A stretch of DNA of 45,381 nucleotides from Lysobacterales bacterium (GTDB lineage: Bacteria; Pseudomonadota; Gammaproteobacteria; Xanthomonadales; SZUA-5), in contig JALHMG010000044.1 in the NCBI GenBank assembly GCA_022844135.1, forward strand, positions 1-45,381. The letters run 5' to 3'. Shown in pieces: positions 1 to 45,381 of the stretch (positions are counted from its first letter, which is position 1; each line of letters opens with the position of its first letter). The notes beneath the pieces were generated by a model, which saw nothing but the letters and a program-made list of their open reading frames with translations, searched no databases and was not told the DNA's origin. A program made the translations under genes and the position numbers.

Positions 1-99
1 GTCTCTGCAATTCCGGAAAAGCATCGAATTTCACTCTACGTCACGATACTGAACGCGCAAAACTGGCGCGCAGAGCGTTGCCGCGTGCTCAAACAAGTG

Positions 100-1740
100 T
101 CATGAAATATCCGGGTTAGAGGTGACGTTCTCGTCCCAGTAAGTGAAGCTCATCACCTCCGGCATAGCCGGGTCGCTTTCGAGCTTGATGCGCAGCAAGC
201 GCGGCTGGTAGGTCTTGTCCAGGTTGTACTCGAATTTGAGGACACGACCGCGAGCATCGGTGGCGCGTTCGAGCGCCCACCACGCGAGATCAAGGCTGCT
301 GGAGGCCGCCAAATAGCTGAAGGTCAGGCGCCGTGACGGGTCGCTCAGCTAGCCGATTTCGATCAATCGGCCGTCCTGATCGAAGTCCTGGTATGCCCCG
401 CCCGGTGTTGTCAATCGCCAACGCTCCGGGCTCGATTGGATCTTTCGTAACAATCGCGACTCATTGTGCGTGCTACGGAAGTGATCGGTGCTCACGGGCG
501 CGAAGGTTTCGATTTCTCCATCGCCGCCTTGCACAAATTTGAAGCTTGCCGACGCGTTCGGCGCCAGTTTGGGTGTCAGCAGGCGAGACGACCAACTGTG
601 ATGCCAGTTGTCGTCGATGTAGCCGTAACCCTTGGTGCTTCGCGAGGAGCGGTAGGTGCGGGTGAAGCTGTGGCCCGCAAACTCGAAATCGCGCTCGACA
701 ATCAGCTTCTCGCCTTTGCCTGGAATACAGGGATTGCCTTGGCAATCGTCGTCCGGACCCTTCGGCTTGTCGCCATTGCCTGCTGACGCTGTGCCTCCCT
801 TCTCAAAGGCTTTTTCTTGTCCCGGCCCGGCGTTGCTCACGGGAATGCACGGCAGCGCCTGCTGGAACGGCAGCGGATGCCCGTTGGGTTCGTTCGGCGG
901 TCCTTCGAAGTAGGTGCCGCTGGGCTGGAAGCCCAGGTTGCAGTAATAGAACCTCACCGTCGTCATCGGGAAGCGGCATACCAATCGCGGTTCGCCCGGC
1001 GCTTGGTTCTGCGGAACGAAGCAGAACTCGCTTCGGCTCACGGTGACATTGGACGGCATCGATACCGGTGGCGTCGTGCGCTTTCGATAAAACTTCCGCT
1101 CGACGTAGTGCGTTGTGTCCGCAAAAACCAAGTACCCGCCCTTACGTCCGTCCGGCCCCACGACATCGCCCGGCATGACCGACGATGTGCCGCTGCGGAT
1201 TGGTGCGAAGGTGCCCGGCGTGCCTTGTAGAGCGAAAGCATCCACAAGATCGTAATAGTCGCCATTCCACTGCACCGAGTTCATGTAATTGCCGGAGGAC
1301 TGGAGCCTGGAGATCTCGGCGATCGCGCTGTTGCAGTACCCCTGAAACGAGCTGCCTATGCAAGAGGCCAGACCATAACTCTGCTGCGGATGATCACCGC
1401 TGCCGTCGTCGATCGCGAACCAGTCAGTGGTCGACGACGAGTAGATTCGCCCGCGCCCGTGAGTGTCGACCATGCCACCACGCGTGTACATGACCTTGGA
1501 ACGGGTCCCGCCAGCGGAATTCACTGAACCGAGGATCGGATATGCGATATCCATCGACACGCGGTCCGGAAACGACGAACGCATCGATTGCTCCATCGCC
1601 TGCTGCGTGCCGTGCGTAGTTGCCGCCGGACATCCGGGATCATTGGCCGGGCTGGTGCTGCATCTCCAGTTGCCGGTGAGGGCTCCCGCCATGACGATTT
1701 GGGAGGATGCCAAAAGAACGATGGAAACAAGAACTCGCAT
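100..1740 (-). pseudogene. RHS/YD-type secreted protein, interrupted by in-frame TAG
   Basis: The first open part (349-1740, 463 codons) starts with a probable signal peptide (about residues 1-18, ending near VMAGA). Its C-terminal 120 residues resemble the DUF6531 domain that opens RHS-repeat proteins: the segment GNPCIPGKGEKLIVERDF, then an SFTRTYRSS motif and a conserved HHSWSSRL stretch. Translation stops at TAG (349-351) just after DQDGRLIEIG. The same frame then continues as LSDPSRRLTFSY, a typical RHS motif, and further YD-like sequence (DARGRVLKFEYN) down to TGA at 100-102. The protein is thus split by a point stop and is also far shorter than usual RHS proteins, which run to over 1000 residues. 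I infer a decaying gene. Readthrough or an orphan N-terminal module are the alternatives. A GGTGA lies 8-12 bases before the ATG. Confidence 0.75.
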
Positions 1741-1896
1741 GAGTTTTCACCAATCGTCTCAGATGAACTCATGTTTTCATTTATTCGTGACCAAAAGAAG
1801 ACATTTTCTGCACGCATTCTGGCGTCTTTAACGCATCGGCGTGACATGGATCACAACTTCGTTACATCTCAGACTCGAAGCCTTGACCGGCAGGCA

Positions 1897-3510
1897 CTAC
1901 CGATACCCCGAACTGATCGGGAAGCGCCGATCGCGCCCGAAGCTTCTGGCGGTGATGCGCGGGCCGGGGGCGGACTGGCGGCGTTTGTATTCGTTGCGCA
2001 GCACCAAGGCGGCGACACGTTCGACCACGCTGCGCTCGTGACCGGCGGCGACAATGGCCGAGCGCGGTTCGTCGCGTTCGATGAAGCGCCGCAAGATATC
2101 GTCGAGCACGGCGTAGGGCGGCAACGAGTCCTGGTCGGTTTGATTTTCCCGCAGTTCCGCCGAGGGCGGCCGGGCGATGACGGCCTCCGGGATCACCGGC
2201 GAGCGCTCATTGCGATAACGCGCCAGCGCATACACCTCGGTCTTGTACACGTCTTTGATCGGCGCGAAGCCGCCGCACATGTCGCCGTAAATCGTCGCGT
2301 AGCCCACGGCCATCTCGCTCTTGTTGCCGGTGGTCAGGAGCAGGCGCCCGAACTTGTTCGACAGCGCCATCAGCAGGACGCCACGACAGCGCGATTGCAG
2401 ATTCTCCTCAGTCACGTCGCTCGGCCTGCCGTCGAAGGTGGGTGCCAGGGTGTCCAGAAACGCTTGAAACGGCGCTTCAATGGGCAGCGTGATGGCCTCG
2501 ACGCCCTGCGCGGCCGCCTGCGCCGCCGCTTCGCGGTTGCTCAGCTCGGCGGTGTAGCGCGATGGCATCAACACACCGAGGACGTTATTTGCGCCCAGCG
2601 CATCGACGGCGATCGCGAGCGTAAGCGCCGAGTCGATGCCGCCCGACAGCCCCAGCAGCACGCGCTCGAAACGGTTCTTGCGCACGTAGTCGGCGGTGGC
2701 GCGCACCAGTGCCGCGTACACTTCCGCCTCGTGGCGCAGCGCCGGCAGCGCTGGCCATTCGACTGCGCGCAGCTCCAGGCCGCTTGATCCGCGGTCCAGA
2801 TCGACCAGCAGCAAGTGCTCTTCGAAGGCCGGCGCGCGAGCGACGATTGCGCCGCCCCCGGAGACCAGCACGCTGGCGCCATCGAACACCAGATCGTCCT
2901 GGCCGCCGATCAGGTTGACGTAGATCAGCGGCAGGCCAGTCTCCACCGCGCGCTGCTGCAGAACGCGCTCGCGCTCCGGAGTTTTCCCTTGGTGGTAGGG
3001 CGATGCGTTGAGCACCAGCAACACGTCGGCGCCTTGCACTTTTGCGTCCAGCGCCGGTTCTGGGAACCAGGCGTCTTCGCAAATCAGCACGCCGAAGCGG
3101 ATGCCGCCGCGGTCGATCACGGCGCTGCCGCGGCTTTCGGTGAAATAACGCTTTTCATCGAACACGGTGTAGTTCGGCAGGCGTTGCTTGCGCGCGCGGC
3201 CGACGGAGCCTTCGGCGGTGAGCCAGCTCGCAGTGTTGTAGAGCACCGTATCGCGCTCCGGGTGACCCAGCAACACATCGCAGGCGATGTCGCCAACAAG
3301 CGCGGCACGCGCCTCGTTCAGGCGCGCCAGAAAGCCAGGGCGAAACAGCAGATCTTCGGGTGGGTAACCCGAAAGCGCCAATTCGGGCGTCACCAGCAGG
3401 TGCGCACCGCGCGCGTTCGCCGCGTGCGATAGCTCGGCGATGCGCGCCCGATTGCCCGGCACGTCGCCCACCGGAAAATCGTGTTGCGCTAGCGCGATAC
3501 GAAAGGTCAT
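1897..3510 (-). CDS. nadE: Glutamine-dependent NAD+ synthetase
   Basis: This enzyme makes NAD+ from deamido-NAD+, ATP and glutamine-derived ammonia, the last step of NAD biosynthesis in the cytoplasm. The 537-residue protein has two domains. The N-terminal nitrilase-like glutaminase carries a visible Glu43-Lys108-Cys144 triad (in TPELALSGYP, ARKQRLPNY and LICEDAW). The C-terminal synthetase has the ATP-pyrophosphatase loop SGGIDS at 289-294 and TTGNKSEMAVGY further on. The length fits the two-domain family. The start is set at the ATG giving MTFRIALAQHD; an upstream ATG would add ten residues that do not fit the family. It ends with TAG, showing that amber is a normal stop here. It is transcribed alone, divergently from pilD. 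Confidence 0.95.
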   Translation of the reverse strand: MTFRIALAQHDFPVGDVPGNRARIAELSHAANARGAHLLVTPELALSGYPPEDLLFRPGFLARLNEARAALVGDIACDVLLGHPERDTVLYNTASWLTAEGSVGRARKQRLPNYTVFDEKRYFTESRGSAVIDRGGIRFGVLICEDAWFPEPALDAKVQGADVLLVLNASPYHQGKTPERERVLQQRAVETGLPLIYVNLIGGQDDLVFDGASVLVSGGGAIVARAPAFEEHLLLVDLDRGSSGLELRAVEWPALPALRHEAEVYAALVRATADYVRKNRFERVLLGLSGGIDSALTLAIAVDALGANNVLGVLMPSRYTAELSNREAAAQAAAQGVEAITLPIEAPFQAFLDTLAPTFDGRPSDVTEENLQSRCRGVLLMALSNKFGRLLLTTGNKSEMAVGYATIYGDMCGGFAPIKDVYKTEVYALARYRNERSPVIPEAVIARPPSAELRENQTDQDSLPPYAVLDDILRRFIERDEPRSAIVAAGHERSVVERVAALVLRNEYKRRQSAPGPRITARSFGRDRRFPISSGYR

Positions 3511-3614
3511 GGTCTGATCCAGAGCGCAATGCAATAACACAAGTATCGCGCGTTATAGGCCTTCGGCCGTTGGGTAAGTTGAGGGACACGATAACGAAAC
3601 GGAAAGCAACAGCT

Positions 3615-3631
3615 GCGGACCATGGGTCCGC
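3615..3631. repeat. Dispersed palindromic element (single copy)
   Basis: GCGGACCATGGGTCCGC is an inverted repeat with 7-bp arms and a 3-bp centre. It lies in the gap between divergent nadE and pilD and is followed by GTAAC. The identical 17-mer occurs five more times (one of them inverted) inside the pxpC gene at 37198-37383, so it is a dispersed element and not a local operator. Confidence 0.85.
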
Positions 3632-3722
3632 GTAACACAGAGTGCCTGGTCGGCAGAGCGGGGGTGGCCGCGTCAGCACGCAATCGCTGTAGCATCGCGA
3701 CGCCACCATCGCATTCGATCCC

Positions 3723-4574
3723 ATGCTCGCCGAGCTCCACGCCACGTTTCCGCTATTCACCCATATGTTCGCGCTGCTGTTTGGCCTGATTTTCGGCAGC
3801 TTCTTGAACGTGGTCATTTTGCGCCTGCCACCAGTGTTGCAGCACGAATGGCGGCGCGAAGCGCACGAGATTCTGGAGCTGCCGTTCGATGAGCCGGTGC
3901 CTCCGGGCGTTGCCTGGGCGCGCTCGAAGTGCCCGAAGTGCGGCCGCCAACTGAAGGCCTGGGAAAACGTGCCGCTCCTCAGCTACTTGGCGCTGCGCGG
4001 CAAATGCGCCGGTTGCGGTGTTGCAATCTCGGCGCAGTATCCGTTGGTGGAAGCCGCCGCAGGCTTACTGACGGTGGCCAGCCTGTACGCATTCGGCCCA
4101 ACGGCTCCGTTCGTCGTGGCCAGCATACTGTGCCTGACGCTGCTGACGCTCACCGTTATCGATATGCGCACAATGCTGCTGCCCGATCGCATCGTGCTGC
4201 CGCTCCTGTGGCTGGGCCTGGGCTTGAACGCCTTTGGAGGCTTTTTCGCCACGCCGTCAGCGGCGGTGTTCGGCGCGATCTTGGGTTACCTGAGCCTATG
4301 GTCGGTGTACCACGCGTTTCGCCTGCTCACCGGCAAAGAAGGTATGGGTTACGGCGACTTCAAGATGTTTGCCGCACTGGGTGCCTGGCTCGGCGCCCTG
4401 GCGCTGCTGCCGATACTGTTATTCGCATCGCTGTCGGGTGTGCTGTATGCCATCGTCGCTGCGTTGTTGCGCCGTCGCGAAACATCAGCGCCGATGCCAT
4501 TTGGCCCGTTTCTGGCGATGGGTGGCGTTGGGTACTTGTTCTATGCGGCGCTGGTTGGCCCGTGGCCAATCTGA
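3723..4574 (+). CDS. pilD: Type IV prepilin peptidase / N-methyltransferase PilD
   Basis: PilD is an inner-membrane aspartyl protease. It cleaves the short leader of type IV prepilins and type II secretion pseudopilins and methylates the new N-terminal Phe. The 283-residue protein has the first membrane segment with GSFLNVVILRLP (about 25-36) and a cytoplasmic zinc-binding tetrad at Cys70, Cys73, Cys95 and Cys98. The two catalytic aspartates sit in VIDMRTMLLPD (Asp147) and GMGYGDFK (Asp212), among about seven hydrophobic segments. Its substrate PilA is encoded at 14080. In many gammaproteobacteria pilD directly follows pilC and precedes coaE. Here it stands alone beside nadE, about 13 kb from pilC. 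Confidence 0.95.
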   Translation: MLAELHATFPLFTHMFALLFGLIFGSFLNVVILRLPPVLQHEWRREAHEILELPFDEPVPPGVAWARSKCPKCGRQLKAWENVPLLSYLALRGKCAGCGVAISAQYPLVEAAAGLLTVASLYAFGPTAPFVVASILCLTLLTLTVIDMRTMLLPDRIVLPLLWLGLGLNAFGGFFATPSAAVFGAILGYLSLWSVYHAFRLLTGKEGMGYGDFKMFAALGAWLGALALLPILLFASLSGVLYAIVAALLRRRETSAPMPFGPFLAMGGVGYLFYAALVGPWPI

Positions 4575-4692
4575 GCGATCGGGCGTCGACACATGGCGGC
4601 TGACGATTGACTAGACTCGGCGTTTGGCCTGCCTGCAGCAGGTTCAGCGTTACATCACCATTGCTCGTTTCTCAAGATACGCCGGAGATCTT

Positions 4693-6156
4693 ATGTTGGA
4701 GTTCCATCGCCTTACTCAGCGACCCAAAGACGTCGCGGCTTCCCTGGTCATCGTCGGCGTGTTCGAGGAACGCATGCTCACCAGCGCCGCGGCCGAACTG
4801 GACGCCGCCAGCGGCGGATTGCTGAAACGCCTGATGGAAAGCGGCGATGTCAACGGGCGCGTTGGCTCCACCGCGCTGCTGCATCAGATTCAGGGACTCA
4901 GCGCACCGCGTGTGATGGTGGTTGGTCTCGGCGAACAGCGCCGCTTCGATGCTGCGCGCTTTTTGCGCGCCACTCGCGAAGCGCACAAGGCGCTGAAGAG
5001 CCTGCCCATCGAAACCGCAGCATCGTACCTGACTGAGGTCGATGTCCCGAAGAAGGACGGCGACTGGAAACTCCTGCAATCGGCGCTCGCGGCCGACTAT
5101 GCAGCGTACAAGTACACAGCAACGCTGAAGACCAAACCCGAGCGTACCGAGCTCAAGTCCGTGCTGTTCAGCGCATCTGGCGATAGCGCCATTCTTGAGC
5201 GCGCCAGCGCGATCGCAGCCGGCGTGCGCCTGGCGCGAGAGCTAGGCAACTTGCCGCCGAACATCTGCAATCCGGCCTATCTCGCCGAACAGGCCTACGA
5301 CTTGGCGCGCCGCCGTCCGGAGGTCAAGGTCACGGTTGTTGAGCGGGACGAGATGCAGACCTTGGGCATGGGCGCGCTGCTGGCGGTCGCTCAAGGTTCC
5401 GAGAATCCACCCAAGCTGGTGGTCATGGATTACGCCGGCGCCGCGGGCAAGCCCGTGGTGCTCGTCGGCAAAGGCATCACCTTCGACACCGGCGGCATCG
5501 ACATCAAGCCGGCCGCTGGAATGGAAGAGATGAAGTTCGACATGTGCGGCGCAGCCGCTGTGTTCGGCGTCATCGAAGCGGCAGCGGCGCTGAAGCTGCC
5601 GCTGCATATCGTCGGCATCACGCCGGCGGCGGAGAACATGCCGGACGGTCGGAGCTATCGACCGTCGGATGTGATCAAGACGATGGCCGGGCACCAAGTG
5701 GAAATCCTCAACACCGATGCCGAAGGCCGTTTGATTCTGTGCGATGCGCTGACGTACGCGCAGCGCTTCGAGCCCGCCACCCTGATCGATATCGCCACGC
5801 TGACCGGCGCTTGTGTAGTCGCGCTTGGCGCCCATGCCAGTGGCCTGATGTCGCGCGACGACGATCTGGCGCACGAATTGCTGATCGCGGGAGAGCAAAG
5901 CTACGACCGCGCCTGGCGGCTGCCGCTATGGGAGGACTATCAGAGCCAGCTGGAAACCGGCTTTGCCGATTTCGCCAACATCGGCGGCAAGTACGCAGGC
6001 GCGATCACGGCCGGGTGCTTTCTGGCGCGCTTTACCGAAGGGCAGCGTTGGGCGCATCTGGACATCGCCGGCACCGCCTGGGAAACGGGGCGCAAAGGCA
6101 CCGCCACTGGGCGGCCAGTGGCAATGTTGATGCAGTGGCTATGCGGGCTGGTGTAG
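4693..6156 (+). CDS. pepA: Leucyl aminopeptidase (M17 family)
   Basis: This is a cytosolic, hexameric, two-metal aminopeptidase that releases N-terminal residues from peptides. In E. coli, PepA also binds DNA in Xer recombination and carAB control. The 487-residue product shows the M17 signature NTDAEGRL (340-347, metal ligands Asp342 and Glu344, with Arg346) and the metal/catalytic segment GKGITFDTGG (Lys260, Asp265). The start is the ATG giving MLEFHRLTQRP, after a GGAGAT site; the in-frame upstream extension has no family resemblance. It stands alone and converges with the response regulator gene at 6196. It ends in TAG. Confidence 0.93.
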   Translation: MLEFHRLTQRPKDVAASLVIVGVFEERMLTSAAAELDAASGGLLKRLMESGDVNGRVGSTALLHQIQGLSAPRVMVVGLGEQRRFDAARFLRATREAHKALKSLPIETAASYLTEVDVPKKDGDWKLLQSALAADYAAYKYTATLKTKPERTELKSVLFSASGDSAILERASAIAAGVRLARELGNLPPNICNPAYLAEQAYDLARRRPEVKVTVVERDEMQTLGMGALLAVAQGSENPPKLVVMDYAGAAGKPVVLVGKGITFDTGGIDIKPAAGMEEMKFDMCGAAAVFGVIEAAAALKLPLHIVGITPAAENMPDGRSYRPSDVIKTMAGHQVEILNTDAEGRLILCDALTYAQRFEPATLIDIATLTGACVVALGAHASGLMSRDDDLAHELLIAGEQSYDRAWRLPLWEDYQSQLETGFADFANIGGKYAGAITAGCFLARFTEGQRWAHLDIAGTAWETGRKGTATGRPVAMLMQWLCGLV

Positions 6157-6163
6157 GTCCCAT

Positions 6164-6189
6164 GTGGTTCACGCCATGGCGAGAACCAC
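6164..6189. terminator. Hairpin between convergent pepA and response regulator
   Basis: GTGGTTC (6164-6170) and GAACCAC (6183-6189) are perfect 7-bp arms around a 12-base centre that itself contains CGCCATGGCG. It lies in the 39-bp gap between two converging genes, where a bidirectional terminator would be expected. No good U-tract follows on either strand, so its function is only probable. Confidence 0.4.
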
Positions 6190-6195
6190 GGACGC

Positions 6196-6852
6196 CTATT
6201 TCTTCCCGCCTTGTACCAAACCCAATTCCAGCGCTTTGAGCACCGCGCGAGTGCGATCGCGCACGCCGAGTTTGGACAGGATGTTGGAGACATGGTTCTT
6301 CACCGTGCCCTCGGCGACATCCAGCGAGCGGGCGATTTCTTTGTTCGAATAGCCACCGCTCATCAACCGCAGGATTTCGGTTTCGCGCTCGGTCAGCGGA
6401 TCGGGCTCTTCCAGGCTGGCGAACTTGTTCTCCAACGTCGAAACGCCGCGCAACAGGCGATCGGTCAAGCCCGGTTGCACCAAGGAACCGCCGTCGGCGA
6501 CCGTTTTGATCGCATTGACCAGCTGCTCCAGCGACACGTCCTTGAGCAGAAAGCCGCGCGCGCCAGCGCGCAGGCCGTTGAGCACCAGTTGGTCCTCATC
6601 GAAAGTGGTGAGAATGATCGTCGGCGGAAGTGTCCCGGCGCGCGAGAGCGTTTCCAGCACGTCAAGCCCAGACATGCCCGGCATGCGCATATCGAGTAGC
6701 ACAACATCAGGCTTGGCTTTGGGGATTTCGACCACCGCCTCTTCGCCATCGCGCGCCTCACCGATCACTTGCACCGCGTCGGACAGCTCCAGCAGACTGC
6801 GTACGCCCTGGCGAACCAAGGTTTGATCGTCGACAAGGAAGACTCGAATCAT
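6196..6852 (-). CDS. NarL/FixJ-family response regulator
   Basis: This is a DNA-binding response regulator of 218 residues. The receiver domain (1-120) has the acidic pair Asp8/Asp9, the phospho-acceptor Asp54 in VVLLDMRMPG, and Lys104 in FLLKDVS. The LuxR-type helix-turn-helix (about 150-210) begins LTERETEILRLMSGGYSNKEIA and contains the recognition segment EGTVKNHVSNILSKL. It overlaps the upstream histidine kinase gene by 4 bp, so the two form one operon and almost certainly a cognate pair. The target genes and signal are not evident. Confidence 0.93.
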   Translation of the reverse strand: MIRVFLVDDQTLVRQGVRSLLELSDAVQVIGEARDGEEAVVEIPKAKPDVVLLDMRMPGMSGLDVLETLSRAGTLPPTIILTTFDEDQLVLNGLRAGARGFLLKDVSLEQLVNAIKTVADGGSLVQPGLTDRLLRGVSTLENKFASLEEPDPLTERETEILRLMSGGYSNKEIARSLDVAEGTVKNHVSNILSKLGVRDRTRAVLKALELGLVQGGKK

Positions 6853-8003
6853 GGTTTGCTCTCCAAGGGCAGACGCGCGAGCACGACAAAACCGTACCCT
6901 GGACGCGTTTCAATATCCAATGAACCACCAAAAACCTCCAGCCGCTCGCGCATGCCGGTCAGGCCGTTGCCGGCTCTAAGCTCGCTAGCGCCCCGGCCAT
7001 CGTCGCGAGCCACCAGCTCAACGACATCGCCCTCGCGGGCGAAGTTCAACCACAAATGCCGCGCTCTGGCGTGGCGCATGGTGTTGGTGAGAATTTCCTG
7101 CGTGAGGCGCACCAGCACCTGCGCGCGCCGACCGTCGTCCAGCTTGAACGGTGTGGGCAACGTCAATCTCACCTCCGGCGCGGGCGCCGAGGCCACCAAC
7201 TCGCGCAGCGTGGTTTCCAGATCGATCACGTCGCTGCCGCGCAAGGCGCTGACCACTTGACGCACGTCCGCGAGCAATTGTTTGCTGACGCCTTGAGCCT
7301 GCTTGACGTGATCGAGCGCCTTGCCCTGCACGAGGTGACTGGCGACTTCCAGATTCAGTGTGAGCGCGGTCAGATGATGGCCGACGACGTCGTGCAACTC
7401 GCGGCTGATGCGCAACCGTTCGGCGGCGCGCTCGCTCTCGGCGAGCAGCAGTTGCGTGGCGCGCAATTCGGAATTGACTACGCGCAACTCTTCGCGCGCC
7501 TCGGACTGCCGGCGCGCAACATAGGTGGTGATGAAGGTCAGTGTCGCCAGACTCAGATACAGGCCAACCTGGAGCGCTGCTTCGATGGCGCTGAAGTTGG
7601 GCCTGGACAGGAACAGCGGCAGCAACGCCAGGTTTTGTGTCACCAGCCAGGCCATGCCATAGCCCATCGGCAGCACCCAGGGCAGAACGCTGGCGCAGAC
7701 CAGCAGCAGGATGGCCGCGATGCCGGTGCCCGTCAGATAAGCGATCGTCAGCGCGCTGGCGGTCATCAGCAACTGCGCGGTAACGTATGCCCAGCGTCGC
7801 CCGTCGCCGTCCATCTCCCGCGTCAGCCACAAGTACGCAACGCCGAATGACAGGTACGCCACCGAGACAGCGGCGACGACTGCGTCGGCATCGGGCGCAC
7901 CCAGACTCGGCACAAACGGCAACGACACGCCCACGCAAGCCCACGTAAACAGGCCGGCGAAACGCAACAGTTGGGTTTGGGTGAATGGCCGAATCAGGCG
8001 CAT
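6849..8003 (-). CDS. DesK/NarX-type sensor histidine kinase (HisKA_3)
   Basis: A 384-residue membrane kinase. About six hydrophobic segments fill residues 15-165, with no sizeable periplasmic domain, as in DesK-like sensors of membrane state. A coiled-coil linker (about 165-200) leads to the HisKA_3 dimerisation helix RLRISRELHDVVGHHLTAL, with phospho-acceptor His204. The C-terminal HATPase has an N-box near NTMRHARAR and the DDGRGA G-box, followed by GLTGMRERLEVFGG. This kinase class pairs with NarL-type regulators, matching the gene that overlaps it downstream. It is not PilS, which has a different kinase core. The signal is unknown. Confidence 0.9.
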   Translation of the reverse strand: MRLIRPFTQTQLLRFAGLFTWACVGVSLPFVPSLGAPDADAVVAAVSVAYLSFGVAYLWLTREMDGDGRRWAYVTAQLLMTASALTIAYLTGTGIAAILLLVCASVLPWVLPMGYGMAWLVTQNLALLPLFLSRPNFSAIEAALQVGLYLSLATLTFITTYVARRQSEAREELRVVNSELRATQLLLAESERAAERLRISRELHDVVGHHLTALTLNLEVASHLVQGKALDHVKQAQGVSKQLLADVRQVVSALRGSDVIDLETTLRELVASAPAPEVRLTLPTPFKLDDGRRAQVLVRLTQEILTNTMRHARARHLWLNFAREGDVVELVARDDGRGASELRAGNGLTGMRERLEVFGGSLDIETRPGYGFVVLARLPLESKP

Positions 8004-8366
8004 GCGTGATACATCAGGATACGAAACCGAAGCCTAAACGCTTAGCAGTGGATCGAAAAAGACCGGAAGTCATGCAAGACACATTCGATGCGGGCTGAAA
8101 ACACGATCTGGCGTAAGGCTCGTCGTTGCCCTGCGACGACGCCGGCTGCGCTGACGAGGCGCCCTGGAGCTTAGCAGCTGACACCGCTTTGGGGACGGAA
8201 GCGGGCATCCCAGCGATGAAAGGATTTTGCGCTTGCCCTCCCTGGGCGCCGTTTCGTTAGCGAATGATGAGGTGAGACTTGAAAACAGCGCATTCGTTCG
8301 CAATTGCTTGCACCCCCTACCCCGCACTGCGAGACTCGCGGGTTCGCTTGTGTAATCGAGACAGCA
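8004..8366. other. 363-bp gap without a recognisable gene
   Basis: This divergent intergenic stretch lies between the histidine kinase and the unknown gene at 8367 and presumably holds promoters for both. I see no convincing ORF, hairpin, tandem repeat or RNA gene. An in-frame TTG at 8304 could extend the downstream gene but has no supporting sequence. Confidence 0.5.
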
Positions 8367-9749
8367 ATGGCGATTTCTTCACTCACGCTCTCGGCGCCGA
8401 TCAGACAGCGCTTGTCGGTAGCGCCGCGAGATTTTTATCGACGCGATCATGCGGTCGAGTTGTTCGAGCAAGGCGATGCGCTGAGCGGCGCCATCGAAGC
8501 GTTGCGCTATCTGCTGCCGGGCATGGAGATCGGCGATCTGATCTCGCCCCTACGACTGGTGCAAGGCACCGCGCGGGTCTACGTCAGCGTCGCCGACGAC
8601 ATCTTGACGGTGCGCGCGCATCTGGCGGCCCTCGGCGATCCGCCATCGACCGCGGCGCTGCGTTTCTTCCTGACACGGATCTCGGGCACCGGGCAGCTGT
8701 ATCAACCGCGGCTGCGCGGCGATCAAGTGGTGCTTGAGTTCAGCGATCGCTTGTCGCTGGTGCATCCGCTGAAGTTGATCGAATTGATGCAGCGTATTGC
8801 CATGGAAGCCGACAACCACGATCAGTGGCTGATCGATGCCTTCGGCGTCACCACACCCGATCGCGAGCCGCTGACCGCCCTCAGCGACGAGGAGTTCGAG
8901 CGCGCGTGGACGATCTGGCAGGCGCACTGGGAGGCTGTCGATGCGCTGATGGTGGAATCGCGGCGGCGGCGGATCATCCGCTTTCTCGACGCCTTGGGCG
9001 CGTTTGCGGTCAATCAGGTGCGCTATACCTTACCGTTGTTCGGCAGCGTCCGGCAGAGACTGAACGATGCCGCCGACGACTTCACAGATCGCGACGAGGA
9101 CCCGAGCAAGCGCGACGCGGCGCTGTCCAAATGCATCAAGGAAATGCGCGCGATCGGTCGCGAAGAGTTGCGCGCAAACCTGGGTCATGCGCGCTATGCG
9201 ATTTCGCCGCTGCACGAAGGCACGCCATCGTTGCTGACCAGCATGCTCGGCGCGGGGAGCCGGATGCAGGCTACCAGCGATCTGCGCGCGGCCGGCCGCG
9301 CGCTCGAAGCGTCGCTCGAATTGGTCGCCGACTTCTTGTACCTGTTGGCGCACCACACCTGGAGCGCGCCGATCGAGCAGAGCCTGCGTCAGGCGCTCGA
9401 TGCCGTCAGCGACAAGCCTTGGCGCGAAGCGGCCGATACGCTCTGGTCGCACGCCAATCAAATTGCGCGCACCTATGGCAGCCACGGCGAGGGCGAGGAG
9501 GACGTTGATGACGCCCCCGGCGCGGAGCATGCGGTGACCTATCAGCGCTCAACCAGCGGGGCACGGGGCACGGGGCACGAGCCGCGGGGGACGGGCCCAT
9601 CGCCGTCGCCGAACAAAGCTTGCAGGGCGCTCGCAGCCGAGCCCAGCCTGCTTGGCCGTTCGCAAACTTCGCCGACGGGCGAGACGCCGCTTCTTCATGC
9701 CCCACGCAGCGTGCCCCGCTGTAACGTTTCGACCGGAGCCCACCCATGA
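8367..9749 (+). CDS. Unrecognised protein, putative partner of the adjacent protease
   Basis: A soluble 460-residue protein that I do not recognise as a named family. Residues about 65-160 form an alpha/beta segment (from ARVYVSVADDILTV to ADNHDQWLIDAFG). Its pattern parallels the C-terminal domain of the protease encoded next and resembles YbjN/type III chaperone folds; this is my inference. Residues 170-380 look largely helical and rich in Arg/Glu. The last 65 or so residues are low-complexity (STSGARGTGHEPRGTG), encoded by a GC-rich repeat element at 9556-9720, and are probably not part of the fold. The stop overlaps the protease ATG (ATGA, 9746-9749), implying translational coupling. The start is the ATG giving MAISSLTLSA. 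Confidence 0.7.
   Translation: MAISSLTLSAPIRQRLSVAPRDFYRRDHAVELFEQGDALSGAIEALRYLLPGMEIGDLISPLRLVQGTARVYVSVADDILTVRAHLAALGDPPSTAALRFFLTRISGTGQLYQPRLRGDQVVLEFSDRLSLVHPLKLIELMQRIAMEADNHDQWLIDAFGVTTPDREPLTALSDEEFERAWTIWQAHWEAVDALMVESRRRRIIRFLDALGAFAVNQVRYTLPLFGSVRQRLNDAADDFTDRDEDPSKRDAALSKCIKEMRAIGREELRANLGHARYAISPLHEGTPSLLTSMLGAGSRMQATSDLRAAGRALEASLELVADFLYLLAHHTWSAPIEQSLRQALDAVSDKPWREAADTLWSHANQIARTYGSHGEGEEDVDDAPGAEHAVTYQRSTSGARGTGHEPRGTGPSPSPNKACRALAAEPSLLGRSQTSPTGETPLLHAPRSVPRCNVSTGAHP
9556..9720. repeat. GC-rich element bounded by 10-bp inverted repeats
   Basis: AGCGGGGCAC at 9556-9565 and its reverse complement GTGCCCCGCT at 9711-9720 bound 165 bp. The left end contains three tandem GGGGCAC heptamers (9558-9578). 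The element encodes the odd Pro/Gly/Ser-rich tail of the upstream gene. It resembles a REP/MITE-like insertion, but I see no target-site duplication and no transposase. Confidence 0.5.
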
Positions 9750-10879
9750 CCCCGAACCTCATCGACATCGCTCACGACGACATTGAATCGCTGGGCGTTT
9801 ATCAGGTGTACACCGGCGGCGGTACCGGAACCGGATTCCTGATCGACGCCGAGCATCTGCTGACCAACTGCCACGTGGTCGCTCCGTATCGCCAGGTGGC
9901 GGTGGAGATGCGCGACAAGACGCGCATCAAAGGAACCGTCAAACGCCTGCACCCCTATCGCGACCTGGCCATCGTCAGGCTGTCGCGTCCCGTCGATGGC
10001 GCCCTGATGGCGATCAGCGAGAACGACGAGCTGCGGCCGAAACAAAGCGTGCACATCCTGGGCTTTCCAGTCGGGCTGCCGCTGTCGCTAACTGAGGGCG
10101 TGATTTCCCATCCCAAGCAATTGCTCGACGAGCAGTACTTCGTGCAAACGGATGCGGCCATCAATCCCGGCAACTCGGGCGGGCCGATCCTGAACGATCA
10201 GCGCGAAATCATTGCCGTCACCACGTGTAAGTTGAATCAGGCCGATGCGGTGGGCTTTGGCATTCCGGCGGTCGACGTGCGCAAGTTCGTGGCCGACTTT
10301 CGCGCCCAGGGTGCCGACTTCGGCGTGCAGTGTCCGGCCTGCGAGGAGCTGATCACCCGCAAGACACGTTACTGCCCGAATTGTGGCACGGACTTACAGT
10401 CGCGCCACGATTTCGACGACTACTTCGAAGCGAGCGACGATCACCCGCTGGTGCAATTCGTCGAGGGCGCACTACGTCAGGCCGACATCGATCCGGTGCT
10501 CGCGCGCCACGGCAACCACAACTGGTCCTTCCATGTCGGCAGCGCGCCGATCAAAATCTGGTGCTGCTGCTCGGAGCACTTGAACTTCTCATCGCCGATG
10601 GCGCAAACGCCCACGCGCGATCTGACGCGTTTGTTCCAGTTCCTGCTGAGCGAGGACCACGCGCCGATCGCTTTTGACTTGACCGGCAGCACCATTCGCA
10701 TGAATCTGGTGGTGCACACGGCAGACGTGTTCACCGAGAGTGAGCGCAACGTGCTCGCGGCGCGCGTGGCGCATTTCATCCGCAAAGCCGATTCGACCGA
10801 CGATCTGCTGATCCAGCAATACGGGTGCCAGCCGGCACCGGAAACGCAGACGGCGTTCTTGAAGGGTGAGCATGGGTAG
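9746..10879 (+). CDS. Cytoplasmic trypsin-like protease with zinc ribbon and YbjN-like domain
   Basis: A 377-residue protein without a signal peptide or membrane segment. Residues 10-185 form a trypsin/DegP-like serine protease fold with a clear triad: His43 in TNCHVVAPY, Asp73 in YRDLAIVRL and Ser144 in INPGNSGGP. No PDZ domain follows. Instead there is a zinc ribbon with Cys196, Cys199, Cys210 and Cys213 (CPAC then CPNC). A C-terminal alpha/beta domain (about 235-360) has the pattern of YbjN/type III chaperone-like dimerising domains. It is translationally coupled to the preceding gene, which seems to carry a related domain. I infer an intracellular regulated protease-partner complex. The substrate is unknown. 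Confidence 0.85.
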   Translation: MTPNLIDIAHDDIESLGVYQVYTGGGTGTGFLIDAEHLLTNCHVVAPYRQVAVEMRDKTRIKGTVKRLHPYRDLAIVRLSRPVDGALMAISENDELRPKQSVHILGFPVGLPLSLTEGVISHPKQLLDEQYFVQTDAAINPGNSGGPILNDQREIIAVTTCKLNQADAVGFGIPAVDVRKFVADFRAQGADFGVQCPACEELITRKTRYCPNCGTDLQSRHDFDDYFEASDDHPLVQFVEGALRQADIDPVLARHGNHNWSFHVGSAPIKIWCCCSEHLNFSSPMAQTPTRDLTRLFQFLLSEDHAPIAFDLTGSTIRMNLVVHTADVFTESERNVLAARVAHFIRKADSTDDLLIQQYGCQPAPETQTAFLKGEHG

Positions 10880-10944
10880 GCGGTTGTCGTTTATTCGAGC
10901 AGCTTCTGAAACAGGGATGTCCGGCAACCGTGCTAGGATTGTCC

Positions 10945-10958
10945 GATATCGCGATATC
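10945..10958. promoter_or_regulatory. Perfect palindrome, probable toxin-antitoxin operator
   Basis: GATATCGCGATATC is a perfect 14-bp palindrome ending 13 bases before the antitoxin GTG. A possible -10 box (TAGGAT) lies just upstream. FitAB/VapBC complexes typically repress their own promoter by binding such palindromes through the ribbon-helix-helix antitoxin. Confidence 0.7.
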
Positions 10959-10971
10959 AATGGAGGTTGCC

Positions 10972-11205
10972 GTGGCGCAGCTTGTGGTTCGCAACGTCGA
11001 CGAGGCAGTCAAGAACGCGCTTAAACAGCGGGCGCTCGCTAAGCGCCGGAGCATGGAGGCGGAAGCGCGAGCTATTCTTGAGGCCGAACTCATCTCGAAG
11101 AGACCCGGACTTGGCACAGCCCTGCGTGATCGATTTCGCGGAATCGGCGTAGAACTTGAGAAGATGCCTGCGGCGCAGCTTGAGCCTGCTCAATTCGATT
11201 TGTGA
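10972..11205 (+). CDS. FitA-like ribbon-helix-helix antitoxin
   Basis: A 77-residue antitoxin. Its N-terminus (MAQLVVRNVDEAVKNAL) forms the ribbon-helix-helix DNA-binding domain, followed by the EAEARAIL helix typical of FitA/StbC-like antitoxins. The C-terminal tail (about 45-77) would wrap into and block the toxin. The start is set at GTG 10972 because a GGAGG sits 6 bases upstream and the product then begins exactly like the family. The ATG at 10960 would place that ribosome-binding site inside the coding region. It overlaps the toxin gene by GTGA. Confidence 0.88.
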   Translation: MAQLVVRNVDEAVKNALKQRALAKRRSMEAEARAILEAELISKRPGLGTALRDRFRGIGVELEKMPAAQLEPAQFDL

Positions 11206-11621
11206 TCATTCTCGACACGAACGTGCTCTCGGAATTCATGCGACCCAGGCCGTCGGTCGCTGTCCTTCGTTGGCTTGATGTTCAGGCGCGCGAGGCGGTC
11301 TGGGCAAACTCGGTTTCACTGACGGAGCTTCGGTTTGGCGTGCAGTTGGTGAGAGAGCCTGTGCGTCGTTTGGAGTTGGATCGTGCACTCACGAGCGTCA
11401 TGGCAAGCGAACTCGATGGCCGCATCGTGCCCTTCGATAGCCAAGCCGCCGAATGCACTGCGCGGATAAGCGCCATCGCGCGACAGACCGGGAAGACCAT
11501 TGAGCTACGAGATGCCATGATCGCCGGAATCGTGGAATGCAAGAATGCGACTCTGGCCACGCGCAACATTCGGCACTTCCAGGGCACCGGCATTACACTC
11601 GTCGATCCGTGGACCGCCTGA
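11202..11621 (+). CDS. FitB/VapC-like PIN-domain ribonuclease toxin
   Basis: A 139-residue PIN-domain protein that probably cleaves RNA when freed from its antitoxin. The metal-binding acidic residues are visible: Asp5 (ILDTNVLSE), Glu42 (SLTELRFG) and Asp104 (ELRDAMIAG). A TRNIRHF motif near residues 121-126 is typical of the FitB branch. The GTG start overlaps the antitoxin stop by 4 bp. The pair stands directly upstream of pilR, where the PilS kinase gene is normally found. The codon and base composition is slightly AT-richer than the flanking genes, consistent with acquisition. Confidence 0.9.
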   Translation: MIILDTNVLSEFMRPRPSVAVLRWLDVQAREAVWANSVSLTELRFGVQLVREPVRRLELDRALTSVMASELDGRIVPFDSQAAECTARISAIARQTGKTIELRDAMIAGIVECKNATLATRNIRHFQGTGITLVDPWTA

Positions 11622-11668
11622 GCGTTGCACAGGCTATTCTTAACGCCAATCTGTAACCTAAGGCCCGC

Positions 11669-13078
<1,410 letters not shown>

Positions 13079-13080
13079 CC

Positions 13081-13866
13081 ATGAAGTTGCTTCAAGTCAC
13101 TGCGCCGAGGGGATCGTGGAAAGACCGTTTTAGAGCTTTCGCTATCCACCTCGTCATCAGCCTCGTCATTGCCGCAGTCGCTGCCTACGTCGTGTTCGGC
13201 CTTTGGTTTCCGCAGCCATACGGTGAACTGGTAGGCGGCACGCGCATTTTTCTGCTCCTGATTATCATCGACGTCATCATCGGGCCCTGCTGTACTTTCG
13301 CTGTGTTCAATCGGCACAAGTCCGGACTTAAGTTCGATCTGGCCGTGATCGCAGCATTGCAAATCGCCGCCCTGAGCTACGGAATGCACGTGGCTGCGAA
13401 TTCGCGCATTGTGTTCCTGGTGCTGGGCGAAGACATGCTCTACGTGACGCCGGCAACGACCATAGAACCCGGTGACCTTGCCAAAGCAAGCCGACCGGAA
13501 TTCGCTAACCTGTCCTGGGTGGGGCCAATGCTCGTCGCAGCACCGAGACCGGACAACAGCGATGACGAGTTCTTCCTGGCGACGTCGGGTGCGCGAGGAA
13601 AAGACATCAATGGATATCCGAAGTTCTTCAAGCCCTATCAAGACTTCGCGCCGCAATTGGTGCAGAAAGCCAAGCCCTTGGATCGACTTCTGGCCAGCGC
13701 AAACGCCACCAAAGTAAATGCGGCCCTGACGGAACTTGGCCTGTCCGCTGAGAGCGTACGCTTCGTCGCCGTTCGAGGCAAAGAGCCGGACATGGACAAG
13801 ACCGCGTTGCTGTCGCTCGACGATGGAAAGCTCTTGACCGTGCTCGACATTGATCCGTGGGCGTGA
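13081..13866 (+). CDS. TfpZ-like type IV pilin accessory protein
   Basis: A 261-residue inner-membrane protein. It has three or four N-terminal hydrophobic segments (about 15-115) including RIFLLLIIIDVIIGPCCTFAVF, then a soluble C-terminal domain. This matches TfpZ/TfpX/FimB-type accessory proteins, which are encoded next to pilA and tune pilin assembly or pilus retraction in Pseudomonas and Xanthomonas. The ATG follows the pilR stop by two bases. A TTG two codons earlier overlaps pilR but is less likely. It lies between pilR and pilA, the expected place. Confidence 0.8.
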   Translation: MKLLQVTAPRGSWKDRFRAFAIHLVISLVIAAVAAYVVFGLWFPQPYGELVGGTRIFLLLIIIDVIIGPCCTFAVFNRHKSGLKFDLAVIAALQIAALSYGMHVAANSRIVFLVLGEDMLYVTPATTIEPGDLAKASRPEFANLSWVGPMLVAAPRPDNSDDEFFLATSGARGKDINGYPKFFKPYQDFAPQLVQKAKPLDRLLASANATKVNAALTELGLSAESVRFVAVRGKEPDMDKTALLSLDDGKLLTVLDIDPWA

Positions 13867-13880
13867 CTTCTGACCGAAGC

Positions 13881-13904
13881 TGACGTAGTACGTCACATCG
13901 TGAC
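13881..13904. promoter_or_regulatory. Nested inverted repeats, candidate PilR upstream site
   Basis: TGACGTAGTACGTCA (13881-13895) is a perfect inverted repeat around one central G. It overlaps a second one, GTCAC-ATC-GTGAC (13892-13904). They lie about 65-90 bp upstream of the sigma-54 -24 element of pilA, the distance expected for an enhancer-binding protein. Assignment to PilR is inference. Confidence 0.5.
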
Positions 13905-13968
13905 AGCGCATCCGATCTGACCGCAGTGATAACGCCATGATTTAGAGACCTATCTATCGCCACCGCGC

Positions 13969-13984
13969 TGGCACGCTGGTTGCT
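13969..13984 (+). promoter_or_regulatory. Sigma-54 promoter of pilA
   Basis: TGGCACGCTGGTTGCT matches the -24/-12 consensus (TGGCAC-N5-TTGCT) at every conserved position. Transcription should start near 13995, giving an 85-base leader before the pilA ATG. It fits the presence of PilR upstream. Confidence 0.92.
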
Positions 13985-14079
13985 TCATTTGTCCCGCATC
14001 CTCAGCGTTCGAACACCGGCAGGATGCCAGTCGACCACGCGAGATGTTTTTCCAAAGCTAGCTAATGAGGAATTCTCCA

Positions 14080-14493
14080 ATGAAACTGCAAAAAGGCTTT
14101 ACCCTGATCGAACTCATGATAGTCGTCGCCATCGTCGCCATTCTGGCCGCGATTGCTATCCCGGCCTATCAAGACTACCTGACCCGTTCGCGCGTCTCCG
14201 AGTGTGCCGCCTCCGCTGGCGCGTGCAAGACTTCAGTGACCGAGTACTACGCCTCGCGAGTTGCTCTTCCTGCAACTGCGAACGCTGGCTGCACCACTGT
14301 GTCCACGAGTGATTGCTTGGCCCCAACAGTCGCTGCCGGTGTCATCACCGTTACCGCGTCCGGTACGTTGGCTGCCAAAGTGGGCGCAACGTCGCTGATC
14401 TATTCTCCGGTGTTGACGGGAACTGACATCACTGCATGGGATTGCACGGGAAGCACAATCCCCGATCGCTTCTTACCGGCGGTTTGTCGCTAA
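14080..14493 (+). CDS. pilA: Type IV major pilin PilA
   Basis: A 137-residue type IVa prepilin, the pilus subunit. It has a six-residue leader MKLQKG, cleaved by PilD before Phe. The hydrophobic assembly helix [22 protein letters not shown] follows, with the conserved Glu5 of the mature protein, then [13 protein letters not shown]. The C-terminal disulfide loop is closed by the cysteines in WDCTG and AVCR. The chain ends in Arg, not Ser, so TfpO-type C-terminal glycosylation is not expected. The start is chosen because GAGG at 14067-14070 is well placed. The ATG at 14065 would overlap that site. It is followed by a strong terminator, so it is probably transcribed alone. Confidence 0.96.
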
Positions 14494-14513
14494 ACTTTTG
14501 GCTTTCTGGTCAT

Positions 14514-14545
14514 AAAATGGGGCGCCCTCTGGCGCCCCATTTTTC
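14514..14545 (+). terminator. Strong intrinsic terminator of pilA
   Basis: AAAATGGGGCGCC (14514-14526), loop CTCT, then GGCGCCCCATTTT (14531-14543) and more T. The 13-bp perfect stem with a T-run on the + strand is a textbook rho-independent terminator. It is also symmetric enough to act in the other direction. Confidence 0.93.
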
Positions 14546-14809
14546 GTTCGAGTGTCACCGCAAGCTCTCGATAGAAGGTAACTTCTTGGGCGAACCAACA
14601 TGAATCGAGCTCAGTTTTGCAGGCCAGAAGTGCGCAATTGCTGGGCGAGGGATTTTTTTGGGCCTTGAGCGGGCAACGTACGATCAGTATTCCTTCGTTA
14701 TTCCGTTGAGGACAAACTTCGGGTGCGGTTTCGCAATTTGCGCCGACTTCCATTGCTGCCGCACCACAGTTCTGGCACCATCCCATCATCTAAGCTTCGC
14801 CGATCTCAC
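14546..14809. other. pilA-pilB intergenic region
   Basis: 264 bp between the pilA terminator and the pilB start. A promoter for pilB-pilC is expected here because the terminator separates them from pilA. I see no clear sigma-54 consensus (TGGCACC near 14776 lacks a matching -12) and no RNA gene. A small minus-strand ORF through the terminator looks like a shadow. Confidence 0.5.
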
Positions 14810-16537
14810 GTGGCCACAGTGCAGCCCAATGCTCCGCAAGTCCTCCCGGGCATCCTAAGAAGACTGGTTATGGATGGTCAGTTGCCCGAATCTGAGGCGA
14901 GGAAAGCGAGTGAGTCGTCCGCTAAGCAGCGAATCCCTCTGATCGCGTTCTTGATTGAGAACGGAATCGCCGATCCAAGACTCGTGGCGGCGGCAGCAAG
15001 TCAAGAGTTCGGAGTCGCTCTTCTGGACGCATCGTGCGTGGACATCAGGCAATCTCCCGTGCGCGTTATCGAACAAGCGCTGCTCGAAAAACACCGAGCC
15101 ATTCCGCTCTTCAGACGAGGCAATAGGCTGTTCGTAGGGATCGCCGATCCAACGAACGATCGCGCACTGGAGGAGATCAAGTTCCAATCGAAAATGATCG
15201 TTGAGCCGATCATTCTTGACGACAATTCTTTAACCCGTGTTATCGAGCAGGCTCTGAGTCAGAACGAGTCTATTGCCGGCTCCATGGACGACAGCGAGGG
15301 GCTCGAGAACCTAGAGTCTGTTGGCGGCGACGATGATCTTGATGGACCCTCGTCCGGGGTCGATGTCCAGGGCGGTGATGACACCCCGGTCGTCCGTTTC
15401 GTAAACAAGGCTCTGGTCGACGCAATCAAACGCGGGGCATCGGACATACACTTTGAGCCCTATGAGACAGCTTTCCGCGTTCGATTCCGGATGGATGGCA
15501 TTTTGCGCCAGGTCGCGAGCGCGCCAGTCAAACTCAATACGCGGATTGCCGCACGGCTGAAAGTGATGTCAGCTCTTGACATTGCTGAAAAGCGAGTTCC
15601 ACAAGATGGTCGCATCAAGCTAAACCTTTCGAAGACCAAGGCTATTGACTTTCGCGTCAGTACCTGTCCGACTTTGTTCGGCGAGAAGGTCGTGCTCCGA
15701 ATTCTGGATGGGTCCGCCGCGAAGCTAGGCATCGATAAACTTGGGTATGAGGAAGACCAGAAGCAGCTTTTCTTAGATGCCATCGCAAAGCCTTACGGAA
15801 TGGTGCTAGTCACTGGTCCAACAGGGAGCGGAAAGACCGTCTCGCTTTACACGGCGCTTAACATCCTCAACACGGACGAGCGCAACATTTCTACTGCGGA
15901 GGACCCCGTTGAGATTCGCGTCGCAGGCATCAATCAGGTCCAGATGAATGTAAAGGCAGGCATGACCTTTGCTGCGGCACTACGGTCATTTTTGCGCCAG
16001 GACCCAGACGTCATCATGGTTGGTGAGATTCGGGACTTGGAGACTGCCGAAATTGCCATCAAGGCCGCACAGACCGGGCACATGGTGCTAAGTACGCTCC
16101 ACACCAACGATGCGCCACAAACGATCTCGCGCTTGATGAACATGGGAATCGCCCCCTACAACATTACTTCGGCGGTGACATTGGTCATAGCGCAGCGATT
16201 GGCTCGCCGACTACATGATTGCAAGCGGCCGTTGACTTTGCCTGAGCACGCACTTTTGGCCGAGGGCTTTACTGCCGAAGACCTCAAGACGATAACACTC
16301 TTCGAGCCCAACGGTTGTTCTGGGTGCAATGATGGTTATAAAGGACGGACAGGTATCTATCAGGTCATGCCACTGAACGAGGAGATTGCCAAGATCGTTC
16401 TGAGTGGCGGGAACGCCATCAGCATCGGCGAAGCAGCGGCGACGGCGGGAATTTCGGACCTTAGACGCAGTGCACTTAAGAAGGCGAAAGCCGGAGTTAT
16501 CGCTTTAGCGGAAATGAATCGAGTGACAAAGGACTAA
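14810..16537 (+). CDS. pilB: Type IV pilus extension ATPase PilB
   Basis: The cytoplasmic hexameric motor that powers pilus extension. The 575-residue protein has an N-terminal T2SSE_N/MshEN-like domain (about 1-170) and an acidic linker (GGDDDLDGPSSGVD). The ATPase core follows, with Walker A GPTGSGKT, an Asp box (AEDPVEI), Walker B (DPDVIMVGEIRD) and a His box (STLHTNDAPQT). The Cys-bearing insertion includes HDCKRP and GCSGC. GTG 14810 is chosen because the product then begins VATVQPNAPQVLPGIL, a usual PilB N-terminus; the ORF continues 29 codons upstream without family-like sequence. This gene and pilC are visibly AT-richer than the flanking housekeeping genes. Confidence 0.93.
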   Translation: MATVQPNAPQVLPGILRRLVMDGQLPESEARKASESSAKQRIPLIAFLIENGIADPRLVAAAASQEFGVALLDASCVDIRQSPVRVIEQALLEKHRAIPLFRRGNRLFVGIADPTNDRALEEIKFQSKMIVEPIILDDNSLTRVIEQALSQNESIAGSMDDSEGLENLESVGGDDDLDGPSSGVDVQGGDDTPVVRFVNKALVDAIKRGASDIHFEPYETAFRVRFRMDGILRQVASAPVKLNTRIAARLKVMSALDIAEKRVPQDGRIKLNLSKTKAIDFRVSTCPTLFGEKVVLRILDGSAAKLGIDKLGYEEDQKQLFLDAIAKPYGMVLVTGPTGSGKTVSLYTALNILNTDERNISTAEDPVEIRVAGINQVQMNVKAGMTFAAALRSFLRQDPDVIMVGEIRDLETAEIAIKAAQTGHMVLSTLHTNDAPQTISRLMNMGIAPYNITSAVTLVIAQRLARRLHDCKRPLTLPEHALLAEGFTAEDLKTITLFEPNGCSGCNDGYKGRTGIYQVMPLNEEIAKIVLSGGNAISIGEAAATAGISDLRRSALKKAKAGVIALAEMNRVTKD

Positions 16538-16540
16538 GCC

Positions 16541-17797
16541 ATGGCCACTGCAGTCGCAGCAAAAACCAAAGCCCCCGCACGATCGAATGCTAATGTGCTC
16601 AAGACCTTTCAATGGAAAGGGAAAGACCGTCGCGGAAAGACGCTGACGGGAGAAGAATCCGGACGATCCGAGGCACTAGTAAAGGCACAACTGCGCAAGC
16701 AAGGCATTAGCGTCACGAGCGTAAAGTCGAATACGCCTGGGTTTTTCCAGAAGTCTGGCTCTCGCATTTCCGCTAGAGACATTGCGGTCTTTACACGCCA
16801 ATTGGCTACAATGATGCGCGCAGGCGTTCCGTTGGTTCAGAGCTTTGAGATGATCGCTGGCGGCGTCAAAAACCAAACGATGAAGGACATGCTCGTCAAG
16901 ATCAAGATCGATATCGAAGGCGGCACTTCGTTATCGGAAGCTCTGAATAAATTCCCTGCGCAGTTTGACGAGCTGTTCGTTAACTTGGTTCGCGCAGGCG
17001 AGTCCGCTGGCGTGCTAGATACGGTTCTGGAAACGGTAGCAACCTACAAAGAAAACATTGAAACGCTCAAGGGCAAGATCAAAAAAGCGCTCTTCTACCC
17101 AGCCGCCGTTATGGCGGTAGCGGTGATTGTTTCGGCTATCTTGCTTGTTTACGTGGTCCCGCAGTTTGAAGAGTTATTTAAGGGTTTCGGCGCTGACCTG
17201 CCGGCTTTTACACAGTTCATCGTATCTTGCTCCAAATTTGCGGTTGATTATTGGTTCGTGCTCTTGTTTGGTGCAATTGCGGCCGGCGTAGGTTTTGTGA
17301 CGGCTATAAAGCGATCTCGAAATTTCGCGCGCCTGGTTGACCGAACGCTATTACGAGTCCCGGTGATCGGCGACATCCTCAACAATTCGGCCATCGCCCG
17401 ATTCTGCCGCACTTTAGCGATTACCTTTAGGGCGGGCGTCCCGTTGGTCGAAGCGCTGGATACAGTTGGTGGAGCTACCGGTAACATCATCTATGACGAG
17501 GCGACCAAGAAAATTCGAGAAGACGTATCGGTAGGGCTGCAATTGAATTTGGCGATGCGCCAAGTTAATCTTTTTCCCATCATGGTAATCCAAATGACTG
17601 CCATCGGCGAAGAGTCCGGCGCATTGGATACGATGCTTGTGAAAGCGGCTGAGTTTTATGAGCAAGAAGTAAATAATGCGGTCGATGCGCTCAGCAGTCT
17701 GTTAGAGCCAATGATCATGGTAATAATCGGTACGCTCGTCGGAGGAATGGTGATCGGCCTTTATCTGCCGATTTTCAAGTTGGCGGCGGTAGTGTAG
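16541..17797 (+). CDS. pilC: Type IV pilus inner-membrane platform protein PilC
   Basis: A 418-residue polytopic platform protein that contacts PilB and adds pilin to the growing fibre. It has two GspF-type cytoplasmic repeats: the first after ISARDIAVFTRQLATMMRAGVPL (about 78-100), the second around NSAIARFCRTLAITFRAGVPL (about 285-305). Membrane helices lie near 185-205, 235-260 and 385-415. The start codon lies 3 bp after the pilB stop, so the two are co-transcribed. It ends in TAG. Downstream genes run toward it, and pilD does not follow. Confidence 0.95.
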   Translation: MATAVAAKTKAPARSNANVLKTFQWKGKDRRGKTLTGEESGRSEALVKAQLRKQGISVTSVKSNTPGFFQKSGSRISARDIAVFTRQLATMMRAGVPLVQSFEMIAGGVKNQTMKDMLVKIKIDIEGGTSLSEALNKFPAQFDELFVNLVRAGESAGVLDTVLETVATYKENIETLKGKIKKALFYPAAVMAVAVIVSAILLVYVVPQFEELFKGFGADLPAFTQFIVSCSKFAVDYWFVLLFGAIAAGVGFVTAIKRSRNFARLVDRTLLRVPVIGDILNNSAIARFCRTLAITFRAGVPLVEALDTVGGATGNIIYDEATKKIREDVSVGLQLNLAMRQVNLFPIMVIQMTAIGEESGALDTMLVKAAEFYEQEVNNAVDALSSLLEPMIMVIIGTLVGGMVIGLYLPIFKLAAVV

Positions 17798-17872
17798 TCG
17801 GTAATGCGTGCGTGGGGTTCCCGCCTTGCGCCCGCATTCTTCGGGCTGTTGTCAAGTGTTGTTGTGTGATCG

Positions 17873-19549
17873 CTAGCGAATGTAAAGCGGCATCGGAGCT
17901 GCTAATCTTGGCCGCAAGCTTGAGGGCCGATTTTGGCACTTGGCCGGCGCGGCGGGCTGCTTGTGTTGGTGAAGATGATCCGGTTGTGTGATGTACAAGT
18001 TCGGGAGTGTCCAGATCTTGTTCTCTTCTGCGTTTATCTCTTCAGCCGCAGTCAACTCGCTCGCCCGTTCCGGCGATAAAATCGAGAAGCCGCGCACGAG
18101 CAGAGGGAGCGCGCTGTCGGTGACTAGTATTGCGTGGCACTGAATGTTTGTTTCCGAGTATCGGGTAACCAGCCAGCCGGTGTTGGCGACGTATGTCAGG
18201 CCATCGAACGCATTACTCTTGTACCCTGCGACGAGTTGATTCAGCAACAGCATTAAGCCGGCGAGCGATCCAACCCATTGAATTCGCGGAGTGGAACAGA
18301 GAACGACAATCGTCCCAGCCATGATGCTGACCAATCCGATCACTGGCAAGAAGTACCGCACAGTTTGCGGAAGGATCGGTGTCCCCCAAAAGTAGAAGAG
18401 CTGGATCGCGGTGAGCACGATTATCGGTAGCGCGACGAACGCAAATACCGGAGAAGCATTAACACCCACCGATCGCCAGCGCCAAGCCAAAGCGCACACG
18501 CCTAAACCGCAAAGCGCAACAACATAGGCATTGCCCGAGGCTGTCTCTGCGCCACCACGCAAGAGATAATCCGCGAGCATGGTGGAATTATCGATAAAGT
18601 ACTCTACACTCCAAGCGATCTCCCTTCCGGGTGGCAGCTCGTAGTTGAAGGGCAGCACTCGCCGCAGGCCAGAGGGTACGAAAAGGAATGGCGCGAACAG
18701 CAATTCGGGGCGCCGCAGGCGAGCGAAACGGCGGTTGAATGCGATAGCGATCAGCATACTTATGACAAGCAGGCCCGCAACGGCGCCAGCTTCGTAGCGA
18801 AGTTGCGCCAGCGCCGCGCCCGCCGTGACGGCGAGCCAAAGTGCAGTCCTGGACCGATCCAGGAAGAACGATGTGACAGCATGCAAGGTGAGCAGCAGGA
18901 ATGCCAGACTAAGCGTGTCGAAAGTGCCGCTTCGAGCATGCAGCGCGAACAACGGGAAAGCTGCCATGCACAAAACCGAAGTCATGACTCCAGGCGTAGG
19001 CAAAAACCGCCTCGAAATACGTGCGACGAGAAGCAGCGAACACCAGCCAGCCATCAGGTTGACGAGCACGCCGTGATCCGCGTCGTAACCGATAGTCCAA
19101 TTCAGGGCGGCCATCGCGAAAGGAAAGAACACACCACGCTTGTCCACTTTGGACTCGGTGACGTAAAGCTCGCCGTTTTCGAGGTACACGCCCGACGCAG
19201 GGCCGATTGCGCTGCCATCGAAGGTGATGCCGAGCGCCGTGCTGACCATGTTGGATGCATCGGCTTCGATGAGTGCGCGGCCGGGAATCGCGACCGCAAT
19301 GACCGCCATCAGCACTGCCGCGAACAACGTGTCTGCCAGAACGTTGCCTGTTCGGTTTTGGGCCAATCGCGCATAAACTGCGATCGCGACGAGGCACCAG
19401 GTCGCACCGGCCATCCACGGAGAGTGATGCACATACAGATCGAATCGAAACGAGTAGGGCGCGTGGAACGCGACGTAGATAGCGACCAAGCCCGATATCG
19501 CCATGGACGCGATCCAGCCAGCGGATGACGATGAGTCAAAACGGATCAA
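17873..19549 (-). CDS. Multi-pass GT-C-like membrane protein (paralogue A)
   Basis: A 558-residue membrane protein with about ten hydrophobic segments, homologous along its length to the gene just upstream. Shared motifs are GRxxxExD in the first loop (IPGRALIEADAS), VDKRGVFFPFAMAALNWTIGY, an LRYE turn, and the periplasmic-type FNYELPPGREIAW. The acidic ExD after the first helices is what GT-C fold glycosyltransferases use to bind polyprenyl-phosphate sugars, but no named family is certain. The last 30 or so residues are polar, with Pro, His and Gln, and unlike its paralogue. The start overlaps the upstream stop (ATGA), so the two form one operon. It converges on pilC; a role in pilin or envelope glycosylation is inference. 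Confidence 0.75.
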   Translation of the reverse strand: MIRFDSSSSAGWIASMAISGLVAIYVAFHAPYSFRFDLYVHHSPWMAGATWCLVAIAVYARLAQNRTGNVLADTLFAAVLMAVIAVAIPGRALIEADASNMVSTALGITFDGSAIGPASGVYLENGELYVTESKVDKRGVFFPFAMAALNWTIGYDADHGVLVNLMAGWCSLLLVARISRRFLPTPGVMTSVLCMAAFPLFALHARSGTFDTLSLAFLLLTLHAVTSFFLDRSRTALWLAVTAGAALAQLRYEAGAVAGLLVISMLIAIAFNRRFARLRRPELLFAPFLFVPSGLRRVLPFNYELPPGREIAWSVEYFIDNSTMLADYLLRGGAETASGNAYVVALCGLGVCALAWRWRSVGVNASPVFAFVALPIIVLTAIQLFYFWGTPILPQTVRYFLPVIGLVSIMAGTIVVLCSTPRIQWVGSLAGLMLLLNQLVAGYKSNAFDGLTYVANTGWLVTRYSETNIQCHAILVTDSALPLLVRGFSILSPERASELTAAEEINAEENKIWTLPNLYITQPDHLHQHKQPAAPAKCQNRPSSLRPRLAAPMPLYIR

Positions 19550-21312
19550 AAGGAATGCCCTTGTCTTTCAAGCCGAAGATAAATCTCCCACACCTCAAAT
19601 GCGCCAAGGCTCTGATCGACCCTTAGATCGGTTGGACGGAGCGGCTTTGCCTCGCCACAAGATCCATCTGTTGCGCTCCACAGTTGATAGACACCCTGGT
19701 CTGTTGTGGCCTCTCGGAACAGCTTCGCTCCAGGCATCACCAAGCTCAAGTCCGGTTCTTCGATCCCGGGGCGTATGAATGCAAAAACCAACACCCGCGA
19801 CTTGGCCAGCGACTCGACCTTTTTGGATCCAAGATGCGCAAAATGCTCAATAGGCATTGCACCGACGCCGCGCGGTATCAACGCGATAGAGCGGCTGCGC
19901 GACAGCACCACTATCGGACACGCCGACGCTGGCGGGAGCATGGCCTCAATTTGCGTACGCTCGTGGCCACTCGATATCTGCTGAAACGGCAGAGCCTCGC
20001 GCGCATTGACAAGTTGTAAGAGCGCAACAGCGGCCATGAGTCCGATGGTCCAACGCCCAACGCTCTGCCGCGCGATTGAACTGGACAACATGGCTGCAAC
20101 GGCGATGGAGGGCAGGTAATACCGTGTGCCCACTGGCTGGTAAGGGTCGCCGTACCAGTTGCTAAGAATGATGAGTTGCGGAATCGCGATCGCGACCAGA
20201 ACCGCCGGGAGGCTCAGACCGCCGAGTAAATCGGTGGATGGCGCGGATCGCGCGCGCCGTATCCATGCGATTGCCCCGAACATGAGCAAAGGCCCCATGG
20301 GCAACATCAGGTCGACCACTGCCGGATCGAATGCTGCGGACACCGTCGCGCTCAGGTTGTGTGCCAGATTCCCGAAACTCCAAGGCTCGTGTCCAGGAGG
20401 AACGTCATAGGAGAACGGGATTGAGTAGCGCCAAACGGACACCAACAATCCGAGGGGAAGCGCGGCGATTAATCCCCGTAAGGGCAGAGTTGGCCTTACC
20501 AACGCAAGCGCCCCTATCCACAACGTCAAAAATGATGCTGTCAGAATCGACTCCTGACGGAGCTGCGAGAGCGCGACGATCAATAGGCAGGTCGCGATCA
20601 CCCGCGACGGCGACGCTTCCTTCCGCCAACCCAATAACGTATGCGCGAGCGCGAGCAGCACAATTAGGTTGGCGCCGTCCATCAGGGCGCTCCGATAGGT
20701 CACCGCAACCACCGGGAACGAAAGAAACAACATCACCGCCAGCGGCGGCGCCAGACCTGAGCAGTAACGACGCACAAGTCGCATCACAAGAAACAAGGCG
20801 CCGAACAAGAACAAGGCGTTAACGACATAGGCATGCTCTGGCGAGTAGCCAAAAACGACGTGCACCGCTGCTATCGCAAGCGGATAGAGCACGCCGCGCT
20901 TGTCGAGGTGTATCTGCAACGCATGCAACACACCGTTGACGTCGTAAACCCCCGACTGAACTGAATAGGGGGAAAAGTCAAAGGCAACTGCCATTGACGT
21001 TGAGAGCAGAGCGCCCTCGTCGATTTCGACAAAGGAACGACCCGGTACCAGCAAAGTCACAACGATCGTGGCGGCAAGCGCCACCATCAAATCGAAACCG
21101 CGAAGATTGAGGACGAGTACGCTCCGCATTCGCCAAAGTGCGATCGACCCAGCCAAGATCAGCGCCATGGCGATTGCCAACGCAAACGGCAAAGCCGCTC
21201 TGTGATAGAGCGCAATTTGCAGCTCGCGTGGTAGCGCGAAGCCCAGCACGCAGGCAAACAGGCCGAGGAGAACCGCTCGTGCGAGTTGTGCGCGGTCTAT
21301 CGCTTGCAGCAT
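19546..21312 (-). CDS. Multi-pass GT-C-like membrane protein (paralogue B)
   Basis: A 588-residue membrane protein with about ten or eleven hydrophobic segments and a soluble C-terminal part of about 150 residues. It shares the paralogue-A motifs: VPGRSFVEIDEG, LDKRGVLYPLAIAAVHVVFGY, LRQES and FSYDVPPGHEPW. The start is the ATG giving MLQAIDRAQLARAV, preceded by a GAGG site 3 bases upstream; a longer ORF would overlap the divergent methyltransferase. It is translationally coupled to paralogue A. The tandem arrangement suggests a heteromeric or sequential pair of glycosyltransferases. Substrate and acceptor are unknown. Confidence 0.75.
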   Translation of the reverse strand: MLQAIDRAQLARAVLLGLFACVLGFALPRELQIALYHRAALPFALAIAMALILAGSIALWRMRSVLVLNLRGFDLMVALAATIVVTLLVPGRSFVEIDEGALLSTSMAVAFDFSPYSVQSGVYDVNGVLHALQIHLDKRGVLYPLAIAAVHVVFGYSPEHAYVVNALFLFGALFLVMRLVRRYCSGLAPPLAVMLFLSFPVVAVTYRSALMDGANLIVLLALAHTLLGWRKEASPSRVIATCLLIVALSQLRQESILTASFLTLWIGALALVRPTLPLRGLIAALPLGLLVSVWRYSIPFSYDVPPGHEPWSFGNLAHNLSATVSAAFDPAVVDLMLPMGPLLMFGAIAWIRRARSAPSTDLLGGLSLPAVLVAIAIPQLIILSNWYGDPYQPVGTRYYLPSIAVAAMLSSSIARQSVGRWTIGLMAAVALLQLVNAREALPFQQISSGHERTQIEAMLPPASACPIVVLSRSRSIALIPRGVGAMPIEHFAHLGSKKVESLAKSRVLVFAFIRPGIEEPDLSLVMPGAKLFREATTDQGVYQLWSATDGSCGEAKPLRPTDLRVDQSLGAFEVWEIYLRLERQGHSF

Positions 21313-21404
21313 GTGCCTCGGACGCCCAGCAAAGTGGAGGCTAGAATCGCACACATGGCCGCCGCTGGGCGATACTCGACAGGCGTCTCTCTCGGCACCA
21401 TTGA

Positions 21405-22109
21405 ATGCGTTCACTCCTTAAGCGCTGGAACCTCAGCACCGCCACTTTCGAATTCCGGCGAAGTGTCGAGCAGATTGGCTTGCGCCGAACGTTGGCGGTG
21501 GCGGCAAGCCGCTTAGCCGATTTGGTGTTCGACTGGCGATATGGGCTGCACACAGTGCAAACCGAAGCGCTAAAAGACTTAGCTATCGAAAGCCGGAACG
21601 TTGCGGCCGGCCAGCGTTATCAGCCTACCGGGTCACTGGCGCTGCCAGCGATCCTGGTCCGTGCCGGCATACCTCGCAACGGCACGTTTGTTGACTTCGG
21701 TTGTGGTAAAGGCCGTACATTGATACTCGCGGCGCTGGCTGGCTTCAAGAAGGTAGTCGGGATCGAGTTTAGTTCGCATTTGTGCGGAATTTCGAAGGCC
21801 AATCTCGATGTCTTCACGAGAAAGCATAAATCCGATGTTATCTCCGAGGTTCACTGCGTAGACGCATCCGAGTATCACGTCGAACCTGATCAATGTGTTT
21901 TCTATTTTTTTCACCCCTTCAATGAAAAGATACTAGAAGCAGTTATTGAGCGCATTGAAGCCTCGATCGCAAGGCATCCGCGCGCGATTTGGCTGATTTA
22001 TTACCTGCCAAAGCATGTCGATGTTATTGCAAAGAGATCCGATTTTAAGTTGATACTGGACACCACCATTTATGGATACGAATGCGCCGTTTACTGCAGC
22101 AATCCGTGA
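21405..22109 (+). CDS. SAM-dependent methyltransferase-like protein
   Basis: A 234-residue protein with a class I methyltransferase core. Motif I is FVDFGCGKGRTLILAA (about 97-112), followed by the acidic strand end VVGIEFSS and a YFFHPFN segment in the motif IV position. The N-terminal 80 residues are basic and specific to this gene. It overlaps the next gene (GT2) by 38 bp, so the two are co-translated. Its second half is strikingly AT-rich for this window (long T runs near 21895-21915), suggesting transfer. The methyl acceptor is not known; a sugar or lipid-linked intermediate is a guess from context. Confidence 0.75.
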   Translation: MRSLLKRWNLSTATFEFRRSVEQIGLRRTLAVAASRLADLVFDWRYGLHTVQTEALKDLAIESRNVAAGQRYQPTGSLALPAILVRAGIPRNGTFVDFGCGKGRTLILAALAGFKKVVGIEFSSHLCGISKANLDVFTRKHKSDVISEVHCVDASEYHVEPDQCVFYFFHPFNEKILEAVIERIEASIARHPRAIWLIYYLPKHVDVIAKRSDFKLILDTTIYGYECAVYCSNP

Positions 22110-23055
22110 TTCAAGCCGAACGAACTTGATATCAATCGTTGTGCCGGTTTATAACAGCGAAAGAACTCTCCCGGAACTGGTCGGGCGTATTCGAGATTTC
22201 TTTGCGCACCAACAAATGGATGGCGAACTGATTTTGGTGAACGACGGAAGCAAGGATGCCAGTTGGCCGGTAGCGAAGGCCTTGGCGCAACAGTACCCAT
22301 GGGTATTCGCACTTAACTTGTCCAAGAACTCGGGTCAACACGTCGCTTTACTGAACGGTTGCAAGTTTGCCAGAGGTTCGATCATCGTCACGCTCGACGA
22401 TGATTTGCAGCATCCCCCCGAGGAAATCCCAAAACTTTTGCAGAAGTTATTTGACAGCGATGTCGCCTACGGAATTCCAAATATCGAGGAGCATTCGTTT
22501 TGGCGCCGACTCTCGTCACGCGCGGCGAAGTTTGTATTGCAGCGCGTGATCGGAATTCAACGTGCCGAAGACACCAGCGCCTTTCGTGCTGTAAAGGCTG
22601 AACTGTTTAAGCCTTTCAGCAGCTATGACAGTCACTACGTCGATATCGACGCATTGTTGTCGTGGGTGACGGATCAGTTCACGTCGGTACGTGTACGCCA
22701 CGACCCCCGAGCGATAGGTCAATCAAATTACACGTTGTGGAGTTTGCTGCAACACACGCTGAAGATGATTCTTTGCTTTACGACGTTGCCCTTGCGCATC
22801 GCCAGCCTGATTGGATTCTTGTTTACTTTATTTGGCCTGACGGCGCTTATCTACGTGCTTGTTAATTACTATTTCTATCGAGGTTCAATTCCGGGATTCG
22901 CATTCCTTGCCTGCACGATCTCAATTTTTTCGGGCGCGCAATTATTCGCGCTGGGTGTTTTGGGCGAGTACTTCTCTAAACTCCACTTTCGAATCATGGG
23001 ACGCCCCGGTGGTTTTGTCCGCGAAATCTACACTCAAGCACCCCGCACACAATGA
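22072..23055 (+). CDS. GT2 polyprenyl-phosphate glycosyltransferase (ArnC/GtrB-like)
   Basis: A 327-residue enzyme of the DPM1/ArnC/GtrB type, which transfers a sugar from a nucleotide sugar to undecaprenyl phosphate on the cytoplasmic side. The GT-A domain shows ISIVVPVYNSE, LILVNDGSKDAS, the metal-binding LDDDLQHPPEEIP and a conserved LNGCKFARG. Two C-terminal membrane helices follow (about 240-265 and 275-300), ending in the family-typical GEYFSKLHFRIMGRP. It overlaps the methyltransferase gene and, through ATGA, the decarboxylase gene. The lipid-linked sugar it makes could feed the GT-C-like proteins nearby. Confidence 0.88.
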   Translation: MDTNAPFTAAIRDSSRTNLISIVVPVYNSERTLPELVGRIRDFFAHQQMDGELILVNDGSKDASWPVAKALAQQYPWVFALNLSKNSGQHVALLNGCKFARGSIIVTLDDDLQHPPEEIPKLLQKLFDSDVAYGIPNIEEHSFWRRLSSRAAKFVLQRVIGIQRAEDTSAFRAVKAELFKPFSSYDSHYVDIDALLSWVTDQFTSVRVRHDPRAIGQSNYTLWSLLQHTLKMILCFTTLPLRIASLIGFLFTLFGLTALIYVLVNYYFYRGSIPGFAFLACTISIFSGAQLFALGVLGEYFSKLHFRIMGRPGGFVREIYTQAPRTQ

Positions 23056-24218
23056 AGCTTCCCGACGACGATGCCTTTTACGTTTATGATCCGAATCGTT
23101 TTTTAGGCGATTTCTATGATTTTTCCAACGCGTTCTCCGGCTTCTCAGAATGTGTGCTGGCGCTGTCCGTCAAAACCAATACCTTAGCTGGGTTGCTGCG
23201 CGACGGCCGGAACGCTGGCGGGTGGGCCGAGGTTGTCTCCGAAGCTGAGTACAGGTATGTGCGCGCGCTAGGATGGGAACCGGCGCAGATCATCGTCAAT
23301 GGACCTGCAAAAACCGAGATGCTGCTCGCCGTCGCTCACGGAGAACGAGCGTTGGTGCAAATCGACGGCTTTCATGAGGTGGAGTGGTTGGCCTCGCGAA
23401 CCGACGGCGTATTTCGGTGCGGCGTTCGTTGTCAGGTCGATCTTGATGGCGAGACAACTTCGCGTTTCGGGTTCTCGATCGCAGACGGCTCGGCGCATTC
23501 GCTTATTCGAGCACTTCAAGCGCTGGGCAATGTTTCGATCGAGTCAATCCACGTGCACGTTTGTACGTCCCGGCGATCGGCCGCCGATTACGCAGCGGTC
23601 GTCCGCCAAGCGACGTCCTTTATCGGATCGTTGAGCCTGCCACAACTGCGTTTTCTCAACATTGGCGGCGGATTTTTAAGTGCCGCGCCCGCTGAGTTTC
23701 GGTCGCAGTTTCCGTTTCAATGGACCTCATTTAAAGAGTACGCGACCGCTGTTCGCCGTGCTTGGCCAGATGAGCGTTTGGGCTTAGTCGTCGAACCCGG
23801 GCTCGCGGTCATGGCGCGTTGCCTATCCTTCTTCGCTAAGGTGGTCGCTGTCAAACACGTGTCGGGCCGGCAGATGATCGTTTGCGCTGGAAGCTGCTAC
23901 AACATCAAGCCCTCCAAGAGCGTGCGAAACTTCCCCTTGGTTCGACATCCCTGTGGCAGACCACAAGTGCCGATGGAATCGGCTGACGTCGTGGGCTTGA
24001 CTTGCATGGAGGACGATATCCTTCACCGAGGTTATAGCGGTTCGATCGCGGTTGGCGATTACCTGGAGTTCCAACAAGTCGGTGCCTACAGTCTTTCGCT
24101 CAAGCCGGCGTTTATCGAACCAACCCCTCCCGTGTATCGATATAGCGAAAGCCGTGAACTTACGCAGGTCATGCCGCAACAATCCTGGCAACACATGATG
24201 CGATATGAAGATCGATAG
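23052..24218 (+). CDS. Type III PLP-dependent amino acid decarboxylase
   Basis: A 388-residue fold-III (alanine-racemase-like) decarboxylase, the family of diaminopimelate, ornithine and carboxynorspermidine decarboxylases. PLP would bind Lys41 in LALSVKTNT. Other marks are VNGPAK, the barrel strand IHVHVCTSRRS (His conserved, the usual GS after it replaced), LNIGGGF, VVEPGLAVM and the second-subunit cysteine Cys318 in LTCMEDDIL. The substrate cannot be read from these residues. The gene overlaps its neighbours on both sides and sits between a glycosyltransferase and a flavoprotein. That suggests it makes an amine, or a decarboxylated carrier-bound residue, for the same product rather than lysine or polyamine. 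Confidence 0.85.
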   Translation: MKLPDDDAFYVYDPNRFLGDFYDFSNAFSGFSECVLALSVKTNTLAGLLRDGRNAGGWAEVVSEAEYRYVRALGWEPAQIIVNGPAKTEMLLAVAHGERALVQIDGFHEVEWLASRTDGVFRCGVRCQVDLDGETTSRFGFSIADGSAHSLIRALQALGNVSIESIHVHVCTSRRSAADYAAVVRQATSFIGSLSLPQLRFLNIGGGFLSAAPAEFRSQFPFQWTSFKEYATAVRRAWPDERLGLVVEPGLAVMARCLSFFAKVVAVKHVSGRQMIVCAGSCYNIKPSKSVRNFPLVRHPCGRPQVPMESADVVGLTCMEDDILHRGYSGSIAVGDYLEFQQVGAYSLSLKPAFIEPTPPVYRYSESRELTQVMPQQSWQHMMRYEDR

Positions 24219-25287
24219 CGTTCATGATGTGCTGATTATTGGTGCGGGGCCGGCTGGGTTGTCTTTGGCATACGAGTGCGGTCGGCGCGGTTTGCAAGTG
24301 CATATCGTTGAAGCTGGCGCCGCACCAGGGGCTGCCTGGCGTCGTATGCCGACCGGCTTAAGGCTGCTCTCACCTTGGTATCAGAACGTTCTTTTCGACC
24401 GTCGCTGGCGACTACGTGACCTGTTCCGGCTCGTTCCGGCAGGCGAGTTCGCAAACTACTTGGACGCGGAAGCTAAACGCCACGCGCTATCCGTTAGCGT
24501 CGATCAGGTCGTGCAGGGCGTGTCCAAACATGGTGACATATGGATCGTGGATGCGGGCAGCCGGTACTACGCGCGAAATGTGGTTTGTGCCAGCGGCTAC
24601 TACTCAAAGCCCTACACGCCAACGATTGAGGGTCAGCACTCGCTGACGATCCCACAATTGCATTTCAACGAGTACGTGTCGCCGGGGGCATTGCCATGCC
24701 AGCGGCGGAATGCGCGTGTTCTTATCGTCGGCAAGCGTATTTCAGCTGGACAGGCAGCCGTCGAACTGGCGGACGCTGGATTCGGCGTTACTCTGGTTTG
24801 CCGTAGTGCAATTCGATTCGCGCGCCCACCATGGCTGCAAACGCTCTCGTTTCCTCTCTACTTTGCCTTCGAGGACTGGGTGGCGGCAAAAAGAACCGAC
24901 TGGCTCGACGACTCCTATCCGCCGATGGATGGCGGTCGCGCGGCCGCGCTAATTCGATCGGGGATCATTTCAACTCGACCAGGCGTGAGGGCGTTCTCCG
25001 GCAACGCAGCGACGTTTACAGACGGCACTCAAGCGGCGTTCGATCTAGTACTCTACGCGACCGGTTTCCGCCCAGCGCTCGACTATCTTGGCGAGTTGTC
25101 ATTGCCGCTGGCAGCGAATGGGTTACCACGAACAGAGGGTTTTGCCCTTCCGGATTACCCGGGGTTGTACTTGCTCGGTTTCGATAAACTCCGCACGTTT
25201 CGCAGTCGTTACCTTCGTGGCATTCGCGAGGACGCCCGCGTCCTGGCCGAAACAATCCTGGCCGAGTTAGGCCGCAGGAGCGTCTAA
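24205..25287 (+). CDS. Flavin-dependent monooxygenase-like oxidoreductase
   Basis: A 360-residue FAD protein of the CzcO/flavin monooxygenase type. The N-terminal FAD site is VLIIGAGPAGLSLAYE with the acidic strand end HIVEAG, and GAAWRRMPTGLRLLSPW follows. An ATGFRP motif near the C-terminus is typical of these monooxygenases. The second (NADPH) Rossmann loop reads IVGKRISAGQAA, lacking the usual GxGxSG pattern. It overlaps the decarboxylase by 14 bp. N-hydroxylation or oxidation of the decarboxylase product is a plausible but unproven role. Its 3' end overlaps the convergent flippase-like gene by 21 bp. Confidence 0.8.
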   Translation: MKIDSVHDVLIIGAGPAGLSLAYECGRRGLQVHIVEAGAAPGAAWRRMPTGLRLLSPWYQNVLFDRRWRLRDLFRLVPAGEFANYLDAEAKRHALSVSVDQVVQGVSKHGDIWIVDAGSRYYARNVVCASGYYSKPYTPTIEGQHSLTIPQLHFNEYVSPGALPCQRRNARVLIVGKRISAGQAAVELADAGFGVTLVCRSAIRFARPPWLQTLSFPLYFAFEDWVAAKRTDWLDDSYPPMDGGRAAALIRSGIISTRPGVRAFSGNAATFTDGTQAAFDLVLYATGFRPALDYLGELSLPLAANGLPRTEGFALPDYPGLYLLGFDKLRTFRSRYLRGIREDARVLAETILAELGRRSV

Positions 25288-26220
25288 TCGCCGCCGCGCA
25301 TAGAGGGCGAACAAAGGGAAGTGCATGACACTGAGGGCAATCAGCAGCAGCCCGTAAAGTCGAATGGCGATGGCACCGGTTTGGGCTGCGCTGCCAGCAT
25401 GTCCAAGCGTCGCCAGCGCAATTGAAATGCCGAGTTCGGAAACGCCAATCGCCCCTGGTACCATGCTAAGCACGCTCACCAGCGTGACCAATCCCATCGC
25501 CGAAGTCGCCTCAAGGAGCGCCACGTCGACACCGATTGCCTGCCAACAAAGGGTCCAACTCAGGGCCGTGACCAGCCAAGCGAGGCAAGATAAAGCCAAC
25601 ACCAGTGGAACCCTCTGCAACGACTCTTGAATCGCAAATCGGTTCGAGTACCGATGTCGCCAAGGACTACGCGCGTAAAGCCACCAAGTTGCGAGCAGTG
25701 CGATAGCAACGACGGCACCAGCGACAGCGATCAAGACAGGCAAGGACACAATTTTGAATCGATCAAGTCCGCTGACGGCAACGGCGAAACTGGTCAGCGC
25801 GACCAGGGTAATGAAATCCACCAGGCGTTCAACCGCAAAAGCACCGTAACCCTCGATCCGAGGTAGCGCATTGAGTCTGCGCAGCAGCTCGATCTTGGTC
25901 GCTTCACCAGCTTGCATAGGCGTCAATGCTGCGATCGACGAGCTGCAGGCGGTCGCCAGGTACAAGTCGAGCAGCGGAATCTGCTTGGCCGTCACCATGT
26001 GCAGCAGTATCTGTAAGCGCAGTGCCCTGAACACCCAGAACAGCGGCGCAAGAGCGACGGCCAAAATCACCTCTTCCTTCTCGCTGCCATGAAGCGTAAT
26101 TGCGATTTCGCTCCAGTTAAAGCTTGTGACGACTTGCTTGACGCAGACACCAAGGACCAGCAAGACCAGCGCCCAGCGCACGGCAGGCGCCAGACGTGCG
26201 CGGAGCGTTAGTGCGGTCAT
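25267..26220 (-). CDS. UPF0104/AglD-type membrane protein (flippase-like)
   Basis: A 317-residue integral membrane protein with about eight hydrophobic segments. It matches the lysylphosphatidylglycerol synthetase transmembrane/UPF0104 family, including the conserved PMQAGEATKIELLRRL segment and the later PGAIGVSELGIS motif. Members lacking the soluble synthetase domain occur next to glycosyltransferases and are thought to move or present lipid-linked substrates. It overlaps the upstream ATP-grasp gene by 4 bp, making a two-gene minus-strand operon. Confidence 0.83.
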   Translation of the reverse strand: MTALTLRARLAPAVRWALVLLVLGVCVKQVVTSFNWSEIAITLHGSEKEEVILAVALAPLFWVFRALRLQILLHMVTAKQIPLLDLYLATACSSSIAALTPMQAGEATKIELLRRLNALPRIEGYGAFAVERLVDFITLVALTSFAVAVSGLDRFKIVSLPVLIAVAGAVVAIALLATWWLYARSPWRHRYSNRFAIQESLQRVPLVLALSCLAWLVTALSWTLCWQAIGVDVALLEATSAMGLVTLVSVLSMVPGAIGVSELGISIALATLGHAGSAAQTGAIAIRLYGLLLIALSVMHFPLFALYARRRLDAPAA

Positions 26221-27398
26221 AGCGAACTAATGGCTATACGAATTCGCAGCTCAGTCACTCGCGCTTCGAGTGCTTCCCTTGTGGGAGCCGCAATCAGGGC
26301 CTCACCAATTCGATGGCGCCCGTTTATGAATGGCAGGACAGGCGCGCCGATTGGAACGTCGAAAACGAGCGACCGGACCCAAGGCTCGCGGGCCAGTTGC
26401 TCGGCTGCAGATTGGTCGTAGTCCAGTCGTCCTGGCCGATCCGCACCCAGCAACACAATCGCGCTGGCTTCACGCACGCTCAAGTCCGGAATCGCCGGGT
26501 GCTCGCCGCAGGCGGTGCGAATAGCATATTCAACCAAGTCCGACCCACACGCAGCGCGCAAGAGTGTTGAAATACTGTTGCCTCCTAGGCGGGGCGTGAT
26601 TTCCAGCACGTATGGCTCGCCGTTGGCGAGAACAAAGTCGCAATCGAACGGGCCGTCAGCGATCCCGAGCAGTCGGCATGTGTTCTGTAGCTGATCGAGC
26701 AATCGCGACGGATCGATGGCCGATGGCAGATGATGACCGATCGTCGTCGCGTAAGGTAGCGGCGCGGTTTGCCGATCAAGGATCGCGTACGCGACAATGC
26801 GACCTTGCGCTAAAACCCCTTCGCAGGTGCCTTGATGTCCTTCGATGTAGCGCTCCAAAACTACGGTGCCGTCCGAGCTGAATGTTCGCGATTCTGGAAG
26901 CCGGCGTTGTAAATCGTCGAGGTCCGCGACGACAAACACACCCTTACTGCCGGAGCTGCGGTCCGGTTTGAGTACGCGACGCTGACCATCATCAAACACA
27001 TCGGCAGGGACGGGGTCATTGCTGCGCAAAACGACAAACGGTGGCGCAGCCAGGCCGTGACCTAATTGAAACCGCCTAAACGCCGCTTTGTCTGTAGCGA
27101 TACGTGCCGCCGTTGGAGGTGAGCCCGGCAACCCAAGCGCCTCTGCAACCACTGCAGCGGTGTAGGTAGCGATATCGGTACAGGGTGCAATGACACCGTC
27201 GATGCCCTCGCGACGCGCGAGTTGGAGCACACCCGAAACGTCAGTGGTGCTCACGTCGAAAGAATGGTCCGCAAGCGCATGCCCAGGATTACCCGGTACG
27301 TTGTCAGTAGTAATGACGCGGTAGCCCAACCGCTTCGCCGTGCGAATCGTATCGAGTTGATAGTTCGATGCAGCAAGCACCAGGAGGGTCTTCGACAT
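26217..27398 (-). CDS. ATP-grasp carboxylate-amine ligase-like protein
   Basis: A 393-residue ATP-grasp protein. The N-terminal Rossmann-like pre-domain starts LLVLAASNYQLDTIRTAKRLGY. The ATP-grasp fold includes TDKAAFRRF, VLKPDRSSGSKGVFVV (phosphate-binding loop), VLERYIEGHQGTCEGVL and the metal-binding YVLEITPRLGGNS (Glu and Asn). Such enzymes join a carboxylate to an amine through an acyl phosphate, as in PurK, carbamoyl-phosphate synthetase or amino acid ligases. Next to a sugar aminotransferase and a decarboxylase, a role in making an amide-bearing sugar or peptide-like group is plausible. It shares a 120-bp divergent promoter region with the aminotransferase gene. Confidence 0.85.
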   Translation of the reverse strand: MSKTLLVLAASNYQLDTIRTAKRLGYRVITTDNVPGNPGHALADHSFDVSTTDVSGVLQLARREGIDGVIAPCTDIATYTAAVVAEALGLPGSPPTAARIATDKAAFRRFQLGHGLAAPPFVVLRSNDPVPADVFDDGQRRVLKPDRSSGSKGVFVVADLDDLQRRLPESRTFSSDGTVVLERYIEGHQGTCEGVLAQGRIVAYAILDRQTAPLPYATTIGHHLPSAIDPSRLLDQLQNTCRLLGIADGPFDCDFVLANGEPYVLEITPRLGGNSISTLLRAACGSDLVEYAIRTACGEHPAIPDLSVREASAIVLLGADRPGRLDYDQSAAEQLAREPWVRSLVFDVPIGAPVLPFINGRHRIGEALIAAPTREALEARVTELRIRIAISSL

Positions 27399-27518
27399 TG
27401 CATGAGTCTAACGTGCCCAACGTCGCGGCGCTCTCAAGCGTGGTGGCCGCGATAACAACTTCCACGCGATGGTCGAATCGTGGGATCGTAGGCAGTCGAA
27501 GCCTGAAGACCCGAGATC

Positions 27519-28652
27519 ATGTCCGGAATTCCGTTCAATGTACCGAATCTGGTAGGTAAAGAACTCTGGTACGTGGCACAAGCGCACGCGCGCGGTCAGC
27601 TTGCTGGCGACGGTCTGTTTACCAAGCGTTGCGAGCGCTGGCTGGAGGCCTGGACGAAAAGCCCACGGGTTTTACTAACACATTCGTGCACTGCGGCGCT
27701 TGAGATGGCGGCCTTATTGCTGGACGTCAAGCCGGGCGATGAAATCATCATGCCGTCCTTCACCTTCGTGTCCACCGCCAACGCTTTTGCGCTGCGTGGC
27801 GCGACACCGGTGTTCGTCGACATCGATCCGATTCACTTCAACATCGACCCAAGTGCCATTGAAGCCGCGATTTCGCCACGCACCAAGGCCGTTGTTCCAG
27901 TGCACTACGCAGGCGTATCGTGTCAGTTGGCCGCGATCCTGGCGCTGGCTGGTCGCCATTCCATTGCGGTCGTCGAAGACGCTGCCCAAGCGATGGGGTC
28001 ATCCTTCGAAGGGCGGGCCTTAGGCACGCTGGGATGCCTCGGCGCACTGAGCTTTCATGAAACCAAGAATGTTATCTCAGGGGAGGGCGGCGCTTTACTC
28101 GTTAACGATCCAGCGCTCATCGAACAGGCGGAGGTTATTCGGGAAAAGGGGACCAATCGAAGCAAGTTCTTTCGTGGCGAGGTCGACAAGTACACATGGG
28201 TAGAAGTGGGATCGAGTTTTCTCCCAGGCGAGATCATTGCCGCGTTTCTCTTTGCTCAGCTAGAGCAGGCTGAACATATCAATGCTGAGCGATGGAAGCT
28301 TTGGGACGGGTACCACGCTCGGTTGGGCGAGGTGGAAGCGCTGGAGCTGCTCACGCGTCCGCAACGCGAAGCCAGCGCCAACGCTCATATGTATCAAGTG
28401 CTGCTGCCGCGCGGCGTCTGTCGCGATGCGGTCCTTGCGGGGTTAAAAGCCGCCGGAGTCCACGCCGTCTTTCACTACGTTCCACTGCACAGCTCACCTG
28501 CGGGTCTGCGGTTGGGACGGACCGCAGGTAGCCTTGCTGTCACCGATGACATCAGCGAGCGTCTGATTCGACTTCCGATGTGGCTCAATGGTCTCGATCT
28601 TGACCAGGTATGCGCAGCATTGACCGATGTTCTTAAGCGGGTCGCCAAATGA
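27519..28652 (+). CDS. Sugar aminotransferase, WecE/RffA-like (DegT family)
   Basis: A 377-residue PLP enzyme of the DegT/DnrJ/EryC1 family, closest in appearance to WecE/RffA, which turns dTDP-4-keto-6-deoxyglucose into dTDP-4-amino-4,6-dideoxygalactose. The opening IPFNVPNLVGKEL, Asp154/Gln157 in VVEDAAQAMG and the catalytic Lys183 in SFHETKNVISGEGGAL are visible. The ending FHYVPLHSSPAGL is also family-typical. The dTDP-sugar donor genes (rmlA, rmlB) are not in this window and must lie elsewhere. It overlaps the following membrane protein gene by 4 bp. It supplies the amino sugar expected for this cluster. Confidence 0.9.
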   Translation: MSGIPFNVPNLVGKELWYVAQAHARGQLAGDGLFTKRCERWLEAWTKSPRVLLTHSCTAALEMAALLLDVKPGDEIIMPSFTFVSTANAFALRGATPVFVDIDPIHFNIDPSAIEAAISPRTKAVVPVHYAGVSCQLAAILALAGRHSIAVVEDAAQAMGSSFEGRALGTLGCLGALSFHETKNVISGEGGALLVNDPALIEQAEVIREKGTNRSKFFRGEVDKYTWVEVGSSFLPGEIIAAFLFAQLEQAEHINAERWKLWDGYHARLGEVEALELLTRPQREASANAHMYQVLLPRGVCRDAVLAGLKAAGVHAVFHYVPLHSSPAGLRLGRTAGSLAVTDDISERLIRLPMWLNGLDLDQVCAALTDVLKRVAK

Positions 28653-30124
28653 AGCCGCTGCATCTTCGCTTGTGGTGGCTGGCGGCGTTAATCGCAACAG
28701 CTTTGCTTTTGGTGGCGGCGTGGCAGTCGCCAACGTTTTGCGATCAGGTTTGGCTCGTGGACTACGGGCGGGTATTGCTCAGCGGCGATCGTTCCCACTC
28801 CATGTTCATGATGACCGACGGCTCGTCGTTTGTGTCTGCCGCATGGTTGGGAACGGCGCTCGCCGAGATGAGCTCTCTTTGGCTGGGGTCTGCCGGAATC
28901 AAAGTCATCGGCGCAATGTCGATGCTGGCTTTGTGTTGGCTGCTTGTGCGTTTCGCACAACAGCAAGGCGTTCCCGCACCCACGGCGCACCTCATCGGAC
29001 TCGCTGTCCTGGTGGATCCGAGCATCGCGCATTCGGTTGTCGTCGGACGCATTGATGCAATCTCGGCGATGGTTTACTTTGCGGGCCTATGCTTGGCGGG
29101 AAATGGCTGGTTACTCTGGCGTTCGAACCGGTCGGGGTTCAAGCGAATGCTTGCGGGTTACGCGCTGACCGCTGCCAGTCCAGGCGTCTGGGCGGTCGTA
29201 TCGATGCTTGGTTTGATTGCGGTAGTCCATTGGGGCGCAGTGTTCGTACGTCTCTACCGCGCAGATCAACTCGGCCTCTGCGCGCAACTGATGCTCGCAC
29301 CGCTTGCATCTGCGGCAGTTTTCGTGGCAGTTCCATGGGCGGTCTACCTTCAACAGCACACGGGAGTCGACTACTCCTTTCAGATCACCGTTGCCGACAA
29401 CGCATGGGACTATCTCCTATTGGTGCTTCATTTCACGACTTTGAGCGCACCCATTGCGCTGCTCGGAATTGTTGTCTGCGTAAGCCACTTGCGAAACAGG
29501 AGCGCGTGGGCCTTGCTGCTGACGATCGCCGTCATCGTTAGCTATCACTACTACCCATTCCGCGTCCCCTATCTGGTGCTGGCCTGCGCCTGCGCTTGCA
29601 TGTTGCTCAAGCAGTCCGGCGAAAGCACGAGGCTAGCCAACGCTGCGCTCGCCATTGCCACAACTCTCGGTATGTTGCTACTGATCGGGCGGGCAGTCAT
29701 GGCTGGCGCCGTGAACTCGCCGCCTACTGCACTGGCGATTGAGCGCGCCGGTATTGCAGCAAACGAACGCGTCGCAGATTTCAGTTGGGATTGGTACTTT
29801 GCTCTTCGCGAACGCGATGTTACCGTACTGCGTTCGGCGTTCGTCAGGGACGACGCGAAGGTTGCACAATGGCTCAGCGTGGCTCGCCCTGATGTCATCA
29901 TCCATGCGACCGATCTGTCCGGCACGTACGCCGGGGTCTCCGATCCTACCAAGCTGTTCGCAAGCGCTGGCTTCTGCCCTGTACTGCAGCTCACCAGCGA
30001 AGGCCAAGTCCTGGACCCCAAGGGATGGCGAACCGCAGAAGCGCCGTCGTATCGCCTTTGGCGTCTCGGAATGTTCCGTGATCACGGGCCTTACCTGGTC
30101 TGGCGGCGTTGCCCAATGCCTTAG
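28649..30124 (+). CDS. Multi-pass GT-C-like membrane protein
   Basis: A 491-residue membrane protein with roughly ten hydrophobic segments and a C-terminal soluble tail of about 110 residues. After the first helix it has acidic residues in a loop (SPTFCDQVWLVDYGR), and there is a further VDP and GRIDAISAM segment, resembling GT-C glycosyltransferases that use polyprenyl-linked sugars. I do not recognise a named family. Translational coupling to the WecE-like aminotransferase suggests it transfers or polymerises the amino sugar made there. Confidence 0.65.
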   Translation: MKPLHLRLWWLAALIATALLLVAAWQSPTFCDQVWLVDYGRVLLSGDRSHSMFMMTDGSSFVSAAWLGTALAEMSSLWLGSAGIKVIGAMSMLALCWLLVRFAQQQGVPAPTAHLIGLAVLVDPSIAHSVVVGRIDAISAMVYFAGLCLAGNGWLLWRSNRSGFKRMLAGYALTAASPGVWAVVSMLGLIAVVHWGAVFVRLYRADQLGLCAQLMLAPLASAAVFVAVPWAVYLQQHTGVDYSFQITVADNAWDYLLLVLHFTTLSAPIALLGIVVCVSHLRNRSAWALLLTIAVIVSYHYYPFRVPYLVLACACACMLLKQSGESTRLANAALAIATTLGMLLLIGRAVMAGAVNSPPTALAIERAGIAANERVADFSWDWYFALRERDVTVLRSAFVRDDAKVAQWLSVARPDVIIHATDLSGTYAGVSDPTKLFASAGFCPVLQLTSEGQVLDPKGWRTAEAPSYRLWRLGMFRDHGPYLVWRRCPMP

Positions 30125-30187
30125 TGGCACAATTCGCCAGATCAGAAATTCTCAGGTCGTCGAGCGAACGATCTAGAAAGAGGCGAC

Positions 30188-30619
30188 CTATTCCAGCTTT
30201 TCATCGACCAGGATCTCGACAACTGCGCCGGCAGCAACACCATTACCATCTTCGCCATCGAATCGGCCAGTCCAGCCCTCCTCGACCATTGGCTTACCGG
30301 AAAACGAATGCCTTGCGATGACTCGATAGCGACCTAGGAGCGGATCGCTCGGCATCGCGGGAATCATCTGATCGTCGCCGCAAACTGAAAACGACTGCGG
30401 GTAACTGGGCGAAGTAATGGTAATCACTGCGGAGGGCGGTCCCGAACGCGAGGAAACATCCCGCAGATGTACAAAGAGCGTTCCTCCACCGTCAGCAACT
30501 TCGGATGCGACAGGCGCCAATCGAACCACGCCAGTGACGCATGGGGCGTCTTGCACGTCCCCAGCTGAAGCGCTGCCGATGGCCGTCATAAACGCCAACA
30601 TCATCAATGCCCGACTCAT
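30188..30619 (-). CDS. Small secreted protein of unknown function
   Basis: A 143-residue protein with a signal peptide (cleavage likely after GSASA, about residue 19) and a GAGGAGG ribosome-binding site. The mature part has two cysteines, in DAPCVTG and FSVCGDDQ, that could form a disulfide. It seems to be a single beta domain. The pattern LFVHLRD...GPPSAVITI...GRYRVIARHSFSGKP resembles the beta-sandwich at the C-terminus of CcmI/CycH cytochrome c biogenesis proteins, but this is a weak match. Its neighbours give no functional clue. Confidence 0.65.
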   Translation of the reverse strand: MSRALMMLAFMTAIGSASAGDVQDAPCVTGVVRLAPVASEVADGGGTLFVHLRDVSSRSGPPSAVITITSPSYPQSFSVCGDDQMIPAMPSDPLLGRYRVIARHSFSGKPMVEEGWTGRFDGEDGNGVAAGAVVEILVDEKLE

Positions 30620-30756
30620 ATCTGCTCCTCCTCAACAAGCGCTTGTAAGTCTGGCACCGATGGCTAACTTGCGAGTTGATGATGGTCAACTTACGGTCTT
30701 CTATCGGTTGGCACGCGACAAGGCGCGGAGAGGGAACGCGCGTACATCGGGATCCG

Positions 30757-31365
30757 CTAAGGGATCTCGAGTAGCCGACGAACCGCAGCACTTCCTGATC
30801 GCGACATTAGACCCAAGATGGCCACGTTGAACACAACGTTGAGCCAGAATTTCACCTGGAACGAACGCTTGCTCGACTTATGCCGGAACAGCTGTTGCGC
30901 CAACAACGCACCGGGCCAGCCCCCAAACAAAGCGAGTATCTGCAATGTCGCTTCAGGTGTGCGTCGCTCGCCACCCTGCGCTGCAACCTTATCAGCGTAG
31001 TAGCTACAAAACGCAATCGCGCTAACAGCGGATACAGCCCAGAACATGTAGATATGCTGTTCTCCAATTTTGACCAGAGTCCAAAGAATTGGAAACGTCG
31101 TAAGCGCGAAAACCGAAAGTAGCAGTCGCTTTACGCGCCGTTCTTTCGCCCACCACGGTCCGGTCGTTTCGATGCGTACGGCACGTGACTTACCCGCTTG
31201 TAGCGAAGAAGCAACATCAAATGAAACTACGTCACCTATCTCTGGGCGTTCCTTGCTTCTCTTCGTCATGTCGCTGATATGGAAGAAAAAACGCTCGTCA
31301 CCCGTGTCAGAAGCAATGAATCCGAATCCGCGCTGATCGTTCCAATCGACAACTCGACCTCGCAT
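30757..31365 (-). CDS. Cold-shock domain plus DUF1294 membrane protein
   Basis: A 202-residue two-domain protein. The N-terminal cold-shock domain (about 1-65) has RNP1-like GFGFIAS and RNP2-like RFFFHIS, so it should bind single-stranded nucleic acid. The C-terminal half has three or four membrane helices with the DUF1294 signature (YYADKVAAQGGERRTPE...LALFGGWPGALLAQQLFRHKSSKRSFQ). This fusion is known in proteobacteria but its role is not. The start is the ATG giving MRGRVVDWNDQRG, preceded by GGAGG; a longer ORF begins 14 codons upstream. Confidence 0.88.
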   Translation of the reverse strand: MRGRVVDWNDQRGFGFIASDTGDERFFFHISDMTKRSKERPEIGDVVSFDVASSLQAGKSRAVRIETTGPWWAKERRVKRLLLSVFALTTFPILWTLVKIGEQHIYMFWAVSAVSAIAFCSYYADKVAAQGGERRTPEATLQILALFGGWPGALLAQQLFRHKSSKRSFQVKFWLNVVFNVAILGLMSRSGSAAVRRLLEIP

Positions 31366-31478
31366 ACCGCCTCCGAAAGCTCGCAATCCATACCTCACAA
31401 TGCGCAATTATATGCAGAATGCCTAGCGCCAAATTTCTACGAGTGCTGCGCCGTGAACTTCTAGGACAGCGAACTTCT

Positions 31479-32447
31479 ATGCATCCTCGTTCCTTAATCA
31501 TCGTCGCACCGTACTTCGAAGATGGGACCGCCGTGCGCGAATGGCTGGCCGAACTGAAGCGACTGCCCACCGGTACGCCGTATGTCGTTCTCGTAGACGA
31601 TGGTTCGGTCGGAGATCCGGCCAGCGCAGAATGGTTGCGGGAAGTGAAGCTTTCGGGAGCCGTACTCAGGCTGCAACGCAACGTCGGCCATCAACGCGCC
31701 ATTGCAACTGGGCTCGGGTTTGTCGCTGAGTATTCTGGCAACAGTGAGCGGATCGTGGTTATGGACAGCGACGGCGAAGATCGGCCGCAAGACGTTCCAT
31801 CGCTGCTTGCTGCGCTCGGACCGTCCTTCGACGTTGTAGTGGCCGAGCGCAAGAGGCGCATAGAGTCGTTGCTCTTTCTTGCGTTCTATCGCATCTACCA
31901 ATGGCTTTTTCACTTACTCACCGGTCGTTCGATTGCTTTTGGAAATTTTATGGCCCTGTCGGCCGAATCCGTCAGGCGCATTGCATCTATGCACGAAGCC
32001 ACGTTGCACATCGCTGGCGCAGTATTGGTATCGAGGCTGCGGGTCGCTCGCCTACCGCTTGATCGCGGCGCGCGCTATGCCGGGCAATCCAAAATGAACT
32101 TTGTGGGATTGGTACTGCATGGATTCCGCGCAATCATGGTATTCGCGGAAGACGTCTTGGTACGCGTCGGTTTACTTTGCGCGTTCGTCGCCGCGATGTC
32201 GATCGTCGGAGCGCTCGCAGCTGTTACGCTAAAGGTCATTGGCTTCTCGACGCCGGGATGGTTCTCTGTTGCCTTGGGCATCCTGGTTTTGATGTTCATG
32301 CAAACTGGCGCGCTTTCTCTGATGATGTTGATGTTGACCGGCGTGGTTCGGCTAGGTGGAGAGCGCACCGCCAACGACTACCGAGGACTCGTGTCCAGCA
32401 TTGACGCTCACGAGGAAAGCACGTGCGCCGATTCCTCCGTTTCCTGA
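31479..32447 (+). CDS. GT2 family glycosyltransferase with C-terminal membrane helices
   Basis: A GT2 enzyme of about 322 residues. The nucleotide-sugar domain shows LIIVAPYFEDG, VVLVDDGSVGD, the NVGHQRAIATGL motif and MDSDGEDRPQDVP (metal-binding DxD-like). Two or three membrane helices follow, as in GtrB. It overlaps a GtrA-like gene by 25 bp, and the GtrB-GtrA pair typically makes and flips undecaprenyl-phosphate sugars for O-antigen modification. The start is uncertain: ATG 31479 fits the domain edge, while ATG 31419 adds 20 basic residues. Confidence 0.83.
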   Translation: MHPRSLIIVAPYFEDGTAVREWLAELKRLPTGTPYVVLVDDGSVGDPASAEWLREVKLSGAVLRLQRNVGHQRAIATGLGFVAEYSGNSERIVVMDSDGEDRPQDVPSLLAALGPSFDVVVAERKRRIESLLFLAFYRIYQWLFHLLTGRSIAFGNFMALSAESVRRIASMHEATLHIAGAVLVSRLRVARLPLDRGARYAGQSKMNFVGLVLHGFRAIMVFAEDVLVRVGLLCAFVAAMSIVGALAAVTLKVIGFSTPGWFSVALGILVLMFMQTGALSLMMLMLTGVVRLGGERTANDYRGLVSSIDAHEESTCADSSVS

Positions 32448-32797
32448 CTAATGGCGTTTTTGCGACGGTCGTCCATTTCTTGGTTCTCTTGTTCTGCATG
32501 GAGGCCCTTCAATTCCGCAATGCAGCAACGGCCGGACTCATTGCCTCCGCGATCGGTATTAGTTGCTCGTTCGTTGGCAACAAGCACTTCGTCTTCCCGG
32601 ATGCCAAGTTAGCGTCGCCGAGACGACAGTTCGTACGTTTCCTGGGATTGTATGGAATCGTCGGTGCGCTTCATGCCCTTGTCTTGCTCGTATGGTCGGA
32701 CATCGGCGGACTGGACTATCGGATTGGCTTCGCCATCGCGACAGCGCTGCAGCTTACGCTGACGTTTCTTGGCAATAAGCGCTGGGTGTTTCGATGA
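32423..32797 (+). CDS. GtrA-family membrane protein
   Basis: A 124-residue protein with four predicted membrane helices and the GtrA signature: FLTNGVFATVVHF at the start, SFVGNKHFVFPD in the middle loop, and a repeat of it at the end, FLGNKRWVFR. GtrA proteins are thought to flip undecaprenyl-phosphate-linked sugars. It starts with GTG inside the GT2 gene and overlaps the next gene by 4 bp, so the three form a tight operon. Confidence 0.88.
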   Translation: MRRFLRFLTNGVFATVVHFLVLLFCMEALQFRNAATAGLIASAIGISCSFVGNKHFVFPDAKLASPRRQFVRFLGLYGIVGALHALVLLVWSDIGGLDYRIGFAIATALQLTLTFLGNKRWVFR

Positions 32798-33438
32798 TGA
32801 AAATTGCCGAAGCGTCGACTGCTTGCGTCGGATTTACGTTGCTCCTCCTGTCCATCTATGCCGCGCACATGCGTTGGGTCGCCGTCGACGTCGTTTTCTA
32901 CGCCGCTCTCGCGGATGCCGCGTTGGCGGCCGTCGTGGCTACGGCGCTTTTGTTCGCTCTGAGATCTCGCATCAGACTTTCGTCGTTCGAGCGTTCCCTG
33001 CTTGGCGTTATCTTTTTCTTGGGCGGGTACGGTTTCGCTATCAGCGTCCCAACGGTCATCGACCGCTCTCTTTCCTTTTACCTCCTTGAAAAGCTCCATC
33101 AGCGCGGCGGTGGTATCGAGGAGGCTGCAATGTTCAGTGTGTTCGTGGACGAGTACGTAGTCGAGCATCGTCTGATCGATGTGCGGTTGACCGAACAGAT
33201 CGAATCTGGAACGATCAAGATAGTTGAAGGGTGTGTATTGCTTACCGATAAGGGACGTCGCATTGCGGGCTTCAGTCGTTGGTTTCGCCAAAACCTGCTG
33301 CCGCGTAGGCGCCAATTGCTCGGTACTTACTCCGATGCCCTAACCGATCCGTTCCGATTCAGCGTCGCCCGTGCCGACTACGCCTGCTTCCGAGAGACCA
33401 CTAACGCAATGGGCGCAGGTACAAGCAACCCCGATTGA
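32794..33438 (+). CDS. Membrane protein of unknown function after gtrA
   Basis: A 214-residue protein I do not recognise. The first 100 residues hold three hydrophobic helices. The C-terminal 110 residues are soluble, with a winged-helix-like pattern (VDEYVVEHRLIDVRLTEQIESGTIKI then VLLTDKGRRIAGFSRWFRQNLLP). It is coupled to gtrA by a 4-bp overlap, in the place where a serotype-specific Gtr transferase usually sits. It is too small and has too few helices to be a typical GT-C enzyme. A regulatory or anchoring subunit is possible. Confidence 0.7.
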   Translation: MMKIAEASTACVGFTLLLLSIYAAHMRWVAVDVVFYAALADAALAAVVATALLFALRSRIRLSSFERSLLGVIFFLGGYGFAISVPTVIDRSLSFYLLEKLHQRGGGIEEAAMFSVFVDEYVVEHRLIDVRLTEQIESGTIKIVEGCVLLTDKGRRIAGFSRWFRQNLLPRRRQLLGTYSDALTDPFRFSVARADYACFRETTNAMGAGTSNPD

Positions 33439-33523
33439 TCATCGGGTTTACCCGGGCGCCGTTGTTTTCAGATTGTGCAGCGATGCACGGACCACCATGG
33501 GATCGGGGCTATGCTTACGCACC

Positions 33524-34312
33524 ATGACCCCGTCGCTCGCAATCAACAAGTTCGCCGGCAAGGCCCTGGGCGCTACGCTTGGGCTGGTCGTCGGTGGCCC
33601 GGTCGGCGCGCTGCTGGGGGCAGGGCTGGGACACGCGGTTGACGCTGGCTGGCTACGCTGGCGATTGGATCGCGGGATAAGTGTGATCGATGCGCGACAG
33701 CAGCATGCGGCGTTCTTGTTTCGCTGGTTGGGGCATTTGGCGAAGGCTGATGGTCGCGTCAGCGAGCGCGACATCGAGGCGGTTGAGCGCTTGATGGCAC
33801 GACTGAATCTGTCGCCAGAGGAGCGGCGCGATGCCGTAGATGCGTTTCAGTATGGGCGCACGCATGCGTTGGACGCGTCGGCGGAGGTGCGGGCGCTCAA
33901 GGCCGCGCTTGGCGAAGGCATCGACGAGCAGGAGCTGTTGCGCGGACTGGTGGCCTTCGCATTGAAAGATGGCAAGGCCACCTGGGCCGAGCACGCGATC
34001 CTGGAGAGACTCGGTGCGGCGTTCGGTTGGTCGAAGGATCGCATTGGCGATTTGCTGCTGCGACCCAAAGACCCAGATGCTGGCGCGTTGAGCGCGGCCT
34101 ACGAGACCATCGGTGCGCGGCCCGATTGCAGCGACGATGAGTTGACGCGCAGTTACCGGCGCCTGTTAGCGCAGCAGCATCCGGACAAGTTGCAAGGCGC
34201 GGGCGCATCGCCGGAAGCCATCGCCGGGGCGCAAGCGCGCACGCACGCGCTGCGCGCGGCTTACGAGCGCATCACGGCGGCGCGGGCGGCATCTCGTTCA
34301 CCACCGCGCTGA
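33524..34312 (+). CDS. DjlA-like co-chaperone (TerB domain plus J domain)
   Basis: A 262-residue protein. It has an N-terminal glycine-rich membrane-spanning segment (GKALGATLGLVVGGPVGALLGAGLGH, about 8-35) and a central TerB-like helical domain (about 55-165; FLFRWLGHLAKADGRVSERDIEAVE). A C-terminal J domain has the HPD motif in LLAQQHPDKL. DjlA is an inner-membrane DnaK co-chaperone involved in envelope stress signalling. The start is the ATG giving MTPSLAINKF; the longer upstream reading lacks domain support. The stop lies inside the 3' end of the convergent yceI-like gene. Confidence 0.88.
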   Translation: MTPSLAINKFAGKALGATLGLVVGGPVGALLGAGLGHAVDAGWLRWRLDRGISVIDARQQHAAFLFRWLGHLAKADGRVSERDIEAVERLMARLNLSPEERRDAVDAFQYGRTHALDASAEVRALKAALGEGIDEQELLRGLVAFALKDGKATWAEHAILERLGAAFGWSKDRIGDLLLRPKDPDAGALSAAYETIGARPDCSDDELTRSYRRLLAQQHPDKLQGAGASPEAIAGAQARTHALRAAYERITAARAASRSPPR

Positions 34313-34841
34313 TCGACAGCCCGACGCGATCGGCCAAGGTGCGGCGATTTGCGGTCATGCCGAACTCGGAGCGACGTACACTGCCCGACACCGCGATGGC
34401 GCATTTTCGCACCGGGCGCTTGCGCAGACACGGCGACGCCAGGATGTCGAACTCCACGACACGCTCGACGCCGCGCAAACTCAGCCAACCGCGGACGCGC
34501 GTGGTGCTGCCGTCGATGGCGAACGGTTTGGAGCGAAAGCGAATCCAGGGGTGTCTTTCGACATCGAAATAGTCGGGCGATTTGAGGGTTTCCTCATGAT
34601 CGCGACTTTTCATCGTTGCGCTTGTCGAGGGCAAGCGCACGTCGATGCTGACGACATCGCCGTCGATGAGCGCCTGACCTTCGAGCCGATGGAACTGGCC
34701 GCGGCGCTTGACCATCCACAACACGGAAACGTCGAAATCGACGCGTGAGGCATCACTGTCGATTGTCAGTACGCGCATATCGTCTTCGGCGCAGGCGATG
34801 CTCGCGAGCAGCAGGCCAAGCGTGGCCAGCCGCCAGTGCAT
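34272..34841 (-). CDS. YceI-like periplasmic lipocalin-fold protein
   Basis: A 189-residue protein with a signal peptide (cleavage near IACA, about residue 19) and a YceI domain. The first strand is LTIDSDASRVDFDV, followed by MKSRDHEETLKSPDYFDVERHPWIRFRS and the terminal NRRTLADRVGLSISA. YceI proteins bind long isoprenoid lipids in the periplasm. It is preceded closely by the sixA-like gene on the same strand (1 bp apart), so the two are probably co-transcribed. Its 3' end overlaps the convergent djlA-like gene by 41 bp. Confidence 0.88.
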   Translation of the reverse strand: MHWRLATLGLLLASIACAEDDMRVLTIDSDASRVDFDVSVLWMVKRRGQFHRLEGQALIDGDVVSIDVRLPSTSATMKSRDHEETLKSPDYFDVERHPWIRFRSKPFAIDGSTTRVRGWLSLRGVERVVEFDILASPCLRKRPVRKCAIAVSGSVRRSEFGMTANRRTLADRVGLSISAVVNEMPPAPP

Positions 34842-34842
34842 G

Positions 34843-35316
34843 TCACGGCCACCAGAATTCGATCACTTCCGCAGCGCCGGGCTCCAATGGCGCGCCCGAC
34901 TTGATGCGCAGCCGCGCGATGGCGGCGGTGGGCATGCCGCGACCGTCGACGCTGCGACCGTCGGTGAGTAGACCCACCAGTGTTTCCAATCCAGGGTTAT
35001 GTCCGACCACGAGCATCGATGGCGCTGGACGATGGCGCTCGATGATGTCGATCAGCTCGCCGGGTGTAGCTTCGTAGATGCCGGGCTCGACGGTCTCCGA
35101 CAAACTCAGGCGTGCCTGCAACGCGCCAAAGGTCTGCTTGGTACGCAAGCTCGGCGAACACAGTACTTTATGCGGATGTAACTGTCGCTCCATCAACCAG
35201 CGCGTCGCCGCTTCGGCTTGTGTGAAACCCAGCGTCGATAGCGGGCGATCAAGATCGCGACCGCTGGAGGCCTCAGGTTCCGCATGCGCATGTCGCAACA
35301 GGATCAGCTCTTCCAC
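34843..35316 (-). CDS. sixA: SixA-like phosphohistidine phosphatase
   Basis: A 157-residue histidine phosphatase. The catalytic RH motif is in LILLRHAHAE at the N-terminus, with RPLSTLGFTQAEA, a second conserved Arg in SPSLRTKQT and the later catalytic His in LVVGHNPGLE. SixA dephosphorylates phosphohistidine on phosphotransfer proteins such as NPr or ArcB. The start is uncertain: GTG 35316 has GAGGGG upstream and gives the family-like MEELILLRH, while ATG 35340 adds eight residues. Confidence 0.87.
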   Translation of the reverse strand: MEELILLRHAHAEPEASSGRDLDRPLSTLGFTQAEAATRWLMERQLHPHKVLCSPSLRTKQTFGALQARLSLSETVEPGIYEATPGELIDIIERHRPAPSMLVVGHNPGLETLVGLLTDGRSVDGRGMPTAAIARLRIKSGAPLEPGAAEVIEFWWP

Positions 35317-35370
35317 GCCCCGCCCCTCGCGCTCGTTCATTGTGCGACCGAGCATGGCGCGCTTAGGGGA

Positions 35371-35976
35371 CTAGTGCAAGGTGGCGCCGGCAGGCGCTGC
35401 ATCTTCGAAAGGGCGATCGATCCAGTAGTGGCGAACATCGGCGAGCAAGGACGGCAGCTGCTGCATGCGCTCGTCGCGCTCCTGGTCGGAGAGCGGCGGA
35501 ATCGCCGGATCGGCGATCTCAGCGAAAACGCCATCCTCGACGCCGAGTTCGACAATGGGCGCGAGCATGTCGAGTAACGCGCCGTCCTCGTTCATCCGCT
35601 GCTCCCAGATGTCAGCGTTGAGATCGACGCCCAGACTGAAGCCCTGACACCAGCCGCTGCAATCGACCTGGCGATCATCCTCGCTGCCGGTTTCTGCGAA
35701 GATCGGCTCGAACGCGAACACATCGAGGCTGCGGTCTATATCGACGTACAGCCGCAACAACAGCGCGTAGAGGCGTCGCGCCTTGGTCATCTGCTTCGCA
35801 CTCGGCTGACCGCCGAGCACGGCAGTAAACCAGGTCTCAGGGTCGACGCGCCGCGGACCGATCGCTATCGCCGTCAGCAGGCCCTGCACGCCATCGAGCT
35901 GCAGGCCATCGCCATCGCTCAACTGCTCCAGCAGTTGGTCGATTTCCTCAAAGTCGTGCTCGTCGAGCTGACTCAT
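35371..35976 (-). CDS. UPF0149/YecA family protein
   Basis: A 201-residue acidic protein of the UPF0149 (YecA/YgfB) family. The marks are FEEIDQLLEQLSDGDGLQLDGVQGLLTAIAIGP, then WFTAVLGG and CSGWCQGFSLGVDL. It lacks the C-terminal zinc-binding SEC-C motif found in longer YecA proteins. The start overlaps the stop of the exonuclease III gene (ATGA), giving translational coupling. The function of the family is poorly defined. Confidence 0.87.
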   Translation of the reverse strand: MSQLDEHDFEEIDQLLEQLSDGDGLQLDGVQGLLTAIAIGPRRVDPETWFTAVLGGQPSAKQMTKARRLYALLLRLYVDIDRSLDVFAFEPIFAETGSEDDRQVDCSGWCQGFSLGVDLNADIWEQRMNEDGALLDMLAPIVELGVEDGVFAEIADPAIPPLSDQERDERMQQLPSLLADVRHYWIDRPFEDAAPAGATLH

Positions 35977-36740
35977 GCGAACGCTGCCCATACCGGCGCG
36001 TGGTCGGAGGGCGACTCCCACGATCGCGGCTCGCGGTCGATGCCGACGGCTTCCAGACGCTCATCAAGCGCGGCCGAAATCAGAATCAAATCGATGCGCA
36101 GGCCGTGGTTACGGCGAAACGCGCCTTGCCGGTAATCCCACCAGGAGTACAAGCCGGCGTTTTGTTCGATCAGGCGGAAACTGTCGCGCAATCCGAGATC
36201 GAGCAGCGACTGCAGAGCGCTGCGCTCTGCCGGCGAGCACAGCACATCGCCGCCCCAGCTTTGTGGATCGTAAACATCGCGATCCTCCGGCGCGATGTTG
36301 AAATCGCCCATGACGATGAGGCGCTCATGGCGCTGCAACTCGGCGCTCAGCCAATCGCGCAACGCTGCGAGCCACTGCAACTTGTAGGCGTACTTGTCGC
36401 TCTCCAGCGATTGCCCGTTGACGACGTAAAGATTGATCACGCGGATGTCGTCGAAGGTCGCCGCGATGACGCGGCGCTGCGGATCGTCGAAGCCGGGCAG
36501 ATCGCGCACCACATCCTGCGGTTCGCCGTCGCGATAGAGGAGCGCAACGCCGTTGTAGGTCTTCTGCCCGTTCGCCAAAGCGCGATAACCGAGCGCCGCC
36601 AGTTCCGCGTGCGGGAACTTGTCGTCGGTGAGCTTGAGCTCTTGCAAGCCCACGATATCCGGCTGCTCGGATTCAAGCCAAGTCCGCAAATGCGGCAGCC
36701 GTACGTTGAGCGAGTTGACATTCCAGGAAGCAATACGCAT
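35973..36740 (-). CDS. xthA: Exodeoxyribonuclease III
   Basis: A 255-residue class II AP endonuclease/3'-5' exonuclease for base excision repair. The conserved blocks are all present: MRIASWNVNSLNVRLPHL, IVGLQELKL (metal-binding Glu), YVVNGQ, MGDFNIAPEDRDVYDP (catalytic Asp/Asn), RIDLIL and the ending SDHAPVW (catalytic His). The start is set at the ATG giving MRIASWNVNSL, the near-invariant N-terminus; 17 upstream in-frame codons are discarded. It forms an operon with the UPF0149 gene. Confidence 0.94.
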   Translation of the reverse strand: MRIASWNVNSLNVRLPHLRTWLESEQPDIVGLQELKLTDDKFPHAELAALGYRALANGQKTYNGVALLYRDGEPQDVVRDLPGFDDPQRRVIAATFDDIRVINLYVVNGQSLESDKYAYKLQWLAALRDWLSAELQRHERLIVMGDFNIAPEDRDVYDPQSWGGDVLCSPAERSALQSLLDLGLRDSFRLIEQNAGLYSWWDYRQGAFRRNHGLRIDLILISAALDERLEAVGIDREPRSWESPSDHAPVWAAFA

Positions 36741-36893
36741 GGGTTGGAGGATAGCCGGTGATTGAGACGTTGGATGCAGGAAGCGACTCATGGCTCTCCC
36801 AGAATCGGTGCTGCAATGCTCGTCCCTGACTACGTCGGCAATGCTAAACGCCCGATGAATCGAGTCCTTACGGTCTGCTGCGTCGGGATGTCC

Positions 36894-38111
36894 TCACAAC
36901 CCCAGCCGCGCACGCGCGGCGATCGCGAGCCGCGCGATGCGTTGGCGGCGCCAGCGCCATAGCCACTGCGCGGTGCCGACACTGATCGATTCAAAACGCA
37001 CGGCGCTGCCCGGCGGTCGTTGCGCAAGACGTGCAATGTCGATGCTTGCCAGATGCGCGATGCGTGGATAGCCGCCGGTGACGCCCGCCTCGCGAAGCAA
37101 CACGACGGGCTTCCCGCTAGGCAACAGCTGCACGGTGCCGGGCGTTACCGGCTCGCTGATCAATTCGCTGGTGTGGGTTTGGCTCTGCCTTTGGTACGCG
37201 GACCCATGGTCCGCATATTCGAGTTTTGAAGCAGAAGCGGGCGGACCATGGGTCCGCGTACCAAAAGGCGAATCAGAAGCGGGCGGACCATGGGTCCGCG
37301 TACCAAAAAGCGAAGCAGAAGCTTGCGGACCATGGGTCCGCGTACCAAAAAGCGAAGCAGAAGCTTGCGGACCATGGGTCCGCGTACCAAAAAGCGTATC
37401 AACCTGCCTTGCGGCGATCGGCTCGCCATCGAGCAGCGCAGCCATACGATTCGCCGTTGGCGCTAGCGTGAAGGTTCGTCCAAACAGGGCGTTGCGATCG
37501 GCCAGCAGTGGCACGTGCGTACCAGGCATGAGTCGCAGCGGCGCCTCGCCGAAAACGTCGATCAAACCCTCTGCGTCCGCCCACCAATTGGCGATGCGGG
37601 CGGGCGCACCGCGCGGCGGTACGCTCTGGCCGAATGCAGCCGGCAATCGCGACGCGTGGAAGTCGAGCCGATCGCGAGCCTTGAGCGCACGCGGACCCGT
37701 GCCATGCACAGTGGCGCTTTGACTGCCCAACCAGATATCGCTGACGATTCCGCCCGCAACGGCGAGATAGGCGAAACGCCCAGCGCTTGCCGGCCCCAGC
37801 GTCAGCGTCGAATCCGCCGCGATCAGCAGCGGGCGCCAACCAGGCACGCGCACGCCATTGCTGCGCGCCTCTACACGCGCGCCAGTGATCGCGACCAGCG
37901 TCGCTTCGCTGAAGGCTATTTCGGTATGACCGAAGCCGATCTCAAGCGCCGCAGTGTCGGGGCGGTTGCCAACCAGCACGTTCGCGACCGCGTGCGAGAA
38001 ATCGTCCATCGGACCGCTGGGCGGTACGCCCGCGCTACGCCACTCGCGTTCGCCCGCCTGCACGCTGGACAGCGGCGCTATGCGTCGAATCTGGATCGCG
38101 GCATCGATCAT
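36894..38111 (-). CDS. pxpC: 5-oxoprolinase subunit PxpC with repeat insertion
   Basis: The carboxyltransferase-like (KipA/AHS2) subunit of 5-oxoprolinase or of a related biotin-dependent carboxylase. Family marks are AGVPPSGPMDD, ALEIGFGHTEI, YLAVAGGI, NRMAALLDG and the ending LPSGKPVVLLREAGVTGGYPRIA. The 405-residue protein is about 70-90 residues longer than usual. The excess lies at about residues 238-306, made of four 14-residue repeats (type FGTRTHGPQASASL) and a degenerate inverted copy, encoded by palindromic DNA elements. The insertion falls just before ELISEPVTPGTVQLLP, probably a surface loop, and keeps the frame. The start overlaps pxpB by ATGA. Whether the enzyme is still active is unknown. 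Confidence 0.9.
   Translation of the reverse strand: MIDAAIQIRRIAPLSSVQAGEREWRSAGVPPSGPMDDFSHAVANVLVGNRPDTAALEIGFGHTEIAFSEATLVAITGARVEARSNGVRVPGWRPLLIAADSTLTLGPASAGRFAYLAVAGGIVSDIWLGSQSATVHGTGPRALKARDRLDFHASRLPAAFGQSVPPRGAPARIANWWADAEGLIDVFGEAPLRLMPGTHVPLLADRNALFGRTFTLAPTANRMAALLDGEPIAARQVDTLFGTRTHGPQASASLFGTRTHGPQASASLFGTRTHGPPASDSPFGTRTHGPPASASKLEYADHGSAYQRQSQTHTSELISEPVTPGTVQLLPSGKPVVLLREAGVTGGYPRIAHLASIDIARLAQRPPGSAVRFESISVGTAQWLWRWRRQRIARLAIAARARLGL
37198..37214 (-). repeat. Inverted copy of the palindromic element in pxpC
   Basis: GCGGACCCATGGTCCGC is the exact reverse complement of the 17-mer repeated at 37241-37383 and at 3615. The flanking TTTGGTAC matches the reversed GTACCAAA flank of the direct copies. 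It lies within the pxpC reading frame. Confidence 0.9.
37241..37383 (+). repeat. Four tandem copies of a 42-bp palindromic unit in pxpC
   Basis: The 17-mer GCGGACCATGGGTCCGC starts at 37241, 37283, 37325 and 37367, an exact 42-bp period. Each is followed by GTACCAAAA and a less conserved link such as AGCGAAGCAGAAGC. Because 42 is a multiple of three, pxpC stays in frame and gains 14 residues per unit. Confidence 0.95.
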
Positions 38112-38761
38112 GACGGCACGAAACGCACGCGATCGCCGACGCTCAGGCGGTGCGGCGGAGACCTCGTTGGATCGAACAGCCACGCCTCGGTGCGTCCAAT
38201 CACGCGCCAGCCGCCGGGGCTTTCTTGAGAGTAAATGCCGGCTTGCGCACCGGCAATGGCCACGCTGCCGGGGGCAACGCGCGCACGCGGAGATTCGAGC
38301 CGCGGCACTTGAAGCGCCTCTGGCAGACCGAGCAAATAAGGAAAACCCGGCAGAAAGCCGAGCATCGCGACGCGGTACTCTGCGCCCGCGTGCAGATCGA
38401 CGACGGCGCGCGCAGACAGTCCTGTCAGCTCAGCTACAGCGCCCAGGTCGGGACCATCGCTGCCGCCGTAACAGGTGGGGATGTCGATGAACGGACGTTC
38501 CATGTCACCCTCATCGGCGTCCGGCAGCAGGTCCAGCACTTCGGCAATGCGTGCCTCGATACGCGCAGGGTCGGCGTGGACGATGTCCATTTCCACGCAT
38601 AGCGATGTGTAACTTGCGGTTACCGCGCGCACGCCGGGCACAGACGAGGAACGCAGCGCCTGGAGCGCGCGTTGGGTGGTGCGATGCTCGGCCAGACCAA
38701 TGTGCTCGCGTAGCCGCACGAGGAAGGCTTGATCGCCGAGTGGCCAGAGGGTGTAGTGCAT
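38108..38761 (-). CDS. pxpB: 5-oxoprolinase subunit PxpB
   Basis: The KipI/AHS1-type subunit, 217 residues. It partners PxpC in ATP-dependent ring opening of 5-oxoproline, or in the structurally related carboxylases. The marks are LGDQAFLVRL near the N-terminus, IDIPTCYGG, the core MLGFLPGFPYLLGLPE, and the ending ESPGGWRVIGRTEAWLFDP. The start is the ATG giving MHYTLWPLGDQ; the 50 upstream in-frame codons have no family resemblance. The third subunit gene pxpA is not in the window. The gap to gatB (38762-38960) shows nothing notable. Confidence 0.92.
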   Translation of the reverse strand: MHYTLWPLGDQAFLVRLREHIGLAEHRTTQRALQALRSSSVPGVRAVTASYTSLCVEMDIVHADPARIEARIAEVLDLLPDADEGDMERPFIDIPTCYGGSDGPDLGAVAELTGLSARAVVDLHAGAEYRVAMLGFLPGFPYLLGLPEALQVPRLESPRARVAPGSVAIAGAQAGIYSQESPGGWRVIGRTEAWLFDPTRSPPHRLSVGDRVRFVPS

Positions 38762-38960
38762 GCGCGGTTGTCGTGACTGCCCCAAACGCTGTAATAGCAG
38801 AATCGACGCGAAGCGATGCGCCAGGCCGGATACTCCATGAGGTCGCGAGGAAATGGCCCGACTTCGTTGTAACGACGAGGAAATCTTGAAGGTGATCGAA
38901 CACAAAGGCACCGATCCACTGCGGCGCGCAGCAAGAAACGATTCGCTGGGCAGCGGTCGC

Positions 38961-40382
38961 CTACTGCAATCGCTCGCGTAGCAACACCGTCACTTGCGCG
39001 GGATTCGCCTGGCCCTGCGTGCGTTTCATGATCTGGCCAACGAAAAACGCCAGCAGTTTTTCGTTGCCGGCGCGAAATTGGGCGACTTGCGCAGGATGCT
39101 CAGAGATCACGGCGTCGACATGCGCGCCGAGCGCGCCGCTGTCGCTGACTTGCTTCAGTCCGAGCCGCGCGATGACGTCATCGGCGCTTTCGGTGCCGGC
39201 GAACATGGCCTCGAACGCCTGTTTGGCCATCTTGCTCGACAAGCTGCCGTCGTGCACGCGCGCTACCAGGCCGCCCAGGCGCGCTGCCGACAAGGGCGAT
39301 TGTTCGATGCTCAAGTTCGCGGCGTTCAACGCGCCCTGCCATTCGGACAACACCCAGTTGGCGCATAGCTTGGCCGGTGCGCCGCTGGCGGCGATCACCG
39401 CCTCGAAGGCCTCCGAAAGCGCGCGATCTTGCGTCAACTGCGTGGCGTCGTATGCGGTCAGGCCGAGCGCCGACTGGTAGCGCTGACGGCGGGCGTCCGG
39501 CAGCTCGGGCAGCGCGTCGCGCTCGGCGGCGATCAGCGCCGCATCGAGCACCAGTGGCGGCAAATCGGGATCGGGGAAATAGCGATAGTCGTGCGCCGAT
39601 TCTTTGCCGCGCATGCTGCGGGTTTCGTCGCGCTGCGCGTCGTACAAACGCGTTTCCTGGACGACTTTTCCGCCTGATTCGATCAGACGGATCTGGCGCT
39701 CGATTTCGTAGTCGATGGCTTTCTCGACGAAGCGAAACGAGTTCACATTCTTGATTTCGGCGCGCGTGCCCAGAGACTCGCCGGGGCGGCGCACGGACAC
39801 ATTCGCATCGCAGCGGAACGAACCTTCCTGCATGTTGCCGTCCGACACGCCCAACCAGCGCACCAACGTGTGCAGCGCCTTGAGATAGGCCACGGCTTCC
39901 GTAGCGCTCTCGATGACCGGCTCGCTGACGATTTCCAGCAACGGCGTTCCGGCGCGATTGAGATCGATGCCGCTGTCGCGATGGAAGGCATCGTGCACAC
40001 TCTTGCCTGCATCTTCCTCCAAATGCGCGCGGGTCAGCGCGATACGCTTCTCGGTGTCGCCGACGCGAATATCGACGCCACCGCCGATCAGAATCGGCGC
40101 CTCGAACTGGCTGATCTGATAACCCTTGGGCAAATCCGGATAAAAATAGTTCTTGCGCGCGAACACGCTGCGCGGCGCGATCGTCGAGCCGAGCGCCAGC
40201 CCCAATCGAATCGCCAGCCGAACCGCCTCCGCGTTCATCACCGGCAACGTACCGGGCATGCCCAAATCCACCGCGCACGCCTGCGCATTCGGCTCCGCGC
40301 CATACGCCGTCGCCGCGCCCGAAAAAATCTTCGAGTGGGTCTGCAGTTGGACGTGAACTTCGAGGCCGATCGTTGCGAGCAT
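38961..40382 (-). CDS. gatB: Asp-tRNA(Asn)/Glu-tRNA(Gln) amidotransferase subunit B
   Basis: GatB, 473 residues, is the kinase and tRNA-binding subunit that activates misacylated Glu-tRNA(Gln) or Asp-tRNA(Asn) for amidation. The family blocks are [63 protein letters not shown] and a C-terminal YqeY-like tail (to LLRERLQ). It lies downstream of gatA, separated by 182 bp that contain a heptamer tandem repeat ending four bases before the ATG. No Shine-Dalgarno sequence is visible, which is unusual for an operon gene. Confidence 0.96.
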
Positions 40383-40386
40383 GGTT

Positions 40387-40435
40387 GGTTGTTGGTTGTT
40401 GGTTGTTGGTTGTTGGTTGTTGGTTGTTGGTTGTT
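40387..40435. repeat. Seven tandem GGTTGTT heptamers before gatB
   Basis: Seven perfect copies of GGTTGTT on the + strand (AACAACC on the gatB mRNA strand), with partial copies at both ends, run to within a few bases of the gatB start codon. A 7-base unit is not a multiple of three and can slip, so copy number may vary between isolates. Confidence 0.95.
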
Positions 40436-40564
40436 GGTAGGGCGCCTTTCCATACGCCGGCAGTTGCTACGAAGCGAGGCCGGTTCCCTCCCCGGCCAGC
40501 GGGGGACGGAATTGGTCCGGCTCCGCAACAGCTGAGCCGAAGTGTCGATCGGCACTGCTGGCCA

Positions 40565-42007
40565 CTAAGCCGCTCCTCCCGGCACCGCCCGGTGCCAATC
40601 GGTGACTTGTTGAAACGCATGCGCAGCACCGATCAGGCGAGATTCCTGCCACCAGGGGGCGCACAATTGCAGGCCGACAGGAAGCCCATCAGAAAATCCG
40701 CACGGGATCGACAACGCGGGCAAACCCGCAAGATTCACGCTGACGGTATTGATATCCGCCAGATACATCGCCACCGGATCGGCGAGCTTCTCACCCAGTT
40801 TGAAAGCGACGCTCGGGCTCGTGGGTCCGGCAATGACATCGACGTCGTTAAACACCCGCGCAAAGTCCTCGGCAATCAGCCGCCGCACTTTCAGTGCGCG
40901 GTGATAGTAAGCATCGTAATAACCGGCACTCAACACATAGGTGCCAGTCAGGATGCGCTTTTGCACTTCATGCCCAAAGCCCTCCTCGCGCGAGCGCGTG
41001 TAGAGATCGGCCAGGTCTTTTGGATTCGCGCAACGATGGCCGTAGCGCACGCCGTCGAAGCGCGCGAGATTGCTCGACGCCTCCGCCGGCGCGATGACGT
41101 AGTAGGCAGCGATAGCATGCTCGCTCGATGGCAGGTCGACATCCACGATCCGCGCGCCGTGCGCGGCGTACACCGCCAAGGCCGCATCGATGGCGTTGGC
41201 GACACCGGCATCGATGCCCGCGCCGCACCACTGCCGCGGGCGCCCGATACGCAGGCCTGCGAGCGACATCGCCAGCGCGCCGTCGATATCGATCGGCGGC
41301 GCGTCGACGCTGGTCGGATCGCGCGGATCGAAACCGGCGATCACGTTGAGCGCGATCGCCGCGTCGTGCGCGCTGGTCGCGATCACGCCCGCCTGATCGA
41401 GGCTCGACGCGTAAGCGATCATGCCGTAGCGCGACACGCGGCCGTAGGTCGGCTTGATGCCGGTCACGCCGCATAGCGCCGCTGGCTGACGAATCGAGCC
41501 GCCGGTGTCGGACGCGGTCGCGAACGGCACCACACGCGCGGCCACCAGTGCGGCGGACCCACCCGAAGAACCGCCCGGCACGCGCGAGCGATCCCACGGA
41601 TTGCGCACTGCGCCGAAGTGCGAGTGCTCATTCGACGAGCCCATCGCGAACTCGTCCATGTTTGCCTTGCCGATCAATACCGCGCCCGCCGCCTGGAGCT
41701 TGTCGTGAATCGTTGCGCTGTAGGGCGGAACGAAGTTCGCCAGCATCTTCGAGCCGGCTGTGCTCAATATGTCTCGGGTGCAGAACACATCTTTGTGGGC
41801 GAAGGGCACGCCCAGCAGCGCGCCGCGCGCGCCGCGCGCGCGTTCGGCATCGGCGGCATCGCCAGCGGCGCGCGCGGCATCTGCAGCGATCGTGATCAAT
41901 GCGTTCAGATCGGCATGGCGCGCAGCACGATCGAGCGCATTCTCGGTCGCGGCGCGCGCCGAGGTGGAACCGTCGTCGAGCGCAGCCAGGAGCGACAGCA
42001 AACTCAT
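40565..42007 (-). CDS. gatA: Asp-tRNA(Asn)/Glu-tRNA(Gln) amidotransferase subunit A
   Basis: The glutaminase/amidase subunit, 480 residues, with the amidase-signature Ser-cisSer-Lys triad visible. Lys72 is in GVPFAHKD, Ser147 in PGGSSGGS and Ser171 in [11 protein letters not shown], with the same spacing as in characterised GatA proteins. It supplies ammonia from glutamine to GatB through a tunnel. It overlaps gatC by 4 bp. Its presence implies that the organism makes Gln-tRNA or Asn-tRNA at least partly by the indirect route. Confidence 0.96.
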
Positions 42008-42291
42008 TCGATCACCTTCGGCACCAGATAGTAGCCGCCCATCATCGACGGCGCGATGCGCTCAAAATCGTCGCGCGCATCGAGTTCTGTGACCGTATCG
42101 GCGCGCAAGCGCAACGTTGGATCGCCGGGATGCGAGAGCGGCTCCAGCGCATCGACCGGCGCTTTGGCCAGTTGCTCGAACAGCCCGAGCACGGCGCTCA
42201 TTTCAGCCGCCATCGCCGCCTCGTGCTCCGGCTCAATGCGCAAGCGCGCCAATTGTGCGATGTGGTGCAGGGTGGAGGTTTGGAGAGACAT
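42004..42291 (-). CDS. gatC: Asp-tRNA(Asn)/Glu-tRNA(Gln) amidotransferase subunit C
   Basis: A 95-residue GatC that wraps around GatA and stabilises the complex. Marks are [23 protein letters not shown] near the N-terminus, then [17 protein letters not shown] and the ending [11 protein letters not shown]. It is the first gene of gatC-gatA-gatB, with 81 bp to the divergent macro-domain gene. Confidence 0.94.
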
Positions 42292-42372
42292 AGGTGCTGG
42301 TGGGCGAATTTGAACCCGAATCTAACATTCTTGTCCGAGAGCACATCGACTTAAAACTCCGAATACGAACCC

Positions 42373-42840
42373 ATGAGAGCGCACGTGATCGAAGGAGATC
42401 TGCTCGACCAACCGGTCGAAGCCATCGTCAACGCGTGGAATCGAAACATCATTCCTTGGTGGCTCTTGCTTCCGCAAGGCGTATCCGGCGCTATCAAGCG
42501 CCCCGCCGGTTTGACGCCCTTCATAGAACTCGGTCGCGTCGGATCTCTTGCGCTGGGCAGCGCCGTCTCGACCTCAGCGGGCCGACTGCCTTTCAAGACC
42601 ATCATCCACGTGGCCGGAATCAACGGGTTCTGGCGAGCATCGGAGCGCTCCATCCAGGACTCGGTCATATCTGCGATGCGAATCGTAGCGGAGATGAAGC
42701 TATCGTCGGTCGCTTTTCCAGTCTTGGGTGCAGGATCAGGCGGCTTCAATCAATACGCCGCGCTTGAGCCGATGTTAGAGACGCTGGCGACTATCCGAAC
42801 CGAAGCGCAAGTCACTGTCGTGCGCTTCGGCCCTCGGTAG
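42373..42840 (+). CDS. Macro-domain (ADP-ribose-binding) protein
   Basis: A 155-residue stand-alone macro domain. It opens VIEGDLLDQPVEAIVNAWNRN (adenine-binding Asp and the active-site Asn-Ala-x-Asn), then has LPQGVSGAIK in the first loop and FPVLGAGSGGF in the phosphate-binding loop. Such proteins bind or hydrolyse ADP-ribose, often removing it from proteins or nucleic acids. The NIIPWWLLLP segment after the active-site loop resembles the branch that reads IPWWLL in small stand-alone macro proteins. No ADP-ribosyltransferase gene is next to it, so toxin-antitoxin use is not indicated. Confidence 0.9.
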   Translation: MRAHVIEGDLLDQPVEAIVNAWNRNIIPWWLLLPQGVSGAIKRPAGLTPFIELGRVGSLALGSAVSTSAGRLPFKTIIHVAGINGFWRASERSIQDSVISAMRIVAEMKLSSVAFPVLGAGSGGFNQYAALEPMLETLATIRTEAQVTVVRFGPR

Positions 42841-42843
42841 CCG

Positions 42844-43758
42844 TCAGACGTAATCCAACCACCCGTTCTTGTCCTCAACGCTGCCGTCGAACATCCCGAA
42901 AAACTGCTTCTGGATGGCGCGCGTGACCGGGCCAGGCTGACCTGAGCCAACCTTCTTGCCATCGACGCTGCGGATCGGGGTGATTTCGGCGGCGGTGCCG
43001 GTCATGAAGACTTCGTCGCACAGGTAAATCATTTCGCGCGGCAAGTTTTGCTCGCGGATTTCATAACCCTGCTCGACCGCGATGCGCATCGCCGTGTCGC
43101 GAGTAATGCCATGCAGGATCGAGGCGGCCATCGGCGGGGTGTAAATGGTCTTGCCGACGATCAGGAAAATGTTCTCGCCCGCGCCTTCGGCCAGGTAGCC
43201 GTCCACGGTGAGCGCAATACCTTCCTGGAATCCCAGGCGCTTGGCTTCGCGCGACACCAGAATGCTGGAGAGATAATTGCCGCCCGCCTTCGCTGTCGCC
43301 GGCAAGGTCGACGGCGCAACGCGACGCCAGCTGGAGATGCACGCGTCGATGCCGTCTTTAACCGCCTGATCGCCCAGGTACGGACCCCACACCCACGCTG
43401 CGATCATGGTTTCGGTCGGGTTCTCCGCGCCGATGCCGAAGCCGCCCGCGCCGCGCCAGGCGAGCGGGCGCAAATACGCACCATCCATCAGCTTGTTGAC
43501 GCGCAGCACTTCCTTGCCAGCCTCCATCAGCGTCTCAAGATCGAACTTGATGTCCAGATCGTAGATGCTGGCCGAGGAGTACAGGCGTTTCATGTGCTCG
43601 CGATATCGGAAGATCGCGGGACCTTTGGGCGTCTTGTAGCAGCGGATGCCTTCGAATACGCTCGATCCGTAATGCAGCGCATGGGTCATGACGTGCACAT
43701 TGGCATCCGCCCAGGGGATCATCTTGCCGTTGAACCAGATGAAATCAGGGGTGCTCAT
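42844..43758 (-). CDS. ilvE: Branched-chain amino acid aminotransferase
   Basis: A fold-IV PLP aminotransferase of 304 residues for the last step of Leu, Ile and Val synthesis. Marks are WFNGKMIPWADANVHVMTHALHYGSSVFEGIR, YLRPLAWRG, the catalytic Lys157 in ATAKAGGNYLSS, ETVD-like LTVDGYLAEGAGENIFLI, and GTAAEITPIRSVDG. ATG 43758 is chosen over a TTG two codons upstream. The gene stands alone; it lies 3 bp from the end of the convergent macro-domain gene. Confidence 0.95.
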   Translation of the reverse strand: MSTPDFIWFNGKMIPWADANVHVMTHALHYGSSVFEGIRCYKTPKGPAIFRYREHMKRLYSSASIYDLDIKFDLETLMEAGKEVLRVNKLMDGAYLRPLAWRGAGGFGIGAENPTETMIAAWVWGPYLGDQAVKDGIDACISSWRRVAPSTLPATAKAGGNYLSSILVSREAKRLGFQEGIALTVDGYLAEGAGENIFLIVGKTIYTPPMAASILHGITRDTAMRIAVEQGYEIREQNLPREMIYLCDEVFMTGTAAEITPIRSVDGKKVGSGQPGPVTRAIQKQFFGMFDGSVEDKNGWLDYV

Positions 43759-43892
43759 AGCCAATCGCTCGCTGCTGCAAAGGGGAGCCGCTGACTATAG
43801 CGCGGCATGGTGCGATGCGGAAAATCGGTCGCAGGTTGCGCGGGCTTGCGGCATCGATTGCGCAAGGCGCGATCGTCAACCCGTGTCCCGTG

Positions 43893-44603
43893 TCACCACT
43901 CGCTTCGTCCCGGCAGCAGTCCGGCCAACTCGGCATCGGTCAAATTCCGCCAGCGCCCAAGCTTCAGGGCGCCGAGTTGGATATTGCTGATGCGTACGCG
44001 CCGCAACTGCGTCACGCGATAGCCGAACGCGGCGCTCATCAGGCGGATTTGGCGATTCAGGCCTTGCGTAAGGACGATCTTGAAGCCGAACTTGGCGATG
44101 CGCGTGGTACGACACGGCAGCGTCATCTTCCCATGAATGCGTACGCCGTTCGCCATCCCCCGCAGAAACTCCGGCGTGACGGCCTTGTTGACCGCCACCA
44201 GGTACTCTTTTTCGTGTCGGTTCTCGGCGCGCAGGATCTCGTTGACGATGTCGCCATTGCTGGTCAGCAGGATCAGGCCTTCCGAATCCTTGTCGAGCCG
44301 GCCGATCGGGAAAATGCGCTGCTCGTGGCCAATAAATTCGACGATATTGCCCGCCGCAGTTTCGTCGGTGGTACACGTGATCCCCACGGGTTTGTTGAGC
44401 GCGATGTACACATGCGCTCGACCCTTTTTCTTTGCACGCGGTTTGAGTGCTTGCCCGTCGATGCGAACGTCGTCGCCCTCGACGAACAGCGAGCCGATCT
44501 CGGCAACCTGGCCGTTGATCGTGACGCGTCCCGCCTCGATCAGTGCGTCGGCGTCGCGCCGGGAACAGAATCCGGTGTCGGAGATGTGCTTGTTGATTCT
44601 CAT
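43893..44603 (-). CDS. rluF: 23S rRNA pseudouridine synthase (RluF/RluB-like)
   Basis: A 236-residue RsuA-family enzyme. The N-terminal S4 RNA-binding domain (about 1-50: INKHISDTGFCSRRDADALIEAGRVTING) is followed by the pseudouridine synthase domain with catalytic Asp104 in IGRLDKDSEGLILLT. LNKPVGITCTT, KEYLVAV and LTQGLNRQIRLMSAAFGY follow. The LNRQIRLMSAAFGY segment favours RluF (23S U2604) over RluB or RluE. It lacks the basic C-terminal extension of E. coli RluF. Confidence 0.88.
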   Translation of the reverse strand: MRINKHISDTGFCSRRDADALIEAGRVTINGQVAEIGSLFVEGDDVRIDGQALKPRAKKKGRAHVYIALNKPVGITCTTDETAAGNIVEFIGHEQRIFPIGRLDKDSEGLILLTSNGDIVNEILRAENRHEKEYLVAVNKAVTPEFLRGMANGVRIHGKMTLPCRTTRIAKFGFKIVLTQGLNRQIRLMSAAFGYRVTQLRRVRISNIQLGALKLGRWRNLTDAELAGLLPGRSEW

Positions 44604-44709
44604 GCACAGATATTCGCAAATTGGGGCCGCATCCGAAACCGCCAGTCACGCGTAAGTCACCACTGCGGATAGAAGATCGCATCCCTAATCTTGCAGTGAG
44701 GAGTGGCCC

Positions 44710-45087
44710 ATGCGTCTGGACGTGTTGGCGTTGGCGATCAGCGGCGTGGGGTTTCTCGCGTTCGGCGTGGCGATGCTGATTGCGCCGCAAGCGGTGATGG
44801 CCAGTGTCGATATTGCGATACCGGCCGGCGTGGCAACCACCGAGGCGCGGGCGTTTTATGGCGGGCTTGAGTTGGGATTGGCGGCATTGTTGCTCGCAGC
44901 CGCGTGGCAACCGAAGTATCGGCGTGCCGGGCTGTGGTTGGGGCTGGCCAGCTACGGCGGCATCGCGGCGGCGCGCGCTCTGGGCATGTTGATCGACGGC
45001 ACCGGTGGCGGCTTTCTTGTCGGCGCGTTGATTGTGGAATCGACGCTGGCGGCGCTGTGCGCTGCGGCACTCAGGATGCGGCATTGA
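44710..45087 (+). CDS. DUF4345-type membrane protein
   Basis: A 125-residue protein with four predicted membrane helices. The pattern (first helix GFLAFGVAMLIAP, then EARAFYGGLELGLAALLLAAA and the later AARALGMLIDG) matches the DUF4345 family of unknown function. A GAGGAGTGG site lies just upstream of the ATG. The following ECF sigma-like gene begins 42 bp downstream and may be co-transcribed. Confidence 0.8.
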   Translation: MRLDVLALAISGVGFLAFGVAMLIAPQAVMASVDIAIPAGVATTEARAFYGGLELGLAALLLAAAWQPKYRRAGLWLGLASYGGIAAARALGMLIDGTGGGFLVGALIVESTLAALCAAALRMRH

Positions 45088-45129
45088 GTCGAACGGGTTG
45101 CTTCATTTCAGATCGCAATGGAGGTCGGC

Positions 45130-45381
45130 ATGACAGGCAACTGCACACGAGTGACGGCATCGCTAGTATCGGCAGTGTCTTCCTTGCGTGTGCCGCCCAC
45201 TGTGCCGTCTGCCGTGCCCGATGATCTGAACGCGCTGTTGGGCAAAGTCGCCGTAGGCGATTAGAACGCATTTCGCGCCTTTTACGAGGCGACGGTCGAT
45301 CGTTGCGTGGGGGTGGCGATGAGCGTGCTGAAATCGCAGGTGTGGAGCGACGACTGCGTGGCCGATTGTTATGTGCAGGTT
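45130..45381 (+). pseudogene. ECF sigma-factor-like gene with in-frame TAG, cut by window end
   Basis: ATG 45130 has a good GGAGG 5 bases upstream. After 44 codons the frame meets TAG (45262-45264) and then stays open to the end of the window. The reading across the stop, LNALLGKVAVGD-stop-NAFRAFYEATVDRC, then WSDDCVADCYVQV, matches sigma-70 region 2 of ECF factors, where Gln or Glu usually follows GD. One base change (CAG or GAG to TAG) would explain it. The first 30 residues are Ser/Val/Pro-rich and not sigma-like. I infer a recently inactivated gene. The rest lies outside the window. Confidence 0.65.

Follow-up and report, generated by a model that had tools for sequence, protein, structure and literature searches.

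Host gene and tandem array

The window, by which is meant the whole stretch of DNA that was analysed (45,381 nucleotides), carries on its minus strand a CT_A_B gene at 36894..38111, coding for a protein of 405 amino acids (PF02626, E=5.9e-64), and this gene is the host of the insertion described here. Upstream of it, and overlapping it, lies a pxpB-like gene of the CT_C_D type on the same strand (38108..38911; PF02682, E=2.7e-65), the coordinates being those of the longest ORF, with a real start possibly internal. A LamB_YcsF (PxpA-type) gene is present on another contig of the source genome. The name pxpC, given in an earlier note on this DNA, is a putative one that depends on the Pfam CT_A_B match, the adjoining CT_C_D gene and this LamB_YcsF gene; the NCBIfam PxpC model stays below its cut-off with the host protein (141.9 vs 500) and likewise with the insert-free protein of a same-genus relative, G001 (146.4). 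A further Pfam match, to Nucleoporin_FG over residues 238-294 (21.2 vs a cut-off of 32.2), was judged to be low-complexity noise.

Inside pxpC, a tandem array of four 42-bp units, with one REP apiece, occupies 37228..37395 on the minus strand (Tandem Repeats Finder: 37228-37396, 4.0 copies, 96% matches). Each unit contains GCGGACCATGGGTCCGC, and one further, inverted copy lies at 37198-37214, so that the central claim of the earlier note, a palindromic element amplified in frame inside pxpC, holds. Several of its details needed correction. There are indeed four units, but an exact match exists only between units 3 and 4, from which unit 1 and unit 2 deviate at a few positions, and what is shared by all five copies is the 17-mer itself, while the spacers differ; the 17-mer, described as a palindrome, is a perfect 7-bp stem with a 3-nt loop and is not fully palindromic; and the net insertion adds 231 nt, or 77 codons, and not about 70 residues. 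This insertion was placed at 37163..37393 (minus strand) by DNA alignment to the pxpC of G001, with edges uncertain by several bases. Taken together with their heads, the REP copies of units 1, 2, 3 and 4 lie at 37241..37262, 37283..37304, 37325..37346 and 37367..37388, all on the minus strand, and the inverted copy at 37193..37215 on the plus strand, where its head, GGTAC, comes first. An outward-facing, REPIN-like pair of REPs spans 37190..37265, measuring 43 bp from start to start and having perfect inverted arms of 25 nt. The sixth exact copy of the 17-mer in the window is a single intergenic one with a degenerate head (3615..3631). With up to 3 mismatches allowed, the window holds 12 matches to the 17-mer (6 sites, both strands each) against 0.31 expected, and none of 100 shuffled windows reached 12.

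When set against the solved homologue 5dud_A, the insertion site corresponds approximately to a loop around residues 217-223 that precedes a conserved strand, as counted by hand on the alignment. Structural models of PxpC, one lacking and one containing the insert, both built from five-sequence alignments, had mean pLDDT values of 50.9 and 50.5, respectively, too low to judge the loop by; confidence is lowest in the insert (block means of about 24-30), and much of the remainder is weak too.

Other features of the window are recorded here as observations. A perfect 7-bp tandem repeat, GTTGGTT, is found at 40384-40438 (7.9 copies), immediately upstream of the ORF 38961-40382 (-) and in the gap preceding the ORF 40565-42007 (-), two ORFs which we take to resemble gatB and gatA. 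An imperfect 7-bp repeat, CGGGGCA, lies at 9557-9595 (5.6 copies, 78% matches). Between 17800 and 33500, the codon table rates few ORFs as genes although ORFs of 491-622 aa are present; the DNA may be foreign here, or the gene caller may fall short.

The REP family and its transposase

In the 5.34-Mb source genome the exact 17-mer occurs in 149 copies forming 55 clusters, split 79 to 70 between the strands, with none in the reversed-sequence control. By flanking bases, 87 and 55 copies were placed, the last 7 by difference, and all 149 were then read in context. The earlier note had regarded absence of the 17-mer elsewhere in the genome as an outcome that would refute it, and the count is the opposite of this. 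Starting with the head, the consensus reads GGTAC-GCGGACC-CAT-GGTCCGC-A; within the head, G, G, T, A and C are kept at 149, 142, 141, 137 and 146 of the 149 sites, respectively, and the trailing A at 142. Stems of this kind with the loop left free number 217 in the same REP-bearing stretches. The foot of the hairpin is GTAC, with C as its last base at 146/149 sites, and so differs from GT[AG]G. The element is a REP, and because of this foot it is called so by structure, placement and link to a REP-associated tyrosine transposase (RAYT), with no claim to membership of the GTAG super-family.

The arrangement of the copies follows a pattern. Neighbouring REPs of opposite orientation lie within 400 bp of each other 19 times, and 17 of these pairs have their heads pointing outward; at five loci, pxpC among them, the members of such a heads-outward pair are 42-44 bp apart. 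Same-orientation spacings from 28 bp up are found at 20 loci. Tandem amplification, which the earlier note had pointed out in pxpC, is common in this REP family. Periods of 30, 39, 42, 66 and 69 bp also occur in intergenic arrays, and the idea that a period divisible by three marks genic arrays was dropped for this reason. Judged by eye, spacers are similar within one array and different between arrays.

The source assembly is a draft in 75 contigs, so the copy number of the array may be off. A misjoined array or a wrong number of units could come from such an assembly, since short reads cope poorly with units of 42 bp; nevertheless, the units bear distinct substitutions, the frame is open through them, and both flanks align to one gene of G001. 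An artefact of this sort is accordingly very unlikely as a whole, while a wrong copy number alone is possible.

Four Y1_Tnp matches were found in the source genome. One of them, on contig C25, has inverted REP arrays on its two sides: the upstream REPs are in sense and the downstream ones in antisense orientation. Its protein passes the NCBIfam model REP_Tyr_transpos (NF047646) with 82.1 bits against a cut-off of 80, as well as Pfam Y1_Tnp, and contains the motifs NHVH (HUH) and YIRMNP (Y). Two of the features that define a REPtron, namely a RAYT with HUH and Y motifs and inverted REPs flanking the gene, are therefore present. Used as a query against its own genome at E 0.001, this RAYT retrieved itself only, and against PDB sequences it had no match at E 0.01. 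The Y1_Tnp genes on contigs C18 (L181) and C55 (L183) stand near other repeated hairpins and are possibly further REPtrons; on C45 (L182) a partial Y1_Tnp match lies at the end of the contig, and no repeated hairpin was seen near it.

Relatives, the empty site and the state of pxpC

In G001 the pxpC orthologue is 78% identical and the segment is absent, leaving an empty site, with a net difference of 77 codons. A PxpC match at E 0.001 was obtained in 25 of 60 relatives, the other 35 being without one, and the array is absent in 25/25 of those with a match, the gap falling at approximately residues 236-314; none of these alignments spans the array, and some of their edges run into it. The comparison proposed in the earlier note thus went in its favour, since it had viewed a segment shared by close relatives as the sign of an ancient domain. 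A lineage-specific PxpC domain of old age, for which the open frame of the segment could be cited, is refuted at the sampled depth by this absence, and the segment DNA moreover matches dispersed REPs; we give this reading practically no weight. The exact 17-mer is found in 0/60 relatives, G001 included, and in an order-wide sample 1/397 other genomes has it, in one copy with no head. For the RAYT, the best match in G001 (E 3.8e-4) is not a close one.

Nei-Gojobori estimates of dN/dS for pxpC against G001 are 0.10 for residues 1-233 and 0.12 for residues 317-405, with dS values of 1.5 and 0.9, near saturation, and these ratios span the whole divergence rather than the time since insertion. At 167 columns where three relatives agree, the source PxpC differs at 33 and that of G001 at 39. 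These figures bear on whether the array marks a dying gene, as might be suspected from a large repetitive insert and from the low codon-usage score of pxpC (12). Decay of pxpC is, however, quite unlikely: the frame is intact, dN/dS is about 0.1, the source lineage has not been faster than G001, and pxpB-like and LamB_YcsF genes are present. The dN/dS values, the column counts and the LamB_YcsF gene favour a working pxpC, with a constraint not dated to after the insertion.

Placement relative to genes and a second in-frame array

Called genes contain 2/55 REP clusters, compared with 367/417 control positions taken 0.8-1.7 kb away in the same stretches. The gene caller was home-made, based on codon usage and trained on the REP-bearing stretches; it labels just 52% of the window coding and so misses genes. 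In a test of open frames, which is independent of the gene calls yet uses the same codon table, 29/55 clusters lacked any frame that stays open over 40 codons in both directions; the other 26 had 43 open frames, and a positive coding score on both sides was obtained in two of these, pxpC and an ORF on contig C9. The REP family is overwhelmingly extragenic (53/55 clusters). This prevailing placement, and a REP with a cognate RAYT, are unlike the picture that the earlier note had drawn.

The second host is an ORF for a hybrid histidine kinase of 1469 residues (contig C9, L180:4564-8973, minus strand), with HisKA at residues 802-869, HATPase_c at 917-1025, a receiver at 1222-1331 and also an AraC-type HTH. 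The linker that joins HATPase_c to the receiver is filled by a REP array with spacings of 69, 46, 62, 108 and 108 bp. This array is in frame, and its sense REPs are translated as GTRTHGP, in the frame that is also used in pxpC. The related kinases of G001 (80%) and G004 (73% identity, receiver part) have shorter linkers without the REP repeat. In the G001 kinase (L186) an unrelated low-complexity linker stands at the site of the array, and the linker therefore varies in both genomes.

All six frames of the REP are free of stop codons. This is permissive only, and weak as a sign of adaptation, an idea that was set aside since 46% of shuffled 21-mers are equally open; for the 42-bp unit in tandem the figure is 4%. 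As to folding, the 85-nt single-stranded DNA of the pxpC REP pair has a predicted fold with a z of -11.1, and the transcript segment is predicted to fold at -113.4 kcal/mol against a shuffle mean of -68.4 (z -9.9), which agrees with the suggestion of the earlier note that the transcript could form hairpins. An array kept for a function would make use of such properties, whether its mRNA hairpins tune pxpC translation or stability, its peptide has a binding role, or slippage provides length variation. The folding, far better than that of shuffles, and a 17-mer identical in five copies with spacers that are not, could be taken in this sense. Yet any REP pair gives such folding, recent amplification equally accounts for the identical cores, and the GTRTHGP peptide is dictated by the REP sequence and recurs in the unrelated kinase. 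We consider retention for function unlikely.

Origin of the array

We are highly confident in the following account: a REP pair belonging to the family of the genome's own RAYT entered a length-variable loop of pxpC, the 42-bp unit was locally duplicated to four, and the result was kept because the total is a multiple of three, the REP is free of stops in six frames and the loop tolerates changes in length. The first step would be the insertion of the pair into this loop. The first copy would have been moved by the RAYT through cutting and joining of single-stranded DNA, as suggested by the behaviour described for the family in the parts of the published work used here (PMC8266576, PMC6006769). 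Local duplication of the 42-bp unit (REP plus spacer) would then have given four copies, that is, the outward pair and three further tandem units, the extra units probably being made by slippage or unequal recombination. The insert is read as one REP pair with later 42-bp duplications because heads point outward so regularly across the family and pairs at 42-44 bp recur at five loci. Its survival would be owed to the multiple of three, the stop-free REP frames and the length-tolerant loop, and the lengthened PxpC is presumed to be made and active. In substance this is what the earlier note had pictured, a tolerant loop before a conserved strand colonised by a dispersed element and expanded in frame, and the empty site and the 149 copies uphold it.

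GGNNC heads in related RAYT loci

Relatives of the RAYT were sought in samples of 61, 369 and 398 genomes, each including the source and partly overlapping. At the nine closest RAYT loci, from eight genomes, GGNNC precedes the hairpin in 9/9, L201 being conditional. The head is GGTAC at the locus of the present RAYT (L105/L205); GGACC at L106, with one copy TGACC; GGATC at L107, with further copies in which the C is paired into the stem; GGAAC and GGAGC at L199, where hairpins were seen upstream only; GGAGC at L200; and, only when the outermost C-G pair is left open, GGACC at L201, where the copies on both sides point the same way. Three loci were found after the pattern had been noticed: L206 (GGAGC), L207 (GGACC) and L214 (GGAGC and GGGGC). 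Hairpins are inverted on both sides of the RAYT at 7/9 loci, the exceptions being L199 and L201.

Farther away the pattern changes. The more distant matches L208-L213 have single or no hairpins and other heads, and L203 and L204 have single hairpins only. At L202, a more distant RAYT that is 39% identical over the match, the stems are preceded by TGTAC, GTGCC and GTCCT, so the C-ended foot may extend beyond GGNNC. Among the RAYT-like loci L108-L124, five show a repeated hairpin with a steady head: GGTGG at L110, CGTAG or TGTAG at L111, and TGGGA or TAGGA at L108, L112 and L116. At L120 and L121 the lone 'repeat' is fully self-complementary, so that one site scored on each strand. The amino acid following the conserved W (M in the present RAYT, Q in several others) was considered as a correlate of the C-ended head and rejected, as six cases comprised 3 M and 3 Q, all of them C-ended.

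In the portions of the literature drawn on, RAYT-linked heads are of the form GT[AG]G and vary chiefly at positions two and three (PMC3733652); subclass 2.6 and class 3, whose foot is CnGA, depart from this (PMC6006769). In the main texts of the open-licence literature covered, no GGNNC-headed class of REP-RAYT systems is named. The GGNNC head in place of GT[AG]G may thus be the new part of the finding, nine loci being few for the claim of a class. Experiments reported in PMC8266576, as far as that source was used, provide the context: in the Marinomonas enzyme a mutant GTAC foot moved cleavage to GA and GT sites, whereas in the Stenotrophomonas system the same foot mutation abolished cleavage. 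We propose tentatively, doubt slightly outweighing belief, that a distinct REP-RAYT class in Pseudomonadota has a GGNNC foot (mostly GGANC, here GGTAC), that its natural cleavage sites would start with G (GT or GA in the source genome) and not be CT or CA if the guide-pairing model holds, and that, with stop-free REPs, it may seed in-frame, length-variable linkers. For the guide-pairing model of how REPs are cleaved, the C-ended heads would be naturally occurring substrates.

Known systems and meaning

Rickettsia palindromic elements are palindromic DNA lying in frame in unrelated genes, and this they share with the pxpC case. The REPs described here are set apart from them by placement and RAYT, with 53/55 clusters called extragenic and a RAYT present. 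The likeness drawn in the earlier note was not far-fetched, then, although the extragenic placement and the association with a RAYT give REPs a different character. The comparison is a reasonable one because, in the part of PMC3733652 used, the intragenic CGTC repeats of R. conorii are equated with RPE-4 and RPE-6.

The family also has much in common with REP, REPIN and BIME sequences and their RAYTs as presented in the parts of PMC2817692 and PMC3116915 drawn on: a short hairpin with a conserved 5' head, more than 100 copies, outward pairs, tandem arrays and a RAYT with inverted REPs. The difference is in the head and foot, which are GT[AG]G there, while the pxpC family has the head GGTAC and the foot GTAC. 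REP clusters inside ORFs encode 43-82 residues in Thauera and R. conorii (PMC3733652, in part); those intragenic REPs belong to GTAG or CGTC families, whereas here the head is another and the REPs lie in genes for a PxpC-like enzyme and a hybrid histidine kinase, a comparison that covers parts of the main text of PMC3733652. In tnpAREP subclass 2.4, according to the sections of PMC6006769 used, in-frame REPs lie in a peripheral region with the frame kept; in-frame insertion is thus common to both, but in that subclass it is the transposase gene that carries the REP. PARCEL (PMC2996958) shares tandem coding palindromic DNA with the pxpC array, but it is a 25-residue amphipathic motif in ORFs without assigned functions, and its abstract makes no link to a REP hairpin or a RAYT.

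In the parts of the open-licence literature covered, no locus of this type, an in-frame palindromic or REP insertion, was found beyond the cases of PMC3733652 and PMC6006769. In view of the intragenic REPs of the former and the tnpAREP insertions of the latter, the in-frame pxpC array adds one more example to a known phenomenon. It is a clean one, with an empty site in the same genus, in which mobile hairpin DNA has turned into protein sequence, and through pxpC and the C9 kinase such DNA serves as coding sequence at two unrelated genes of one genome.
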